Positions 1-64,000 of a stretch of 64,000 nt of DNA are shown here, one piece after another (position 1 is the first letter of the stretch; the number at the start of each line of letters is the position of its first letter). The position numbers and the translations under genes are program-made. Below the pieces are notes generated by a model, which saw only the letters and a list, made by a program, of their open reading frames with translations, had not been told where the DNA came from and made no database searches. This DNA is from Candidatus Bathyarchaeota archaeon. GTDB lineage: Archaea; Thermoproteota; Bathyarchaeia; Bathyarchaeales; Bathycorpusculaceae. The stretch is from positions 62,001-126,000 of the forward strand of contig JAOZHW010000007.1 of NCBI GenBank assembly GCA_026014685.1, in the 5' to 3' direction.

Positions 1-1362
1 GGCTAAAGTGGGGAATTCTCCGCTAAGAGTTGGGTTCAACTCGCTGGGCAAATCTTGCCCCTTGAAACCCTGCTCACCCACCACTGTGAACTGCATGATT
101 TGACCCGTGGTCTGCGCGTTTTGGTTGCCTTCTTCAGCGGTGTTTCTTAGCACAATTTTCTCCCCCACCGCTACGTTGGAGAAGTCAACGAGTATGTCTA
201 TGCGTTCCCCTAGCGCGATGAGTTTTGAGGTTGATTCAACGGGTGCTTTTAGGTATCCCCCGTCTGAGCCAATTTGGGTGAAGCTCATGCCGTTTGAGAA
301 GCTAAGGTCGTAGAAGCGAGAGTTCGAGCCATCTAAGATGCGTAGCCGATAGAGTCCTTGTTTTACGTCCATGTTGGGCCACGCTAAGCCGTTGACGATT
401 ATGGTGTTTCCCAGAAAAGAGGGCTGCCACTGCGGATGCACAGCAGGGGTGTTGCCGACAGTTGGGTAGTAGAGAGAACCGTCAGGGTAGAAGCTACGGT
501 CCTGAATGGCTAAAGGAACTTCAAATTCACCTGACGGCAAAAACTTCTCGACGGAGTCAACTGTGTTCCTCAGCAGATAGAAGCCTGCTAAACCTGAGAG
601 CACGTTTAGGCGGGTTAAACCCAAAGCGTGATCATGGTACCACAACGTGGCTGGCGGCTGCCCGTTAGGGTATACGTAGACCGCTGAGTTTGCTTCGGTT
701 GAGGCAGCAGTGTTGTAGGCGGAGCCGTGTTTGCCGTCGGCGGTCCACCAAGCGTCGGGGTGCCCATCCGAGGTTGATGGGACTTCGCCTCCGTGCAGGT
801 GGGTGACGATTGTCGGCGGAATTTGGGTTTGCATGTTGCCGCCTGTCATGTCCATGGCGTCGCCGTTTGGGTTTGCCCAGTGAATCGAGGTATCTACAGG
901 AACCAAGTACTTTAAGGGCTGCCCGTTTGAGTCTAAGAGGTTGTTTACCCATTTCACTTGAACGGGGACACCTTGGATGGCTTCAAAAGTACAGCCAGGA
1001 GTGCTGGCAAAGTTCCCCAGAGCTTCGCCTGTGAGGGGGTTGTGGGCTTCTGCTTGGTAACCCCAGACTTTTGTGGCTGCAAACCCCGTCGGTGACCCAT
1101 CTGCTTTCGTGGCGGGCAACATCTGTTGGGTGAATTCGGCGACTTTTACGGTGTATTCTTGTCTGATGAGGTTGCCATTGTTATCTGTGATGTTGGTTGG
1201 GGTGTAAACTGGCGGCGGACCTGTTAGTTGGTTGACGAATTTGGGTATAGTCTTGGGGTCCAGTAACTGGGGAGTTTGAGAGAAAACTGCAGGAACTAAA
1301 GAGAAAATTAACAGTGCACAAAAAATAGTTGCTAGGGCAATTAGCTTTTTGGAGCTTGACAA
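1..1362 (-). CDS. Secreted multicopper oxidase (CotA/bilirubin-oxidase type), 3' end outside window
   Basis: The reverse strand is open from a TTG at 1362 to the window edge (454 codons, C-terminus missing). A GAGGAG site lies about 8 bases ahead of the TTG. Residues 1-28 form a signal peptide ending in PAVFSQ. Two copper-ligand motifs are visible, THLHGG near residue 187 and WYHDHALG near residue 240. They are the first two HxH motifs that build the T2/T3 copper centre; the last two motifs would lie beyond the window. Multicopper oxidases of this type oxidise phenols, bilirubin or metals with O2, outside the membrane. The substrate cannot be read from sequence. An O2-using enzyme in an otherwise anaerobe-like gene set suggests transfer or a metal-oxidising role (inference). 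Confidence 0.9.
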   Translation of the reverse strand, partial: MSSSKKLIALATIFCALLIFSLVPAVFSQTPQLLDPKTIPKFVNQLTGPPPVYTPTNITDNNGNLIRQEYTVKVAEFTQQMLPATKADGSPTGFAATKVWGYQAEAHNPLTGEALGNFASTPGCTFEAIQGVPVQVKWVNNLLDSNGQPLKYLVPVDTSIHWANPNGDAMDMTGGNMQTQIPPTIVTHLHGGEVPSTSDGHPDAWWTADGKHGSAYNTAASTEANSAVYVYPNGQPPATLWYHDHALGLTRLNVLSGLAGFYLLRNTVDSVEKFLPSGEFEVPLAIQDRSFYPDGSLYYPTVGNTPAVHPQWQPSFLGNTIIVNGLAWPNMDVKQGLYRLRILDGSNSRFYDLSFSNGMSFTQIGSDGGYLKAPVESTSKLIALGERIDILVDFSNVAVGEKIVLRNTAEEGNQNAQTTGQIMQFTVVGEQGFKGQDLPSELNPTLSGEFPTLA

Positions 1363-1522
1363 ATTTGTCTCCTCAAAAGAATCGTTACTGTATGTTTAGC
1401 TTTGTCTTGTAAAAAACATTTGCCCACCCCGCCGCCTCTACAAAAAATGTGGCGCCTAGCAACTTTTGTAAACGAACATTTTTATCCCAACACCACACTA
1501 GCATCCAGTCAAGGTGTAACAT

Positions 1523-2461
1523 ATGGGTAAAGGTTCAGGTTACGGAAAAGTCATCCTGTTCGGCGAACACTTCGTCGTCCACGGCATCCCCGGAGTCGTG
1601 TCAGCAATCGACTCCTCAACAGATGCAGAAGTCAAAAAATCCCCAACAATGATAATCAGAGATGAACGCAAAACCGCCAAAGGTTACAGCGAAGAAAAAC
1701 GGCTCCAGCAAATCGAATCCATAGAGCGCATGCTCAAAGCCATGGATTTAGATCCCAAGATGACCTTTGACATCTGGATAGGCGGCACACTGCCCGGCTT
1801 CAGCGGACTAGGCGCCTCGGCGGCAAGCAGCGTCGCCATCGCACGCGCCATCAGCGAAGAACTCAACCTTAATTTATCTAACGAAAAAATCAACTCAGTC
1901 GCCTACGAAGGAGAAAAAGCCTACGCAGGCAACCCAAGCGGCATAGACAACACCGCAGCCACCTATGGCGGCGTCATGTGGTTTAAGAAGAACCCATCAG
2001 GCGGGCAAGACCTTGTGGAGAAAATTCACCTTAAACGTCCCGTCGAAATCGTCATCGGCAGCACAGGTAAAGTCGCAAACACCAAAGCCATGGTGGAAGG
2101 CGTAGCTGAACGCAAAAAAGCCAACCCCGCCAAATACGACCCCCTCTTCAAGCAAGCAGAGTCCTTGGCGGTTGCAGGTAGAAAGGCAATCGAAGCAGGC
2201 GACCTCAAAAAAGTCGGCGACCTAATGAACGAAAACCACCGCATCCTCCAAGAAATCGGCGTGTCGAGCAAAGAGTTGGATTTGCTCGTTGACATGGCAC
2301 GCAAGCAGGGCGCTTTTGGCGCAAAATTGACGGGCGGCGGAGGCGGCGGCTGCATGGTGGCGTTGACTCCGGGCAAAGATTTGCAGGGCAAAGTTGCATC
2401 TGCATTCAAAACCGCAGGCTACGAGTTTATCGCAACTAAAATCGGCGTAGTAACCTACTAA
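1523..2461 (+). CDS. mvk: Mevalonate kinase
   Basis: GHMP kinase of 312 residues, a normal archaeal length. It phosphorylates mevalonate to 5-phosphomevalonate for isoprenoid lipids. GKVILFGEHFVVHG (residues 8-21) is the N-terminal motif. LPGFSGLGASAASS (90-103) is the ATP-binding GHMP loop. GIDNTAATYGG (140-150) carries the catalytic Asp, and the glycine-rich TGGGGGGC motif sits near the C-terminus. AAGGTG lies 8 bases ahead of the ATG. The stop overlaps that of the convergent gene at 2458 by 4 bases. The later steps of the archaeal pathway are encoded 4 kb downstream (6264-9159). Confidence 0.95.
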   Translation: MGKGSGYGKVILFGEHFVVHGIPGVVSAIDSSTDAEVKKSPTMIIRDERKTAKGYSEEKRLQQIESIERMLKAMDLDPKMTFDIWIGGTLPGFSGLGASAASSVAIARAISEELNLNLSNEKINSVAYEGEKAYAGNPSGIDNTAATYGGVMWFKKNPSGGQDLVEKIHLKRPVEIVIGSTGKVANTKAMVEGVAERKKANPAKYDPLFKQAESLAVAGRKAIEAGDLKKVGDLMNENHRILQEIGVSSKELDLLVDMARKQGAFGAKLTGGGGGGCMVALTPGKDLQGKVASAFKTAGYEFIATKIGVVTY

Positions 2462-3081
2462 ACAAAGGGGCGAAAAGCCCTTTCAATTTCTTTGTGGCTT
2501 TTGCGATGTTTTCTTTTCAGGTAAATAGCAACAGATGCCACCGCTAATGCAATTGTCAAGCCCACAATTATGGACAGAGCGTTTGTCTCAACGATTTTTG
2601 TCCAAGGTGGCGATGGATTGCCTACTTGGAAATTGACGGAACCTAAGGTGCAATTATATGGAGACACCTGCCCCCAAGCAACCGTTACCTCAGCATATAA
2701 CGTAAGCTCATGCGCTCCATCTTTCAACCCAGAGACATCAACAATATCATTGACTGCTACCATCTCTGTTGTACTGTTCTTAAAATTGATGTATGGATCG
2801 ATTCCTGAACGTAGAATGTGTTGCCGTGAGCCGTTATCAATGCTATAACTGTAACTTGGAGCCATCCATATTAGCCAAGTTGTAGTTACGTTTTTTCTCC
2901 ATTCTACGGTAAAATTCAGTGGCATCAGATCCGTGTAAAAGGAACCGGAGGCGGGGCTTAGGATTTCTGTTTTATAATCTGCAAATAGTCTTAATCCCTG
3001 ATCAGTCTCAGCTTGACATAACAAAATTAGATTAGATAGTGGAAGAAGTAGAAGAATAGGCACAAGTTTCTTTGTTAACAT
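2458..3081 (-). CDS. Secreted, C-terminally anchored protein of unknown function
   Basis: 207 residues. A signal peptide covers residues 1-24 (LLLLPLSNLILLCQA). The extracellular part has several NxS/T sites (NFT, NVT, NST, NCT) and reads as a beta-sandwich-like segment. A membrane helix (IVGLTIALAVASVAIYL) near residue 180 is followed by a very basic tail, KRKHRKSHK. The architecture is type-I membrane topology facing outward. It lies 3 bases downstream of the gene ending at 3085, on the same strand, so it may belong to one transcript with the 3085-5864 genes. I do not recognise a family. Confidence 0.75.
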   Translation of the reverse strand: MLTKKLVPILLLLPLSNLILLCQAETDQGLRLFADYKTEILSPASGSFYTDLMPLNFTVEWRKNVTTTWLIWMAPSYSYSIDNGSRQHILRSGIDPYINFKNSTTEMVAVNDIVDVSGLKDGAHELTLYAEVTVAWGQVSPYNCTLGSVNFQVGNPSPPWTKIVETNALSIIVGLTIALAVASVAIYLKRKHRKSHKEIERAFRPFV

Positions 3082-3084
3082 CTG

Positions 3085-3768
3085 TTATTGCACCCCTACG
3101 CAGTCTATAGAGACCCCATACAGGCCTACTGGGTCAGTTGAAAGTTTTATGTAACTGAATTGGTTTGCGACATTTCCGCAGTCAATCCACTGCGGTGTCG
3201 AACCTACCCCAATTGAAGCGCGGAGAACCCAGTTGGAACCATCCGTTGATGTATACACTCTTAAAGGACCACTCATCTGACCATAAGCATACAAATAGAT
3301 GTGCCCAGTAGCGGGTTGATTCAACGCTCCAGCTATCCACCCAGAAGAACCATAAGGGGGCCAATAGGGAGGGGCCATACCTACAATTCCAGCGTATTGA
3401 CCATCAGGTGCTGAACCAATCAAGTTGTTGGGGTTAGTGGCTTCACTATAACCTGTGACGCTGGAAACATATGAAGTCAGTGTCGGTTGGGGGGTAGGAG
3501 TAGGAGTGGATACAGGTGCATAATTCGCAACTAATTGTCCATCTAAAGCGACTTGAATGTTTGCTGGACGACCCATAGGGACACCATTATAAGTAAACCC
3601 TTGAAAGGTATACCCGTCTATGTTTTGAACGTTGATTGTGTAGAAATCAGGAATCATATAATGATTACCTGTAGCATATGATTCGGTTGGACCGCCCGAT
3701 TGGCGCTGTATTGTGAACATAGGCGTTAATCCCCCACTAGCAGAGAGAGTTAGTGTTGGCTGGTGCAA
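3085..3768 (-). CDS. Extracellular C-terminal domain, probably split from the upstream gene by a frameshift
   Basis: 227 residues from a TTG at 3768 with no ribosome site; an in-frame stop lies five codons upstream. It overlaps the end of the upstream gene by 19 bases in another frame and has no signal peptide of its own. The first ~80 residues look like a beta-rich surface repeat (LTLSASGG..., DGYTFQGFTYNG). A proline/threonine linker (STPTPTPQPT) follows. The C-terminal ~130 residues resemble a discoidin-like sandwich (GSSGWIAGALNQ, YTSTDGSNWV). The simplest reading is that it was the tail of the 3750-5864 protein. Translational coupling is the alternative. Confidence 0.6.
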   Translation of the reverse strand: MHQPTLTLSASGGLTPMFTIQRQSGGPTESYATGNHYMIPDFYTINVQNIDGYTFQGFTYNGVPMGRPANIQVALDGQLVANYAPVSTPTPTPQPTLTSYVSSVTGYSEATNPNNLIGSAPDGQYAGIVGMAPPYWPPYGSSGWIAGALNQPATGHIYLYAYGQMSGPLRVYTSTDGSNWVLRASIGVGSTPQWIDCGNVANQFSYIKLSTDPVGLYGVSIDCVGVQ

Positions 3769-5864
3769 TTTGATGAGGTATTACCATAGACCGCCATTTT
3801 ATCGTGATCACCATAATATATGGGACTCCCTGCCCAAACAGATGTAAAACCTGTGTGTAGCTTAGTGCCCCCAAAGCCAGCTATATTTGGATAACATGAT
3901 TGTGATGCATCATCCAGAGCGTCTTTTATCGTCAGATCAAAGTTTAATGAAGAATTAAAGAATTCCCAAATCCAATCGTAATACTTAATGCTAGGAATGG
4001 CAGGATCTATAGCTTGTACAAGTGAGGCGGATCCTGCAGAAAAACCGATATAACAAAAAGAGCTAGAGGTATCTGGAGTTTCATAGCCAGTTGTATCTAA
4101 GTTAGCAACATGTGTAAAAGCATAGGGCATTCCAATAGGCTTCGCATTACGTGGGTCATTCCCGTAATATCCGTTGCCTAATAGACCATCACCATCTGGA
4201 TCTGCTGGCCAATGAGATAGCCAGTTTAAGTCTATTTTTGCTGACAGACATGTGTTAATTAGCGCAAATTTAGTTCTGCCCTGAGTCTTTTCAGATATTT
4301 CGTAATCGTATATTTTATCGTTATTACTGTCACAAAGCATAAAATGCCATTCATTTGGATGATCTGGGAAATTCAATCCCTCGCCTATGCCATGGTCAAA
4401 CCAGACAGTCGCATGTCGATAACTCAGATCTTCATCAAAAGCGATTCTATTAAGAAAGTAATTTTTGTTGCTTGAGGGACCTTGAAGGTCGAGTGATGTA
4501 TAACCATTAGCGTCAAACCTGCCCTTAATAATGCCGCAAATTAAATCTTGGTGTTCAAGCTCTCCTGACGTTTTGTAGGGAGCTAAAGAACCCCATGTTG
4601 TAGCACGCCCCTTATACATGGAAGCATCAGTTGGTGAGACTGAACTTGCGACAATAAAAAAGAACATTAAAAAACAAATGAACAGCGCAAAGATTTTATA
4701 CGAACGCTTATTTGATAAGAAGTAAAGCTCTTTGGTGCGCAAAAACAGAAGTATACCCGCCACACCAAAAAGAAACATTATCGGAAACAAAAGAAATGCA
4801 GCAGTTGACAACGGGGAACTGGACTGTGATTCTTCGATTGCGCTTTCTTCGATTGATGCGACTTCATGTGGCGCACCTAGCGTAGAAAAGAACTCTGGGT
4901 CTAATGTAGTAAATACTTCTTCAATATCCCTAACCTGTTTAGTATCTGCCCAGATATCGACGTAAATTCCATAAACGTTTCCAGGATAAAACTTGTCTAA
5001 ATTTATTCCAATACGCCACATTGGGAAAAGCATCAGGGTATCTGTGGTACGCGGATTATCAGCATTGTGTGAATTGCAAAAAATCAACTGCTTAACTGCA
5101 ACGTCTGTAAGATTAAAATTGTTGATTTCAATCTTTGTTGTATTATCAATGTTTACTTCCCATGAATACTTTTCAGCATTCTCATAAGCTATTTCTACAG
5201 CTTCCTCTTCAGACAGGTTTATGTCTGTACTGCCTATGTTATACAAATTCCAAGTGTCAATGAAATATTTTAGGAAGCCATTTTCATAACTTATAATTAC
5301 GCATTTTGATGAAGCGTTAATGCCGTTATAGGTGTATGACCAAGTGAAGCCTTTAATGGTCTCTGAATCAGTGACTTCGAGCTTTGTTGACCCTGAAGTT
5401 ATTGTCGAGTTCTTGAGCGTATCGACTTTCTCTAGCATTGACCTTAGTTCACCATATAAAGTATTGCCTGAGTATTGCTGGTAGGTTGTAAGGAAATCTT
5501 TAGTCGCCTCAAGCAGATTATCGATAGATTTGGTCATTATTGGTATCCCCTCTTTTTCGAGAACATGAAGGATTACTAATTGATCATTTGTAAATGTACA
5601 GAGAAACTTCAGGTTGCTTGTACTAGAATTAAAAGTGTATTGAACTTTTTCTTCAGGAATAACACCTAAAAACGAATCCTGTCTCTCTGTTGAAGTAATT
5701 CTATACTTTTCAAGATTAAGACCCAACACATCAACTAAGATGGAGAGACCTTTTTGTGTTGCACTAATTTCTGTTGCTTGTGCTTTAGGAGTCGTGTACA
5801 AGTAAATGCTAGAAAACATCAAGAAAACAATAATTGAGGATAGGAATAGCTTTTGTTTACCCAT
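3750..5864 (-). CDS. Secreted/membrane protein with clan-CD (caspase/gingipain-like) peptidase-like domain
   Basis: 704 residues. A signal peptide covers 1-30. Residues ~31-330 resemble a PepSY-like or DUF-type secreted region (EEEAVEIAYENAEKYSW). Two hydrophobic stretches follow near 350-410 (FLLFPIMFLFGVAGILLFL and IFALFICFLMFFFIVASS). The last 300 residues hold a His-Gly motif (VWFDHGIGEG) and, about 55 residues later, a hydrophobic strand ending in Cys (FALINTCLSA). That spacing and context fit the His/Cys dyad of clan-CD cysteine peptidases. This is pattern-based inference; no family was confirmed. The ORF ends NCTSQH, and a beta-rich domain continues in another frame. Confidence 0.65.
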   Translation of the reverse strand: MGKQKLFLSSIIVFLMFSSIYLYTTPKAQATEISATQKGLSILVDVLGLNLEKYRITSTERQDSFLGVIPEEKVQYTFNSSTSNLKFLCTFTNDQLVILHVLEKEGIPIMTKSIDNLLEATKDFLTTYQQYSGNTLYGELRSMLEKVDTLKNSTITSGSTKLEVTDSETIKGFTWSYTYNGINASSKCVIISYENGFLKYFIDTWNLYNIGSTDINLSEEEAVEIAYENAEKYSWEVNIDNTTKIEINNFNLTDVAVKQLIFCNSHNADNPRTTDTLMLFPMWRIGINLDKFYPGNVYGIYVDIWADTKQVRDIEEVFTTLDPEFFSTLGAPHEVASIEESAIEESQSSSPLSTAAFLLFPIMFLFGVAGILLFLRTKELYFLSNKRSYKIFALFICFLMFFFIVASSVSPTDASMYKGRATTWGSLAPYKTSGELEHQDLICGIIKGRFDANGYTSLDLQGPSSNKNYFLNRIAFDEDLSYRHATVWFDHGIGEGLNFPDHPNEWHFMLCDSNNDKIYDYEISEKTQGRTKFALINTCLSAKIDLNWLSHWPADPDGDGLLGNGYYGNDPRNAKPIGMPYAFTHVANLDTTGYETPDTSSSFCYIGFSAGSASLVQAIDPAIPSIKYYDWIWEFFNSSLNFDLTIKDALDDASQSCYPNIAGFGGTKLHTGFTSVWAGSPIYYGDHDKMAVYGNTSSNCTSQH

Positions 5865-6031
5865 TCTTATTCCCCTTGCAAATTATAGATAGCGCTCACA
5901 CCATTTAAACTTTGGTTTAATTTAAATTAATTCAAAGTTGATAAACTAAAATTGATTGATTATTAAACAGCCTCAATTTTTACTTCAACTTCGCCAAAAA
6001 AAGTGAATGAACAGTTTTATTAATAAAAGAA

Positions 6032-6136
6032 TTGCTTCCATCATCACTGTTCCATTATTGGTACGTATGCATAGTTGCCATCGTATTGACTGTAGCTATA
6101 ACAGCTTATATGACGAACAGAAAAAATAGGAATTAA
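6032..6136 (+). CDS. Possible small single-helix membrane peptide or gene remnant
   Basis: 34 codons from a TTG. The sequence has a hydrophobic helix (YVCIVAIVLTVAITAYM) and a basic tail TNRKNRN, resembling the C-terminal anchors of the secreted proteins in this window. A stop lies just upstream in frame and no ribosome site is seen. It may therefore be the decayed 3' end of an anchored-protein gene. Confidence 0.25.
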   Translation: MLPSSLFHYWYVCIVAIVLTVAITAYMTNRKNRN

Positions 6137-6212
6137 ATTTCTGATGCGCGCCAAACATAGTCATATAGACAAAACGTCTTGTTGAATTCGACAGCAGATA
6201 ATCGCGGTTTGC

Positions 6213-6226
6213 CAAAACATATAAAC
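6213..6226 (+). promoter_or_regulatory. TATA-box promoter for the decarboxylase-dehydratase operon
   Basis: AAAACATATAAACG is an archaeal TATA-type element. Transcription starting about 25 bases downstream (near 6245) would exclude the upstream TTG at 6234 as a start and supports the TTG at 6264. Confidence 0.5.
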
Positions 6227-6263
6227 GCAGACTTTGCTACTTTTCCAATCGAGGCGAACCGAT

Positions 6264-7580
6264 TTGACCTTAAGAGGCTTCATAAAGGAACTTAAAAAAA
6301 GTGGCGAATTAACCAAAATCACCAAGCCCGTCTCGGTTGAGTACGAGATGGCAGGCATCATCGCGGCAAACTGCGAAAAACCCATCATGTTTGAAAACGT
6401 CAAAGAATCCAGCATCCCCGTCGTAGCCGGATTAGTTTCAAGCAAAGAGCTGATTTGCCGCAGTATGGGCATCAAAAAAACTCAGCTTCTACCCAAATTG
6501 CTGTCGGCGATTGAGCAGCCAGTCGCACCCACAATGGTTGAGAAAGCGGCGTGCCAAGAAGTCGTCCATACCGGTGCAGACGTGGACTTAACCAAGCTGC
6601 CCATCATGCATTACACTGAAATGGACGGCGGAAAATACATCGCCTCAGCCGTCTCCATAATCAAAGACCCCCAAACAGGCGCCCGCAACATGTGCTTCCA
6701 CCGCCTGATGCTCAAAGACAAAAACCACTTCGTCGCCCGCATCGTCGAAAACAGAGGCACCGATACCGCGCTCAAGAATGCAGGCGGCGAACTTGAAATC
6801 GCCATCTGCTTGGGTAACTCTACTGCGGTTCTGCTTGCTGCTGCCACCACACTCCCGATGGGCGTGGACGAATTGGCGATGGCTAACGCTTTGGAGAAAA
6901 CTGATTTGGTCAAATGCAAAACCGTTAACCTTGAAGTGCCTGCGGACTGCGAATTTGTCTTTGAGGGCAAAATCACCAAAGAGAAAGCCTCTGAAGGACC
7001 TTTCTTGGACTTAACAGGCATCGTGGACCGCACCCGCCAGCAACCAGTCATCGAAATCAAATGCATCACCCACCGCAAGAACCCCATCTACCAGACGATT
7101 TTGGCAGGACGCAACGAACACAAATTCCTAATGGGCATGCCAAAAGAACCCACCATCTACAAAGAAGTCAGCAAAGTCTGCCAATGCAAAGACGTCTACA
7201 TCACCCCCGGCGGATGCAGCTGGCTCCACGCAGTTGTCCAAATCAAAAAACAGAACCCTGAGGACGGCAAGAACGCGATAGCAGCCGCCTTCAAAGGCCA
7301 CGGCTCACTCAAGCACTGCGTCGTAGTGGACGAAGACATAAACATCTACGACCCCCACGACGTGGAGTGGGCAATCGCTACACGCTTCCAAGCCGACAAA
7401 AACAGCATCATCCTCAGCAACCAACCTGGCTCATCTCTGGATCCCTCAGGCGACCTCTCCGAGGGCAAGAAAGCCACAACCGCAAAAGCAGGCTTAGACG
7501 CCACGGCCCCGTTGGTCTCGACTGGCAAAGGTTTCAGCAAGGTTGATTACATAAAAGTGGATTTAAACAAGTACCTGTGA
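6264..7580 (+). CDS. UbiD-family decarboxylase, likely trans-anhydromevalonate 5-phosphate decarboxylase
   Basis: 438 residues from TTG 6264, chosen because GAGGCGA ends 6 bases upstream; a TTG at 6234 lacks a site. UbiD enzymes use prenylated FMN for reversible decarboxylation. Family motifs seen are ENRGTD, EGPFLDLTG, AGRNEHKFLMGMP and the C-terminal DATAP. The next two genes encode phosphomevalonate dehydratase, whose product is trans-anhydromevalonate 5-phosphate. By context this enzyme would turn that product into isopentenyl phosphate, as in the archaeal mevalonate pathway described for Aeropyrum. No UbiX for the flavin cofactor is in the window. Its stop overlaps the next start by 4 bases. 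Confidence 0.88.
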   Translation: MTLRGFIKELKKSGELTKITKPVSVEYEMAGIIAANCEKPIMFENVKESSIPVVAGLVSSKELICRSMGIKKTQLLPKLLSAIEQPVAPTMVEKAACQEVVHTGADVDLTKLPIMHYTEMDGGKYIASAVSIIKDPQTGARNMCFHRLMLKDKNHFVARIVENRGTDTALKNAGGELEIAICLGNSTAVLLAAATTLPMGVDELAMANALEKTDLVKCKTVNLEVPADCEFVFEGKITKEKASEGPFLDLTGIVDRTRQQPVIEIKCITHRKNPIYQTILAGRNEHKFLMGMPKEPTIYKEVSKVCQCKDVYITPGGCSWLHAVVQIKKQNPEDGKNAIAAAFKGHGSLKHCVVVDEDINIYDPHDVEWAIATRFQADKNSIILSNQPGSSLDPSGDLSEGKKATTAKAGLDATAPLVSTGKGFSKVDYIKVDLNKYL

Positions 7581-8785
7581 TCTGTATGGAGCTAACTAGT
7601 CAAGAACAAGCCATGCTGGACGGAAAAGAAGGCTACGCCGTCCGCAAAAGCATGGAAATCCTCGTCGCCCTCGGCGAAATCTTCGGAGCCAAAAACCTCA
7701 TCGGCGTCGGCAGCGTCCAAGTGGCAGGCGTCAGCTACCACAACCTCGGCGACGCAGGCCTAGAATTCCTCAACACACTCGCCGCTGACGGCAAAGTGAA
7801 GGTGCAAACCACCCTAAACCCCGCAGGCATGGACCTAGAGAAGTGGCAGCAACTCGGCATAAGCCCCGAATTCGCTGAAAAACAAAACCTAGTTATAGAC
7901 GCATTCCAACGCATGGGAATCATTGTCAGTTGCACTTGTACACCTTACCTTATCGGCAACCTCCCACTCTACGGCGAACACGTGGCGTGGTCAGAAAGCA
8001 GCGCAGTAACATTCGCCAACTCCGTCTTGGGTGCACGCACCAACCGTGAAGGCGGACCCTCAGCTTTGGCGGCGGCTTTTGTGGGCAAAACCCCAAACTA
8101 CGGCTTGCACCTCGACGAAAACCGCGTTCCCGACGTCCACGTCCAAGTAAACGCTGAACTGTCTAAGCTCTCCGACTGGGGCGCACTGGGCTACGCCATC
8201 GGCAAGAAGGCGGAAAACAAAATCCCCTACATCACAGGCATCAAAGCGGCAGAGCTTGATGAACTCAAAAGTTTCTGCGCATCCGTGGTAACTTACGGCG
8301 TGAAGCCGTTGTTCTACATCAAAGGCATAACCCCCGGAGCAGAACTCCAAAAACAACCCCCCACCACAGTAACAGTAGACCAAAGTGACCTCAAAATCGC
8401 ATACGACGCCATAAACGACGACGTAAACGACATAGAACTCGTCTGCCTCGGCTGCCCCCACTGCTCCATCAAAGAAATCTCTGAAATCGCAACCTTGCTG
8501 GAGGGCAAAAAAGTGGCGGAAGGCACCGAACTTTGGGTAGCGACTTCAAGAACAGCCAAACAACTCGCAGATAAACGCGGCTACACGGCAACCATCGAGG
8601 CAGCGGGAGGCAAATTCGCATGCGACACCTGCATGGCAGTCGCCCCCCTCAAAGGAAGATTCAAGTCGCTGGCGACTACGTCGGCGAAGGGCTGCTTCTA
8701 TTCAAGGCAGAACCTTATGAAAACCAAGATGGGCAGTATTGAAGAATGTGTTGAAGCGGCGGTGAGTGGAAAATGGAACAACTAA
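7577..8785 (+). CDS. Phosphomevalonate dehydratase large subunit (aconitase X catalytic subunit)
   Basis: 402 residues if GTG 7577 is used; ATG 7586 (399 residues) is equally possible and neither has a clear ribosome site. It belongs to the aconitase X (DUF521) family. Iron-sulfur cysteines are visible in SCTCTPY (residues 118-124), CLGCPHCS (near 290) and CDTCMAVAPL (near 355). With the small subunit it dehydrates 5-phosphomevalonate. It overlaps the decarboxylase by 4 bases and the small subunit by 13, so the three are almost certainly co-translated. Confidence 0.92.
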   Translation: MICMELTSQEQAMLDGKEGYAVRKSMEILVALGEIFGAKNLIGVGSVQVAGVSYHNLGDAGLEFLNTLAADGKVKVQTTLNPAGMDLEKWQQLGISPEFAEKQNLVIDAFQRMGIIVSCTCTPYLIGNLPLYGEHVAWSESSAVTFANSVLGARTNREGGPSALAAAFVGKTPNYGLHLDENRVPDVHVQVNAELSKLSDWGALGYAIGKKAENKIPYITGIKAAELDELKSFCASVVTYGVKPLFYIKGITPGAELQKQPPTTVTVDQSDLKIAYDAINDDVNDIELVCLGCPHCSIKEISEIATLLEGKKVAEGTELWVATSRTAKQLADKRGYTATIEAAGGKFACDTCMAVAPLKGRFKSLATTSAKGCFYSRQNLMKTKMGSIEECVEAAVSGKWNN

Positions 8786-9159
8786 AAGGCAGAATCATCT
8801 ACAAAGGCAAAGCCGAAGGCGAAGCTCTCGTCACATCGATGCCGATTAGCTTCTATGGCGGCGTTGACCCCAACACTGGCGAAGTCATCGAGAAGGGCCA
8901 CGAACTCCAAGGGCAGAGCATCAAAGGCAAAGTGTTGGTGTTCCCGCAGGGCAAAGGTAGCACTGTGGGTAGCTACACACTCTACAGGCTCAAAAAGAAC
9001 GGCGTCGCACCCGCAGCCATGATCAACAAGGAAACCGAAACCATCGTCGCAGTCGGCGCAATCATCAGCGAAATCCCCTTCGTAGACAAAATCGACGTCA
9101 GCAAAATCAAAACAGGAAACAAAGTCAAAGTAGAAAACGCCACAGTTACTTTAGCTTAA
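8773..9159 (+). CDS. Phosphomevalonate dehydratase small subunit (aconitase X swivel domain)
   Basis: 128 residues, DUF126 family, the usual length for a separate swivel subunit. The motif KVLVFPQGKGSTVGSYTLY (near 55-73) is characteristic and contains the Ser of the active site. The ATG lies inside the end of the large-subunit gene. In bacteria and fungi the two parts are often fused; here they are separate, as is usual in archaea. Confidence 0.92.
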   Translation: MEQLKGRIIYKGKAEGEALVTSMPISFYGGVDPNTGEVIEKGHELQGQSIKGKVLVFPQGKGSTVGSYTLYRLKKNGVAPAAMINKETETIVAVGAIISEIPFVDKIDVSKIKTGNKVKVENATVTLA

Positions 9160-9172
9160 CCATCTTTCACCA

Positions 9173-9180
9173 TTTTTTTT
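9173..9180 (+). terminator. Poly-T terminator after the dehydratase operon
   Basis: Eight T in a row, 14 bases past the stop, matching the archaeal intrinsic terminator signal. A new TATA-like element (AAAGTTAAATGC, ~9298) precedes the next gene. Confidence 0.4.
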
Positions 9181-9352
9181 GAGAACTTTTAATCAAATTA
9201 CACTTCGACGTCGGTGTATGATTGTGGCAGACTCAGCTGCGGACAATGCTATTAGGGCACAACAACTATAGAAAAAGCAAGACTGCCTAAAGCGCAAAAA
9301 AGTTAAATGCACAAAGCCAATTCCCTATTAACCAGTTGTGGAGGATTCTGTT

Positions 9353-11773
9353 TTGGCTAAGTTACCTGTTGAGAAGTTACGAAGAATCTGTGATACGAGT
9401 TTAATTCACTGTACATCCACCAAAGAATTAACCCCGCTTACCGAAATCATCGGACAAGACCGAGCAGTCCGCGCCCTAAAATTCGGGTTAGGGATCAAAA
9501 ACCACGGTTTCAACATGTACGTTGCAGGATATTCGGGGACAGGACGGAAAACCGCGGTGAAAAGCTTCGTGGAAGCCCAAGCTAAAACCATGCCTGTGCC
9601 GTCTGACTGGTGCTACGTCTACAACTTTGCCAACCAATATGAGCCTAGAGCCATCCAGTTGCCTTCTGGCAGGGGTAAAGAATTTCGCGAAGACATGAAA
9701 AACTACATCGAAAACGTAAAAAACGCATTGCCTAAAGCGTTTGACAGCGAAGACTACGTGGCAAGGCGAGACGCAAGAATTCGCGAAATAGAAAGCCAAC
9801 GGAAAAAGTTGATCGATGAATTAAACCTCAAAGCCCAAAGTGAAGGCTTTGTAATCCAAACGACTCCTTTGGGCATTTTGCTTATCCCAGTTTTAGATGG
9901 TAAACCCTTAAGCGAAGAAGAAATGCTTGCATTACCCCCGAACATGAAGCAGAAGTTTGCAGAGAAACGCGAAAAGCTGGAGACCCAATTCCGCGTAACC
10001 ATGCGGCAACTCGTAGACATGGAACGCCAAATCCATGATGAACTCCGAAAACTCAACAAAGAAATCGCGCTTTACGCCATTGGCAGTCAAACGCAGAGTC
10101 TTATGGAAAAATACTCGGGCAACACTGAAGTGACGGCGTATCTTAAGGCGGTTGAAAATGATATCTTGGAGAATCTGCAGCAGTTCGCGCGCAGAGGTAG
10201 CTCAGACAATCAGCAGCAGTCGTTTTTGCAGTTGCCTTGGATGCGAGGCGAAGACATCTACAAAAAATATCAAGTAAACGTCGTCATAGATAACTCGGAA
10301 ACCAAAGGCGCGCCGGTGATCATGGAAACGAACCCCACATATCCCAACCTGCTGGGCAAAACCGAGAAAGAAGCTCAATTCGGCGCCTTAACCACTGACT
10401 TCACTATGATACGTGGCGGCAGCATCCACAAAGCCAACGGCGGATACCTCATAATCCCCGTCGAAGACCTCCTGCGCAATCCGTTGTCCTATGATGGCTT
10501 GAAGCGAGACCTCAAAGACGGGAAAATGTTTATCGAGGAACCAGAGGAACGCTATGGTTTTCTGAGCATAAAAACCATCAAACCTCAGCCTATACCTCTA
10601 ACAGCCAAAGTCATCTTAATCGGTGACCCCAACATCTACCAAGCACTGTTCAGCCTCGATCCAGACTTCCGTGAACTCTTCAAAATAAAAGCAGAATTTG
10701 ACACTACGATGCCTCGCTCTAAAGAAAAGGTTCAGCAGTACGCTGAATTCGTCTGCGGCTTATGTGAACGCGAGCAACTGCGGCATCTTGACAGCGGCGC
10801 CTTAGCCAAACTCGTCGAATACAGTTCACGATTAGTCGAGGACCAGTACAAGCTCTCCACCCAGTTCTCGCAGATAGCTGACATTATCCGGGAATCCAAC
10901 TTTTACGCGGAGCAAGACAGCGCCCAATACATCACCGCTATGCACGTTAAGAAAGCCATTGAAGAAAAAATTTGCCGCTCCAAACTTATCCAAGAAAAAA
11001 TCCAAGAAATGATCACCCGCGGCTTCTTCCTCATCGACACCGCCGAACAAAAAGTGGGGCAAGTCAACGGTTTATCCGTCATGGGCTTGGGCGATTTCGC
11101 GTTTGGTTCGCCGTCTCGTGTTACCGCCAGCATCGGTTTAGGACGCGAGGGCGTTATTGACATTGAGCGGGAAGCAAAAATGGGCGGTCCAATTCACACC
11201 AAAGGCGTCCTGATCTTAAGCGGTTACTTAAATGAGAAATACGCTCGTGACAAACCGCTGAGCCTCTCCGCAAGGTTGGTTTTTGAGCAGAACTACTCAG
11301 GCGTCGAAGGTGATAGCGCATCCAGCACCGAACTCTACGCCATCCTCTCGGCCCTCAGCGGCTTACCCATCAAGCAATATCTTGCCGTAACAGGGTCGGT
11401 GAACCAGAAGGGTGAAGTGCAAGCCATCGGTGGCGTCAACGAAAAAATCGAGGGTTTCTTTGAGGTCTGCAAAGCCAGAGGGTTGACAGGTGAGCAGGGT
11501 GTGATGATTCCTGAGAGTAACGTGCAGAACCTGATGCTAAAGGAGGAGGTGATTGACGCGGTTAAGGCGGGGCTATTCAGTATCTACTCGGTGAAGTCGA
11601 TTGACGAAGGCATCGAAGTCTTAACAGGTACAAAGGCGGGGCAGCGGCGGGCCGATGGCACCTACGAAGAAGGCACAGTCAACTATCTGGTGGATAAGCA
11701 GTTAAGGGATATGGCGGAAAAAATCAAAGAATACTCGCCTATTCCGGGAATGCAGAAAAAACTTGAAGACTAA
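9353..11773 (+). CDS. Lon-family ATP-dependent protease, LonB/LonH-like AAA_32 type
   Basis: 806 residues from TTG 9353, preferred because GGAGGA ends 7 bases upstream; GTG 9338 would add five residues. The N-terminal AAA part has a Walker A GYSGTGRKT near residue 60. A predicted coiled-coil insertion (residues ~140-270, rich in E/K/R) precedes the sensor region. The C-terminal S16 protease domain has the catalytic Ser in GDSASS (residue ~655) and Lys in GGVNEKIEGFF (~698). No N-terminal substrate domain of classic LonA and no membrane helices of archaeal LonB are seen. The family is mostly bacterial, so transfer is plausible. Role: ATP-driven degradation of misfolded or regulatory proteins. 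Confidence 0.9.
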   Translation: MAKLPVEKLRRICDTSLIHCTSTKELTPLTEIIGQDRAVRALKFGLGIKNHGFNMYVAGYSGTGRKTAVKSFVEAQAKTMPVPSDWCYVYNFANQYEPRAIQLPSGRGKEFREDMKNYIENVKNALPKAFDSEDYVARRDARIREIESQRKKLIDELNLKAQSEGFVIQTTPLGILLIPVLDGKPLSEEEMLALPPNMKQKFAEKREKLETQFRVTMRQLVDMERQIHDELRKLNKEIALYAIGSQTQSLMEKYSGNTEVTAYLKAVENDILENLQQFARRGSSDNQQQSFLQLPWMRGEDIYKKYQVNVVIDNSETKGAPVIMETNPTYPNLLGKTEKEAQFGALTTDFTMIRGGSIHKANGGYLIIPVEDLLRNPLSYDGLKRDLKDGKMFIEEPEERYGFLSIKTIKPQPIPLTAKVILIGDPNIYQALFSLDPDFRELFKIKAEFDTTMPRSKEKVQQYAEFVCGLCEREQLRHLDSGALAKLVEYSSRLVEDQYKLSTQFSQIADIIRESNFYAEQDSAQYITAMHVKKAIEEKICRSKLIQEKIQEMITRGFFLIDTAEQKVGQVNGLSVMGLGDFAFGSPSRVTASIGLGREGVIDIEREAKMGGPIHTKGVLILSGYLNEKYARDKPLSLSARLVFEQNYSGVEGDSASSTELYAILSALSGLPIKQYLAVTGSVNQKGEVQAIGGVNEKIEGFFEVCKARGLTGEQGVMIPESNVQNLMLKEEVIDAVKAGLFSIYSVKSIDEGIEVLTGTKAGQRRADGTYEEGTVNYLVDKQLRDMAEKIKEYSPIPGMQKKLED

Positions 11774-11871
11774 AATGGTTACTGCTAAGTGAAGTAAACT
11801 GTGAATCTGCTTTATTTTGTGAATTGCAGGTTGTGAGTAGCCTGATTAACTCGTCCATTGAGGTAGCAACA

Positions 11872-11882
11872 TTATTTTATAA
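11872..11882 (+). promoter_or_regulatory. TATA box of the cysteine synthase gene
   Basis: ATTTTATAAG-type element about 40 bases ahead of the GTG start; expected transcription start near 11905, giving a short leader with AAGGTGA. Confidence 0.45.
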
Positions 11883-11921
11883 GCTCAGACATGCTTAGCT
11901 ATCAGCTTCAAGGTGACAGCA

Positions 11922-12911
11922 GTGAACGGCAAAAACATCCTCGACTTAATCGGCAACACGCCACTTGTACGCATCCAACGCCTAAACCCCAACCCAGACC
12001 TTGAAATCTACGTTAAACTTGAAAAAAACAACCCTGGCGGCAGCATAAAAGATCGCGTCGCCAAATACATGATTGAGCAAGCCGAAAAATCTGGGCAATT
12101 AACCCATAGTAAAGTGGTGATTGAACCGACCAGCGGCAACACAGGCATCGGCATCGCTTTGGTCTGCCGTGCAAAAGGCTACGACGCACTCATCGTTATG
12201 CCTGAAACCATGAGTATGGAGCGTCGCCAGATGTTGATTTCGCTGGGTGCTAAAGTTCTGCTGAGCGATGGCGCAAAGGGGATGGATGGCGCAGAAGACT
12301 TAGCTAAAGAAATCGCCGCCAAAAACCCTGACAAGTATTTTATGCCCAACCAGTTCGCTAATGAAGCCAACGTTTTAGCTCACTATGAAACGACTGCGCC
12401 TGAGATTTGGCGTGACACGGATGGCAAAGTAACCCATGTAGTGGCTGGGATCGGAACGACTGGCACGTTGATGGGTTTGTCTAAGCGTCTAAAAGAATAC
12501 AACGCTGATGTGCAGGTGATTGGTGTGCAACCCGAAGTAGGCACAGCCATTCAAGGGTTAAAAGACCTAAAAACGCAGCATATCCCAAAAATCTGGAACC
12601 CCGCCCTCGTAGACGAAATCCATTACGTCAACCCCAAAGTTGCAGACGAAACCGCGCGGTTGTTGGCGTTGCAGGAGAGCATTTTTGTGGGTCCAAGTTC
12701 AGGCGCAATTTTCAGCGTTGCCCTCCAGAAAGCCCAGACGCTCAAGTCAGGTTTGATTGTATGTGTTGCGCCCGACGGCGGAGAGAAATATCTCAGCACT
12801 ACGTTGTGTGATCCCCATTTGTGTTTGGAATGTGCCAAAAAGTACGGCATCGGTTGCAGCTACCGCGACGGCAAACCCGTGATGAAAGGCGACCCAAATA
12901 CCGTTGTCTAA
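11922..12911 (+). CDS. cysK: Cysteine synthase (O-acetyl- or O-phosphoserine sulfhydrylase)
   Basis: 329 residues from GTG 11922, where AAGGTGA sits 5 bases upstream; GTG 11913 overlaps that site and is less likely. PLP fold type II. The PLP lysine is in GGSIKDR, the phosphate loop in TSGNTG, and GIGTTGTLMG binds the cofactor phosphate. It makes cysteine from an activated serine and sulfide. A Cys-rich C-terminal extension (CLECAKKYGIGCS) is unusual and could bind metal or act as a redox switch (inference). The serine-pathway genes elsewhere in the window would supply precursor. Confidence 0.9.
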   Translation: MNGKNILDLIGNTPLVRIQRLNPNPDLEIYVKLEKNNPGGSIKDRVAKYMIEQAEKSGQLTHSKVVIEPTSGNTGIGIALVCRAKGYDALIVMPETMSMERRQMLISLGAKVLLSDGAKGMDGAEDLAKEIAAKNPDKYFMPNQFANEANVLAHYETTAPEIWRDTDGKVTHVVAGIGTTGTLMGLSKRLKEYNADVQVIGVQPEVGTAIQGLKDLKTQHIPKIWNPALVDEIHYVNPKVADETARLLALQESIFVGPSSGAIFSVALQKAQTLKSGLIVCVAPDGGEKYLSTTLCDPHLCLECAKKYGIGCSYRDGKPVMKGDPNTVV

Positions 12912-13051
12912 TCGTCCATTATTTCGATCATTTGTTGTCCACAGCATTGTGGATTCTTCTTTTCGTGGCATTGGTGCGCATGTGTGCAGTCGCAGGTTTC
13001 GTAGTCGGCTTCGATTTTTCTGCCGCAGACTTTGCATTGGAAAAGAGGCAC
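12908..13051 (-). CDS. Small Cys/His-rich zinc-binding protein
   Basis: 47 residues from a GTG at 13051 with GGTGA 5 bases upstream; an ATG at 13076-13078 would add 9 residues. Pairs of cysteines (QCKVCGRK, CDCTH, QCHEK, PQCCGQQ) look like a compact zinc ribbon ending in an acidic tail. Its stop overlaps that of the cysteine synthase gene by two bases. Too short for routine ORF calling. Function unknown. Confidence 0.7.
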   Translation of the reverse strand: MPLFQCKVCGRKIEADYETCDCTHAHQCHEKKNPQCCGQQMIEIMDD

Positions 13052-13129
13052 GAGTTTCACCACTAAAATATTGAGCATCGGAGTTTAAAGCTTTGAGGCA
13101 GACAGAAACCGCTGTTAAGTTCAAATGGG

Positions 13130-13978
13130 TTATGTGGGAGTATTCTTTTGTGTTTTTAGCAGCTTTATAAGCGCCTCTTTCCCATCCGACAAGGTAATTG
13201 GTACATCATTGATTAGTCCTTGAGTTTTGAGTTCCCCAAACAAGTCCACTATGGTGGGCGGCTCCAGCCCTGAAGCTTCAAGCATCGCCTTGTCCTCTAA
13301 CACTTCGCTGGTTTTGCCTTCGCAGAGTTTTTCGCCGTGGCTTATGACGACGATTCGGTCGGCGAGTTCAGGGATGGCTTCGGCATCATGGGTTGAGACG
13401 ATGATGGTTGTGCCTGCCTTGCTCAACTCATTTATAGTTTCAATTAGTCCTCGTCGGGAAACAAGGTCAAGGTTCGCGGTTGGCTCATCCAAAATCAGCA
13501 GTTCAGGCTTAAGCACCAGCGCCGTTGCAAGCGAAACCTTCTTTTTTTCTCCAAAACTCAACCGATGTGGTGGGCGATTTCTCAGATGCGTTATGCCCAT
13601 TTTTTCGAGTACATGTGCACTTCGTGCTTTGATGTCTTCTTCGGGGAGTTTGAGGTTTTTCGGTCCGTACTCGACGTCTTCGATAACGCTGGGTGTGAAG
13701 AGTTGATCGTCGGGGTCTTGAAAAACTATGCCTATCCTTGAACGTAGTTTTTGGAAGTCTTTTGAGGTTGTTTTTTCGCCAAAGACTGTTATCTCGCCCT
13801 TGCTGGGCAAAAGCAGTCCCGCAATCAAAAGGATAAGCGTAGATTTGCCTGAGCCATTCGGTCCCAGCAGCGCCACACGTTCCCCTTGATGGATATCGAC
13901 GGAAACGCCTTTGAGTGCACTAACGCCTGCGGGATAGCTAAATTTAACGTCTTTTACTGAAACGATTGGCTCAGCCAT
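13130..13978 (-). CDS. cbiO: Nickel/cobalt ECF transporter ATPase
   Basis: 282 residues. ABC ATPase with Walker A GPNGSGKST (~38-46), Q-loop VFQDPDDQLF, signature LSFGEKKK and Walker B LLILDEPTANLD. It powers metal uptake with the membrane partners encoded immediately upstream in the order M, N, Q, O. It follows cbiQ by 14 bases. The adjacent lar genes favour nickel as the metal (inference). Confidence 0.93.
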   Translation of the reverse strand: MAEPIVSVKDVKFSYPAGVSALKGVSVDIHQGERVALLGPNGSGKSTLILLIAGLLLPSKGEITVFGEKTTSKDFQKLRSRIGIVFQDPDDQLFTPSVIEDVEYGPKNLKLPEEDIKARSAHVLEKMGITHLRNRPPHRLSFGEKKKVSLATALVLKPELLILDEPTANLDLVSRRGLIETINELSKAGTTIIVSTHDAEAIPELADRIVVISHGEKLCEGKTSEVLEDKAMLEASGLEPPTIVDLFGELKTQGLINDVPITLSDGKEALIKLLKTQKNTPT

Positions 13979-13992
13979 TGGTGGACGCCTTT

Positions 13993-14805
13993 CTATAACA
14001 ACGCAAGATATGCAAACGCCACTATTATTGATGACGCAAACGCTACATCCATTACATGTAGTTTTGGGGCTGCCTGTTTTGTTTCGTTGCTGATTTCGAA
14101 TCCGCGGGCTTTCATAGCCAAGTAAACTCGCTCAGAGCGCTCGTATGTGCGGATGAAGAGGGTGGCGATTATAGCGCCTAAGTCTTTTAGGGCTTGCCTG
14201 TTTATGGTTCGCTTGTGGATGTATGTGCGGGCTTCTTTAGCTAACAGAACGCTTTGGGCTTCATGGATGGAGACGAAAAAGTATCGGTATGTTAAGCTGA
14301 ACAGTTGAATTATCAGATGCGGAACTTTTAGAGATGAGAAAAGCCTAAGTACCTTCTCAAAACCCGTTGACAACACAAAGACAACTATGGATGCGACACA
14401 GAACCACACGCGCACGGTGAAAATGAGAAACTGGTTAAGCCCCTCAGAAGTTATGGTTAAGGTTGTGATGCCAATGTTGGCTGATGCGATTGGGTTGCCT
14501 GCAGTTAAGAAAAGAGGCGGGAGCGCAATTATGACGGAAAACAGCGGAATCAACGCGGTGCGGGAAAAGAATTGGCGTAGGGGGAGCCTTGAGGTTACAG
14601 CTAAAAAGATGGGGACACAGCAAATCAATAGCAGATAGGTTACGTTGAAGATAAACAGAGACGCCACAATCATCGCGGTTATGGCGACTAATTTTGCGAG
14701 GGGATTTATTGCTTGCAGTACCCCTTTTTTTGTGCTTAAGTCTTCTAGGTAAACTAGTGATTCGGCTCCTTCCATGAGGTCTTTTAGGGATTGGGGGACT
14801 TTCAT
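13993..14805 (-). CDS. cbiQ: Nickel/cobalt ECF transporter transmembrane subunit
   Basis: 270 residues with about five to six membrane helices. The basic coupling region KARGFEI (residues ~235-241) is the EcfT motif that docks the ATPase. A second such motif, LAKEARTY, is near 200. It couples ATP hydrolysis to the metal-binding M subunit. Its start overlaps the end of the preceding small gene by 4 bases. Confidence 0.9.
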   Translation of the reverse strand: MKVPQSLKDLMEGAESLVYLEDLSTKKGVLQAINPLAKLVAITAMIVASLFIFNVTYLLLICCVPIFLAVTSRLPLRQFFSRTALIPLFSVIIALPPLFLTAGNPIASANIGITTLTITSEGLNQFLIFTVRVWFCVASIVVFVLSTGFEKVLRLFSSLKVPHLIIQLFSLTYRYFFVSIHEAQSVLLAKEARTYIHKRTINRQALKDLGAIIATLFIRTYERSERVYLAMKARGFEISNETKQAAPKLHVMDVAFASSIIVAFAYLALL

Positions 14806-15116
14806 TTGGATTTACTCTTTTTCTTTAAAACCATAGCTGCAGCTAAACCTGCAACGAACAACAGTAATGTGCTAGCTACGCCTAAGAGCAGTGTACCCCA
14901 TTCATCTTCCCAGCCGGGGATGGTGTAGTCGGGTAATGGTGGCTCGTAGATGGGGTTTTCTTCTGCGCCCAATTCTTCTGCTTTAACGTCAAGAGTTTCC
15001 ATAGCGTAAGAGAAAACAAAAACACCCAAAAGCACAAAGATTAAAGAGATGCCTAGTCCGATTATGATGGTTTTTTGGTTCTTGGATACCATTTCCTGTT
15101 TACGCCTCCACTTCAT
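14802..15116 (-). CDS. CbiN/PDGLE-like small transporter subunit
   Basis: 104 residues if the first ATG is used. It overlaps the end of cbiM by 17 bases. An internal ATG at 15092 (96 residues) is preceded by GGAGGCG and is an alternative. There are two membrane helices (IIIGLGISLIFVLLGVFVFSY and LLLGVASTLLLFVAGLAAAMV) around an outside loop containing PDYTIPGWEDEWG. This matches the CbiN/NikN layout that helps the M subunit bind metal. Confidence 0.8.
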   Translation of the reverse strand: MKWRRKQEMVSKNQKTIIIGLGISLIFVLLGVFVFSYAMETLDVKAEELGAEENPIYEPPLPDYTIPGWEDEWGTLLLGVASTLLLFVAGLAAAMVLKKKSKSK

Positions 15117-15789
15117 CTTTCTTGTTAAACATGCTTAGTTTGCCCAATATGGGGCTTTTAGCTAAAACGTCCGGGCGAAGTTTTAGAAGTGTACCGATAA
15201 TGACTACTGTGACAAAAGCTTCCGCGACACCCATAATGGAGTGGTTGATTGCCATCGCTGGAACTGCCACGCTTAAACCGTACTGGAATACGGGTTGCGA
15301 CAAGCCAAGTTCCACACCTGCTGCAACTGCCGCGGTTACGTCGCTTAAGAATGCTGCAACAAAAACCGTTACAAACAGGGCTGCGGTTGTTTTAATTTTA
15401 AGTGCCTTGTTCATTACTAGGAATACTGCGCAGGGAACGACTATGCCGATTACACCCATGTTGAGGATGTTGGCACCGAGGGCTGTGAGCCCGCCATCTC
15501 CAAACAGGAACGCCTGTAAAACAAGGATTATAGTCATTGAGATGCCGCCAGCAAAGGGGCCTAATATGAGGCCCAACGTTGCTCCGCCTAAGAGATGTGC
15601 GGTTGTTCCGCCGACGATGGGGTAATTCATCATCATGGCGGCGAAGAAAAGCGCGGTTAGTAGGCCCATGATGGGGACTTGTTGGTCGGTTAGTTTTACT
15701 TTTTTGATGGCTATTGCCAGGAAGATGAGTGTGATTATGAAGGTGGGTATTATGACGTTTATTGTTAGGAATCCGTCGGGTATGTGCAT
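15100..15789 (-). CDS. cbiM: Nickel/cobalt ECF transporter substrate-binding membrane subunit
   Basis: 229 residues. The N-terminus MHIPDGF is diagnostic: the amino group and His2 ligate Ni2+/Co2+. About six to seven helices follow, with GATLGLILGPFAGG and INHSIMGVAEAF as family motifs. It is the first gene of a four-gene leftward operon. A palindrome GTAACAC-N14-GTGTTAT lies 16 bases ahead of the start and another covers the probable TATA box near 15955. Confidence 0.93.
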   Translation of the reverse strand: MHIPDGFLTINVIIPTFIITLIFLAIAIKKVKLTDQQVPIMGLLTALFFAAMMMNYPIVGGTTAHLLGGATLGLILGPFAGGISMTIILVLQAFLFGDGGLTALGANILNMGVIGIVVPCAVFLVMNKALKIKTTAALFVTVFVAAFLSDVTAAVAAGVELGLSQPVFQYGLSVAVPAMAINHSIMGVAEAFVTVVIIGTLLKLRPDVLAKSPILGKLSMFNKKDEVEA

Positions 15790-15804
15790 TGCTTTGTCTC
15801 CGCA

Positions 15805-15832
15805 GTAACACTTTTATTTAAAAAAGTGTTAT
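15805..15832. promoter_or_regulatory. Palindrome in the cbiM leader, NikR-like half-sites
   Basis: GTAACAC and GTGTTAT separated by 14 bases, with an 8-base perfect inverted repeat TAACACTT/AAGTGTTA. The half-sites match those of the second palindrome at 15943. Metal-responsive binding by NikR is inferred from memory of archaeal NikR motifs (GTGTTAC-type half-sites) and location. Confidence 0.5.
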
Positions 15833-15942
15833 GTTAATTAACCTTTTGCTGTGTCGACAAATAAAAATTCGTAACAAACTGCAGGTTCATGCGTGCGCTT
15901 TTTGTGTTTTGAAAATGTGTCACGTTGCAACAAAGCGATTCA

Positions 15943-15970
15943 GTGTTACTAATTTTTATAAAAGTAATAC
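15943..15970. promoter_or_regulatory. NikR-like operator over the cbiM promoter
   Basis: GTGTTAC-N14-GTAATAC, one mismatch from a perfect palindrome. The 14-base centre contains TTTTTATAAA, a TATA box that could serve either strand. A repressor here would block leftward transcription of cbiMNQO and any rightward transcript. A further GTAACAC half-site lies at 15995-16001. Confidence 0.55.
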
Positions 15971-15984
15971 TTATATGGGGGTTA

Positions 15985-16160
15985 GCACATACCAGTAACA
16001 CGTAAAACCGGGGACTAACGACTGCCCTACAATCAAAGCAACCCTGCCCCGGTTGTGTGCCAAGGCAAAACCTTTCGGTTGGCTGTAAACTTCCGAAAAC
16101 CCTTTGGCAATTAGGCACAAACCGCAATTGTGTCTAGTTGGGTTTACCTTGGCACATACC
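15985..16160. ncRNA. Candidate structured RNA between larB and cbiM
   Basis: Nested perfect inverted repeats: AACCGGGG (16006-16013) with CCCCGGTT (16047-16054), and TGTGCCAAGG (16056-16065) with CCTTGGCACA (16147-16156). Inside the latter are AACC-TTTC-GGTT (16070-16081), GTAAAC/GTTTAC (16085/16142) and CACAA/TTGTG near 16116-16132. The strand is undecided: rightward it would start about 25 bases past the TATA at 15955; leftward it could be a leader between larB and cbiM. I found no cobalamin-riboswitch B12 box and do not recognise the fold. Confidence 0.5.
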
Positions 16161-16174
16161 CTTCTAAAAAGCAC

Positions 16175-16957
16175 TCATTTCCTAAATTTGGCTACACGTT
16201 TTGCAATCAGAGCTGCAACGGCTCCTGCCGCCACGCCCCCGTCAATGTTCACAACAGCCAGCCCCAACGAACACGACTGCAACATCGCCATCAAAGTGCC
16301 GACGCCCTTTTCGCCAAACCCATAACTGTTCGAAGTCGGTACCGCAATCACGGGAACATCCACCAAACCTGAAACCACCGAAGCCAATGCCCCCTCGCGA
16401 CCCGCAACCACCACCACAACATCAACGTCGTTGGTGATGACTTCTTTTATGGGTTCAAGCAAACGGTGAATTCCTGCCACACCCACATCATAGTAAGTGT
16501 AGACGGTGCAACCCATCTCTTGTGCGACGACTTTGGTTTCTTCTGCTATGGGTATGTCTGAGGTTCCCGCGGTTAAAATCGCCACCCTTCCACCATTACC
16601 TGCGTTTGTGTAACTGTCTTTTTTTAGCACCGCCAACCTTGCTTGTTTGTTAATTTCGATTTGTAAACCTTCCGCAGCGAGTGTTTGGATGGCTGAGATG
16701 TGTTCCTGTTTGCATCGGCTGACGATAACTCTGCCACAATTCTTCAGCATAACCTTACAGATTCCGATAACTTCACTAGGTGTTTTTCCTTCGGCTAAAA
16801 TGATTTCAGGTACACCCTTGCGCAGTTCACGGTTACCATCCAGCTTCGCTAAACAGCCCAACTCGTCAACCGCATGCAGCTTAAGCATCTTCTCTGCCTG
16901 CTCAGGCGAGATTTCTTTGCGAGAAACCTTTTCTAAAACTTCCCTAACCGATGGCAT
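16175..16957 (-). CDS. larB: LarB, pyridinium-3,5-biscarboxylic acid mononucleotide synthase
   Basis: 260 residues from ATG 16957. The frame stays open 103 codons further upstream, but that part is antisense to larC and is not protein-like. The N-terminal helical part (PSVREVLEKVSRKEISPEQA) is typical of LarB. The C-terminal PurE-like half has GTSDIPIAEE, VAGREGALASVVSGLV and NIDGGVAAGAVAA. LarB carboxylates nicotinic acid adenine dinucleotide and hydrolyses it, the first step of the nickel-pincer (NPN) cofactor. It is divergent from larC across 82 bases that must hold both promoters. Confidence 0.93.
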   Translation of the reverse strand: MPSVREVLEKVSRKEISPEQAEKMLKLHAVDELGCLAKLDGNRELRKGVPEIILAEGKTPSEVIGICKVMLKNCGRVIVSRCKQEHISAIQTLAAEGLQIEINKQARLAVLKKDSYTNAGNGGRVAILTAGTSDIPIAEETKVVAQEMGCTVYTYYDVGVAGIHRLLEPIKEVITNDVDVVVVVAGREGALASVVSGLVDVPVIAVPTSNSYGFGEKGVGTLMAMLQSCSLGLAVVNIDGGVAAGAVAALIAKRVAKFRK

Positions 16958-17039
16958 AGAACAGACAATACTTAAAAAACCAATAAACCATTTATCTATT
17001 ATGCTAACTCGGTAAACAAGTTTTTGAATTGTGATACTT

Positions 17040-18290
17040 ATGGTTGAAACTAAAAAAGTTCTAGTCATAGACTGCAACGCTTGTGGAGTTGCAGGCGACA
17101 TGCTGCTGGGCGCTTTTCTGGATTTAGGCGTCAACGTTGAAAGGATTATCACCGCGATTAAAACGTTGGAAAACCCCGAATTCGGATACAACCACATCGA
17201 CATAGCAATTGACGAAGTTGTGCGGGGAGAGTTCCGCGCCACCCAAATCACAGTAAACTCAGCCACCGCAGAGAAACGTCACGGCAACGAACTTATCGGG
17301 ATAGTGGAGAAAGCTGCTGCAGGCATTTACATGTCGCAGAAAGCCCGAGAATTCGCCTCCAAAGCAATCCACACCTTAATCGAAGCAGAAGCCGCACTGC
17401 ATAAAACCAGCTTCGAAGATGCACACCTCCATGAAGTCGCGTTGGTGGATACTGCCGCGGAGATCATCGGTTGCGCGGTAGCTCTTGACGACTTGAACCT
17501 GTTTGAAGCAAAAATCTACTCAACACCATTAGCCGTGGGCGGCGGCTTAGTCAAATTCTCTCATGGCACGGTTGCTGTGCCTGCGCCCGCGACGTTGGCG
17601 ATTCTGCAGAGCAAAAACTTCCCCTTCCACGGCGGACCCATCGAAACCGAATTAGCTACACCCACAGGAGCCGCAATACTGGTCAACTTGGTTAATGAAG
17701 TCACCAACTTTTATCCAGCAATTGTGCCGTTAAAGGTGGGTTTTGGGGCGGGAACCAAAGAGTTTCCAGACATGCCTGCGGTTTTGCGGGTGACAGTCGG
17801 CAACGCAGTAGACACTGGAGTTGCGAGCGACGAGATTGCTGTGCTTGAAACTAACGTTGATGATCTTTCAGGCGAAATTTTAGGTTACACAATCGACAAG
17901 CTACTTGCAGAGGGCGCAAAAGACGTAAGCATCACACCGATGGTCACCAAGAAAAACAGACTAGGGCAAATCGTTAAGGTGATCGCGGACCAAAAAGACG
18001 CAACGCACCTCTCAAAGGTACTTATTGCGGAAACGGGAACGTTGGGTGTGAGAGTCAACTACTGTCAACGCCACATTGTAAATCGCGAGGTTGCCATGGT
18101 GGATTTGACGGTTATGGGCAACAAAGCGTCTGTACGCGTCAAAGTCTCCAAGAACGCTCAGGGTGAGGTTATCCGTGTCAAACCTGAGTTTGAAGACCTT
18201 AAAGTTTTGGCGGAGAAAACTGGGAAGCCGCTGCGGGAACTTGTGGAGTTGGCCGTGTCTAAAGCGCAAGAAATGTTTCCCAAAAAATAG
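17040..18290 (+). CDS. larC: LarC, nickel insertion protein (pincer cofactor CTP-dependent cyclometallase)
   Basis: 416 residues from ATG 17040, with GTGAT 4 bases upstream. The N-terminal motif IDCNACGVAGDMLLGA corresponds to the family IDCxxGxSGDM. DAHLHEVALVDTAAEIIG (near 125) carries conserved His/Glu. The C-terminal half has ETNVDDLSGE and GTLGVR. LarC inserts Ni into the pincer precursor. In Lactiplantibacillus the gene is read through a programmed frameshift; here it is one continuous frame. larE follows after 9 bases. Confidence 0.94.
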   Translation: MVETKKVLVIDCNACGVAGDMLLGAFLDLGVNVERIITAIKTLENPEFGYNHIDIAIDEVVRGEFRATQITVNSATAEKRHGNELIGIVEKAAAGIYMSQKAREFASKAIHTLIEAEAALHKTSFEDAHLHEVALVDTAAEIIGCAVALDDLNLFEAKIYSTPLAVGGGLVKFSHGTVAVPAPATLAILQSKNFPFHGGPIETELATPTGAAILVNLVNEVTNFYPAIVPLKVGFGAGTKEFPDMPAVLRVTVGNAVDTGVASDEIAVLETNVDDLSGEILGYTIDKLLAEGAKDVSITPMVTKKNRLGQIVKVIADQKDATHLSKVLIAETGTLGVRVNYCQRHIVNREVAMVDLTVMGNKASVRVKVSKNAQGEVIRVKPEFEDLKVLAEKTGKPLRELVELAVSKAQEMFPKK

Positions 18291-18299
18291 TGGTGCCAA

Positions 18300-19127
18300 A
18301 TGGACGCCCTGCAACGCAAACTAGATAACCTAAAAAGCTTCATAGCCGACAAGGGCAAAAACGGCGTCGTCATCGCATTTAGCGGCGGCGTCGACAGCGC
18401 CACACTGGCGGCAATTAGCCATCAGATATTAGGAGAAAAAGCCGTTGCAGTCATCGCCCAATCCCCCACATACACCACCGAAGAACTACGCGAAGCCAAA
18501 CAAACAGCCCAAGAAATCGGCTTAAAACTCTACATAACCCACACCAACGAATTAGAAAACGCAGAGTTCACCAAAAACCCCGAAAACCGCTGCTACCACT
18601 GCAAAAAAGAACTCCTCCAAAAACTGACGACATTTGCGCATCAACAAGGGTTTGCTGCGGTTTTCGAGGGAACTAACTTTTCCGATTTAGCTACTCACAG
18701 GCCTGGTTTTCGGGCAGTGCAGGAAGCGGAAGGCGTTTGGAGTCCATGGGTTGCCGCCAAATTCAGCAAAGAGGAAATACGGCAAGTAGCCAAAAATTTG
18801 GGGCTCAGCGTGTATGATCGGCCTGCTTTGGCGTGTTTGGCGTCGCGAATTCCCTTCGGCGAGGAGATTACAGCCGAGAAACTAAAGCGCATAGAAGAGT
18901 CCGAAAAGGTAGTTAAGCGAATTTTGGGTGTAAAACAGGTCAGGGTTAGAGACCACAAGGGGTTGGCGCGAATCGAAGTGGACGCAGATGAGAGGACACT
19001 GTTTTTTGATGAAGCAGTCTTAGACAAGGTCGCCTGTGAGCTTAAACGGTTGGGCTTTAAGTACGTGACGTTTGATTTGGAAGGCTACCGAAGTGGCAGT
19101 ATGCTAAAAACTTTGGGCGAGCGTTAA
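18300..19127 (+). CDS. larE: LarE, ATP-dependent sacrificial sulfur transferase
   Basis: 275 residues. PP-loop SGGVDS at 28-33. Cys179 in ALACLASR aligns with the sulfur-donating cysteine of LarE (Cys176 in L. plantarum), which would lose its sulfur as dehydroalanine. The pair C98/C101 in RCYHCKKE is conserved in the family. LarE adenylates and thiolates the pincer precursor. It is co-directional with larC and 9 bases downstream, so both are one operon. No larA racemase or other NPN enzyme is in the window. Confidence 0.94.
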   Translation: MDALQRKLDNLKSFIADKGKNGVVIAFSGGVDSATLAAISHQILGEKAVAVIAQSPTYTTEELREAKQTAQEIGLKLYITHTNELENAEFTKNPENRCYHCKKELLQKLTTFAHQQGFAAVFEGTNFSDLATHRPGFRAVQEAEGVWSPWVAAKFSKEEIRQVAKNLGLSVYDRPALACLASRIPFGEEITAEKLKRIEESEKVVKRILGVKQVRVRDHKGLARIEVDADERTLFFDEAVLDKVACELKRLGFKYVTFDLEGYRSGSMLKTLGER

Positions 19128-19133
19128 CTGCGA

Positions 19134-19141
19134 TTTTTTTT
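19134..19141 (+). terminator. Poly-T terminator after larE
   Basis: Eight T starting 7 bases past the larE stop, before a convergent gene. Confidence 0.4.
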
Positions 19142-19197
19142 CTTTGGTCCCATTATCTTGGGTGCGCATCTATAGGCGAAAATACGTAAAAAAAATA

Positions 19198-20466
19198 CTA
19201 AACGGTTGTCACCTTCTTAACAGACCCACCAATGCTCCTCTTACGCAAGTAAAACACCACAAACACCAACAACACCACGACGGTAGCCAGCAGCGCCACA
19301 ATGGCGATTCCAATCCAGTCAAGACCCAACAGGACAGAGCCCCCAAAAACAGGCTGGCTAGGCGTTGACGTGGGATTCTGATCAAAGGGGGTTCGACTTG
19401 GTGCAATTGTAGCTATTGCCTCTAAGTCATCAGGAATTTCCGGAGCTATCGAGTCAGGGGTTGTTAAGAAAGGGGTATAGTTAACCGTGATGAAATCGAA
19501 GTTTTTCCAGTTATTGTGTATTTTTTCATCAATTAACTGTGTATCTGTCGTTCCCCACCAGTTGTTAGCGGCAGTAATATTGCGCGTTGCATAAGTGTTA
19601 AGATAAATATTACGTGTATTATTCTGGAAGTTATTGAACTCTATAATTGAAACACTTTCACCTACATACAAGCCTTCATTGTTATTCATTATGGTATTAT
19701 GGCGGATTGTTTGAAAATATTCAACTTCAATTCCAAAATAATTGTTGGAAATCAAATTTCCCTCGATTATCTTTCCAGCTTTAACCCCAGTCTGGAAACC
19801 AGAGATAACATTGTTTGAGATTTGCCCTCCTCCGCCAAATATTCCAGTATAATCTGAGACCCCAACTCCATTACCAGTCACTCTATTGTAAGAAATTTTG
19901 GGTGAGCCTCCACTACATTCAATTGCGAATGAACTTGTAATAATATAGTTGTTTTGGATTAACGGTGAGCCCTCTTCAACCGATATTTTTCCTATTATTA
20001 AATTATTTGAAATTGTTGGTGAACTTGCGTTAACGCGAATTTCCCCCTGAATTGTATTGTTATTTATCATTGGGGACACATTATTGCACTTAATCGCGAA
20101 TTGCCCTGAATTGATTATTATTCTTTCGATTGTATTACCAGAACTTGTTGACATAAAATCTATTGGGCCACCATTAAATACGATTGGCTCAGCATTGGAC
20201 CCTTTGGCAATTAAAGTACCATTAACTTGGAGATATCCTCCGTTGATAGTGACTCCTGCTTCAATTGTTAATGTTACGCCTTCGCTTATTCCAACGGGTC
20301 CCCTAAAATAGTATGGACTGTTTGCTTTTGTCCATGTTGTATCTGACCTGATTATGCCACTGACTTCTTTGTATGTCTGCGCACTACCAAATTCTAGCGT
20401 ACTACCTATAGATAGCGCAATAAGTGAAACTAAGAAAAAGCCCCAGAGCGATAGGTTTCTTTTCAT
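19198..20466 (-). CDS. Secreted right-handed beta-helix (NosD-like) protein with C-terminal membrane anchor
   Basis: 422 residues. A signal peptide covers 1-29. Residues ~60-310 contain repeated short strands with Asn ladders (NNTIQG, ISNNLIIG, IQNNYIIT, ISNNVISG, NLISNNYFG, IRHNTIMN, NNFQNNT), the signature of a parallel beta-helix. A Pro/Thr-rich linker precedes a membrane helix starting LDWIGIAIVALLATVVV, then the basic tail YLRKRS. It probably sits on the outside of the cell as an adhesin or glycan-binding protein (inference). Its C-terminal anchor closely resembles that of the next gene upstream. Confidence 0.85.
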   Translation of the reverse strand: MKRNLSLWGFFLVSLIALSIGSTLEFGSAQTYKEVSGIIRSDTTWTKANSPYYFRGPVGISEGVTLTIEAGVTINGGYLQVNGTLIAKGSNAEPIVFNGGPIDFMSTSSGNTIERIIINSGQFAIKCNNVSPMINNNTIQGEIRVNASSPTISNNLIIGKISVEEGSPLIQNNYIITSSFAIECSGGSPKISYNRVTGNGVGVSDYTGIFGGGGQISNNVISGFQTGVKAGKIIEGNLISNNYFGIEVEYFQTIRHNTIMNNNEGLYVGESVSIIEFNNFQNNTRNIYLNTYATRNITAANNWWGTTDTQLIDEKIHNNWKNFDFITVNYTPFLTTPDSIAPEIPDDLEAIATIAPSRTPFDQNPTSTPSQPVFGGSVLLGLDWIGIAIVALLATVVVLLVFVVFYLRKRSIGGSVKKVTTV

Positions 20467-20586
20467 TTTATCCTATACGTAGGTGGGTGCTTTGCAGTAT
20501 TATGTTTTTCCTTGTTTACCCATCGGGATGGTCTCGGTTTGTTACGTACAAGGCACAATGTGTAGTACAATTTGAAATTCGACTTT

Positions 20587-21369
20587 TTACAACCCTCTAC
20601 GCTTACCCGAATAAAACACCACAAACACAAACAACACAACAACCACCCCAAGCAAAACAACAACGACAACCCCAACCCAATCCAAACCAAACACTTGACT
20701 AACTGTCGGGTTTACGGTTGGTGATGTTGATGATTGAGAAGCGCTGGGGACAGCTGTTTGTGTCGGCTCGGGTACGGTTATGGTTTGTGTGCTGCTCCAA
20801 TCACTTGTCTCTCCCTCGAAAATCCATGGAGCAGTATCCATAATTTCTGCTGCACTACCGTTGTAAACCCTATGAACGGATCCTATTAATGCTTGCACTT
20901 GAAAATCGATTGTACCTTCTCCCTTAATATTATCCCAAAATGGGTATTCATTGTCATCTAAAGAATAAACTACCGTTGTGTAATCAGAGTTTGATTGGGT
21001 CAAGTAACCTTTGCTGGGACTGTATATTATTATCCAATCTTTGTCATAGTTTCCTTTAGTGCGTATGTTTAAGTAGTAATTGATTATCTGCCCGTCGCTC
21101 TCATATGCGGTAAACGGTTTGTTCTTGATGCTGAGTTCTATTGTTCTGTTTACTACATGATAACCCTGATTAGTTATTTCTGCTCCCGTGTAAGGGTCAA
21201 CTGAAGTGCTCGCAGGTATATAATAAGATGAATCGATCAATTTTACAGTAAATTGTGGAACGGATGGTTTAGGTATAGAGGCGGAGACAAACGAAGGGTC
21301 AATCATTATTGGGGCTGTTAGCGCTAAGATTAGAAAAGAGGAAAAGAATAGAATGAGGGCTTTATGCAT
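20587..21369 (-). CDS. Secreted, C-terminally anchored surface protein
   Basis: 260 residues. The signal peptide covers 1-30. The extracellular domain of ~160 residues is beta-rich (YYLNIRTKGNYDKDWIIIY). A Ser/Thr/Pro linker near 200-225 leads to a membrane helix beginning LDWVGVVVVVLLGVVVV and the tail SGKRRGL. Related proteins seem to occur as multi-copy families in Bathyarchaeia-like genomes (from memory). Function unknown. It runs in the same direction as the beta-helix gene, 120 bases apart. Confidence 0.75.
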   Translation of the reverse strand: MHKALILFFSSFLILALTAPIMIDPSFVSASIPKPSVPQFTVKLIDSSYYIPASTSVDPYTGAEITNQGYHVVNRTIELSIKNKPFTAYESDGQIINYYLNIRTKGNYDKDWIIIYSPSKGYLTQSNSDYTTVVYSLDDNEYPFWDNIKGEGTIDFQVQALIGSVHRVYNGSAAEIMDTAPWIFEGETSDWSSTQTITVPEPTQTAVPSASQSSTSPTVNPTVSQVFGLDWVGVVVVVLLGVVVVLFVFVVFYSGKRRGL

Positions 21370-21470
21370 ATGTCATATTTGGTTAACTTTTGATTAAAAG
21401 TTTACTCAGTTTTCTGATAGGATGCGTTCCAAGGAGTGCATACGACCTTGCTTGCATGGCGGTTGAACAA

Positions 21471-22028
21471 TTAAATTCCTACCCTGCTTTCGACGAACCG
21501 TTTTAGGATGTCGGGGTTGCGGACTTCGGGGTGGAATAGGACGCCGTAGAGGGGTTTTTGTTTGTGTTTTATGGCTTGGATGCACTCTTTAGATTCTGCT
21601 ATTACATCAAAGGTTGGGGATGGCAAGACTGTGTAGCTGTGGAGCGAGTATGCTTGGAAAGTGCCGCTGAAGAGCGGGTTTTCTTTTGTGGTGGTGATTT
21701 CGGTCATGCCTACCTGCTGGCAGGCACGGAGGTTTTCGCCGTAGACTTTTGCGATGGTTTGCATGCCCGCGCAGATGCCCAAAATCGGCTTTTGGGAGGT
21801 TTTTATCCATTGGAAACGGTCGAGGCGTTTTAGGAATTCGAAGTCTTTGAGGGGGGTTCCTGAGAGGATTATGTGGCTGTAACCGTCGATTTCTGAGTGC
21901 TGTAGTTCCAAGTAATGCCTGACTGCACATGGCTCAAGGGGCTTAACAGCAGCTAGAATCGGCGAGACGAATTCGGTGTAAGCCAGCGAATCCTTCCGCC
22001 AGTTCAAATCCACAACAAGCACCGTCAC
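21471..22028 (-). CDS. Class-I glutamine amidotransferase, GMP-synthase-subunit-like
   Basis: 185 residues. The nucleophile is in GICAGMQ and the His/Glu of the triad in FHPEVRN. The size fits a stand-alone amidase domain. It overlaps the end of the diphthine-ammonia ligase gene by 4 bases and is transcribed with it. Dph6 uses ammonium, so an ammonia-supplying partner is an attractive idea, but this is inference from gene order only. Confidence 0.85.
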   Translation of the reverse strand: MTVLVVDLNWRKDSLAYTEFVSPILAAVKPLEPCAVRHYLELQHSEIDGYSHIILSGTPLKDFEFLKRLDRFQWIKTSQKPILGICAGMQTIAKVYGENLRACQQVGMTEITTTKENPLFSGTFQAYSLHSYTVLPSPTFDVIAESKECIQAIKHKQKPLYGVLFHPEVRNPDILKRFVESRVGI

Positions 22029-22705
22029 TTGGAAACCAGCCTCGCCTCTTTAATTACGTAAACGCCTGAACTGCCACTCCACTCCACCACAGCGTTGGCA
22101 ACTTCGATACGCCTCTTAAACAGGGGCGCATCAAGAACCGTGGTTTCGATTTCTCCACCTTCCCCTGACGGACTGATACCGTATTTGCCCTCCAACTCCA
22201 CCAACCGCGCGACGATTGTGGAGTCGATTTGTCTGCCAAGCCACGTCTGGTCCAGTGGGTAAGCAAAAACTCCTGATATGATAACTTGATACTTTTTTGC
22301 GATTAGGGTTTCCAGCAGTGCTTTTTGGTCTGTTTTCCAGAGCGGGTTGAACTGCCAGAGGTCTAATCGGTTGCAGATGCGCTGGACGCGGGAGGCTTGG
22401 TAGACGGATTCGACTGCGCCCGTGACAACCCCCTCGATTCCGAACCTGCCTTTGGCTTCGGCGATGGCGCACTCTAAATCGGCGAGTTCCTCTTCCTTTC
22501 TGCCCTCGGTCTCCACCCTAACCAGCGGCAACCCCAAAGCCTGCGCCTGCAACGCTGAAACGTCGATGTTGGGCGTGTGAAACATGAAGCTCTCCTTATT
22601 CTTCGAAACCACAGTGATGAGGCAGGCTACCTGTTCTTTCTCCGCAGCCAAATGCAACGCGAGAGTGGAGTCTTTGCCTCCTGAAAATAACACGCCGAGC
22701 TTCAT
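22025..22705 (-). CDS. dph6: Diphthine--ammonia ligase
   Basis: 226 residues. The N-terminal PP-loop LFSGGKDST and the motif GVVTGAVESVYQ are typical of Dph6 (ATP-PPase family). The C-terminal GEGGEIETTVLDAPLF is the conserved ADP/AMP-side signature. It completes diphthamide on the elongation factor aEF2 by amidating diphthine with ATP and ammonium. It is the first gene of a two-gene operon with the amidotransferase. Confidence 0.92.
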   Translation of the reverse strand: MKLGVLFSGGKDSTLALHLAAEKEQVACLITVVSKNKESFMFHTPNIDVSALQAQALGLPLVRVETEGRKEEELADLECAIAEAKGRFGIEGVVTGAVESVYQASRVQRICNRLDLWQFNPLWKTDQKALLETLIAKKYQVIISGVFAYPLDQTWLGRQIDSTIVARLVELEGKYGISPSGEGGEIETTVLDAPLFKRRIEVANAVVEWSGSSGVYVIKEARLVSK

Positions 22706-22801
22706 TTGAAAACTATTTAGAACGTAACCTGCTTATATACAGATAGTTGGTTATTTTTATTTACTAGTAAATGAAAATCGTTTACTTAGAGTCTGTTTTA
22801 T

Positions 22802-23374
22802 TTGGAAATCGTTGTGCTAAACGATGCAAGAAAACAAGATGACAAAGTGGACCAAACGGCCCAAACCCTAACAGACACCCTGACCCCTTTCGGTCATGTT
22901 TCTCTTTATCGTTTACGGGACATTCAAGTGGGCGACTGTTTGGGCTGTTTTGGCTGCTCGACAAAAACCCCTGGAAAATGCGTCATCAACGATGATGCAC
23001 AAGAAATAATCAACAAACTCCCCTTAACCGACCTAAGTGTATATGTGTCTCCTGTGGTTTTCGGCGGTTACTCCTACGAACTCAAAAAAGTCCTAGACCG
23101 CCAAATCTGCGGTATACTACCGTTTTTCCACAAAGTAAAAGGAGAGTTACATCATCCACAGCGTTACAACAAAATCGGCAAACTCGCAGCGATCGGCGTT
23201 CTACCAAAACCCGACCCGCAAGCCGAAGAAATCTTTCGCACCCTGCTCTACCGAAATTCACTCAACAAACAAGCCAGCCGTCACGCAACCGCCTTCATCT
23301 ACTACAAAGATACCGAAGAACAGGGTGAAGGGAAAATCAGTCAGTTGCTTGCAGCGTTGGAGATAAAAGTATGA
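22802..23374 (+). CDS. Iron-sulfur-flavoprotein-like FMN reductase
   Basis: 190 residues from TTG 22802; no ribosome site is seen, so the mRNA may be leaderless (TATA-like TATTTTTATTTA near 22750). Flavodoxin-like fold. Cysteines at CLGCFGCSTKTPGKC (near 42-56) match the CxxCxxC...C spacing of NADPH-dependent FMN reductases with or without a 4Fe-4S cluster. VSPVVFGGYSYELKKVLDR is the family FMN-loop region. It is coupled (4-base overlap) to the next flavodoxin-like gene, suggesting a two-protein electron-transfer unit. Confidence 0.8.
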   Translation: MEIVVLNDARKQDDKVDQTAQTLTDTLTPFGHVSLYRLRDIQVGDCLGCFGCSTKTPGKCVINDDAQEIINKLPLTDLSVYVSPVVFGGYSYELKKVLDRQICGILPFFHKVKGELHHPQRYNKIGKLAAIGVLPKPDPQAEEIFRTLLYRNSLNKQASRHATAFIYYKDTEEQGEGKISQLLAALEIKV

Positions 23375-24057
23375 GTCACTCCGCGTCGCTTCTAGTTGCT
23401 AGTCCCCGCTGTTTTAGCAGTACCTCTTTCTCTTTAGGTTCCTACTTGCTCGATAAGCTTCAAGAAGCAGGCTACACAACCGCCAAGCACCATGTTCAAT
23501 CGGCCCATCATCAACTTTTTGTGGAAAAAGAGTTACTCGCATCAGTGGCTGACTGCGACTTGCTAATAGTCGCTTTCCCTCTCTACATCGATTGTCTGCC
23601 CGCTCCCTTGATTTTGATGCTGGAAAAAATCGCAGCCCAACGCAAAAATAACCCAACACCTAAACCTCAGCGGATGGCGGCAATCGTCAACAACGGTTTC
23701 CCCGAAGCAGCACAGAACAACACTGCATTGGCAATCTGCCGCCAATTCGCCTACGAAACAGGCATAGCGTGGGCGGGAGGGTTGAGTTTGGGTGGTGGCG
23801 CGGTGTTTAACGGTGCATCGCTAAAAGAGGCAGGGTTCCTCGGTCGGAACGTTGTTAAAGCACTCGATTTAGCCGCAGTTGACTTGACAGGTGGTAAACC
23901 GATTTCTCAAGAGGCTGCGGCGTATATGGCTAAACCCATTATTCCACGGTGGCTGTTTTTGTGGGCGGCTAACCGCAGCTGGAAAAGCATGGCTAAAAAG
24001 CACGGAGTCGAAAAGAACCTCAAAGATAAACCTAAACAAAACTTTAATAAAAAATAA
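23371..24057 (+). CDS. Flavodoxin-fold NAD(P)H oxidoreductase-like protein
   Basis: 228 residues. The N-terminal strand and loop LLVASPRCFSSTSFSLGSYL and DLLIVAFPLYIDCLPAPLILMLE resemble NAD(P)H quinone reductase-type flavodoxins. A Gly-rich segment (WAGGLSLGGGAVFNG) follows. The C-terminus is basic. It is translated from the overlapping ATGA with the upstream flavoprotein and probably forms a complex with it. Substrate unknown. Confidence 0.7.
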   Translation: MSHSASLLVASPRCFSSTSFSLGSYLLDKLQEAGYTTAKHHVQSAHHQLFVEKELLASVADCDLLIVAFPLYIDCLPAPLILMLEKIAAQRKNNPTPKPQRMAAIVNNGFPEAAQNNTALAICRQFAYETGIAWAGGLSLGGGAVFNGASLKEAGFLGRNVVKALDLAAVDLTGGKPISQEAAAYMAKPIIPRWLFLWAANRSWKSMAKKHGVEKNLKDKPKQNFNKK

Positions 24058-24076
24058 GGAAAAGGAAAATTGCCGT

Positions 24077-25261
24077 TTAGGCTTTGACGTTGCAGACGTT
24101 GGGGACGGCTTTGAGTTTGGCTACGATTTCAGGGGTAACGGCTTGATGCAGTACGTAGACGCTTATAGCGTAGCCTTTGTTGATTTGGCGGCTGTAGTTG
24201 GCGCGGATGTTTATGTTGCAGTCAGCAAGCACCTTATCGATGTTAGCGAACACGCCTGGCACGTCATGGTGATGGATGAAGAGTGTGAAAATCTCCTTCT
24301 CTTCTACCTCGATTGATTCGCCTGCGTTGACGGCGTTGGTGAAGTCTCCGCCCAACAGGTACCCGCTGAGTACCCGAGCGATTTCAGTCGAGGTTTCCCG
24401 CTGCGCTTCGACGGTGGATGCACCGAGGTGGCTGCTCAACACGACGTTGTCGAGTTCTTTGAGTTTGTCGTTGAAGGGGTCGTTTTCTGCTTTGGGTTCC
24501 TCTTTGTAGACGTCTGCTGCGTAGCCGCCGATTTTGCCGTCTTTGAGGGCTGCGTAGAGAGCTTGCTGGTCAATGTTGTTGCCGCGGCTGGTGTTGATGA
24601 TGTAGGCTGTAGGTTTCATGACGGCGAGTTCACTGGCGCCGATGATGACGTCTTTACCGCCTGTGTGGACACTTATGTAGTCGGCTACTTTTAGAACGTC
24701 TTCTTTTGTGGCGAGGAATTTGATGCCGCTCTCAGGGCAGGGTTTAATGTCGTAACCTACGACTTCCATGTTGAAGCCGAGTTTAGCAATCTGGGCGACT
24801 CTCTGCCCGATTCTGCCGCAGCCGATTAAGCCTAAGGTTTTGCCGTTGAGTTCTCTGCCCTCCAGCTTCTTTTTGATCCAAACTCCGTTTTTGAGGAAAT
24901 GATGAGACTGCGGCGTGTTACGGGAAATACAAAGCATCAGATCTATGGTTAATTCTGCCACGGCGTTTGTGCTGCCGTACGGCGCGATTTTTACGACTAT
25001 GCCGTTTTCTGATGCTGCTGCTACGTCGATGTTGTCGTATCCTACGCCTGCGCGTCCGATGATTTTGAGTTTTCCCTTAGCGCCTGCCTCGATGACTTCG
25101 CGGGTGACTTTGGTGGCGCTTCTAACCACGAGCGCGTCGAACTGGCCGATTTCGGCAACCAGTTGCGTGGGGTCACGTTTTTTGGTGTCGGTTTCTATGC
25201 CTGCTTCTTGGAAGATCGCTAAGCCTTCCTTCTCTAAACCATCGTTTAACAGTACTTTCAT
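24077..25261 (-). CDS. serA: D-3-phosphoglycerate dehydrogenase with C-terminal ACT domain
   Basis: 394 residues. The NAD-binding motif is GLIGCGRIGQRVA (~143-155). The active-site Arg is in NTSRGNNID, and the catalytic His in SSHLGAST. The last ~75 residues form an ACT domain (HHHDVPGVFANIDKVLADCNINI), which in SerA binds serine for feedback inhibition. It starts serine synthesis from 3-phosphoglycerate. A second, shorter paralogue is at 54140 in an operon with an aminotransferase, so one of the two may act on another 2-hydroxy acid. Confidence 0.88.
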   Translation of the reverse strand: MKVLLNDGLEKEGLAIFQEAGIETDTKKRDPTQLVAEIGQFDALVVRSATKVTREVIEAGAKGKLKIIGRAGVGYDNIDVAAASENGIVVKIAPYGSTNAVAELTIDLMLCISRNTPQSHHFLKNGVWIKKKLEGRELNGKTLGLIGCGRIGQRVAQIAKLGFNMEVVGYDIKPCPESGIKFLATKEDVLKVADYISVHTGGKDVIIGASELAVMKPTAYIINTSRGNNIDQQALYAALKDGKIGGYAADVYKEEPKAENDPFNDKLKELDNVVLSSHLGASTVEAQRETSTEIARVLSGYLLGGDFTNAVNAGESIEVEEKEIFTLFIHHHDVPGVFANIDKVLADCNINIRANYSRQINKGYAISVYVLHQAVTPEIVAKLKAVPNVCNVKA

Positions 25262-25344
25262 GACAAATGTTCACCTTGAATGTTAGCTAAGACTGAGATT
25301 GCACGTGTAGCCTAATAAAGCTCTCTACAAAAAACCGTGTCTGT

Positions 25345-25623
25345 CTACTTTGCTTTCTTCGTTTTCGGTGTAGTTAAGCGTGTGGCTGCGATGTCGTAGG
25401 TGGATTTAATGTGGCAGTAGGGACATTTGAGGTCGCGGTAGTTGCGTCGAATCAGAGAGGTTATGGTTGCGCCTGGGATCCAGTGGAAGTTGAAGCTTTT
25501 TTTGCAGTTAGGGCAAGTTAAGCGTGAAGTGTAGTGAGGACCGTATCTGGGCAAAATAAAGAAGAGCAGAACAAATCCTATTGCTACGGCGATGAATAGC
25601 CCAGAGATTAGGTCGATTGACAT
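25345..25623 (-). CDS. Small membrane-anchored zinc-ribbon protein
   Basis: 92 residues. One N-terminal helix (LISGLFIAVAIGFVLLFFILP) is followed by a zinc ribbon with CPNCKKSF and CPYCHIKS, and a basic tail TPKTKKAK. A membrane-tethered ribbon facing the cytoplasm is likely. No function can be assigned. Confidence 0.7.
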   Translation of the reverse strand: MSIDLISGLFIAVAIGFVLLFFILPRYGPHYTSRLTCPNCKKSFNFHWIPGATITSLIRRNYRDLKCPYCHIKSTYDIAATRLTTPKTKKAK

Positions 25624-25721
25624 GAGTTTTCATTTGCTAAAACGTCATGGTCTGTTAATTAATGTTTAGGCAAAACCACACTAATCCCAGTTTGGCAGGG
25701 GTTGAGCTGAAAAAGCGGGAG

Positions 25722-26235
25722 TTACTCGGTTTCGGTGGCTCCATGCCAACGCCGCTCTAAATACAAAATCAAACTAAACAACCCCCTGCTGAAAATAACC
25801 AAAATCAACAACGTAAACTCCTCATAAGTGCGCACGGCAACAGTGCGTATGATTTCTGCCCCGATGAAAAAGTTCAAGCTCAAAGTCAAGTAGCTTGAAA
25901 GGTAACGCGTCGAGTAGGTGTGCTTGTAGGGGTTAGCCAGCTTAATCTGGATAAAACGAATCGTCACCAACAGTGCCCCGTAGATTAGAACGCCTCCCCC
26001 GAAGAGGTAAAGCACATCAGTCGCCAACGTGAGGACGACGTAGATTGCGTCGTAGATGGCGCCGCCTGAAACGTAGGTGGTTCCTGAGAGTAACCTGACG
26101 AAGTCGGGGTAGATGAAGCTGATTATGGCGCCTACAGTGGCAGTTATTACGATTGTGAGGGATTAACGCTAACGATAGGGTGCTTACGCCTGCTGGTTTA
26201 TGCTGAGGGGGTTGCTGTGTTTCCAAAATGGGCAC
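25722..26235 (-). pseudogene. DUF1622 membrane protein, frameshifted near 26160
   Basis: From TTG 26027 the frame encodes 101 residues with NFFIGAEIIRTV and LYLERRW, family features of DUF1622. The same frame remains protein-like upstream to about 26160 (IVITATVGAIISFIYPDF, GGAIYDAIYVVL) but has no start codon there and then meets a stop. From ATG 26235 another frame runs into the same point (HKPAGVSTLSLALI). Removing one C from the CCC run at about 26159-26161 joins them into a ~170-residue protein. This is either a real frameshift or an assembly error. Confidence 0.65.
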
Positions 26236-26329
26236 TCTGCGCTTACTTGAACTAAGGCGGGTTTAGTTTATAAATCTGCCCAAAAGAGCTTGCCTGCTTC
26301 TAAGGGTTGAAAAGAGGTTGAAGCCAACT

Positions 26330-27667
26330 TTAGGGCTTTTTGACGTATTTTAGGGCTTCATCAACGCTTTGGAAACCGTATTTGACGCCAGAAAACTCTT
26401 TCTTAAGCGCCAACACATCAACCTTAACCTCAGCGGGACTACGTTTGCCCTTGATTACATCCAGCATCAAGTCGCAGAGGTGTTTGATGTCGCCTTCGCG
26501 GAAACCGCGGCGAGTGATGTCTTGGAACCCAACGCGTAGACCTGAGGGGTTCTCTTTGGTGTCTTGGTCGTCGTAGGGCAGCAGGTTTTTGTTGAGGATG
26601 ATGTTTGCGTCTTCGAGGTCTTGGGCGATTTTATTGCCGCCGCCGAACGCTCGAATGTCAAGGGCTATTTGGTGGCTGCGTGTGAAGCCTTTATGTTCAG
26701 CTATGACTTTGACGCCGTTTTCGTAAAGGTACTGCCCAGCGGTTTGGGCGTTTTTGACGATTTGGGTGGCTAGTTCTTTACCGAAGAGCTTCATTTCGAG
26801 ACAGGCGATACCTAATGCGGGCAGTCTGCCGAGGTGCGTGCTGGAAGCGGTTAAGGGGAAGACGGCATGCTGGATTTTCCGCACCGCCTTCTCTTTGGCG
26901 GGTGTATCTGGGTTGCCCATGATGACGCCACCCTGTGGACCTGGAAAAGTCTTGTGAGTGGAAGAAGTGATAAAATCAGCGCCTTCGCGCAATGGGTCTT
27001 GGAATTGGCCGCCTGCAATCAAACCCAAAACGTGCGCGGCGTCGTAGGCTATGTATGCGCCTACTTCGTCGCAGACTTCTTTGAGTTCTTTTATTGGGTG
27101 TGGAAAGAGGAAGAGGCTGCCGCCGAAGGTGACGATGCCGGGTTTCGCGGCGCGGATAACGTAGGCGGATTTTTCGGCGTCTATGTTGAATTCTTTTAGG
27201 TCGTAGACGTGGTTGATGTTGTCTATTCCAAGTATGCTGCCTGCTAAACCCGTGTAGTCGTGGCTTATGTGGGCACCGCAGCTTAAGGGGGTGACGACCA
27301 TTTTGTTGTTTCTGGAAGCCATCGATAAGCCTTTGAATGTGGCTGTGTTGGCGTGGGTACCTGAGATTAAACGGACATCGGCCCATGACGCGCCAAAAAG
27401 GTTTTTGACTGCGTCGCATGCGAGGTCTTCGATTTGGGACATGTATTTTTGCCCTTGATAGTAACGTTTCTTAACGTGCCCCGCCATGTCGTTGTCGCCT
27501 TCCGCGTATCGGGTGGCGAGGTCGTGGCTCATGTCCAGCATTTGGCAGACAGCGGGTGACTTGATGCCTTCGCTTGCGATCATGTTTATGCATTCTTTGT
27601 CGCGGTACTGCTCATGCTTTTTGGATGCTTCGATTAAGTCAACGATTAATTCGGGCATATCTGTCAT
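26330..27667 (-). CDS. glyA: Serine hydroxymethyltransferase
   Basis: 445 residues. The PLP lysine is in SSTHKTFPGPQGG. YYQGQKYMSQIEDLA and GTHANTATFKGL are substrate-side motifs. Archaeal forms may use tetrahydromethanopterin in place of folate. It interconverts serine and glycine and supplies one-carbon units, in keeping with serA 1 kb downstream on the same strand. TTG or ATG near 27667 is the start; the frame before it is not protein-like. Confidence 0.93.
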   Translation of the reverse strand: MTDMPELIVDLIEASKKHEQYRDKECINMIASEGIKSPAVCQMLDMSHDLATRYAEGDNDMAGHVKKRYYQGQKYMSQIEDLACDAVKNLFGASWADVRLISGTHANTATFKGLSMASRNNKMVVTPLSCGAHISHDYTGLAGSILGIDNINHVYDLKEFNIDAEKSAYVIRAAKPGIVTFGGSLFLFPHPIKELKEVCDEVGAYIAYDAAHVLGLIAGGQFQDPLREGADFITSSTHKTFPGPQGGVIMGNPDTPAKEKAVRKIQHAVFPLTASSTHLGRLPALGIACLEMKLFGKELATQIVKNAQTAGQYLYENGVKVIAEHKGFTRSHQIALDIRAFGGGNKIAQDLEDANIILNKNLLPYDDQDTKENPSGLRVGFQDITRRGFREGDIKHLCDLMLDVIKGKRSPAEVKVDVLALKKEFSGVKYGFQSVDEALKYVKKP

Positions 27668-27863
27668 TTGGTTGATCCCACGCTGAATATCAACGCATGT
27701 GGGCTTTGTTGTATTTAGCCGTTACTGGATGCAGCGGGGTATTCAAAGGATGCAGCTTAATTTAGGAGCGGCAACGCTTTGTGAGTGTAAAAGTCTTGTC
27801 GCAGTCTTCTTCGCTGAGTTTTCATGTTCAAACCAGCAATAACAGTTCAAGAATCACCTTTTT

Positions 27864-27907
27864 TTCTTTATATAAGGGAGGGGAGGTACACTTTGAGACG
27901 TCGCGTG
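27864..27907 (+). repeat. Copy 1 of a 44-base perfect repeat (promoter-like)
   Basis: Identical over 44 bases to 35391-35434 (-) and 59966-60009 (-). Parts in order: TTCTTTATATAA (TATA-like), GGGAGGGGAGG, then TACACTTTGAGACGTCGC and GTG. The TTG inside has a GGAGGT five bases ahead. The rest of the interval 27668-27993 shows no other clear gene. Similarity to copy 3 continues for about 57 bases with a conserved small hairpin (27924-27937). Confidence 0.9.
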
Positions 27908-27993
27908 ATTCCAGCTGGTGCGGATACGGAACCGTATGCCCCCTAAACTGTGAGTTCATAGAAAAAATTGCTTCGCACTTCTCTCAATTAGTT

Positions 27994-28665
27994 GTGTTAT
28001 GTTTACGTGCAATCGCAATCACCACTCGTATCGAAAGGCTTAACAGAACCCAAAAACCAAATTCCCCTAAAGAGGCACCAACAATACAGTACGAAATCCC
28101 CACATGGAACCAAATCTACGACATACTCATAGCGCAGGCTCAGAAAATCCAGACTTCACTCTTCAACCCCGAGCTCATTGTAGCGATAGCACGTGGCGGC
28201 TTAGTTCCTGCCCGTATTTTGGCGGATTTGCTTGAAGTAACGCAGATTGCGACCTTACAGGTTGAGTTCTATGTGGATATAGCTCAAACAAAAGCGGAAC
28301 CCACAATAAAACATGCACTCACCGCGCCTGTGCAAGGTAAAAAGGTGCTTCTGGTAGATGACATCGCGGACACAGGAAAAAGCCTGCAAGTAACCGAAAA
28401 ATACCTCAAAAATCAGGGTGCCCAAGAAGTCAGGTGTGCAACAATCTACTTTAAACCTCAAAGTGTCAAAAAACCTGACTATTTCGAGAAGGAAACTGAC
28501 AGTTGGGTTATTTTTCCTTGGGACACTAAAGAAACGCTGCGTTGCATAACCAGAAAACAGTTAGGGAAACGGCAAGCTAATCAAGAAATTCAAAAAATTG
28601 TAAAAGCAGGTTTACCCAAACAGTTAGCTGACAAACTCTTAAGCGGAATGCAGGAGCCAAAATGA
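27994..28665 (+). CDS. Phosphoribosyltransferase (xanthine/hypoxanthine PRTase-like)
   Basis: About 223 residues from GTG 27994. The frame is open from 27781, but that stretch includes the repeat element and is not protein-like, so the start is uncertain. IVAIARGGLVPARILADLL is the substrate-side motif and VLLVDDIADTGKSL the PRPP-binding signature. It likely salvages purine bases as xanthine- or hypoxanthine-type PRTases do. The 3' end overlaps the Cgi121 gene by 4 bases, linking nucleotide salvage with tRNA modification in one transcript. Confidence 0.8.
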   Translation: MLCLRAIAITTRIERLNRTQKPNSPKEAPTIQYEIPTWNQIYDILIAQAQKIQTSLFNPELIVAIARGGLVPARILADLLEVTQIATLQVEFYVDIAQTKAEPTIKHALTAPVQGKKVLLVDDIADTGKSLQVTEKYLKNQGAQEVRCATIYFKPQSVKKPDYFEKETDSWVIFPWDTKETLRCITRKQLGKRQANQEIQKIVKAGLPKQLADKLLSGMQEPK

Positions 28666-29225
28666 TGCTGCAGCAAATCGAAGAATTCGGTAAATACGTC
28701 GAAATCACAGGTTACCGAAACATATCTTTCAGTAAAGTTGATGAGTTCTTAAAAGCTAACCGCAAACAAAACAACCTGCACGTAGAAGTCCAGTTTTTTG
28801 AAGCTGACCTGATCGCAACACAGGAACACCTCTACTTTGCAGTCCTCAACGCTTTGCAAGCCTTTCACAGCAAAACCAACAAATCCAAAAGCGTTGCCAT
28901 GGAAACCATGCTGTATGCGGCAGCGCAGCGGCAAATCCAGAAAGCCATCGACAAAATCGGCGTTAAACCTGAAACTAAAGCAATGGCGGTAGTGGTTGTA
29001 GGCAGCAGCCCCAAATGTGTGGAAGCGATGATAAAAGAGTTAACCTCGTGTGTTGGCAGTGAACCTGACGATTCAGTTCTCAAACTAACCAAACCTAAGC
29101 AACAAAAAATCAAGGAAACATTCCAAATATCCGCTGAGCAACTAAAAACCCAACCAGTCACCACAGAAGAGGCGCTGGTTAACTTGGTAATCGAAGACGT
29201 AGCCCTTCTTTCAACGCAACTTTAG
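28662..29225 (+). CDS. cgi121: KEOPS complex subunit Cgi121
   Basis: 187 residues. The central EHLYFAVLNALQAFHSKTNKSKSVAMETMLYAAAQRQI (given in parts: EHLYFAVLNALQAF, then SKSVAMETMLYAAAQRQI) is the conserved core of Cgi121. In KEOPS this subunit binds the tRNA 3' CCA end and recruits it for t6A synthesis at position 37. No other KEOPS gene is in the window. Its stop overlaps the convergent THUMP gene. Confidence 0.9.
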   Translation: MMLQQIEEFGKYVEITGYRNISFSKVDEFLKANRKQNNLHVEVQFFEADLIATQEHLYFAVLNALQAFHSKTNKSKSVAMETMLYAAAQRQIQKAIDKIGVKPETKAMAVVVVGSSPKCVEAMIKELTSCVGSEPDDSVLKLTKPKQQKIKETFQISAEQLKTQPVTTEEALVNLVIEDVALLSTQL

Positions 29226-29758
29226 AGGATTTTCTCTTTCACAACACCCAAAACATCGTTTGGATGAATCAGCGAAACCCCAGTCAAAGCCCCCAACACC
29301 TCAACCTGAATTACCCAATCAGGGTTTTTGAGATCAACACGAGCTTTTATGTCGCCCACTGCTGCTTCGATGAGGTCTTTTGTGTGCAGTTCAGTGAAAC
29401 GTTTCTCGACGGTAACACGGAAACTCTGTGTTTCGCCAATTTTTGTCGCCAACTCCGCGGTTGCCTTCTTGATTTCCTCCAAATCCGTGGGTACAACCCG
29501 TTGAATAGGCACGATACGCAGGGCATAACGGAACATATAGGGTCGCTCTGTGAGGATGCTGTGGAATTTCTCTATGACTGCGATGGGGTCAAGTGCAGTT
29601 TTGGCGACTATTAAGCCGCGGATTTTGGTTTTGCTTGCTTTAGCTTCGGCGTCGCCTAATTCGTCTTTTAGGAGGTAAACGATTTCGTGGGTCATGGCTT
29701 TCTCGTTGCCGCGTGCAGTGGTGGCTAAGAGGTTAAAGTCGCTAATCATAAAGTTCAT
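29222..29758 (-). CDS. THUMP-domain RNA-binding protein (Tan1-like)
   Basis: 178 residues from ATG 29758; ATG 29749 and GTG 29800 are alternatives, none with a strong ribosome site. The N-terminus DFNLLATTARGNE and the segment SFRVTVEKRFTELHTKDLIEAA are THUMP features. Stand-alone THUMP proteins of this type act with an acetyltransferase in making ac4C in tRNA. That role is by family; the acetyltransferase is not in the window. Confidence 0.8.
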   Translation of the reverse strand: MNFMISDFNLLATTARGNEKAMTHEIVYLLKDELGDAEAKASKTKIRGLIVAKTALDPIAVIEKFHSILTERPYMFRYALRIVPIQRVVPTDLEEIKKATAELATKIGETQSFRVTVEKRFTELHTKDLIEAAVGDIKARVDLKNPDWVIQVEVLGALTGVSLIHPNDVLGVVKEKIL

Positions 29759-29933
29759 CTGCACAAGAAAGGGGAAGCTGGTTATTTTTGCTTTATGCAC
29801 AAATTGTCAAAGGAGGCTTGAAAGGAAAGTATGAATTTGTAATACCATAAATCTTATATCCCTGCTTCGCGCTGAGCAATGGAGAGATGACCTTAAATGG
29901 GGTATCGCTTTATTCAACCGCTTCCCTAAAACC

Positions 29934-31424
29934 GTGAAATTTTTAGACACCACCCTGCGGGATGGTGAACAAACACCCGGAGTCAGTCTGATTCCTGAAA
30001 ACAAACTAAGGATAGCCCAGAGGCTAGACGAACTCGGTGTGGACGTTATCGAAGCTGGGTTCGCCGCAGTCAGCGAGGGCGAAATGGAGGCAGTGTCGCT
30101 TATTGCCAAGCAGGGCTTGCGAGCTGAAGTTAGTAGCGCAGGCAGAGGCACCAAAGGCGACATCGATGCCGTCATCAAAAGCGGCGCCTCCACGATGAGC
30201 ATGATCATACCCACCTCAGACTTACACATTGAGTGTAAACTCCGCAAAACCCGCGAGCAAGTGCTCAAAATAACTGAGGACTGTGTGCGGTACGCTAAAG
30301 CCCACGGATTGATCGTGGAGTTGTTGGCGGAAGATGCGACACGCTCAGACTTTGCATACTTAACCAAAGTGTTCCAAACCGCGGTAGATGCAGGTGTGGA
30401 TCGCGTTACGCCCTGCGACACAGTCGGTTACTTAACCCCTGAACGTACCGTGGAGTTCTTCGCTAAACTAAAAGAAACAATCAAGGTGCCGATTGGAGTA
30501 CACTGCCACAACGACTTTGGCATGGCAGTAGCCAACTCGGTTGCAGCGCTCGGAGTCGGGGTTGAACAGTGCCACGCCACAATCAACGGCTTAGGCGAAC
30601 GTGCAGGTAACGCGGCGCTTGAGGAAATCGTGGTCGCCCTGCGCACGTTCTACAAACTGGACCTCAACATCAAAACTGAGTTGCTCTACAGCACCAGCCA
30701 ACTGGTCAGCCGTTTAACAGGCGTTCATGTGCAGCCCAACAAAGCAGTAGTTGGAGAAAACGCCTTCACACACGAATCAGGCATACACACCCAAGGCGTC
30801 CTAGCAAACCCCCTCACGTACGAACCCATCGCACCTGAACTCGTCGGTTGCAAACGGCGCATTGCACCGGGCAAACACAGCGGCTCAAACGCTATTCGAA
30901 ACGACCTTGCTAACATGGGTCTTAAACCCAGCGAAGAGCAGTTCAAAGAGATCATGCTGCGCATCAAGGAACTCGGCGACAAAGGCAAAGCAGTCATGGA
31001 TGCAGATGTCTTAGCCATAGCTGAAACCGTTATGGGGTTGAGTGGTGAAAAGCCGATTTGGCTTGAGGAACTCACGTTCGTCGGAGGCAACAAAGTTACT
31101 GCGACGGCGTCGGTTCGGCTTAAAGTGCAGGGCAAAGAGGTTTGGGGTAGCGCTATCGGAGTGGGTCCCGTCGATGCAGCCATTAACGCTGTTAAGGCAG
31201 CTATCGCTGAAACTGAGCCTATCACGCTGGAGCAGTACAACGTTAAGGCGATTACTGGTGGCACAGACGCCATGGTTGAAGTTGTCGTTCATCTTCGTAA
31301 GGGAAACCGTACTGTGACGGCGATGGGTGTCAGAGAAGACATCGTCAAGGCCAGCATGGATGCGGTTATTTCAGGTATGAACGTGCTTAAGACGGATTAC
31401 AACGGCAAAGCACAGAAACCATGA
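29934..31424 (+). CDS. 2-isopropylmalate / citramalate synthase family protein
   Basis: 496 residues. DTTLRDGEQTPG at the start and HCHNDFGMAVANS contain the divalent-metal ligands of the DRE-TIM barrel. GERAGNAALEE follows. After ~380 residues a LeuA-type regulatory dimer domain begins (VKAITGGTDAMVEVVV). LeuA, CimA and AksA cannot be separated by eye. The full-length regulatory domain favours leucine or isoleucine synthesis over AksA. GTG 29934 is the first start in frame. Confidence 0.85.
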   Translation: MKFLDTTLRDGEQTPGVSLIPENKLRIAQRLDELGVDVIEAGFAAVSEGEMEAVSLIAKQGLRAEVSSAGRGTKGDIDAVIKSGASTMSMIIPTSDLHIECKLRKTREQVLKITEDCVRYAKAHGLIVELLAEDATRSDFAYLTKVFQTAVDAGVDRVTPCDTVGYLTPERTVEFFAKLKETIKVPIGVHCHNDFGMAVANSVAALGVGVEQCHATINGLGERAGNAALEEIVVALRTFYKLDLNIKTELLYSTSQLVSRLTGVHVQPNKAVVGENAFTHESGIHTQGVLANPLTYEPIAPELVGCKRRIAPGKHSGSNAIRNDLANMGLKPSEEQFKEIMLRIKELGDKGKAVMDADVLAIAETVMGLSGEKPIWLEELTFVGGNKVTATASVRLKVQGKEVWGSAIGVGPVDAAINAVKAAIAETEPITLEQYNVKAITGGTDAMVEVVVHLRKGNRTVTAMGVREDIVKASMDAVISGMNVLKTDYNGKAQKP

Positions 31425-31530
31425 CCCTGTCTCCTTTTTTGTTCAGCGTTTTGTGTCTGTGTTTTGCGGCAAACGATAAATAACTGTGACGCCGAATAGC
31501 ACCTGTTTGTCTGCCAAACAGGACTCGTAC

Positions 31531-31782
31531 ATGAAGCAAACAACAAAACCCCGCGACATCAACCCAAAAACCCTACTCGGCAACCTACTCCTAACCGCCT
31601 TCATCTTCGGAACCATCGGCATAGCCCTAAAATTCACCACATACTTCAACCACTGGATATACTTCTCCGCCTTCCCAAACGCCCTCGACAGCACCTTCCT
31701 AATCCTAAGCGTAACCTACTACGCAGCATACATCATCCACAAAAACAAACAAAACCAAACCAAAACAAAAAAACCAAAATAG
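31531..31782 (+). CDS. Small two-helix membrane protein
   Basis: 83 residues from ATG 31531; the frame opens earlier but the ATG follows AGGAC. Two hydrophobic segments (LLGNLLLTAFIFGTIGIALKF and DSTFLILSVTYYAAYIIH) and a Lys/Gln/Thr-rich tail. Function unknown. Confidence 0.6.
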   Translation: MKQTTKPRDINPKTLLGNLLLTAFIFGTIGIALKFTTYFNHWIYFSAFPNALDSTFLILSVTYYAAYIIHKNKQNQTKTKKPK

Positions 31783-31901
31783 ACCACACCAAAATTTTGA
31801 CAGAAACACTCCCTTTTCACCCAAACCCCCAAGTCACCTTAAAAGTTTAAATCAAAGAAATCAGACTAAACAATCCGACACCACCATTTTGAGCGGTGTT
31901 T

Positions 31902-32010
31902 GCCGGGGTAGCCTAGCCTGGCTAGGGCGCCAGACTCATAATCTGGAGAACAAAGGTGGCCAAACGCCCATGTCCAGAAGTCGCGGGCTCGAATCCCGCC
32001 CCCGGCACCA
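31902..32010 (+). tRNA. tRNA-Met (CAT), with non-canonical intron in the variable region
   Basis: Acceptor GCCGGGG/CCCCGGC, discriminator A and encoded CCA. Anticodon stem CCAGA/TCTGG encloses CTCATAA, anticodon CAT. T arm GCGGG-CTCGAAT-CCCGC. Between the anticodon stem and the T stem lie 36 bases instead of about 5, so an intron of roughly 31 bases (about 31946-31976) interrupts the variable region. The acceptor fits an elongator tRNA-Met; a lysidine/agmatidine-type tRNA-Ile is less likely. Confidence 0.92.
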
Positions 32011-32021
32011 TCCAACTGTTT

Positions 32022-32486
32022 TTAGAGGGGGTGTTTTAGGTTTTGGGCGAATGTTTCTGCTTTTTGGAGGTCTTCTTGGTTGGGTCTGCCTTTGTTCATA
32101 CCGCCTATGTGTTTGAGGAAGCTGTTGGTGTTGAAGCCGTGGCAGTTGAATTCATCGACGATGGTGTAGCCTTTGGTTTGGAGTTTTTCTCGCAGGGAGG
32201 TGTGGATTTTGGTTTTGTATTTTGTGTTTGAGACTCCGCTGGTTGAGAAAATGAAGGCTTTCTTGCCGTTGACGTTGGGGAGTTGGTCGGCGAAGTCAAG
32301 TAGCGGCTTGTAGTGTTTTCCGCTATCGATTCCAGCGCCAAACCCAACTAAATCATACCCCTCAAGCCCAGACGGGTTAGCATGCTGAGGCGTAACTATT
32401 TCTGCATCCAGAATCCTTGCGAAGACATCCGCAACTTTCTGAGTGTTTAGGTGATGATATGAATATACAACTAGCAATGTTTTCAT
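32022..32486 (-). CDS. Flavodoxin-family protein
   Basis: 154 residues. VVYSYHHLNTQKVADVFA is the FMN-phosphate loop region, YDLVGFGAGIDSGKHYKPLLDF the next strand-loop, and FIFSTSGVS the third. It is probably an FMN electron carrier or flavodoxin-like oxidoreductase. The stop is 12 bases from the end of the tRNA gene on the other strand. Confidence 0.82.
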   Translation of the reverse strand: MKTLLVVYSYHHLNTQKVADVFARILDAEIVTPQHANPSGLEGYDLVGFGAGIDSGKHYKPLLDFADQLPNVNGKKAFIFSTSGVSNTKYKTKIHTSLREKLQTKGYTIVDEFNCHGFNTNSFLKHIGGMNKGRPNQEDLQKAETFAQNLKHPL

Positions 32487-32606
32487 GTTTAGTTAACCTT
32501 TTTTTGGGGGGGTGCTGTTCGTTTAGTTGTTTGAAGGGTGTAATTAACTTTTTAGCATAAGCAAGTTTTATATCGATACGCATACCGTTATACGGTGTGG
32601 TTAACG

Positions 32607-32819
32607 ATGGAAACGGTGACTGTTTCAAAAAAATACCAAATCGTAATCCCAGAAAAACTCCGCAAAAAAGCAGGCATCAAACCAGGCGACAAAATGGTCG
32701 CCATAACAAAACACGGCATCATCCAATACATCCCCGTACGTCCTATAAAAGAAACCGAAGGATTCATCCCTGGACTTGACACCGAAAACCTCCGCGACGA
32801 GTCTGACCGCATTGATTAG
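32607..32819 (+). CDS. AbrB/SpoVT-family antitoxin (VapB-like)
   Basis: 70 residues from ATG 32607 with GGTG upstream. METVTVSKKYQIVIPEKLRK is the swapped-hairpin AbrB DNA-binding motif, followed by GIKPGDKMVAI. An acidic C-terminus probably wraps the toxin. It should neutralise the downstream PIN toxin and autoregulate the operon. Confidence 0.88.
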   Translation: METVTVSKKYQIVIPEKLRKKAGIKPGDKMVAITKHGIIQYIPVRPIKETEGFIPGLDTENLRDESDRID

Positions 32820-33183
32820 CATAGACATCTCCGGCTGGATTGAACGGTTCACAAAGGGACCCAAAGCAGCAAAATACAAAACCGTAATCGAATCCACCAA
32901 ACCCAAAGACATCGTCACCTCGGTTGTGGTGCTCTATGAAGTTTACAAGAAAATCAAAAAGCTCAAAGGCGAAGAAGAAGCCCTCTTGGCAGTCGCAGCA
33001 CTAAGCCAAACCACAGTGGTTCCCATCGACCAGACAATATCTCTTGAAGCCGCAGATTACAGCCTTGAGTATAGCTTGCATTTCTCAGACGCCCTTGTTT
33101 ACGCCACAGCCAGACACTACAAAGCCCAACTCTATACAAGCGACGACGATTTAAGACCACTAAAAATGGTATGCTTCATCTAA
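32812..33183 (+). CDS. vapC: PIN-domain toxin (VapC-like)
   Basis: 123 residues from TTG 32812, which overlaps the antitoxin by 8 bases; a longer frame from 32776 is less likely. PIN acidic residues are visible: Asp in SIDISGW, Glu in VLYEVYKK, Asp in HFSDALVYA and SDDD near the end. Such proteins cut specific RNAs when freed from the antitoxin. Confidence 0.88.
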   Translation: MISIDISGWIERFTKGPKAAKYKTVIESTKPKDIVTSVVVLYEVYKKIKKLKGEEEALLAVAALSQTTVVPIDQTISLEAADYSLEYSLHFSDALVYATARHYKAQLYTSDDDLRPLKMVCFI

Positions 33184-33335
33184 CTACAATTCCAGAACAA
33201 AAACTGTGGACAAGGTTTAGGTGCCCTCATAAAAATTGTTTTTCTATCTCAGTGACGGCTTAAGTACTGCATAAGCATAAAAGAAACAAACCATGACATA
33301 ACAATCAAAAACAGCTCTCACTTAAGGTGAACAAG

Positions 33336-33776
33336 ATGAATTGCCCCCGATGTGGAAACAATGTTCCCGACGGCGCAAACTACTGCAGCAAATGCGGCGC
33401 CCAACTAACCCCAACCACACCCTTCCTAATCGTAACAACCCCCACAATAGCAGGGTATAGGATCAAAAAAGTACTGGGCTTAGTCACCGGCTTAACACCC
33501 CGCACCAGAGGTATATTCGGCAAATTCATCGCTGGTTTTGAGTCGATGGCTGGCGGCGAAGTAACCGCTTTTACCTCTGAGATGGAGAAGGCACGTTGGG
33601 AAGCCATTGAACGGGCAAAAGCACGGGCTATGGCTCTTGGCGCTAACGCAATAATAGGCATCGACGTGGAGACATCTGATTTGGGCTTGCAGAATGGGGT
33701 TGTGTTGTTTTCGGCCACGGGAACTGCCGTTGTGATTGAGCCTGACGTTGAAGAGGGCAAAGTTGTGCCGCTCTAA
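33336..33776 (+). CDS. YbjQ/UPF0145-family protein with N-terminal zinc ribbon
   Basis: 146 residues from ATG 33336, with AAGGTGA six bases upstream. NCPRCGNN and YCSKCGAQ form a zinc ribbon (residues 2-26). The remainder (ERAKARAMALGANAIIGIDVET) is a pentamer-forming YbjQ domain, sometimes called heavy-metal binding. Exact function unknown. Confidence 0.88.
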   Translation: MNCPRCGNNVPDGANYCSKCGAQLTPTTPFLIVTTPTIAGYRIKKVLGLVTGLTPRTRGIFGKFIAGFESMAGGEVTAFTSEMEKARWEAIERAKARAMALGANAIIGIDVETSDLGLQNGVVLFSATGTAVVIEPDVEEGKVVPL

Positions 33777-33802
33777 ACCTTGTTGCTGGAGTGCAGCTGA
33801 CT

Positions 33803-35383
33803 TTGAATGACTCGAAGCCTTGGTTAAAAAATTGGCCTCACGGAGTACCTAAACACATAGAATACCACACAGTTCCCCTGCATATGCTTCTTCATCAAGC
33901 AGCCAAAAACCAACCCAAAAAAACCGCCATAACATGCGGCACCCAAGAAATCACCTACTCCGAACTCGATTTGCTCTCAAACCAGTTTGCCAACGCACTC
34001 ATCTCCAGATTTGGGGTGCAAAAAGGCGAATGCGTTGCACTCTATTTGCCCAATGTGCCCCAGTTTGTTATAGCTTATTTTGGTGCTCTAAAGACGGGTG
34101 CTGCGGTGACAGCGATTAGTCCGCTTCATCGAGAACGGGAAGTGGAATATCAACTGAGAGATTCAGGGGCTGAAACCATCGTTACACTCGACACACTCTA
34201 CCCAGTTGTGGCAGATGTCCGCGAAAAAACACAACAAAAAAACATCGTAATTTCCCGTATTGGTGAATACGGCTTTTTTGGGGATTTCCAAGAGGGCTTT
34301 CCCGAAGAACCACCCGATGTAGAGGTTGACTCAGAAGATTTAGCAGCACTTCAGTACACGGGAGGCACCACTGGAACGGCCAAAGGCGCTATGCTTACCC
34401 ATTACAACTTGGTTTCAAACGCCCAAGCATTCGCCGCGATGATACAAGCAAAAAGCAGCGACATCTTCCTGACTGCTTTGCCTCTTTTCCACATCTACGG
34501 CATGACGACGAGCATGGCCACACCCATAAGTGTAGCCGCAAAAATGGTGCTTATGCCCAAGTTTGAACCCGCCAAAGTCCTCGAAAGCATCCAGAAGCAC
34601 AAAGTCACTGTCTTCTGCGGCGTCCCCACCATGTACCAATACCTGCTCGCCAACCCTGACCTATCCAAATACAATTTAAAGTCGATTCGAGCCTGCATTT
34701 CAGGGGCTACTTCGATGCCGCCGCAAGTGCAGAAGCAATTCATGGAGGTTACAGGCGGATTTTTAGCGGAAGGATATGGATTAACCGAAGCATCCCCAGT
34801 TACCCACTGTAATCCAGTTGACAAAGCGCGGCTGCACGTTGGCTCGATTGGGTTGCCTCTGCCTGATACAGACGCAAAAATCGTCGATTTAGAGACGGGG
34901 AAAAAGACGCTTGCGGTTGGGGAGGTGGGCGAGTTGGCAGTTACAGGTCCGCAAATCATGAGCTGTTACTGGCAGAAACCCACCGAAACCTCACATGTGC
35001 TCCGCTCGGGTTGGCTTCTCACTGGCGACATCGCCCGCATGGATGCAGACGGCTACTTCTATATCGTCGACCGCAAAAAAGACCTTATCAAACACAAAGG
35101 CTTCAGCGTCTACCCGCGGGAACTTGAAGATGTACTCTATGAGCATCCAGCAGTGAAGCTTTGTGCAGTCGTGGGCAAAGCTGATGCAGAGGCTGGTGAG
35201 GTCCCAAAGGCGTTTGTCGTTCTCAAAGAAGGCAGAGCTGTCTTAGCTGAGGATTTGATGACCTATGTTAACACAAAAGTCGCTTCGTACAAGGCAATCC
35301 GCGAGGTCGAATTCAGAAAAGAATTACCACTTAGTGCGGCGGGTAAGGTTTTGAGGAGACAACTAAAAGAACAGCAAAACTAG
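33803..35383 (+). CDS. Acyl-CoA synthetase (AMP-forming), long-chain fatty-acid ligase type
   Basis: 526 residues from TTG 33803, nine bases past GGAGTG; GTG 33791 has no site. The P-loop TGGTTGTAKGAMLTH (near 190), EGYGLTEASPV, GWLLTGDIARMD and the C-terminal Lys in AAGKVLRRQ are all present. It activates a carboxylic acid to acyl-AMP and then acyl-CoA. In archaea without fatty-acid synthesis such enzymes serve beta-oxidation or uptake of organic acids. Substrate length cannot be read. Its stop is 7 bases from repeat copy 2. Confidence 0.9.
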   Translation: MNDSKPWLKNWPHGVPKHIEYHTVPLHMLLHQAAKNQPKKTAITCGTQEITYSELDLLSNQFANALISRFGVQKGECVALYLPNVPQFVIAYFGALKTGAAVTAISPLHREREVEYQLRDSGAETIVTLDTLYPVVADVREKTQQKNIVISRIGEYGFFGDFQEGFPEEPPDVEVDSEDLAALQYTGGTTGTAKGAMLTHYNLVSNAQAFAAMIQAKSSDIFLTALPLFHIYGMTTSMATPISVAAKMVLMPKFEPAKVLESIQKHKVTVFCGVPTMYQYLLANPDLSKYNLKSIRACISGATSMPPQVQKQFMEVTGGFLAEGYGLTEASPVTHCNPVDKARLHVGSIGLPLPDTDAKIVDLETGKKTLAVGEVGELAVTGPQIMSCYWQKPTETSHVLRSGWLLTGDIARMDADGYFYIVDRKKDLIKHKGFSVYPRELEDVLYEHPAVKLCAVVGKADAEAGEVPKAFVVLKEGRAVLAEDLMTYVNTKVASYKAIREVEFRKELPLSAAGKVLRRQLKEQQN

Positions 35384-35390
35384 CAGGAAC

Positions 35391-35434
35391 CACGCGACGT
35401 CTCAAAGTGTACCTCCCCTCCCTTATATAAAGAA
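35391..35434 (-). repeat. Copy 2 of the 44-base perfect repeat
   Basis: Reverse orientation, immediately past the acyl-CoA ligase stop, so the TATA-like part points leftward into the antisense of that gene. Similarity to the other copies continues only about 16 bases further and then stops. Confidence 0.9.
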
Positions 35435-35492
35435 CAAAAAATTTCGATGTTGCTTTCATCGAAGCCCAGCTGCCAATAAAATGGGGAAGGAG

Positions 35493-35804
35493 CTACTTCT
35501 TTAGCTCCATCACAACTAAATCAACAATCGAATCCCCAATGTTGATTGCCTCATGGTTTTGTGCCTCAAGAAAAACCACCTGCCCCTGCGCCAAGTCGAT
35601 GTCGCTAGAAGAGCCCGAAGAGGTGGTAAGCCTTAGTTTTCCGCCTTTTAGTACATAGACGACGTGTTCTGGGTGTCGGTGCATGGGCGCTTTGTCACCG
35701 GGGTTAAAGGTTACCTGAAGTACTCTTACGCGGTCGTTTTCGTTTATGGCTCTGTAGACGTTTGAAGCAGCAACCAAAGGATCCAAATTACTCATACTTT
35801 GCAA
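35493..35804 (-). CDS. Small cupin-domain protein
   Basis: 103 residues from TTG 35804, with GGAGGTGA ending 4 bases upstream. Cupin motif 1 is PMHRHPEHVVYVLKG (metal ligands His/His/Glu-like), motif 2 is QNHEAINIGDSI. It is a single-domain beta-barrel that may bind a metal and a small ligand. Substrate unknown. Confidence 0.85.
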   Translation of the reverse strand: MQSMSNLDPLVAASNVYRAINENDRVRVLQVTFNPGDKAPMHRHPEHVVYVLKGGKLRLTTSSGSSSDIDLAQGQVVFLEAQNHEAINIGDSIVDLVVMELKK

Positions 35805-35839
35805 CAGTTCACCTCCTTTTGACGCTGAAAAGAGGCTGC

Positions 35840-36115
35840 TTAGGAGTCTTGGGCGTCTTCTTTAGCTAATTCTACCGAAACGTCATCATCGTGGCCGGCG
35901 GCTTTCTTGCGTGTTTCTTTTTTGCTGGGTGGCTCTTGTTCTCTGCCTACCATGAAGCCTTCTTCGGCTGCGGTTATGTCGTCTTCTTCAAGCATGGTTT
36001 CTCGGACGTCAGTGTCGTAGATGTCTTCGGTTAATTCCTCTTTTTCCTCTTTAGAGGGAGGTGGCCCGTCGTAGAAGTATGGCGGGGGTTTTTTCGCCTT
36101 TTTTCTAGAACTCAT
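35840..36115 (-). CDS. Small acidic protein of unknown function
   Basis: 91 residues with a basic start (SSRKKAKKPPP) and a strongly acidic middle (EEDDITAAEEGFMVGREQE). It has no membrane segments or cysteines and is probably disordered. Similar short acidic proteins with a GFMxGR-like motif may exist in related archaea (memory only). Confidence 0.6.
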   Translation of the reverse strand: MSSRKKAKKPPPYFYDGPPPSKEEKEELTEDIYDTDVRETMLEEDDITAAEEGFMVGREQEPPSKKETRKKAAGHDDDVSVELAKEDAQDS

Positions 36116-36240
36116 GCTGTAGCCTCTTTGGAAATTGACGCTTTAGCTCTCGATTAGAATGAGTTTAACGCTGTTTTATTGGTATGTGACTGGAAGTTAA
36201 CAGTCACAAAACAAGGAGGGACTGTTTAGAATGCGGTTTC

Positions 36241-36438
36241 CTAAGTGCTTTGGGATACTTTGGCCCAGTAGTATCTTTCAGCTTTGTAGCAATCGTAACA
36301 TAAGTACCTGTCATCAAGCATGTATTCAGGGTGGATGTCACCACAACCAGCGCATTTGGTCTCAAGTGACGAATCATACTCGACTGAGGCCTCTGTGGTC
36401 TGAATATTTTGTTTGTTTTTTTTGCTACTGCTGGACAT
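36241..36438 (-). CDS. Small zinc-finger protein
   Basis: 65 residues from ATG 36438 (69 from ATG 36450). A Ser/Lys-rich start precedes KCAGCGDIHPEYMLDDRYLC and CYDCYKAERYY, a four-cysteine zinc site. It may bind nucleic acid or protein; not assigned. Confidence 0.65.
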   Translation of the reverse strand: MSSSSKKNKQNIQTTEASVEYDSSLETKCAGCGDIHPEYMLDDRYLCYDCYKAERYYWAKVSQST

Positions 36439-36596
36439 ATTTGAAGGCATGATAGTTACCTTACATCAATTGTGCAGAAATTGCCTTAAAAAAGTATTGA
36501 ACATTAAATGGATGTAAATATAGGTAAAAAATGAAACATATATCCGACGTGTTAACTACGCAAAGATTGAAAAAAAAAAGGTTTAAAGATGATTTG

Positions 36597-36908
36597 CTAA
36601 ACTGACTCTTCGCACACTACTTCATCAACGGCAGCTTCAGGTTCGCGTCCGGCAATCTTGAGTACATTAGATACATCGAACTGATGCACCAAAGTACATC
36701 GACAGATGTGCCCTGTTTCCTCTTTAACTAAGCTGCCTTCAACGGCGGGTCTGTTGTCAAAAACAGGGCCGAATTCGGGGTGAACAAGTTGCTTAGGAAT
36801 GGGTTTTCCAGCTTCCACTACCCAAGTGTAACCGTCCAATGCCTTGCATGTTGGGCACACATCTGAATCCTTCTGGGTTCGCCAAATGATTCTAAGCGTT
36901 ATTGACAT
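36597..36908 (-). CDS. Protein with phage Mu F/SPP1 gp7-like Cys/His motif
   Basis: 103 residues from ATG 36908; the frame runs 19 codons further up. CPTCKALDGYTW and HICRCTL flank HPEFGPVFDNRP. A CxxC...LDG...H...CRC arrangement is typical of the C-terminal zinc motif of phage head-morphogenesis proteins. No other phage genes surround it, so it is a domesticated or stand-alone relative, if related at all. Confidence 0.55.
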   Translation of the reverse strand: MSITLRIIWRTQKDSDVCPTCKALDGYTWVVEAGKPIPKQLVHPEFGPVFDNRPAVEGSLVKEETGHICRCTLVHQFDVSNVLKIAGREPEAAVDEVVCEESV

Positions 36909-36982
36909 GGCATAGGTCTTCCTGTTCATTCCCCGATTTCGACTTTTGATTTCACGTTTATGCATTCCAGTTTACGTTATGG

Positions 36983-38323
36983 TTACACAACGCCTTGGTC
37001 CACCATTGAATCTGCGACCTTCACAAAGCCGCCGATGTTTGCGCCTTTAACGTAGTTTATGGAGTCTCCTTCTTTGCCGTATTTAACGCAGGTTTCATGG
37101 ATGGATTTCATGATTTGTCGTAAACGCGCGTCCACTTCTTCCCGTGTCCAAGACAAGCGCATGCTATTCTGTGACATCTCTAGTCCTGAAGTGGCTACAC
37201 CACCGGCGTTTGCGGCTTTTCCCTGTCCATATAGGACTTCGTTTTCTAGGAACACTTTGACGCCTTGGGGCTCCGTCGGCATGTTAGCGCCTTCGCATAC
37301 GCACATACAATCGTTTTTTACAAGGGTTTTAGCTGCTTCTCCGCATATTTCGTTCTGTGTAGCACAAGGTAGGGCTACATCGCATTCGATTTCCCAGGGT
37401 CGTTTGCCTTCAAGGTACACCGCGTTCTTGTATTTGGTTATGTACTCTTTTATGCGGCCTCGTTTGTTGTTCTTTAGATCCATAACAAATGCTAGTTTAG
37501 CGCCCGAAATGCCTTCTGAATCGTAAATGGTTCCGTCGCTATCCGATAAGGTGACGACTTTTCCGCCGAGTTGGGTTACTTTTTCTACAGCATACTGAGC
37601 TACGTTTCCTGAACCAGAAATGCAAACGGTTTTGCCTTTGAAGCTTTCACCCTTTAATTTCAGCATTTCTTCAGCAAAGTAAGCTACGCCGTAACCTGTG
37701 GCTTCTGGTCGAATTAAGCTGCCGCCCCAGTTGAGGCCTTTTCCAGTTAATACACCTGTGAACTCGTTTTGAATTTTCTTGTACATGCCGAACATGTATC
37801 CGATTTCTCTTCCACCTACGCCTATGTCGCCTGCTGGTACGTCTAGGTTTGGTCCGACGTGGCGTTGGAGTTCCATCATGAAGTTCTGGCAGAAACGCAT
37901 GACTTCGGCGTCGCTTTTGCCTTTGGGGTCGAAGTCTGAGCCGCCTTTTGCTCCTCCCATTGGTAGGGTGGTTAAGGAGTTTTTGAAAACTTGTTCAAAG
38001 GCTAAGAATTTTAGGATGCTGAGGTTGACGGTTGGGTGGAAGCGGAGGCCGCCTTTGTAGGGTCCGATGGCGCTGTTCATCTGGATACGGTAGCCTTTGT
38101 TTACTTTTACTTCTCCTTTGTCGTTTACCCATGTTACTCTGAACATGATTACGCGTTCAGGTTCAACTATGCGTTCCAAAATGTTTGCTGACTGATATTT
38201 TGGGGTGCTTTCAATTACTGGCCAAACAGAATTTATAACTTCTTCGACTGCTTGGTGAAATTCTGGTTGGTTGGGGTTTTTTTCTTTTACGTATGTCATG
38301 AAGTCTTCGGGGGATTTATACAT
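36983..38323 (-). CDS. gdhA: Glutamate dehydrogenase, NADP-type hexameric family I
   Basis: 446 residues. GGLRFHPTVNLSILKFLAFEQ is shown in part: GGLRFHP, then LKFLAFEQVFKN. The catalytic Lys is in PMGGAKGGSDFDPKG. GPNLDVPAGDIGVGGREIG and the dinucleotide fold CISGSGNVAQYA follow. It is the ~450-residue bacterial/eukaryotic type, not the ~420-residue type common in archaea, which suggests transfer. It makes glutamate from 2-oxoglutarate and ammonium or the reverse. It lies next to two Lrp regulators and the glutamate synthase operon. Confidence 0.93.
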   Translation of the reverse strand: MYKSPEDFMTYVKEKNPNQPEFHQAVEEVINSVWPVIESTPKYQSANILERIVEPERVIMFRVTWVNDKGEVKVNKGYRIQMNSAIGPYKGGLRFHPTVNLSILKFLAFEQVFKNSLTTLPMGGAKGGSDFDPKGKSDAEVMRFCQNFMMELQRHVGPNLDVPAGDIGVGGREIGYMFGMYKKIQNEFTGVLTGKGLNWGGSLIRPEATGYGVAYFAEEMLKLKGESFKGKTVCISGSGNVAQYAVEKVTQLGGKVVTLSDSDGTIYDSEGISGAKLAFVMDLKNNKRGRIKEYITKYKNAVYLEGKRPWEIECDVALPCATQNEICGEAAKTLVKNDCMCVCEGANMPTEPQGVKVFLENEVLYGQGKAANAGGVATSGLEMSQNSMRLSWTREEVDARLRQIMKSIHETCVKYGKEGDSINYVKGANIGGFVKVADSMVDQGVV

Positions 38324-38347
38324 GTTTTATTCACAGCTCGTCTTTTG

Positions 38348-38653
38348 TTAATTGCTGACTATGCGTATGCTGTCAAAGCTTAGCGGTGAATCTTTGAGGC
38401 TATCAGAGGAGAAGGCGATTTCGTAGGCGTCTTTTGAGCCACAGGCGGGACAGGACCTGATGCGGTGCTTACAGCTTTGGCAGGCTTCAGATTCCTGACC
38501 GAATTGGAGGTACACGTCGTCTTTTCCTTCGATTGCCCCAGCGAATATTCCGATTACTTCGACCCAAGTTTTTCCGCAGTGTGAGCAAGCGAATCTTTTC
38601 TTGATACCATGCTCAAGTTTCTCGACTTGTTCAAACACTTTTTCTGATCGCAT
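38348..38653 (-). CDS. Zinc-ribbon protein with two CxxC pairs
   Basis: 101 residues from ATG 38653. A TATA-like ATTATATATTA sits about 35 bases upstream, so the mRNA may be leaderless. CSHCGKTW, CQSCKHRIRSCPACGSK supply cysteines for one or two zinc sites. Probably nucleic-acid or regulatory; function unknown. Confidence 0.65.
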   Translation of the reverse strand: MRSEKVFEQVEKLEHGIKKRFACSHCGKTWVEVIGIFAGAIEGKDDVYLQFGQESEACQSCKHRIRSCPACGSKDAYEIAFSSDSLKDSPLSFDSIRIVSN

Positions 38654-38828
38654 GTGCAGCCACAGTGTAAGATATTTACAGGTAATATATAATATTTTGT
38701 AGGACATTTTACTGCAAGTTGTCTATATTTTAAGATATATTTAGCAAAAACTGCGACAATTTAGCCTGTATTAAATAGGAACATTTTATATCTATAACTA
38801 CAAGGTTATCAATACAGAAGGGAGCAAA

Positions 38829-39311
38829 ATGGCCACAAAACTAGACGACATCGACATAGCAATCATCAGAGCCCTCCAAAAAGACGCCCGCGTCAGCTTT
38901 GCCTCAATCGCCAAGAACTGCAACGTCTCCGTTGACACAATCAGCAAAAGATTCAAAAAACTCGAAGGCCTGGGCGTGGCGAGGGGAACAACCGTTCTGT
39001 TGAACCCTAAAAGTTTTGGTTATGACTGTGTGGCTAGCTTCGGCATACGCGCTGACTTCTCACACATCAATGAGATACTGCAGTTCATAAAGAAAATGCC
39101 CGACATCGTTTTCTCCACCCAAACTATGGGTAGACACAGCATCTTTGCGTTGGTTATCGTTAAAAACGTGGCGAAACTCAACGAAATCAAAGAAACGATA
39201 AAGGGGCATCCGATGGTTAGAGAAATAATTACAAGCATCTGGGTTAGCGACATACTGCTCTGCCCTTCAAACTTTGATCTGTCAATGGCAGGAGAGGCTA
39301 AAACTGGATAA
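38829..39311 (+). CDS. Lrp/AsnC-family transcription regulator (first of a pair)
   Basis: 160 residues. An N-terminal winged helix (IAIIRALQKDARVSFASIAKNC and VSVDTISKRFKKLEGLG) is followed by a RAM ligand-binding domain. GGGAG precedes the ATG; the TATA-like TTTTATATCTATAAC is near 38785. Located between gdhA and the glutamate synthase operon, it likely senses an amino acid and controls nitrogen genes (inference). Confidence 0.9.
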   Translation: MATKLDDIDIAIIRALQKDARVSFASIAKNCNVSVDTISKRFKKLEGLGVARGTTVLLNPKSFGYDCVASFGIRADFSHINEILQFIKKMPDIVFSTQTMGRHSIFALVIVKNVAKLNEIKETIKGHPMVREIITSIWVSDILLCPSNFDLSMAGEAKTG

Positions 39312-39768
39312 AATCGACCTCTACATAATTGAACAATTAACCAAAGACGCCCGCACCCCTTTTCGTCAAATTGCAGCGGCCTTAAACGTTTCACCCGACA
39401 CCATAATTGACCGATACAACGCTATTCAACAAAAAGGCATCATCCGAGGATCCACAATAGTGCTTAACCCTAAAGAAATCGGATACAACGCCATGGCAGT
39501 TTTCATGATTGACATCTCGCCAGCTGAGGAAGGTAAAGCGCAGTTTGATTCTTTTTCTATACTGGAAACCGTCATAAAAATGAAAGACATCATTGTGGCT
39601 TCAAAAACCGTTGGAGATTACGATCTTATGGCTATTGGAGTGATAAAAGACATCCAGCACCTGTTCGCGGTTAGAGATGAAATCGCAGCTATCCCCGGCG
39701 TTAAAGATATGGAGATTTCTTTCTGGAGCGAAATAACTGAACTTTCACCGAAGTACTTTGTAATTTAA
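39274..39768 (+). CDS. Lrp/AsnC-family transcription regulator (second of a pair)
   Basis: Up to 164 residues from TTG 39274, overlapping the first regulator by 38 bases. The best ribosome site (AGGAGAGG) precedes a CTG near 39304, so the true start is uncertain. The helix-turn-helix (DARTPFRQIAAALNVSPDTI) and RAM domain are complete. Two overlapping Lrp genes probably make a mixed multimer or act as alternating sensors. Confidence 0.88.
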   Translation: MICQWQERLKLDKIDLYIIEQLTKDARTPFRQIAAALNVSPDTIIDRYNAIQQKGIIRGSTIVLNPKEIGYNAMAVFMIDISPAEEGKAQFDSFSILETVIKMKDIIVASKTVGDYDLMAIGVIKDIQHLFAVRDEIAAIPGVKDMEISFWSEITELSPKYFVI

Positions 39769-39860
39769 GATTAAGTTGCCCTCTGTTTGCTCTTGCGCTA
39801 CTTGTCTATGCGGCATATAGATGCGTCAAGTATAGAGAAGAAAATAATTGAAAAAGGGGT

Positions 39861-40670
39861 TTAATGCGAAAACAGCTTCGCATACGGTCTGCTCGACAAG
39901 GGCAGGATTTTCTTGAATTTGGCTGCAAGGATGGCTTTGGGGTCGCCGCCGAAGTGGCTACAGTACTCATTAACTAAGCCCTCGATGACTGCCATGTCAC
40001 GTTTGCCGACGTCTTGGACTTTTGTGCCTTCCACTGGGCAGAGGAATTCTCCGCGTTCGTAGATGACGCCGCCGTGCATGCCTGTGCCGACGAAGCGTGC
40101 GTTGCATTTTTCGCCTTCTTTGAGGTTTAAGCCTAAGACGCAGATGATGCCGCCCGCCATGTACTCGGCTAAAAAGTCGCCTGCAGTTTCGCCGACAACT
40201 ATCGTCGGGACTTTCTTTTGGTACTGTTTCATGTGGATGCCGACGCGGTAGCCGACGTAGTCTTTGACGAAGATTTTGCCGCCTCGCATGCTGTGGCCTG
40301 TGACGTCGCCTGCGTGTCCGTGGATGACGATTTGGCCTTCGTTCATGGTGTTGCCGCAGCCGTCTTGTGCGTTGCCATACACGGTGATTTGTGGACCGTT
40401 GTTGAATGCACCTAAGTCGTTGCCGGGGGTGCCGTAGATGTCAAGTTTCACGGGGGTGTTTAGGTCGGTGCCGAGATAGCGTTGGCCGCAGACGTTGTAA
40501 ACCTCGATTTTTTCTACATCATCGCCTTGGTTTACTGCGCGCAGTATTGCGTTGAGGTCTTTGTAGTATAGGTCGCATGCGTCGATTTTGACGGTTTTTC
40601 CGCTGTGGGTTATGCGTAATTGGTATTTGGGGTCGATTTCTGAGGGGTTACTTCTTGGGGGTACCTGCAT
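39861..40670 (-). CDS. Glutamate synthase, GXGXG-domain subunit (domain 3)
   Basis: 269 residues. Repeated glycine strands (YGNAQDGCGNTMNEGQIVIHG shown in part: GCGNTMNEGQIVIHG; AGDVTGHSMRGGKIFVKD; GTGMHGGVIYERG) form the beta-helix of GltB domain 3 and FwdC. In fused bacterial GltB this is the C-terminal part. It stops the archaeal split enzyme operon. A poly-purine gap of 4 bases separates it from the FMN subunit gene. Confidence 0.92.
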   Translation of the reverse strand: MQVPPRSNPSEIDPKYQLRITHSGKTVKIDACDLYYKDLNAILRAVNQGDDVEKIEVYNVCGQRYLGTDLNTPVKLDIYGTPGNDLGAFNNGPQITVYGNAQDGCGNTMNEGQIVIHGHAGDVTGHSMRGGKIFVKDYVGYRVGIHMKQYQKKVPTIVVGETAGDFLAEYMAGGIICVLGLNLKEGEKCNARFVGTGMHGGVIYERGEFLCPVEGTKVQDVGKRDMAVIEGLVNEYCSHFGGDPKAILAAKFKKILPLSSRPYAKLFSH

Positions 40671-40674
40671 AGTT

Positions 40675-42186
40675 TTATTCTCCTGCCATTTTTAAGCCCA
40701 AAATTTTGAGCTCTTGATCTGATAAGCCAACCCCGCGCAGTGCCAATCTGTTGCCTCGGAGGCTTTCGATGGCGTTTATGCCCATGCCGCCCATCATGTC
40801 TTTGATTTCTAAGCTCCAACTCTGCAGCAAATTGACTAGCCGCTTTGTGGCGATGTCGGGGTTGACACGTTTGCCAATCCAGGGGTCGCTTGTGGTGATG
40901 CCCCAAGGACATTTGCCTGTGAAGCATCGTTGGCAGACTGTGCAGCCGATGGCGACGAGGGCCGCTGTACCGATGTAAACTGCATCTGCGCCTAAGGCGA
41001 TGGCTTTGAAAACGTCTGAGGCGCTTCTAAAGCCGCCTGCAGCTACGATGGAGGCTTGGTTGCGTATGCCTTCGTCTCGGAGCCGCTGGTCAACTTGTGC
41101 TAAGGCGAGTTCGATGGGTATGCCGACGTTGTCTCGGATGACTTTTGGTGCTGCGCCTGTTGCGCCGCGGACGCCGTCCATGGCGACTATGTCTGCGCCT
41201 GCGCGGACGATGCCGCTTGCGATGGCTGCTATGTTGTGGACTGCTGCAACTTTGACTGAGACAGGTTTGGTGTAGTTGGTGGCTTCTTTTAATGCGTAGA
41301 TGAGTTGGCGGAGGTCTTCGATAGAGTAGATGTCGTGCTGCGGATAGGGGGACAACGCGTCAGTTCCTGTAGGGATCATTCGGGTTTTGGCAACTGGTTC
41401 GGTGACTTTTTCTCCGGGCAAGTGACCGCCGATGCCTGGTTTTGCGCCCTGCCCGATTTTGATTTCGACAGCTGCACCTGAGTCTAGATATTTAGGGTGG
41501 ACACCGAATCTGCCTGACGCAACCTGCACGATGGTGTGGTCGCCGTATTGGTAGAGGCTCTGGTCTAAGCCGCCTTCGCCCGTGTTGTAGTAGGTGCCGC
41601 ATTCTGAGGCTGCCCGTGCGAGTGCAGTATGGACGTTTAGGCTGATGGCGCCATATGACATGGCGGAGAACATTATTGGGGTGTCGAGGCGGAGTTGTGG
41701 TGTGAGTTGGGTTTTGAGTTCGGGTACGCCGTCTTTGTAGTCGATTTCTATGTGGTCGGGTTTGCTTCCCAGATAGGTTCGGATTTCCATGGGTTCACGC
41801 AAGGGGTCGATGGAGGGGTTGGTGACTTGGCTGGCGTTTAGGAGGATACGGTCCCAGTAGTTGAAGGCTGGTTTGTCGTTGCCCATACCGGTAATTTGGA
41901 CTGCGCCGCTTTCGGAGGCTTTCTTGAGATCGCGGATGGCTTCCACGGTCCAGTTGGCGTTTTCGCGGTTGGCGTTGGGGTTCTTTTTGACGGTTATGGC
42001 GTTTGTGGGGCACATGGTTACGCAGCGTTGGCAGTTGACGCAGGTGGAGTCTTTGCTAACTATGGTATCGGATTCGGGGTCGTAGCAGTGCGTTTCGTAG
42101 GTGCATTGGTTAACGCAGACTTTGCAACGTATGCACCGTCTTGGATCACGTTCAACGAGGTATTCGGGGATTACGTAAGTTTTCAT
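40675..42186 (-). CDS. Glutamate synthase, FMN/3Fe-4S synthase subunit with ferredoxin N-terminus
   Basis: 503 residues. RCIRCKVCVNQC and TCVNCQRCVTMC near the start bind two 4Fe-4S clusters, an addition typical of archaeal-type GltB. The TIM-barrel synthase domain has GEGGLDQSLYQYG, GQGAKPGIGGHLPG and MDGVRGATGAAP. CTVCQRCFTGKCPWG near residue 423 binds the 3Fe-4S centre. It reductively aminates 2-oxoglutarate. Its start overlaps the amidotransferase gene by one base. Confidence 0.94.
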   Translation of the reverse strand: MKTYVIPEYLVERDPRRCIRCKVCVNQCTYETHCYDPESDTIVSKDSTCVNCQRCVTMCPTNAITVKKNPNANRENANWTVEAIRDLKKASESGAVQITGMGNDKPAFNYWDRILLNASQVTNPSIDPLREPMEIRTYLGSKPDHIEIDYKDGVPELKTQLTPQLRLDTPIMFSAMSYGAISLNVHTALARAASECGTYYNTGEGGLDQSLYQYGDHTIVQVASGRFGVHPKYLDSGAAVEIKIGQGAKPGIGGHLPGEKVTEPVAKTRMIPTGTDALSPYPQHDIYSIEDLRQLIYALKEATNYTKPVSVKVAAVHNIAAIASGIVRAGADIVAMDGVRGATGAAPKVIRDNVGIPIELALAQVDQRLRDEGIRNQASIVAAGGFRSASDVFKAIALGADAVYIGTAALVAIGCTVCQRCFTGKCPWGITTSDPWIGKRVNPDIATKRLVNLLQSWSLEIKDMMGGMGINAIESLRGNRLALRGVGLSDQELKILGLKMAGE

Positions 42187-43298
42187 TACTGTACACCTTT
42201 CATGTTTTTCAGTCTACAAATGACAGGCTCGCCGCCGCGTGGCGCCCAGAACTTATCAAGCTGAGGCGAAACAAGCCGCATCGCAGCCTCCTCTGAGGAA
42301 ATAAACTGGAAGTCGCCTCGGCTACCGGCAACCATGGGTCGCAGTTTGATGCGGTCACCCAACCCAATCATTTCGCCGTGGTGGGCGATGACTATGCCGA
42401 AGGGGCCGTTCATTAAGAGACTGCCGTATGTTTGTCGGAGCGCTCGTAGCAAGTTGGCTTTTTTGGGTTCCATCTGGTCTATTTCATCCCAGAGCGGCGC
42501 CGCCAGTACTTGGGCAACCAACTCCACAGGCAGATGCTGCCGCCGCATGAGCAAGTCCACTGCGTACGCGAGCACCTCAGTGTCTGTTTGCATAGTGCAT
42601 TTGTAACCGAACATTTCGAGGTAGCGGCGGTTTATGCCGTAACTGGAGAGTTCACCGTTGTGGACTACTGTCCAGTCGAGGATGTTGAATGGGTGTGCTC
42701 CGCCCCACCAGCCAGGTGTGTTGGTTGGGAAACGGCTATGGCAGCTCCAGAGGTAACCTTGGTAGTCTTCGAGGCAAAAGAATTCTGCTACATCTTCGGG
42801 GAAGCCGACGCCTTTAAAGACGCCCATGTCTTTGCCGCTGCTAAACACGAATGCTTTGCCTGTTTCGGTGTTAACGCGCATTATAGCTTCGATTACGTAG
42901 TCTTCTTCTGATTGTCTTTCGGGGCGGTTCTTTTTGGGTGCCGCGAAGTAGCGCCAAACCACGGGGGGGTCGCGTACGTTTGCGGGTTTGGTCTGCATCT
43001 CTTCGTCGTAGATGATTTCGAATCTGGAAGCTAGGATGCGGTCTGTTTTTTCTTTAGCCTCTCTACTGAGGTACATGACGTGGAATGCGTAGTAATCTTT
43101 GAATTGCGGGTAGATGCCGTAGACTGCGAATCCGCCACCTAAACCGTTACCACGATCATGCATGTTTGCCATGGCGCGAACAGGGTCTTTGCTGCCGAAG
43201 CGGTCGCCGTTAGTGTTCATCATGGCGAATATGCCGCAGGCTGCGAAGTCTTTATCGTCGCCGTATGGGTTCATAATTTTTCTGTCGTACTCGTCCAT
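42186..43298 (-). CDS. Glutamate synthase, glutamine amidotransferase subunit (domain 1)
   Basis: 370 residues, class-II amidotransferase. The likely N-terminal nucleophile is Cys22 in AACGIFA, so about 20 residues must be removed. SCHSRFPTNTPGWWGGAHPF (Asn/Gly oxyanion region), VVHNGELSSYG and QTDTEVLAY are family motifs. It releases ammonia from glutamine and channels it to the synthase subunit. Confidence 0.92.
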   Translation of the reverse strand: MDEYDRKIMNPYGDDKDFAACGIFAMMNTNGDRFGSKDPVRAMANMHDRGNGLGGGFAVYGIYPQFKDYYAFHVMYLSREAKEKTDRILASRFEIIYDEEMQTKPANVRDPPVVWRYFAAPKKNRPERQSEEDYVIEAIMRVNTETGKAFVFSSGKDMGVFKGVGFPEDVAEFFCLEDYQGYLWSCHSRFPTNTPGWWGGAHPFNILDWTVVHNGELSSYGINRRYLEMFGYKCTMQTDTEVLAYAVDLLMRRQHLPVELVAQVLAAPLWDEIDQMEPKKANLLRALRQTYGSLLMNGPFGIVIAHHGEMIGLGDRIKLRPMVAGSRGDFQFISSEEAAMRLVSPQLDKFWAPRGGEPVICRLKNMKGVQ

Positions 43299-43300
43299 CT

Positions 43301-44581
43301 TTATTGCACCACATTCATCTTTTTCTGTAAACTCGCAGGCAAAGTTGCCAAACAGAAGCTCTCGGCGAGCAGTTGGTCTTTGAATTTCTTTACGTTTATG
43401 CCGTTTTTGAGGAGGTAGAATATGACTCCTGCCCGCTCGATACAGTTAACCATCGTCATGCCAACGATGACATTGTTGCGCAAGACCAGCTTTTTGTAGA
43501 CTTTGCGTTCGAAGTCACTTTGCACAAGCACCTCAACGGTCGGGTCATCTTTGGGGTTAGCTAAACCTATGGAGACGATGGGTATACCGAAGTATTTTAG
43601 GCTGCTCATGTTTGTTCCGCCTTCGTATGTTGCTTTTTGCCCTGCCATGTTGTAACCTGCAACGTGACCGCCTTGCATCGCCAGAGGCCAAAGAGGTAAC
43701 AGACGGTTTTGGCCCAATACGAAGTCGTATGCTTCAGCAACATCACCGCTGGCGTAAACGTCAGGTACATTGGTTTGCATCGTGCTATCCACCACTATAC
43801 CGCGGTTAACTTTTATCGCTGTGCCAGCAACAAGTTCTGTTCGGGGGATAACGCCGATGGCAACGATAACTAAGTCGCATGGAACGGTGTCGCCTTTTGT
43901 GAGGACTACGCCGCCGACTGCAGCTTCGTTGTCGGGTTTGCCGATGATTTTCTGCACAGACTGACCAGTAACGATGTTGACTCCTGCCGCTTTCACGACA
44001 CTCTCAACCATCTCGGAGGCTTTAGGATCCAAGAGCAAGCTGAGGATTTTGTCCTGTAACTCAACCATCGTAACTTTTAGACCGCGTTTTGTTAGTGCTT
44101 CGGTAACGCTTAAGCCGATTAAACCTGCGCCGATTACAACTGCCGATTTGGCTTTTATGGCGTCGATTTTGGCCGCAAGACGCTCGGCGTCGGCTATGGT
44201 GGTGAAGGTGAATACACCATCTTTTTCCTGTCCCTCCATCTTGGGAACGAAAGGCTTGCCGCCTGTGGCTAAGAGGAGTTTTTCGTAGGAAACTTTTTCG
44301 CCACTTTCCAGTGTCACAGTTTTTTCAGCGAGGTTGAGTGCCGTGGCTTTTTTGCCCAATACTGGTTCGGCTTTGAGTTGTTTCCAGAACTCGTCCTCGC
44401 GGCACTTCATTTTGTTAAAGTCTGCTTTGCCGCTTACGAAGTCACTGATCATGGGGCGACTGTACTGCGGGCAAGCCTCATCTGAGATAACTGTAATTGT
44501 GCCTTCTTGGTCGATTTCGCGTATGGCTTCAACTGCGCCTATACCTGCAGCGGAAGCCCCGATGATGACGTATTTTGCCAT
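43301..44581 (-). CDS. FAD-dependent NAD(P)H oxidoreductase, electron-input subunit of glutamate synthase
   Basis: 426 residues. Two dinucleotide folds, IIGASAAGIGAVEA (start) and VVIGAGLIGLSVTEAL (~150), and the FAD motif DVYASGDVAEAYDF. It resembles NADH:rubredoxin or nitrite-reductase reductases rather than bacterial GltD, which has a cysteine-rich N-terminus. By position it passes electrons from NAD(P)H via the adjacent ferredoxin to GltB. Start directly abuts the ferredoxin stop. Confidence 0.85.
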   Translation of the reverse strand: MAKYVIIGASAAGIGAVEAIREIDQEGTITVISDEACPQYSRPMISDFVSGKADFNKMKCREDEFWKQLKAEPVLGKKATALNLAEKTVTLESGEKVSYEKLLLATGGKPFVPKMEGQEKDGVFTFTTIADAERLAAKIDAIKAKSAVVIGAGLIGLSVTEALTKRGLKVTMVELQDKILSLLLDPKASEMVESVVKAAGVNIVTGQSVQKIIGKPDNEAAVGGVVLTKGDTVPCDLVIVAIGVIPRTELVAGTAIKVNRGIVVDSTMQTNVPDVYASGDVAEAYDFVLGQNRLLPLWPLAMQGGHVAGYNMAGQKATYEGGTNMSSLKYFGIPIVSIGLANPKDDPTVEVLVQSDFERKVYKKLVLRNNVIVGMTMVNCIERAGVIFYLLKNGINVKKFKDQLLAESFCLATLPASLQKKMNVVQ

Positions 44582-45025
44582 TTAGGATCGAACCTCTTTG
44601 AATTCTAAAGCTTGGTTTGGACAGTTCGCTACACATGCGGGTTCTTTGAGGCCTTGGCAGAGGTCGCATTTAGCGACGACTTTGTTTTCTTTGTCCATCT
44701 TTATGGCGCCGTACGGGCAAACCATGATGCAGGTCCAGCAACCCATGCATTTGTCTTTGTTGTGTTTGACTTCGCCTGTTTTGGGGTCTTTGGTCATGGC
44801 GCCTGTTAGGCAGGCGACTACGCAGGGGGCGTCTTCGCAGTGGCGGCATTGGATGGCAAAAGAGACGGGTTTTTGTATTTCTCGGGTTACTCTGCTTATG
44901 GGTTTGGGGCGTTCGCTGTTGTAGGCTTTGATTATGTCTTTTGTTTTTGAGTGTGCTACGGTGCAGTAGACTTCGCAGAGTCCGCAGCCCATGCAGGCTT
45001 CTTGTTTTGCTACTATTTTTTTCAT
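44582..45025 (-). CDS. Four-cluster ferredoxin (HycB-like)
   Basis: 147 residues from ATG 45025, with AAAGGTC upstream; longer frames begin with unlikely residues. Cysteine sets: CMGCGLCEVYC, CRHCEDAPCVVAC, CMGCWTCIMVCPYG and CDLCQGLKEPACVANC, for four 4Fe-4S clusters. First gene of the five-gene glutamate synthase operon, supplying the redox wire between flavoprotein and synthase. Confidence 0.9.
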   Translation of the reverse strand: MKKIVAKQEACMGCGLCEVYCTVAHSKTKDIIKAYNSERPKPISRVTREIQKPVSFAIQCRHCEDAPCVVACLTGAMTKDPKTGEVKHNKDKCMGCWTCIMVCPYGAIKMDKENKVVAKCDLCQGLKEPACVANCPNQALEFKEVRS

Positions 45026-45294
45026 GTTTTTGACCTTTTTTCTCTTTAGCGCGGGCATGTGAGCACTAGAATGTGAAGTTCCACGTCTCTTGTGCATAAT
45101 ACACCTTTGCTTTTGATTGATTGTTCATCTTTTTTTATTATTACTTTACACGTGTTTAACGGCAATGGTGTACCCTCTTTTTTTGAGCGCGCCCACCCAA
45201 ATAGCACATAATCTATATAACTTTGTTGAAAATCATTTATATTGCACTTAACGAAGTATGTTATATACATGAAACATTTACCAAAGTGACGCAC

Positions 45295-46398
45295 ATGGCC
45301 GAAAAAGACCTCGGATACAGACGAGTCCAATGCACAGGCAGAGGCTCCTACATCATCTCCCTCCCAAAAGAATGGGTCGAAGACATAGGACTCAAACGCG
45401 GCAGCGAAATCGCCTTCAACATCCAACCCGACAACACCCTCACGCTGGTACCGCGCAAAATAGCAGAGAAAGAAGGCAAAAGCGACACAGCAAAACCCAA
45501 AGAATACTACATAAACGTCGACCCCAAAGAAGCCCCCGAAGCCGCATTACGCATGATACGTGCACTCTACGCCATAGGCGCCGACATCATCCGCATACAC
45601 TTCAAAAACATAAAAGACGCCCCAAAATACAAAGTTGAAACAAAAAACTTTGTCCGCGACACCTTCTTAGGCGCAGAAATCATCGACGAAACCCCTGAAG
45701 AAATCACGCTGCAGATTCTTATAAAACACAGCGAATTCGGCATCGAAAAAGCAGTTCGCCGCATGGCCATCGTGGCGCTTGCAGCCAACCGAGACGCTAT
45801 AGCTTACCTCACCGACCGCAGTCCCGCCCTATTTGACAGCGTTCTTCACGCACGCAATGATGTAAATCGACTCGGACTCTACATAGTTCGCCAACTCAAA
45901 TACGGCATTGAGCGTAACCTATACCGTGAACTTGGTTTCAGAACGCCTAAAGAGTTCCTACTCTACCGCATAGCCGTTAACGACATAGAAAACATTGCCG
46001 AAAACGCCCTCAACATAGTCAACAGCATCGGGTCACTCCAGAAATTAATCGACGACGAAACGCTCTTCTTAAAAGACCCCATAGACGAAGAAACCTATAC
46101 ACAGTTATCTAACTATTACATGCAGGCGCAGCAGCTTTACGAAGACGCCGTTAAAGCAGTTTTCAAGCGGGACTACAAAGATGCTGAAAAGCTAATTTCG
46201 AAGCGTGAATCCCTTTTTGCGTTGGAAAACGAGCTAATTATGTTGATTTCAAGCAAAAAGATGGATCCTAATGTGACGGCGATTTTGCGGTTAATCTTTG
46301 ACAGCACACGACGCATCGTGGATTACAGTCGTAACATGGCTGAATTGACCTTGAATCGTACGGTGGAGGAGTTGTGCTCGACATTGACGTACAAATGA
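45295..46398 (+). CDS. AbrB-PhoU fusion regulator
   Basis: 367 residues from ATG 45295; the frame opens 24 codons earlier. Residues 1-55 (YRRVQCTGRGSYIISLPKEW, then GLKRGSEIAFNI) are a SpoVT/AbrB DNA-binding domain. The remainder holds two PhoU-like helical repeats (FGIEKAVRRMAIVALAANRDA; DIENIAENALNIVNSIGSL shown in part). Such proteins link phosphate-transport control to DNA binding in archaea. No pst genes are in the window. It is divergent from the glutamate synthase operon across ~270 bases. Confidence 0.9.
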   Translation: MAEKDLGYRRVQCTGRGSYIISLPKEWVEDIGLKRGSEIAFNIQPDNTLTLVPRKIAEKEGKSDTAKPKEYYINVDPKEAPEAALRMIRALYAIGADIIRIHFKNIKDAPKYKVETKNFVRDTFLGAEIIDETPEEITLQILIKHSEFGIEKAVRRMAIVALAANRDAIAYLTDRSPALFDSVLHARNDVNRLGLYIVRQLKYGIERNLYRELGFRTPKEFLLYRIAVNDIENIAENALNIVNSIGSLQKLIDDETLFLKDPIDEETYTQLSNYYMQAQQLYEDAVKAVFKRDYKDAEKLISKRESLFALENELIMLISSKKMDPNVTAILRLIFDSTRRIVDYSRNMAELTLNRTVEELCSTLTYK

Positions 46399-46583
46399 GC
46401 ATGCTTTCACCTTTTGATTTTGTCTTCTGCCGTTCTGATGGTTTGTTGTACAGCTAAACGCGCATTTTTTGTCCAATATTCTGTCCGCGAATGTATGTTT
46501 GGTTGTTGTATTTCGAGGTTATCGTTTGTTTTTTGACCGAAAGGGTTAAATGGAAATGTGTCTCTCGGCTGGAGAAAACACTG

Positions 46584-47690
46584 ATGTATATGATGACTTA
46601 CGACGATATACAGAAGGCTGAGCGGCCACATTCAATCTCAGAACTAACAATCCTAAAAATAACCGCCCTAGTTCTACTTATATTCGTCCACAGCGACCTC
46701 TTATTTGCTTACCCAGCCATCATGCAACCAGTAGAGTGGTTTTTGCTAAGTGTATTCTTCTTTGTAGGCGGGTACTTGGCTTACTCCTCATTTCAGAAAA
46801 GAGGCAGAAGCCTAAAACAATTCTTTAAATCAAAAATCCTAACACTGTATGTTCCCTTCGTTGCTGCAGTCGTATTTTATTTATTTTTAGATACCCTTAT
46901 GGGTGCACCGACTGAGCCCTTGGCGTTCGTCTCTCAAGTGTCTATGATGAACGTGTTTGCACATTTAAATTCACTCTATAATTGGGGAACGCTGTGGTTT
47001 ATCCCATTCTTGCTACTGTTCATGGCCATCACCTGCGCTTTGGAACGTTACGTTCAAAGCACAAAAAAACAAATCTTTGCAATCAGCGTGTTGCTCTTGG
47101 GGACAGCCCTTCTTTGGGCTTTTAACACCCCCCTGAGGTTGGATGGATTGTTTAACCAGTACCTTTTGGTCTTCGTTTTCGGCTTCTACATAAGCAAATT
47201 CCACCTCTACGAAAAACTCATGAACTACAAAACTGCACTCGTAGCATTACCCATAGTTGCTTTCTTTGCACTGGATTTCTCAGGGGTATTCAACTACACC
47301 ACACCCATTAACGCCCTCGTAGCCCACATCTACTTCAACACCCGAAGCATCGCATTAACGATGAGTTTGGTCCTGCTAGCTCTGATGGCGCTAAGAAGAG
47401 TAAAGATACCCGCCAACGGATTCGCCAAACAAATAGCAGATCACAGCGCCTTCATCTACCTCTCAGAACCCTTCATCAGCTTCGTAATCCTAACCTACGT
47501 GTTCGGGCAAGGCGAATCCTTCTTTGCCAGCGGACCCCTATTCTACCTCTACCAAGCAACAAGAATCCTAGTGCTGTTGGTTGTGATGCCGCTTGGGTTT
47601 TTGATGTTGCAATATAGACCCAAGATTGCCACCCCAGCGGTTTTGCACAGGGTAAAGGTTGTTTATAAGAATCTTTTATTTAGGCGTTGA
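46584..47690 (+). CDS. Membrane acyltransferase (acyltransferase-3 family)
   Basis: 368 residues from ATG 46584, nine bases past GGAG; ATG 46590 or 46593 also possible. About ten helices. Starts with SELTILKITALVLLIFVHSDL, whose His near residue 36 fits the family's catalytic region, and FFVGGYLAY. It probably adds acyl groups to surface glycans or lipids. A possible partner is the esterase gene 45 bases downstream on the same strand. Confidence 0.82.
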   Translation: MYMMTYDDIQKAERPHSISELTILKITALVLLIFVHSDLLFAYPAIMQPVEWFLLSVFFFVGGYLAYSSFQKRGRSLKQFFKSKILTLYVPFVAAVVFYLFLDTLMGAPTEPLAFVSQVSMMNVFAHLNSLYNWGTLWFIPFLLLFMAITCALERYVQSTKKQIFAISVLLLGTALLWAFNTPLRLDGLFNQYLLVFVFGFYISKFHLYEKLMNYKTALVALPIVAFFALDFSGVFNYTTPINALVAHIYFNTRSIALTMSLVLLALMALRRVKIPANGFAKQIADHSAFIYLSEPFISFVILTYVFGQGESFFASGPLFYLYQATRILVLLVVMPLGFLMLQYRPKIATPAVLHRVKVVYKNLLFRR

Positions 47691-47734
47691 AGTGTTAACT
47701 CAAAGGCACAGGTCTAAAGTCGAGGACAGGGGCT

Positions 47735-48661
47735 TTGAGGAAACGCTACATAGCACTTGCTGGAGTAATCGCTTTAGGCACCGTTTTGTCTCTGTTCACT
47801 TTTCTGTACTGGAACCCTCTAAACGGCGAATCCAAGTTACTGCCTGAAAAAACAAACTACACCCTACAAAGTGGAGTCCGATACCTAAACGACTCCAACC
47901 CATACCACTTAATGGACGTGTACCTGCCAGACGGCGACGGACCTTATCCCGCGATGATTTATCTTCACGGCGGCGGATGGGTGGAAGGTAACCGAAGCGA
48001 CCTCAGCTCCACGGCAGCGTTTTATGCTAAAAGAGGAATCGCGGGCTTCACCGTTGACTACACGCTTGCAACATCGAACGCCTCTGCTTGGCCAGCTAAC
48101 ATCCAAGATGTATTAGCTGCAGTGCACTTTATCAAAGAAAACGCTCAAAACTTTAACATTGACCCCACAAGGCTGGCGGCTATGGGTAGCAGCGCAGGTG
48201 CACATTTAGCCTCACTTTTAGGAACACTCTCTGGAAAAGAAGCATTCCTCACAAATTCAACCGTGGAAAAAGTTCAATTGGTAATCAACTATGCAAGTGT
48301 AGCGGACTTGGAGTTTGTGGGGCAAAACAGGACTGAAAACAATAACTTAATCTACAGCCTAGTTAGCAGCTTGTTTGGCAACATCTCCTACGAACAGAAC
48401 CCCAACCTGTGGCGGGAAGCATCCCCCGCAACCTACATCTCAGCCGATGACGCAACCTTTGTCTTCATCCACGGAGTCTCCGACCGCATCGTCCCCATTG
48501 AGATCGCTGAATCCTTCAACATAAAACTACAGAACGCGGGTGTTGAAACGTTTTTTGTGAAAATCCAAGGAGACCACGACATTTTGACAAATGACGCATG
48601 GAACCTGCAAGCGCGTTACACAGTTGAGCCCGTGCTAAAAAGCGTTTTTCACCTGAATTGA
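47735..48661 (+). CDS. Secreted/anchored alpha/beta-hydrolase esterase
   Basis: 308 residues from TTG 47735. Residues 5-26 form a signal anchor. The oxyanion motif YLHGGGWVEG, nucleophile GSSAGAHLA, Asp in HGVSDRIVP and His in QGDHDIL complete the catalytic triad of the carboxylesterase/BD-FAE group. It hydrolyses esters outside the cell. It follows the acyltransferase gene closely, so the pair may make and remove surface acyl groups (inference). Confidence 0.87.
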   Translation: MRKRYIALAGVIALGTVLSLFTFLYWNPLNGESKLLPEKTNYTLQSGVRYLNDSNPYHLMDVYLPDGDGPYPAMIYLHGGGWVEGNRSDLSSTAAFYAKRGIAGFTVDYTLATSNASAWPANIQDVLAAVHFIKENAQNFNIDPTRLAAMGSSAGAHLASLLGTLSGKEAFLTNSTVEKVQLVINYASVADLEFVGQNRTENNNLIYSLVSSLFGNISYEQNPNLWREASPATYISADDATFVFIHGVSDRIVPIEIAESFNIKLQNAGVETFFVKIQGDHDILTNDAWNLQARYTVEPVLKSVFHLN

Positions 48662-48669
48662 GGTGTGAG

Positions 48670-48747
48670 TGGTGCTCCGGCCGGGATTTGGACCCGGGTC
48701 CGCGACTCGAGAGGCCGCTATACTTGACCGGACTATACTACCGGAGC
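48670..48747 (-). tRNA. tRNA-Glu (CTC)
   Basis: Acceptor GCTCCGG/CCGGAGC, discriminator A with CCA encoded. Anticodon stem GCGGC/GTCGC around CTCTCGA, anticodon CTC. T arm CCGGG-TCCAAAT-CCCGG. No intron. Confidence 0.95.
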
Positions 48748-48831
48748 ACAGATTTTAGCCAACAATTGTTCGCTCATAGAGATAAATAGGTTTTCGTGGG
48801 GTTCTGGCTAAATGTGTCTGAGAGCGTGGGT

Positions 48832-49779
48832 TTAGGTGGAGCTTGTAGGTTCTACGCAGGTTATTTTCGGGATTTTTCGTTTTGACAACCAATAAGCTAT
48901 CCCGACGAGGGAAAAGGTTATGATTATGGGTACAACTGAGGGCAGTTCTACTCCGAAGGCTTCGATTATCATGAAGAGTCCAAGAAAGCCGATAGAGGTT
49001 AAGGCACCGTTTTTGAGGTAACAGTATTTGGCTATGGTATCGATGCCTTTGATGGTTAACTCTCGGACGACGATTGCACCTACGCCAATACCGATTAAGA
49101 TTAAGATCAGGTTGATAGTGAAAGCGAAAGCACCAATTACCCCGTCGAAGCTAAACGTCATGTCGAGGACTTCGAGATAGAGGAACTTTGATGCGTCACT
49201 CATGTTGCCAGCACCCTTAACAAGGTTGCGTTCGCCTTCCTCCGCGGTTTGTTTTAAGCCGTAAAGTATGAAGAAGGTGGCGCTACCGATTGCTGCCGCG
49301 AGCATAACCATTGGATCCGCACGGGCAAGATACATGACTATAACAAGGATTATGGCTGCAAAAGCGAAGAACCATACACCATGCTTCTCTTTTAGGAAAC
49401 GCTCAAAAAAGAGGGGTTCTTTCTTTTCAAGGAAGAGCCAATGAAAGTAGAGGAAAAGTAGGAAGACTCCTCCAAACATGAGGATAAGCGGTTTCTGTTC
49501 CTCTATGGCATGCGCTGCAACGTCGCTTTGACCCACGAATGCTAAGAAAAGGTCTTGGCCGCTGATTGTGGGCACTGAAATCCAGACGATAATGAGTGGG
49601 AGAATGAAACGGACCAAGAAGACAGATGTGAAAATTCCGATTATGAGAAAACGTTTGCGCCACAGCATACTCATGGTTTTTAGTACGCTTGCGTTGACGA
49701 TAGCGTTATCAACACTGTTAACTACCTCAAAAACAATCAACCCGACTACTATCAGGATCGACTCGACTAAGGACAACAC
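48832..49779 (-). CDS. TerC-superfamily/DUF475 integral membrane protein
   Basis: 315 residues with about eight helices. EVVNSVDNAIVNASVL near the start and LEVLDMTFSFDGVIGAFAF near 200 carry the conserved acidic residues of the TerC/DUF475 fold, thought to move metal ions (Mn or Ca in relatives). Start is TTG 49779. Confidence 0.85.
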   Translation of the reverse strand: MLSLVESILIVVGLIVFEVVNSVDNAIVNASVLKTMSMLWRKRFLIIGIFTSVFLVRFILPLIIVWISVPTISGQDLFLAFVGQSDVAAHAIEEQKPLILMFGGVFLLFLYFHWLFLEKKEPLFFERFLKEKHGVWFFAFAAIILVIVMYLARADPMVMLAAAIGSATFFILYGLKQTAEEGERNLVKGAGNMSDASKFLYLEVLDMTFSFDGVIGAFAFTINLILILIGIGVGAIVVRELTIKGIDTIAKYCYLKNGALTSIGFLGLFMIIEAFGVELPSVVPIIITFSLVGIAYWLSKRKIPKITCVEPTSST

Positions 49780-49956
49780 TTTGCGCTCGCGAAGTTATTT
49801 GCACTTACGTATCAGATGTTTTTAATAAACAAATCTCTAAAAAAACCCGTAAAAACGATAGAAATGTACAAAAAAGAAGCAGATAGAGTTTCTGGTTTCT
49901 AAATTATGAAATGAGAAAACAGTTTTTCTTGACAAATAAAAGGTGGGAAAATGGGT

Positions 49957-51609
49957 TTATTCTTCGCCCATGCCGCCGCCCGGCATTCCGCCTGGGCCGC
50001 CTGGACCGCCTTTGGGTGCTTTAGCGGTAATGACGTCGTCAATGCGTAGGATGAGCGCTGCGGATTCTGAGGCTGATTTGATTGCTTGCTCTTTAACCAT
50101 GATTGGTTCGATGACGCCGTTTGCGATGCTGTCTTGGAGTTTACCTGTGAAGACGTTGATGCCTTGGTTTTTGCCGTCTGCTTTGTCGTGAACACTGCGT
50201 AACTCGACGAGGATATCAATGGGTTCGAGGCCTGCGTTTTCTGCAAGTGAACGCGGGATGACTTCGACTGCGTCTGCGAATGCTTCAACTGCGAGTTGTT
50301 CGCGTCCGCCGACTTTGGTTGCGTATTTGCGCAGTTCTTTGGCAATTTCCATTTCGATGGCGCCGCCGCCTGGTACGATTTTGTTGTTTTCGATAACGTC
50401 TGAGACTACTGAAAGTGAGTCAACCATGGCGCGTTCGGCTTCGTCGACCATGCGTTCAAGACCTGCGCGGATGAGGATTGCGACGCTGTGGGGGTCTTTG
50501 CATTTCTCGACGAAGATCATTTTGTCATCGCCGATTTTGCGTTCCTCCACTAAGCCTGCTGATCCGAGGTCGGTTTTCTTGAGGTCGTCGAGGTCGCTGA
50601 CGATTCTGCCGCCTGTTGCGCGGGCGAGTTTTTCCATGTCGGATTCTTTTACGCGGCGTGCTGCGATGATGCCTTCTTTTGCTAGGAAGTGCTGGACCAT
50701 ATCGTCGATACCTTTTTGGCAGAAAATCACGTTTGCGCCTGAGGCTTTGACTTTTTCAACCATGTCTTGCATCATGGTGGTTTCTTGGTCTAGGAATGCC
50801 TTCATCTGTGTGGGGTCTTTGATTCTGATTTCAGCGGTGATCTCGGTTTTCTCGATTTCAAGAGCTGAATCAAGGAGTGCAATCTTGGCGTTCTCTTTCA
50901 TCTTAGGCATACCAGGGTTGACGACTTCTTTATCTATAATTACGCCTCTGATTAATTCTGTTTCTAAGAGGCTTTTGCCTGTTTTCTTGATGAGTTGGAT
51001 GTTGTCGATGTCGGCGATTGTTTTGTCTCCGCGTTGTTCAGCAATCTGCTTGACTGCGTCGATGCTGATTTCTGCAAGGTGGTCTTTTGCGGAGCCGAGT
51101 GATTTGCTGCTCATTGAGGTTAAGGCGACTTTTAGGAGGGTTTTACGGTCGTTTGTATCAAGTGGTACTGCAGTTTTGCCGATGACTTCAATGGCTTTTT
51201 GGCTTGCTTTGCGGAAGCCGCTAACAAGGATGGTTGGGTGAATGTTTTGTTCTAAAAGTTCCTCAGCTTTTTTGAGGAGCTCGCTTGCTAAAACGACTGC
51301 ACTGGTGGTTCCATCACCAACCATGTCGTCTTGGGTCTTTGCGATTTCAACCATCATTTTTGCCGCGGGGTGTTCGACGTCGATTTCTTTGAGGATGGCT
51401 GCGCCGTCGTTAGTTATGGTGATGTCGCCCAAGCTGTCGATGAGCATTTTATCCATGCCTCTTGGGCCAAGGGTTGTTTTTAGGACTTCACCGATTACTC
51501 GGGCTGCCATAATGTTGTTTCTTTGGGCTTCTTTGCCTCTGCTTCTGGTTGTTCCTTCTTTGAGGATAAGGACTGGCTGTCCTGAACCGGTTGTTGTCAA
51601 ATACGCCAT
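49957..51609 (-). CDS. Thermosome subunit (group II chaperonin)
   Basis: 550 residues. Conserved GDGTTSAVVLASELL, TLGPRGMDKMLID, QDDMVGDGTT and the C-terminal GGPGGMPGGGMGEE. It forms a double-ring ATP-dependent folding chamber in the cytoplasm. TATA-like TTTATATTTACG lies ~65 bases upstream on the reverse strand (51672-51683). Confidence 0.97.
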   Translation of the reverse strand: MAYLTTTGSGQPVLILKEGTTRSRGKEAQRNNIMAARVIGEVLKTTLGPRGMDKMLIDSLGDITITNDGAAILKEIDVEHPAAKMMVEIAKTQDDMVGDGTTSAVVLASELLKKAEELLEQNIHPTILVSGFRKASQKAIEVIGKTAVPLDTNDRKTLLKVALTSMSSKSLGSAKDHLAEISIDAVKQIAEQRGDKTIADIDNIQLIKKTGKSLLETELIRGVIIDKEVVNPGMPKMKENAKIALLDSALEIEKTEITAEIRIKDPTQMKAFLDQETTMMQDMVEKVKASGANVIFCQKGIDDMVQHFLAKEGIIAARRVKESDMEKLARATGGRIVSDLDDLKKTDLGSAGLVEERKIGDDKMIFVEKCKDPHSVAILIRAGLERMVDEAERAMVDSLSVVSDVIENNKIVPGGGAIEMEIAKELRKYATKVGGREQLAVEAFADAVEVIPRSLAENAGLEPIDILVELRSVHDKADGKNQGINVFTGKLQDSIANGVIEPIMVKEQAIKSASESAALILRIDDVITAKAPKGGPGGPGGMPGGGMGEE

Positions 51610-51883
51610 ACGTTACACCTACTTTAGTAGAATTTTGTTTAATTCGGATTATTGCAAAAAGTAAACGTAAATATAAACTTTAAGGCTTGATGAGTCTGTT
51701 GTAGATTTGAATTATTTCCAATACTCAACACGTAAGTTTAATGGAAACACGGCCCAATTCACTTTAGCAACTGGGTTTTTGCGGGAACATCTGGCTGTGC
51801 TGTGCCTTTTCCAGAATGAAGCCACCACTAACGTTAATAGGCAGTTAGGTGCAATCAATGTTTGAGGCTTAATTACACTGTCA

Positions 51884-52024
51884 ATGAGAGATCCCGTTTG
51901 TGGCGCAGTTCTCGACGAGAACACCGCGAAGTTCAAAATTTCTTATGAAGGCGAAACCTACCATTTTTGCAGTTTAGTATGCAAAAAAAGGTTCAAGCGG
52001 CAACCGACTAAATTCGTGAAATAA
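51884..52024 (+). CDS. YHS-domain metal-binding small protein
   Basis: 46 residues. RDPVCGAVLDENTAKFKISY and YHFCSLVCKKRF match the YHS/TRASH fold (CxxC-type Cys plus FCSxxCKxxF), which binds metals. Too short for usual ORF cut-offs. The preceding 270 bases hold only the reverse thermosome promoter. Compare YHS proteins accompanying metal transporters. Confidence 0.8.
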   Translation: MRDPVCGAVLDENTAKFKISYEGETYHFCSLVCKKRFKRQPTKFVK

Positions 52025-52056
52025 AAAATAAAAAAAGGTTACTGGTGGGTTAGGGC

Positions 52057-52758
52057 TTACTTTAGGGCTTTCCAGACTAATGCAGCCAAGATACCGCCGA
52101 TAATTGGCGCCACCCAAAACAGCCACAACTGCTCCAACGCTACACCGCCGACAAAAACGGCTGGGCCTAAACTTCTTGCGGGGTTAACTGAAGTGTTAGT
52201 GATGGGTATGCTTACTAGATGTATCAGTACCAGTGACATGCCGATTGCGAGTCCTGCGAAGCCTTTTGGTGCACGCACAGAAGTCGATCCATGGACTACT
52301 AGCACAAAAATGAACGTCAACACTATTTCTGTTATCAAACCTGCAAGCAGTGAGTAACCCGCGGGGGAAGCTGCAGCGTAGCCGTTTTGAGCTAAACCTG
52401 AAACTGCAATAGAGTACGATGCTTTTCCTGTTGCAATAGCGTAAACTATTCCTGCACCGACAATTGCGCCTACGCATTGAAAAACTATGTAGAGAGCTGC
52501 GTCGCGGGCACTGATTTTTCTAGCCACTAGCATAGAGATTGTTATAGCTGGGTTTATGTGGCAACCGCTTATGCTGCCTATAGCGTAAACCATTGCCAAA
52601 ACTGAAATACCGAAAGCAAAAGAGACGCCTAAGAAGCCTATGTATGTTCCTGCAAAAACTGCACTGCCACATCCCATGAGTACAAGTACCATGGTTCCGA
52701 TGAATTCAGCTAAATATCGTTTAATTGGTTTAGGGGGTATGTCTACTCCTTCACTCAT
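52057..52758 (-). CDS. Aquaporin (MIP family)
   Basis: 233 residues from ATG 52758, preceded by GAGGAGAAA. Six helices with the two pore motifs GCHINPAIT and SVNPARSLGPA. It resembles archaeal AqpM, which passes water and small gases. The residues near the second NPA (R after NPA) are intact. TATA-like box upstream is unclear. Confidence 0.93.
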   Translation of the reverse strand: MSEGVDIPPKPIKRYLAEFIGTMVLVLMGCGSAVFAGTYIGFLGVSFAFGISVLAMVYAIGSISGCHINPAITISMLVARKISARDAALYIVFQCVGAIVGAGIVYAIATGKASYSIAVSGLAQNGYAAASPAGYSLLAGLITEIVLTFIFVLVVHGSTSVRAPKGFAGLAIGMSLVLIHLVSIPITNTSVNPARSLGPAVFVGGVALEQLWLFWVAPIIGGILAALVWKALK

Positions 52759-52844
52759 TTCTTTCTCCTCTTTATTCTGTTGTTGAATCACTCAGTGATT
52801 TACCTAAATAATGGTTGTACACAAAAAAGGCGCTAAAACGCCAC

Positions 52845-54128
52845 CTATGCAGGCAGCTTTTCGCTAGTTGCGATATCCATCAAAACAAGTCCCGAAACCA
52901 GTTTAGGATAGAAATCGGTGCTTTTTTCGGGCAAAACTTGATGCTGCACAGCAACTTCCGCAACCGTCTTAGCCGAAACAGGATTAACCAAAAAAGCTAT
53001 GCTTGCCTCTCCATGGTCAACCTTGGCGAGGGCATCTTTGGCCCAGCGTTCGTAGAGGATGGTTTCGTCTATGTCGAGTTGCCCTGTTTTTAACACATGC
53101 TTGAATACAATGTCGCGGAGGATGACTACGTCGAAAACCTTGGTTTCCTTAGACACATTAGCATCAATGAAATCGTAAACGAACTTGTCATGTTTTAGGG
53201 TTAACCCACAAGCTTTAGCACCATCGTAAACACAAAAAGCATGCTCACAAAGGTGATTACGCAAGTAACGCTCAATGGCCTCCACGGTTGGCGGAATTTC
53301 GCTAATCTCAAAGAAACAACTCAATCCAGCCACGACTTCAGGGGTTAACTTGTAATTTTTCAGCAACCGATGAGTGGGCAAAACGATTAAGCCCTCCTGC
53401 TGCACTGGAACCATGTAGCACATGTAAAAATTAAAGGCGTCGTCCTCGCTCCAGTTGCCTTTGGCACGCATTTCGTCGCGGTAAGCCACAGCGCTTTCGT
53501 AGCGGTGATGCCCGTCATTTATAACCATAGGTTTAGGAGCCAAAATCGCCTGCAATTGGCGGATTTTCCCTGTTTCCGTAACCTTCCAAACCGTATGCCT
53601 AACGCCCAATGCATCAGTTATCTGCAGTATCGGAGGAGTTTTTGTGACTTCAGTCATGAATTTTAGGGTTGCCTCTTCTGGGTCTTGGTACATCAAAAAA
53701 ACGGGTTCCAAATCTTTCTGCACCGTTCGAAGCATGTTCAGGCGGTCGGCTTTAGGCGCTTTATAGGTGGCTTCGTGGGGGAACACGGTGTTTTCGTTGT
53801 AAGGATAGAGGCGAAGCGCGGCGATTATGCCCATACGATTGTATTGTTTTTTGTTTAGGGTGAATTCTTGGCGTGAAACGAAAATAGCTGGTTCTGGCTC
53901 TTTGGTCATGACTCCTTCTTTGAGCCATTGCTGTAGCCGCTGGTTTGCCACGTTATACTTATCTTCTTCCATGGGCAAAATTAGGCGGCAGAAATTGTAA
54001 GGCGACAACGCGTAGTAAGCTTTCTGCATGGCTACATCGATTTTGTCGTATGGTTGCGTTATGAGGTCTTCAGTTTTGCCTGCTTTGGGCGTATAAGTTA
54101 TCGCTCTAAACGGTCTAACGTCAACCAA
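52845..54128 (-). CDS. DUF1015 family protein in a serine-type operon
   Basis: 427 residues from TTG 54128. Motifs are VRPFRAITYTPKAG, YDKIDVAMQKAYYALSPYNF, DGHHRYESAVAYRDE and FNFYMCYMVPV. DUF1015 genes commonly lie next to serA and serC in bacteria such as Bacteroides (from memory). The enzyme activity is unknown to me. Since no phosphoserine phosphatase is nearby, a role in the last serine step is a possible but unproven idea. Confidence 0.85.
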   Translation of the reverse strand: MVDVRPFRAITYTPKAGKTEDLITQPYDKIDVAMQKAYYALSPYNFCRLILPMEEDKYNVANQRLQQWLKEGVMTKEPEPAIFVSRQEFTLNKKQYNRMGIIAALRLYPYNENTVFPHEATYKAPKADRLNMLRTVQKDLEPVFLMYQDPEEATLKFMTEVTKTPPILQITDALGVRHTVWKVTETGKIRQLQAILAPKPMVINDGHHRYESAVAYRDEMRAKGNWSEDDAFNFYMCYMVPVQQEGLIVLPTHRLLKNYKLTPEVVAGLSCFFEISEIPPTVEAIERYLRNHLCEHAFCVYDGAKACGLTLKHDKFVYDFIDANVSKETKVFDVVILRDIVFKHVLKTGQLDIDETILYERWAKDALAKVDHGEASIAFLVNPVSAKTVAEVAVQHQVLPEKSTDFYPKLVSGLVLMDIATSEKLPA

Positions 54129-54139
54129 TAATGTTCAGC

Positions 54140-55042
54140 TCAGAGTTTGAGTTTATCAAGCGCATCTATAACGTTATTGGCTATTTGTATGCTTGCCCTA
54201 TGTTGAGCCTCAAAAGTTTGAGCCCCCATATGCGGCGTAGCGATAACGTTACTCAAAGCGAACAATCTGCGGTCTTTGGGCGGCTCCTCTTCAAACACAT
54301 CCAAAGCTGCACCCCCAACTTTACCAGACAACAGAGCCTGATAAAGCGCTTCTTGATCGATGACGCCGCCACGTGAGCAGTCGATGATGCGGACGCCTGT
54401 TTTCATGAGGTTGAACTCTTTGGTGGAGATAAGGTGGCGAGTTTTAGGAGTCAGGGGCACATGAAGAGTAATGAAGTCTGCCTGCGGTAACATATCCGCC
54501 AAGGGCACAAAACGGTCGTAGACACATTCTTCGACGACTATAACTTTCATCCCAAGCGCCAACGCGAGGCGTTCGACGTCTTTGCCGATGAAGCCGCAGC
54601 CGATAACCCCCAACGTTTTGCCGCTGAGTTCGGTGCCCATGAGTTTCTCTTTTTCCCATTTGCCCTCCCGCAGCGAATTGGTGCATTGAACTATGTTTCG
54701 AGCTAAGGCGATCATGTGTCCGATAGTGAGTTCAGCGACGCTGATGTAGGAAACATGTGGGGTGTTGACTAAGGTGATTCCGAGTTGTTTGGCGCGTTCG
54801 AAGTCTACGTTGTCTAAGCCTTCGCCTGCTCTTCCGATAACTTTGAGGTTCTTGGCGTTCTCCAGCAGTTCGCCTCGAACTTTGGTGGCGCTACGCACAA
54901 TCAGAACGTTGTATTCGCCGATTATTTTGGGGAGGTCAGGTTTAGGAATATCCCAACCCCGCTTAACCTCGTAGCCTTCCTCTTCAAGGATTTTTATGCC
55001 TTCGTCAGCGATTTTGTCGCTAACAAGGATTTTAACGGTCAC
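54140..55042 (-). CDS. 2-hydroxyacid dehydrogenase (short SerA-like)
   Basis: 300 residues, without the ACT domain found in the 24077 paralogue. GRAGEGLDNVDFE, GVIGCGFIGKDVERLA (NAD fold), DCSRGGVIDQ (Arg) and TPHMGAQT (His). Oxidises a 2-hydroxy acid, most likely 3-phosphoglycerate or glycerate given the neighbouring aminotransferase. It overlaps that gene by 4 bases and precedes DUF1015 by 11. Confidence 0.88.
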   Translation of the reverse strand: MTVKILVSDKIADEGIKILEEEGYEVKRGWDIPKPDLPKIIGEYNVLIVRSATKVRGELLENAKNLKVIGRAGEGLDNVDFERAKQLGITLVNTPHVSYISVAELTIGHMIALARNIVQCTNSLREGKWEKEKLMGTELSGKTLGVIGCGFIGKDVERLALALGMKVIVVEECVYDRFVPLADMLPQADFITLHVPLTPKTRHLISTKEFNLMKTGVRIIDCSRGGVIDQEALYQALLSGKVGGAALDVFEEEPPKDRRLFALSNVIATPHMGAQTFEAQHRASIQIANNVIDALDKLKL

Positions 55043-56112
55043 TGCAAACCCCAGATTTGGTCGATGTTGGCGATTACGTCTTTGATGCCGTCAAGCGTCC
55101 ATTCGCCCATGTGGCCGATGCGGAAGGTTTTGTCTTTTAGTTTTCCGTAGCCTGCCGAAATTAAGTAGCCTTTTTCTGCCAGTTTCTGGCTTAGGGCGTT
55201 GACGTCTTTGCCGTTGCTGTTTATGCAACTGACGGTTATGGATTCGTAGCCTGCTTCGGGGAACATGCTAAAGTGCTTCTTTGCCCACGCCTGGGTGTAT
55301 TTCGCCATATCTAAGTGGCGCTGGTAGACTCTGTCGTATGTCTCAGCAAGAAGAAGCTCCATGCGCTTGTTGAGTGCGTACAGGAGTGAAACGTTAGGTG
55401 TGAAGGGCGTCTGGTGTTTCTTTTCGAATTCGAATATGTCGACAAGATCTGTGTAGGCGCCTCTGTTGGGGACTGTTTTAGCGCGTTCGATGGCGCGGTC
55501 GCTGACCAAACCGACAGCTAACCCCGGCGGAAGCGCGAAACATTTCTGGGTGCTACCAAAGATGATGTCACAGTTCATTTCTTGGGGCATTGTTTTGTCG
55601 CCTGCCATTGAGGAGACAGCGTCGACTGCGAAGATGATGTCGGGGTATTCTTTTTTGACCATCTTGCCGATTTCGGCGATGGGACTGCGGACACCTGTAC
55701 TGGTTTCGTTATGGCAAACGGTAAGCGTGTCGTATTTGGCGGTGGCGAGTTTTTCTGCAACCATCTCTGGTTTGATGGCTTTGCCCATTTCGACTTCTAG
55801 AATGTCGGTTTGTTTACCGCATGAGGTGAGTGTTTGGGCGCATCGCTGGCTGAAGGCGCCGTTTACGCAGGCGAGTGCGCGTTCTTTTACGATACTTCTA
55901 CCGATGATGTCAAACCAGAGGGTTCCTGACCCCGTAGTTACTGTGGGTTTGTATTCGGCGGGTAATTGGAAGTATTTGGCGATTTTGTCGGTTATTCCGC
56001 CATATAATGTGGAGAACTCTTTTTCTCTGTGCCCAATTAGATATTGGGTTTGTTCTTGAAGTACTTCTTTACTTACTTCTGTTGGACCTGGAATCAAGAG
56101 TTTCTTATGCAT
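55039..56112 (-). CDS. Serine--pyruvate / alanine--glyoxylate-type aminotransferase
   Basis: 357 residues. Class-V PLP fold. The PLP lysine is in GSTQKCFALPPG; HNETSTGVRSPI contacts cofactor and substrate. First gene of the operon aminotransferase-dehydrogenase-DUF1015. It may run hydroxypyruvate/phosphohydroxypyruvate to serine. The precise donor is not predictable. Confidence 0.87.
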   Translation of the reverse strand: MHKKLLIPGPTEVSKEVLQEQTQYLIGHREKEFSTLYGGITDKIAKYFQLPAEYKPTVTTGSGTLWFDIIGRSIVKERALACVNGAFSQRCAQTLTSCGKQTDILEVEMGKAIKPEMVAEKLATAKYDTLTVCHNETSTGVRSPIAEIGKMVKKEYPDIIFAVDAVSSMAGDKTMPQEMNCDIIFGSTQKCFALPPGLAVGLVSDRAIERAKTVPNRGAYTDLVDIFEFEKKHQTPFTPNVSLLYALNKRMELLLAETYDRVYQRHLDMAKYTQAWAKKHFSMFPEAGYESITVSCINSNGKDVNALSQKLAEKGYLISAGYGKLKDKTFRIGHMGEWTLDGIKDVIANIDQIWGLQ

Positions 56113-56303
56113 GACCTAAACCTTCAGTCAAAAAAGGTTAACTTTGCAGATATAAGCCTTGTGCGCACCCAAACGTCTGTTTTCTCCTCAAGCAAACGAA
56201 TAACGTGCTTTACGGTAAGCTGCAAAGTATGCTACGTTGGGGGTTGTTTTTCGATAAAGCTTTAAATTCCGCGCAAGTCAGAGAAAAGGTGCAAACCATT
56301 GTT

Positions 56304-56420
56304 GCCGGGGTCTCCTAGCCCGGCAGGGAGCAAGCCTGGAGATAGCACTCTTCAGGGTGTGTACCTGTTAGCTTGTGGCCTTTCGGGGCCGCGGGGGTTC
56401 AAATCCCCCTCCCGGCGCCA
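56304..56420 (+). tRNA. tRNA-Ser (GGA) with intron at 37/38
   Basis: Acceptor GCCGGGG/TCCCGGC, discriminator G and encoded CCA. Anticodon stem CAAGC/GCTTG; loop CTGGAG...A with anticodon GGA. The long variable arm TGGCC-TTTC-GGGGCC marks tRNA-Ser. About 28 bases (56342-56369) form an intron after position 37. T arm GGGGG-TTCAAAT-CCCCC. Confidence 0.93.
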
Positions 56421-56527
56421 TTTTAGGTTTTTGTCAATTTCTATGAAGCAATATAGACCATTAAATAGTCTTATAATCTATTAAGGTAAGTCTAAAAACA
56501 GTCTTCTATGAAGTCTTTTTTGAGCTT

Positions 56528-56629
56528 TCAGCATTGGATGCCGTGTTGCATGTGTAAATCCCATAACATGCCTATCTCGCTGCGAGAGAGCCAAACTTGA
56601 CCTTTATGGGTAACGTGGATAGGCATCAT
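56528..56629 (-). CDS. Possible small protein
   Basis: 33 codons. MMPIHVTHKGQVWLSRSEIG starts it and it ends LHMQHGIQC. The composition is protein-like, but no ribosome site is evident. It may be a remnant. The remaining bases of 56421-56690 hold nothing I can name. Confidence 0.25.
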   Translation of the reverse strand: MMPIHVTHKGQVWLSRSEIGMLWDLHMQHGIQC

Positions 56630-56690
56630 GAAAGCATCTAAACACGCAGAGAACTCTAAACATAAGAACAGCGGAATTGATAATTAACGT

Positions 56691-57113
56691 ATGTCTTCGT
56701 CAAAGAAAATGGTCATCGAATGGAAAGGCAACCTGCGCTTAGAAGCAAAAAACGAGAAAAACCTAACCGTAAACTTTGATGCCCCAATAGCGCACGGCGG
56801 CGAAGAAACCGCGCTGTCGCCGATGGAGAACGTTTTGGCAAGTTTAGCCGCCTGCAGCAGCTTTCATGTCCTAACAATTCTTAAAAAGAAACGCCTAAAC
56901 GTAACAGGTTACTCTGTGGAAGCTACCGCGGAAAGAAGAGACGAACCACCCAGAGTATTCACTAAAATCCACCTAAAATACACCGTTAAAGGCGAAAACA
57001 TCCCCGCTCAAGCTGTCGAGACGGCGATTAAGCTCTCAGAGGAGAAGTACTGCTCAGTTGGGGGTATGCTGCAGAAAGCTGTTCCGATCACTTCGTCGTT
57101 TGAAATACTCTAA
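56691..57113 (+). CDS. OsmC/Ohr-family peroxidase-like protein
   Basis: 140 residues. Reactive cysteine pair in LAACSSFH and EEKYCSVGGML; SPMENVLASL is a family motif. Detoxifies organic peroxides in related enzymes. Also resembles YhfA-type OsmC proteins. Convergent with the gene at 57126. Confidence 0.88.
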   Translation: MSSSKKMVIEWKGNLRLEAKNEKNLTVNFDAPIAHGGEETALSPMENVLASLAACSSFHVLTILKKKRLNVTGYSVEATAERRDEPPRVFTKIHLKYTVKGENIPAQAVETAIKLSEEKYCSVGGMLQKAVPITSSFEIL

Positions 57114-57125
57114 AGGATGCAAAGG

Positions 57126-57797
57126 TTAGTCGAGGTTTACGTTTTTGGGCAGAAACCTCAGCAGCTGAGCGATGAATTCTTCTCTGTTCTCAAGGATGTC
57201 AATTTTTTGGTTTTTAATTTTGTCTGGGTACTCTTGGAAGAACCCATAAACCAAATCCACCAGCCTCTCTCGAGGTGCCTTCTGGGAAAGTCTAAAAACT
57301 GTTTCTGCTATGGCTTGGTCGAGGGCTTTAGCGCAGTTGGCTCGCCCCAACTTTTTGCCTTGCACCATTAAACTGACTACGGAAGTTAAGCATTCGTCGG
57401 CGAGGATGTCTTCGAATAGGGTTTGTTCGCGGATTCGAAAGTGAAACTCGTACTGCTGCTCGATGAAAGAATGCGTCAGAAGCCGCACGAGGAGGTCTTT
57501 TAGGGTTTCGTTGTTATCGTTCTTTTGCAAAAAAAGATGGATTTCGAGTGGGTTGTCCTCTTTTAGGCTGCCGCTGTTGCTCTGAGGCGTCTTTTTGTGT
57601 AACACGACTTGGATTCCGCTTTGTTTGGCGGTGTTGGTGTAGCTGTCACCGCAGGCTTCTTCGATTTTACGTAGAGTTTTTGTGCCGTTTTTGCTCCAGA
57701 GTTTTTCAAGGTACTCTTTTTTCTTTTTGAGCCATTCGCGGTCGCTTTTGGTTTCACCAGTTCCAATTTTGAAAGTGACAAGCGGGTAATCGTCGAT
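57126..57797 (-). CDS. Unrecognised protein with no standard start codon
   Basis: The frame is protein-like for about 223 codons, but between an upstream stop (~57827) and an internal GTG at 57605 there is no ATG, GTG or TTG. AAGGTG lies 7 bases ahead of an ATC (57795-57797), where the sequence would read IDDYPLVTFKIGTGETK. The N-terminal region is charged (REWLKKKKEYLEKLW) and the C-terminal half has a long helix-rich region (LTSVVSLMVQGKKLGRANC). Either a rare start (ATC/ATA), a mutated start or a sequence error. Family unknown. Confidence 0.6.
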   Translation of the reverse strand: MDDYPLVTFKIGTGETKSDREWLKKKKEYLEKLWSKNGTKTLRKIEEACGDSYTNTAKQSGIQVVLHKKTPQSNSGSLKEDNPLEIHLFLQKNDNNETLKDLLVRLLTHSFIEQQYEFHFRIREQTLFEDILADECLTSVVSLMVQGKKLGRANCAKALDQAIAETVFRLSQKAPRERLVDLVYGFFQEYPDKIKNQKIDILENREEFIAQLLRFLPKNVNLD

Positions 57798-58027
57798 TGT
57801 TATGCACCTTGCAGAGTATTTATTGGTTCATTGCATAAATTTTTACCTGTAATGTTGCTGGGTGCTCACTATTTTGTTGATATATAGTTTAACATTAACT
57901 CTATATATTATGGCTAAAACCTCTATATCGTCTGCTGCAGCTAACATAAATCATGCTACAACTAACCCACAACTCACCATACAACCACAAAGCATTCCAC
58001 AGCAAACACAACTCCACGCCCGAACCA

Positions 58028-58783
58028 ATGTTTGACGCAGTGCTCTTTGACCTCTTCGACACACTCGTTCTCTTAGGAGACGAGCACGAGTCATACATAA
58101 AAAGCCTCAAAAAAACCCACCGATACCTCTCAGACAACGGTTTAGATTGCTCCTTTAACACCTTCAAACAAGCCTACTTCAAAGCGGTAGACAAAATCTC
58201 TACAGAAACAGCGTACTCTTTAGAGGAACCACACTTGAGCACGTACATTGAGGTCACCCTGACAATGTTGCGCCCAAACCTCAAGGGCAAAACATTTCTG
58301 GCGTTGGAATCTGTTAACGAGTTTTCCAAAGAATTCAAAAAACACATAAAAATTGATCCTCAAACCTTGGATGCTCTAAGGCTGATTCACCGCGGCCATA
58401 AAGTGGGCTTAATCTCTAACCTATCATTTTCTGAATGCGCATGGGACCTTCTTGAAGAGTTCGACTTAAAACAGTTCTTTGACGTAATAATCGTAAGTGG
58501 AGACGTTAACCTAAGAAAACCTCACCCTCAAATCTTTAACATGGCACTTCGATACTTGGAAGTTAAACCTTCCAGAGCCGTGTTTGTGGGCGACACTTTA
58601 GAAACGGATGTTTTGGGGTCAAAAAATGCAGGCATGACTTCGGTGCATATTAAAAGAAAGGTTTACTCCCAGAAAGTGGAAGTTAAACCTCATTTGACAG
58701 TGACTGAACTAAATCAGCTGCTTCCATTCTTAGGAATCGAGACATCACAGGACGAAAATCTGAATCTCACTTGCCAAATTTAG
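58028..58783 (+). CDS. HAD-superfamily hydrolase
   Basis: 251 residues from ATG 58028; ATG 57953 would add 25 less typical residues. Motif I DAVLFDLFDTLV (nucleophile Asp), motif II LISNLSFSE, motif III Lys in RKPHPQIF, motif IV VGDTLETDVLG. A phosphatase of phosphoglycolate-type shape. TATA-like CTCTATATATTATGG near 57900. Confidence 0.88.
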   Translation: MFDAVLFDLFDTLVLLGDEHESYIKSLKKTHRYLSDNGLDCSFNTFKQAYFKAVDKISTETAYSLEEPHLSTYIEVTLTMLRPNLKGKTFLALESVNEFSKEFKKHIKIDPQTLDALRLIHRGHKVGLISNLSFSECAWDLLEEFDLKQFFDVIIVSGDVNLRKPHPQIFNMALRYLEVKPSRAVFVGDTLETDVLGSKNAGMTSVHIKRKVYSQKVEVKPHLTVTELNQLLPFLGIETSQDENLNLTCQI

Positions 58784-58838
58784 GCACAGTCTGAAGAACA
58801 AGTTTGAAAATCCCCCGATTAAAAGGAATTTTGAAGAA

Positions 58839-59201
58839 CTATTGAATGTCTTCTTCATCCACGTTTAGGAACTGCTTAATCTGCGTCATAATCTCTTGCA
58901 GCCCTTTCTCGGTCAGCGGCGGATCATAAGGAATTCTTAGCACATCCCAACCTTGAGCCTCGAGTAACGCATCGATTTCCTCATCCCGTGCCTGCTGTTT
59001 GTCTTTTTTGTGTACAGGGTTGCCGTCTAGGTAGGCGATTTTGCGTTTTTCTACCCAGCAGAAGTCAGGGATTGTGGATTTTAGTATGATGGGGCGTTGG
59101 GTTACCATGCCGCTTGTTAGGTTGGCGTTGCTTAATGCTTTGAAGACTTCGATTTCTGCTTTGCTTACTTTTGGGTGCATGAGTTCTTTGTAATTATTCA
59201 A
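58839..59201 (-). CDS. Small PD-(D/E)xK-type nuclease-like protein (DUF559/Vsr-like)
   Basis: 120 residues. IPDFCWVEKRKIAYLDG and RDEEIDALLEAQGWDVLRIPYD follow the DUF559/Vsr core (D...xxK-like...). The Asp in PDF and the strand after it fit the nuclease active site; the Glu/Lys positions are shifted, so activity is uncertain. It may act in DNA repair or be an orphan restriction relative. Confidence 0.65.
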   Translation of the reverse strand: MNNYKELMHPKVSKAEIEVFKALSNANLTSGMVTQRPIILKSTIPDFCWVEKRKIAYLDGNPVHKKDKQQARDEEIDALLEAQGWDVLRIPYDPPLTEKGLQEIMTQIKQFLNVDEEDIQ

Positions 59202-59284
59202 TGTGGTTTCACGAAGCTTAGCATTGCATTATACAGCATATAAGCACTGCACAGAAAAGACTTTTACATGCAGGGGAGAGGGGT

Positions 59285-59470
59285 AACTAAAAGTAGGCTT
59301 AGCGACCTAAGCCACGGTGTAACGGTGCGGCATGAATCAAAAGTTAGTTTCCCTAACCTTCCTTTAGGGGGTGCCTGTGGCGATTCATGCCCACGTTAAC
59401 TGCTCAAGCCGCCAAGCATGGGTGTACCTCTTGGATGGCTATTTCTCGCAGAATAGACTTTGTTTAGCCA
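59285..59470. ncRNA. Candidate structured RNA
   Basis: Stems: GGCTTAG-CGAC-CTAAGCC (59296-59313); GGCATGAATC (59329-59338) with GATTCATGCC (59382-59391); inside it GTTAG-TTTCC-CTAAC (59343-59357); and AGCC..CCAAG (59407-59417) with CTTGG..GGCT (59430-59440). TATA-like ATTATACAGCATATAAG is at 59228-59246, so a rightward RNA could start near 59270. I could not match it to RNase P, SRP or a known sRNA class. The rest of 59202-59536 holds nothing else clear. Confidence 0.5.
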
Positions 59471-59536
59471 AGAATAAAAGAAGTTGTGACTGTAAGGCAG
59501 TGACAACAGCTTGCTACATCAACAGGGGAAACCGCG

Positions 59537-59824
59537 CTACTTGGAGATTACTTTCTGCTCTTCAAGGTCAACTGGAACAAACGACACACCATCGTCACGT
59601 TTAGGTGCGTTGGGTGTTTGGGCAGGTGCCTTATGGGTTTGTTTGTTGGCGGGTTTTCGGTTGCCCATGGCGTACATTAACCAGCCTAGAAAGCCTATGA
59701 AGATGAGCGCGGGAAGCATCAAGATAACTAAGGGTTTGCTGCGTTTGCGTTTGGTCTTAACTTTGTACACTAACCTGCCACCTAACCATGTAGTGCGCAG
59801 GTTTGCAAGATAAGCTTTTATCAT
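59537..59824 (-). CDS. Small membrane protein
   Basis: 95 residues from ATG 59824. A basic start (WLGGRLVYKVKTKRKRSK) is followed by one helix (PLVILMLPALIFIGFLGWLMYAMG) and a Pro/Asn tail (PAQTPNAPKRDD). The frame extends upstream to TTG 59980 inside repeat copy 3, adding 52 residues beginning MRRRVTPAST; that extension may not be translated. Function unknown. Confidence 0.7.
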   Translation of the reverse strand: MIKAYLANLRTTWLGGRLVYKVKTKRKRSKPLVILMLPALIFIGFLGWLMYAMGNRKPANKQTHKAPAQTPNAPKRDDGVSFVPVDLEEQKVISK

Positions 59825-59965
59825 TCTAAATATTGAGCAGAAATCACTTTTCCTTTTTTTGAGCTTTAAATGGTCAGATAGGTTAGGAGAACACGACTGT
59901 GGCCTCTTTCTATAGCCGCACTTATTTTGGGGTGCATACGTTTCCGTATCCGTACTTGCTGGAGT

Positions 59966-60009
59966 CACGCGACGTCTCAAAGTGTACCTCCCCTCCCTTA
60001 TATAAAGAA
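59966..60009 (-). repeat. Copy 3 of the 44-base perfect repeat
   Basis: Reverse orientation, upstream of the small membrane gene at 59824. After the 44 bases it stays similar to copy 1 for about 57 bases, including the hairpin ATACG-GAAA-CGTAT (59936-59949, here on the reverse strand), where copy 1 has ATACG-GAAC-CGTAT. Confidence 0.9.
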
Positions 60010-60127
60010 CAATTCGTGGGGGGTTTGGAGTTTAGCGTTTTGGGTTCTATATATTCTATATTGACCTATATATTTTATTTTCAAAGGGCTTAAGCGCAAC
60101 AACCAGCCTAAGAATTATGGATGTCCC

Positions 60128-60226
60128 ATGAACAAGAAAGTGCCCCTATTCGAGTTTGAAAGCTTTGCAGTTCCACGGACAAAATGCATCTACGTAAACG
60201 ATTTTCCCAAAAAAGCCAAACGTTGA
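60128..60226 (+). CDS. Possible small protein
   Basis: 32 residues from ATG 60128, MNKKVPLFEFESFAVPRTKC then IYVNDFPKKAKR. A TATA-like CTATATATTTTAT is about 60 bases upstream. Compact and balanced in composition, but too short to be sure. Confidence 0.3.
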   Translation: MNKKVPLFEFESFAVPRTKCIYVNDFPKKAKR

Positions 60227-60244
60227 ACGATGCAGGGTTCAGGC

Positions 60245-60490
60245 TCAAGATTTTAGGTTAGTTCGCATCAATTTAAAGTAGAGATAGATGAAATAAATTA
60301 ACGTAAAGATTGTCAGCCCAATCTCTGAAGATAAAACGTATGGGTTCGACTCGATGGCCATGAAGTATCCTTGTTGATAGATGTTTAGGAAGACTAGAAC
60401 TTGTAGGAAGATGGCGCCGCCTAAGCAACTTAGACCTAAACTGTGGATTAAGACGCTAAGTCTATGGTTGACTTTGGGGAGAGTTGTCAT
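60245..60490 (-). CDS. Small two-helix membrane protein
   Basis: 81 residues. Two hydrophobic segments (LGLSCLGGAIFLQVLVFLNIY; IGLTIFTLIYFIYLYFKLM) joined by an outer loop. Not assigned to a family. Confidence 0.6.
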   Translation of the reverse strand: MTTLPKVNHRLSVLIHSLGLSCLGGAIFLQVLVFLNIYQQGYFMAIESNPYVLSSEIGLTIFTLIYFIYLYFKLMRTNLKS

Positions 60491-60584
60491 GTTTACCTAA
60501 ACTTATATCGCATCTTACGACTTAAGTGATTTATGAAGTTAACTTATGAATTAAAAAGAAACACAACAAAAAATGTAAAGGCAT

Positions 60585-61325
60585 TTAGCTGTCTACAGAC
60601 GTTTCTGGTTTCTCTGACTGCGTCGCCGCCTGTGCCTGCTCCTCCTTAAGAGCATCACCAAAAATCTTGCGCAAATCCCTCTTGAGCGTCGCCGTATCCT
60701 GCGTCAACCCAAAGTAATCCGCAAAGTAATCCGTCGTCTTAAGAGCCAACGAACGTCCAGCACGTTCCGTCATAATCAGCCCCATATCTTTGAGCAACTT
60801 TACATGTCCATAGGCGTGTTGACCGCGAACTTCAATGACCCGTTTCTGGGTAACAGGTTGACGGTAAGCAATGTAGCTAAGCGTCTTGAGCGGCCCAGAT
60901 GAAAGCAGTGGTCGGTTAACAAGTTTCTTGATAAGCGGCGTAAACTCTGCTTTGACTTGAAGCACAAAACGGTCGTCTTTGAGCGCCAAAATCTCCATGG
61001 GACTATTACGCGCCTTGTACTGCTCCATCAACGTTTCCGCATAGCCTATAACGCGTTTTTTGCTGCGGCTTCCAACCACCTGACACATCTCGTTAATGTC
61101 TAAGGGTCTGCCTGCAACGTAGAGAGCAGCCTCCAGCAGGTTTAGCGCATGTGCCCTTTTCTGTTCAGTATCTACTGCAGACTCTGCGGCTTCAGGAAGC
61201 GTAGTTTGCACTTGGTCAGTCGCGTTTTGATTCGGCTCTTGGGCTGTTTGGGAGGTTTCAGCAGCCGGAGGTGATTGAGGCGCCGCTTGGTTCTGTTCAA
61301 CGGGCTGGTTTTCCTTGTTTTCCAA
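60585..61325 (-). CDS. scpB: Segregation and condensation protein ScpB
   Basis: 246 residues. A disordered Gln/Pro/Glu-rich start of ~55 residues precedes the winged-helix pair (LLEAALYVAGRPLDINEMCQ shown in part: EAALYVAGRPLDINEM; SYIAYRQPVTQKRVIEVRG; TERAGRSLALKTTDYFADYF). ScpB binds ScpA in the SMC complex. It overlaps scpA by 29 bases. Confidence 0.9.
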   Translation of the reverse strand: MENKENQPVEQNQAAPQSPPAAETSQTAQEPNQNATDQVQTTLPEAAESAVDTEQKRAHALNLLEAALYVAGRPLDINEMCQVVGSRSKKRVIGYAETLMEQYKARNSPMEILALKDDRFVLQVKAEFTPLIKKLVNRPLLSSGPLKTLSYIAYRQPVTQKRVIEVRGQHAYGHVKLLKDMGLIMTERAGRSLALKTTDYFADYFGLTQDTATLKRDLRKIFGDALKEEQAQAATQSEKPETSVDS

Positions 61326-62022
61326 CGTTTAATTTCCCCACTGCTATGTAGAGTTCTTCAGTTTCTTCGTTCTGCCACAGGCTAACTAATCCATCCTGCG
61401 CTAAGAAGAGCAAATAGATAAACATGCGAAGCGCTTCGATTCGGGTTGCACCCTTCGAGAGCGTCGTGAAGTCAATGATTCCTTGCCCCCCAGTTTTTTC
61501 AACGAGGATAGCGTAGAGTTTGTCGACTTCGAATTCGAGTTCAGCTATGAATTTGTCAAATTTCGGAAGCAAATCAGTTACAGCGGGCAGGATCGGATGT
61601 TGCTGCACGACAGGATTTAGGTTAACGAGTTTTTCACCCTTCAAAACGTCATCTAAGACTTCAAGCAAATGCTGAATTGTCGTTGAGGTGAGTTCATGAC
61701 GTAACGGCAAGAAAAGGGGCGGAGGCACGAAATCAGTTGGGATTTTAGGTTGAGGAGGCGGAGGCTCTTGCAAAGTCAACAGCAGCTTGGATTTCATGAG
61801 GTAAATCAGTGCTGAAGAGTCTAAGGCGACGCCTGAAGCACGGAAATCCACTTTTTCAGGCGAATTCTTCTCCATCTCTAAAAGGAAAGACCGAAGCAGA
61901 TATGCGATGTTAACGTTCCAAGGGGTTAGTTTTTCGAGTTTACTTATTTCAAAAAGTATGTTCCATGGGGGCCGCAAATAGAAGGGTCTGCGTGTAGGCG
62001 TTGTGGATGCTGTTGAGGACAT
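61297..62022 (-). CDS. scpA: Segregation and condensation protein ScpA (kleisin)
   Basis: 241 residues. The N-terminal FEISKLEKLTPWNVNI is the SMC-neck binding region; the C-terminal winged helix (RIEALRMFIYLLFLAQDGLVSL in parts) closes the ring. The extreme N-terminus has a Pro/Thr-rich start. It shares one base with the smc stop. Confidence 0.88.
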   Translation of the reverse strand: MSSTASTTPTRRPFYLRPPWNILFEISKLEKLTPWNVNIAYLLRSFLLEMEKNSPEKVDFRASGVALDSSALIYLMKSKLLLTLQEPPPPQPKIPTDFVPPPLFLPLRHELTSTTIQHLLEVLDDVLKGEKLVNLNPVVQQHPILPAVTDLLPKFDKFIAELEFEVDKLYAILVEKTGGQGIIDFTTLSKGATRIEALRMFIYLLFLAQDGLVSLWQNEETEELYIAVGKLNVGKQGKPAR

Positions 62023-64000
62023 TAGGCTGCTGGCGCCTCCGGTGGGAACTTGGCTGTCACCACGTTTGATATACCGTTGCGTTCGTAAACGCCGTACACT
62101 TTTTGTGCCTTGTTAACCATCTCTGGGCGGAGGCTGATGACTATAAACTGGGTTTTTCCTGCCTCTTCAAGGAGAGTTTCGGCGAGTTTTGTGGTGTGGA
62201 AAGCGTCTAAGTGGGCATCGACCTCGTCGAGGATGTAGAATGATGCTGGCGAAAACTCTTTGAGCGAGAAAATGAAGGCAACCGCTGAGATGGAGCGTTC
62301 CCCGCCGCTGGCTCCACTGACGACGATGCTGGGTTTGTTGGGGAACTGGACGATCATGTCGATGCCGCCTGTGAAGGGTTCATCGGGGTTCTCCAGTTTC
62401 AAGGTGGCGCTTCCGCCGCCTGTCATCTTTGCAAAGTAAACTGTTAAACTCGCGTTTATCTTGTCAAACGCTGTCATGAACACTTTGCGCTTCTTTGCCT
62501 CGATTTCATCCATAAACGCGACGATGGCCTGTTTTTCGCGTTCTAACTCGTTGAGGCGCACGGAGAGTTCACGGTAGCGGCTGATTTGGTCTGCATAGTG
62601 CTGTGCAGCCAGCTGGTTAACTGCGCCTATGCGGTCCATTTCGAACTGCATCATGCGGATGCTGGTTTCCGCGTCTTGCACCTGCTGCGGGTTGGTTTCA
62701 AGCGGCTGTTCGTAGCCGTACTGTTTGAGTTGAGAAAGGAGCTGTTGAAGCCGAAGCTGAGCAGTTTCCATGCTGACCTGCAACTGGTTCTGAAGTTTAT
62801 CTGCCTGTTCATACTCGGCGTCCAGTAGCCGTAATTCAGCATCAATGGCATCAATTTGGGAGGTGAACTTTTTGGATTCTTCCCTTGCCGAAAGCACAGC
62901 GTTGGAGAGTTCCACGCGGCGTTTCTCAAGTTCTTCAGCTTCCTTCTTTATAGCGTCCCGCTCGGCAATGGCGTCGGCAACTTCCTTCTGAAGTTTAACT
63001 TGCTGCTGGTCAAGTTTTGAAAGCTGAATCTTAGCGTTCTGGTAGCCCACACGTAGAACGTGGTCAAACTGTGACTGAAAAGTGTTGATTTCTGTTTGCA
63101 GGGAGCCGAGCCGTTGGCGCAGAGTGTTGGCTTCTTCGCCGAATTTTTCACGTTGTACCTCAAGTTCCTGAATGTGGGCAACGTTTGTTTTTAGGCGAAG
63201 CGCGGCGATTTCTGTATGGATTTTTTTAAGGTTAGCATGTATGTTGTTTCGTTCGTTGCGGTAAACGGTCATACGCCCACGGAAAGCTGCGGCTTCCCGT
63301 TCAAGTTTACCTGAGTATTTGTCTACATGACGAATGTTTAGTTGTGTACGTTTTACAGCTCGACGTACACGGATGATTTCTCTTTCTAAAGTCGCTATGC
63401 CTTCAGAGAGGCGGGTCATGTCTATTTTGTACTGGTCAAGTTCTTCTTCGATGCCGGCAATGTCTGTACTACGTTGAGCAAGATGAGTTTGGAGAGCTTT
63501 TACGGCTTCGTCGAGACTTTTTAGAGCGTTTTCACTTGGGATAATCGTGGAAAAATCTATTGGAGCACGGTAGTAACCACTTTCAAAGGCGCCAGGCTCA
63601 TAGACGTCGCCGTTGACGGTAACAGCGCGGTAGCCCTCATTCGACAACGCGAAGCCCACTTTGTCATTAGAGACAACAATGGTGTCGCCAAAAACATAGT
63701 TCACAGCTAACTCAAAGCTCGATTCATACTTCATGAAGCTACTAAGCGGCCCCAAAACACCTTCACGTTTAGGCACAGGCTTATTTTTTATGGTAATTGC
63801 ACCCTGAAGCGGAATGAGTTTAATTCGTCCCAACTTCATACGCCTAAGTGTCTCGGTACAGGTGAAAGCTACGTCGATGTCTTTAACAACCAACGCGTCA
63901 AGCCAACCAGTCGCAGCGGCGTCAATAGCTTTCTTGAAGCTTTTGTCGATTTTGACGAGGTTACGGAGACGACCATGTATACCGTTTATGGCGCCGACGT
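62022..64000 (-). CDS. smc: Chromosome segregation protein SMC, 5' part outside window
   Basis: At least 658 residues remain, from the hinge to the C-terminus; the reading frame runs through 64000, so the N-terminal ATPase half lies beyond. The hinge (GVLGPLSSFMKYESSFELA; GYRAVTVNGDVYEPGAF) is followed by a long coiled coil, then the signature VSGASGGERSISAVAFIF and Walker B FYILDEVDAHLD. Together with ScpA and ScpB it makes condensin, here in bacterial-type operon order. Confidence 0.96.
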   Translation of the reverse strand, partial: VGAINGIHGRLRNLVKIDKSFKKAIDAAATGWLDALVVKDIDVAFTCTETLRRMKLGRIKLIPLQGAITIKNKPVPKREGVLGPLSSFMKYESSFELAVNYVFGDTIVVSNDKVGFALSNEGYRAVTVNGDVYEPGAFESGYYRAPIDFSTIIPSENALKSLDEAVKALQTHLAQRSTDIAGIEEELDQYKIDMTRLSEGIATLEREIIRVRRAVKRTQLNIRHVDKYSGKLEREAAAFRGRMTVYRNERNNIHANLKKIHTEIAALRLKTNVAHIQELEVQREKFGEEANTLRQRLGSLQTEINTFQSQFDHVLRVGYQNAKIQLSKLDQQQVKLQKEVADAIAERDAIKKEAEELEKRRVELSNAVLSAREESKKFTSQIDAIDAELRLLDAEYEQADKLQNQLQVSMETAQLRLQQLLSQLKQYGYEQPLETNPQQVQDAETSIRMMQFEMDRIGAVNQLAAQHYADQISRYRELSVRLNELEREKQAIVAFMDEIEAKKRKVFMTAFDKINASLTVYFAKMTGGGSATLKLENPDEPFTGGIDMIVQFPNKPSIVVSGASGGERSISAVAFIFSLKEFSPASFYILDEVDAHLDAFHTTKLAETLLEEAGKTQFIVISLRPEMVNKAQKVYGVYERNGISNVVTAKFPPEAPAA

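Follow-up and report, generated by a model that had tools for sequence, protein, structure and literature searches.

The 44-base sequence TTCTTTATATAAGGGAGGGGAGGTACACTTTGAGACGTCGCGTG, which occurs three times in the window (the whole stretch of 64,000 nucleotides analyzed here), is the conserved left end of a far larger repeat family with 77–83 copies in the 2.3-Mb genome. We consider it probable, with some reserve, that these copies represent a dispersed, non-autonomous family of intergenic repeats with a built-in box A, spread or homogenized at the DNA level and associated with recombination. This reading builds directly on the copy number, the intergenic and orientation-free placement, the modular build, the restriction to few species, and the maintained TATA-to-GAGA distance, as well as on the turnover of an inner 7-mer within a conserved core and on the association with synteny breaks. 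The family would thus consist of short interspersed, non-autonomous intergenic repeats of one Bathyarchaeia clade; non-coding transcription would begin from the box A of each copy, at the GAGA motif or close to it, the copies may have been dispersed and homogenized by copying or by gene conversion between them, and they may serve as, or mark, places of chromosome rearrangement. We infer both the transcription from box A and the copying mechanism.

In archaea, few descriptions exist of short interspersed repeats, which have been examined closely in some bacteria. The family reported here strictly keeps only a perfect TATA box with a spaced start-like motif, and its copies coincide with rearrangement points. 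It would therefore be a tangible example of how repeats that carry promoters shape the chromosome of an archaeon, and it offers a ready marker in uncultured Bathyarchaeia, both for transcription and for genome plasticity.

Three identical copies in the window

Exact copies of the 44-mer are located at 27864–27907 (+), 35391–35434 (−), and 59966–60009 (−). No further match with up to three mismatches was found beyond these three, and 100 dinucleotide shuffles yielded 0 matches (chance expectation 0), which bears out the preliminary description of three identical copies. Comparison of the flanks also agreed with its statements that the upstream sequences diverge at once and that copies 1 and 3 are alike downstream; their similarity continues through a hairpin, GGATACG-GAAC/GAAA-CGTATGC, which is absent in copy 2.

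Copy 1 comprises an exact archaeal box A, TTTATATA (27867–27874), a G-rich block, GGGAGGGGAGGT (27876–27887), in which GGGAGGGG is invariant in 75 of 76 genome copies, a variable 7-base spacer, ACACTTT (27888–27894), and a conserved right block, GAGACGTCGCGTG (27895–27907), whose GAGA is the putative start region, situated mostly 19–20 nt from box A across species. It is followed by the hairpin module GCGGATACG-GAAC-CGTATGC (27920–27939), all on the forward strand. The box A sequences of copies 2 and 3 lie on the reverse strand at 35424–35431 and 59999–60006, respectively, and the hairpin of copy 3 (ATACG-GAAA-CGTAT) at 59936–59949 (−). The shared ACACTTT spacer of the three window copies is a coincidence; this segment varies genome-wide.

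Copy 1 has an SHMT-like gene on one side and a phosphoribosyltransferase gene on the other. Copy 2 lies between a cupin gene and a convergent AMP-binding enzyme gene (acyl-CoA synthetase type), whose stop codon is 7 bp away from the right end of the copy, and copy 3 is flanked by two genes on its own strand. The window also contains, at 9250–9295 (+), a solitary relic of the downstream module (TATTAGGGCACAACAACTATAGAAAAAGC) with no core attached.

A genome-wide family with a fixed core

When the middle was left open, the core pattern TTTAWATAAGGGAGGGG-N11-GAGANGTSGCGTG was found in 77 copies, 51 of them without a mismatch at the fixed positions, and a slightly looser pattern recovered 83; the reversed control pattern gave 0 matches in the same genome. 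The possibility that only three copies exist, entertained in the preliminary description, is thereby discarded. Its caveat that the copies might be assembly duplications is ruled out as well: the flanks differ, most large contigs carry copies (about one core per 29 kb), and the separately assembled genome of a sister species contains 60–64 copies.

The core, which can also be written CTTTAWATAAGGGAGGGG-AGGT-N7-GAGANGTSGCGTG, has the consensus C-TTTAWATAA-GGGAGGGG-AGGT-N7-GAGANGTSGCGTG-RTT in 76 copies. Box A and GGGAGGGG are practically invariant, the W of TTTAWATA being the sole free box A position, and CCTC replaces AGGT in 8 copies. The middle 7-mer occurs in 36 forms, among which AGACGCT (10 copies) and CAGCTTT (9 copies) recur. 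In the extra regions analyzed, core matches fell into two classes, with 0–2 and with 7 or more mismatches, and a tail of degraded copies was missing there; a few copies with 3 mismatches were found in the sister species. Purely neutral sequence would not be preserved to this degree, so that selection or very active homogenization is implied. In one area of the sister genome (L154/L175, around G018:C20:24305), two cores stand back to back with one common TATA box (GACCTCCCCTCCC-TTATATAA-GGGGAGGGGAGGTC).

Box A, spacing, and placement among genes

The TATA block and GAGA are 19 nt apart in nearly all copies, and 18–20 nt apart with few exceptions, namely the sister-species copy at the position of window copy 2, in which the G-tract is shortened, and short copies in two further species of the genus (G012 and G009). 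The distance is kept by compensating lengths of the G-tract and spacer (12+7, 13+6, and 10+9), which would be expected under a box A-to-start rule and is indirect evidence for one. The earlier remark that a transcript from this TATA box would begin past GGAGGT is consistent with the exact box A and with the 19–20 nt to GAGA that persist across these length changes. In the family consensus, no BRE-like purine block precedes box A, the upstream positions being T/C-rich and ending in C, and the region behind box A is G+C-rich; both would be unfavorable to a strong archaeal promoter. The impression from the window that perfect box A sequences are avoided elsewhere in the genome was refuted in 412 kb, where 26 occur outside the elements against 30 expected.

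Among 90 copies, the neighboring genes are arranged as ++ in 24, +− in 23, −− in 22, and −+ in 18, and a same-strand downstream gene is present in only about half of the copies. A gene 3′ end is found no more than 30 bp from the right end in 15 of 47 cases, a gene 5′ end in only 2 of 42, and several copies run to within 3–20 bp of a convergent gene. This is the placement of a repeat avoiding genes and gene starts, not of a promoter for particular genes. With regard to the promoter or leader module considered in the preliminary description, box A and its spacing thus fit, but a dedicated mRNA promoter does not, as flanking genes occur about equally in all four arrangements; because the core copies are intergenic in every orientation, they are not a promoter for one gene set. 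The proposed ribosome-binding site GGAGGT followed by TTG fails: TTG is found in a minority of copies, the seven positions ahead of GAGA vary, and indels break the downstream frames. A conserved translation start was accordingly rejected.

Downstream modules and RNA structure

The core alone measures about 45 nt, and full-length copies reach about 280 nt, the downstream modules often accompanying the core. About half of the copies continue to GGATACG-nnnn-CGTATGC, others to a TGAAYT..GGTTCA-type module and then CCTTTAAATAAGGGG.CTATAGAAAAAATCGCA, and some extend, at about 280 nt in total, to a 3′ module ending in GTTGTTGTTGTGTATAGGGG...CAACAACAACTATAGAAAAA, which is also found alone. The hairpin stem is nearly invariant, with no clear compensatory changes. 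Folding stability from GAGA onwards showed no excess over shuffled sequences (mean z −0.56 and −0.02; upstream control −0.26), RNAalifold returned no structure on a gappy alignment, and the Rfam 15 covariance models gave no match at the copies in nine loci. Pairing of the 7-mer, either palindromic or in RNA, was dismissed, a single symmetric position pair being clear. About 40 bp upstream of one core copy and on the opposite strand, a sub-threshold match to DUF3800-X RNA was noted (L112, 3651–3759 (−); 36.8 bits, gathering threshold 38.2, E 0.00045).

Distribution in related genomes

Of the 257 genomes scanned in the class, only two contain the full core frequently, the genome under study and that of the sister species Ca. 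Bathyarchaeota archaeon FK_Sedi_B_Bin.165 (G018), to which the 60–64 full-core copies belong; G012 has one. A looser pattern (TATA, GGGAGG, a gap of 6–14, and GAGA), scanned in 163 genomes of the order, was found 79 times in this genome, 31 times in G018, 13 times in G012, 5 times in G009, and once each in G124 and G150, which represent two other genera. Most relatives within the genus have no copy, and in G009 and G012 the sequence after GAGA is quite different (e.g., GAGACGGGTAGGTCT). No core copy was found in IMG/VR viral contigs, and the 221-bp stretch around copy 1 had no match in phage and plasmid collections; an origin from a virus or plasmid was rejected on these grounds.

Several related sequences were observed elsewhere. 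In G029 (L252) and G013 (L251), the site corresponding to window copy 2, directly behind the AMP-binding enzyme gene, is occupied by GAGGTAGGTTGATAGACCTCGCGTG and GAGCCGCGTGTTTCC, respectively; these begin just past the stop codon, have no TATA or G-tract, and are likely remnants or relatives of the right arm. In G150 (L284), a second, tandem TATAAATAGAGGGGGGTAGGTC-TGTGCA-GAGAG is located about 95 nt past the core, which suggests greater age and diversity of the family in other genera. The sister species also has a diverged core of a second type, CTTTTTATAAGGGGAAGGGG-CTCTCGGCAGAG-CAACAAACG (L232, approximately 2050–2200 (−); G018:C23), and similar cores stand alone in L171, L202, L207, and L218.

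Evolution between species and association with synteny breaks

Of the G018 elements, 21 can be paired through a flank with the corresponding side of an element in the present genome, and only 4 of these match on both sides. Identity of the fixed core reaches 93% in 24 flank-matched cross-species pairs, whose 7-mers agree at 2.5 of 7 positions, compared with 2.9 in random cross-species pairs; the 7-mer differs at 3 of 4 collinear sites. Species-typical forms also exist, with GAGAC here and GAGAG in G018. Since the core is this well kept while 7-mer agreement does not exceed that of random pairs, the core appears to be maintained, by concerted evolution or by strong selection on it, while the inner spacer is exchanged or drifts. 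A hypermutable 7-mer is probably an unneeded assumption: divergence of intergenic DNA between the two species is nearly saturated, and turnover with homogenization explains the pattern.

Non-operon gaps with an element were broken in 24 cases and conserved in 2, compared with 19 broken and 25 conserved among gaps without an element (Fisher p = 3e-5), an association rather than causal proof, drawn only from stretches fetched around elements and thus open to sampling bias. In three loci aligned base by base with G018, the break is at or near the core: in two of them, 14-kb and 12-kb stretches of ordinary genes on one side are present only in G018, and in the third an inversion ends in CTTTATATAAGG. 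The partner breakpoints in the sister genome mostly have no core copy, and one has a diverged relative. Moreover, one sister-species copy has the upstream flank of one element on one side and, on the other, the downstream flank of a second element, which is inverted and 11.5 kb distant from the first; an inversion would produce such a junction.

Contig C20 (L090; 5340 bp) carries a 153-nt inverted repeat at 1–153 and 5188–5340, 99% identical, with one core copy per arm; it resembles an invertible segment, or an assembly break brought about by its inverted repeat. Its genes are ordinary, with open reading frames resembling, by eye, Orc/Cdc6, endonuclease, and methyltransferase proteins.

Alternative explanations

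The copies might instead be multi-copy small non-coding RNA genes with a TATA promoter, a GAGA start, and hairpin modules, selected at each site for their RNA. The exact box A, its kept distance to GAGA, and the hairpin retained in about half of the copies agree with this. Where flanks match between species, moreover, alignable sequence begins again a median of 27 nt downstream of the core but a median of 190 nt upstream of it, though only at p = 0.06. However, the other half of the copies have no hairpin, several would run into a convergent gene within 3–20 bp, the zone in which DNA must melt is G+C-rich, and neither the folding analysis, the stem substitutions, nor Rfam points to a structured RNA; we therefore regard RNA genes as unlikely. 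The copies could also be binding sites of a chromosomal protein acting in the nucleoid, segregation, or regulation, each held by selection. A strongly conserved 42-bp core with a free 7-bp gap, found on most large contigs at a density of about one per 29 kb, would suit such a role, but conservation of the right half breaks down already within the genus, most relatives in the genus have no copy, and downstream modules often travel with the core, which leaves this explanation very improbable.

Site-specific recombination would account for a variable 7-base middle between two fixed arms, TTTAWATAAGGGAGGGGAGGT (left) and GAGANGTSGCGTG (right), if a recombinase bound the arms and used the 7-mer as the overlap, shuffling segments between inverted or direct copies; the synteny breaks at elements and the inversion-like exchange of flanks over 11.5 kb are in line with it. 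Yet the arms are unrelated in sequence and are not inverted repeats of each other, the dyad likeness consisting mainly of one symmetric spacer position pair, and the arm-to-arm distance equally fits that from box A to the start. In addition, the partner breakpoints are mostly without a core, the right arms are completely different in other species, no recombinase was identified, and the 7-mer is different at three of four collinear sites as well. We consider this explanation quite unlikely. Its farther-reaching form, a dedicated recombination system of the clade that would cut in the spacer, reshuffle gene order through about 80 sites per chromosome, and possibly switch box A promoters at the junctions, has in our view little chance of being correct. 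The preliminary description had named a mobile or terminal repeat among its options, beside a promoter/leader module and the start of a short RNA, and the repeat is supported by the many copies, their intergenic and orientation-independent location, their modular build, and their occurrence in few species. The dispersed, box A-bearing repeat family is thus the reading we retain.

Comparison with known systems

A limited literature search found no description of this repeat family. Compared with archaeal TATA (box A) promoters, the family shares TTTAWATA followed by GAGA at a start-like spacing of 19–20 nt, but it differs in having no BRE-like block, in the G-rich GGGAGGGG directly behind the box, and in the absence of a downstream gene in fixed orientation.

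The system of REP sequences and BIMEs with RAYT (TnpA_REP) transposases (PMC3733652, PMC2817692) resembles the present family in that its elements are short, high-copy, and intergenic, often lie near gene 3′ ends, form species-restricted families, and have a mosaic build. In contrast, the core described here is longer and non-palindromic and bears a box A; the 20–40 bp palindrome with a GTAG or CGTC tag that defines the REP/RAYT unit was not found, the hairpin being optional and outside the core. The REP/RAYT system as known is excluded, because no match to the Y1 transposase (PF01797; RAYT/IS200-type) was found in this genome (G000, 99% complete), G018, or G012.

MITEs of bacteria and archaea (reviewed in PMC10969869) may differ from the family at its ends: in place of clean terminal inverted repeats, a weak likeness was seen by eye between TTTTTCTTTATA (left) and the reverse complement of TATAGAAAAA (right), with a right end that is not sharply defined, and no target duplication could be discerned, as the intergenic DNA of relatives does not align. 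In addition, no parent transposon was found, and one end alone is strongly conserved. The family nevertheless shares with MITEs a multi-copy, dispersed, intergenic, and non-coding character, its 77–83 copies occupying gaps in all orientations, and it is likewise non-autonomous, hundreds of bases long or less, and probably spread at the DNA level.
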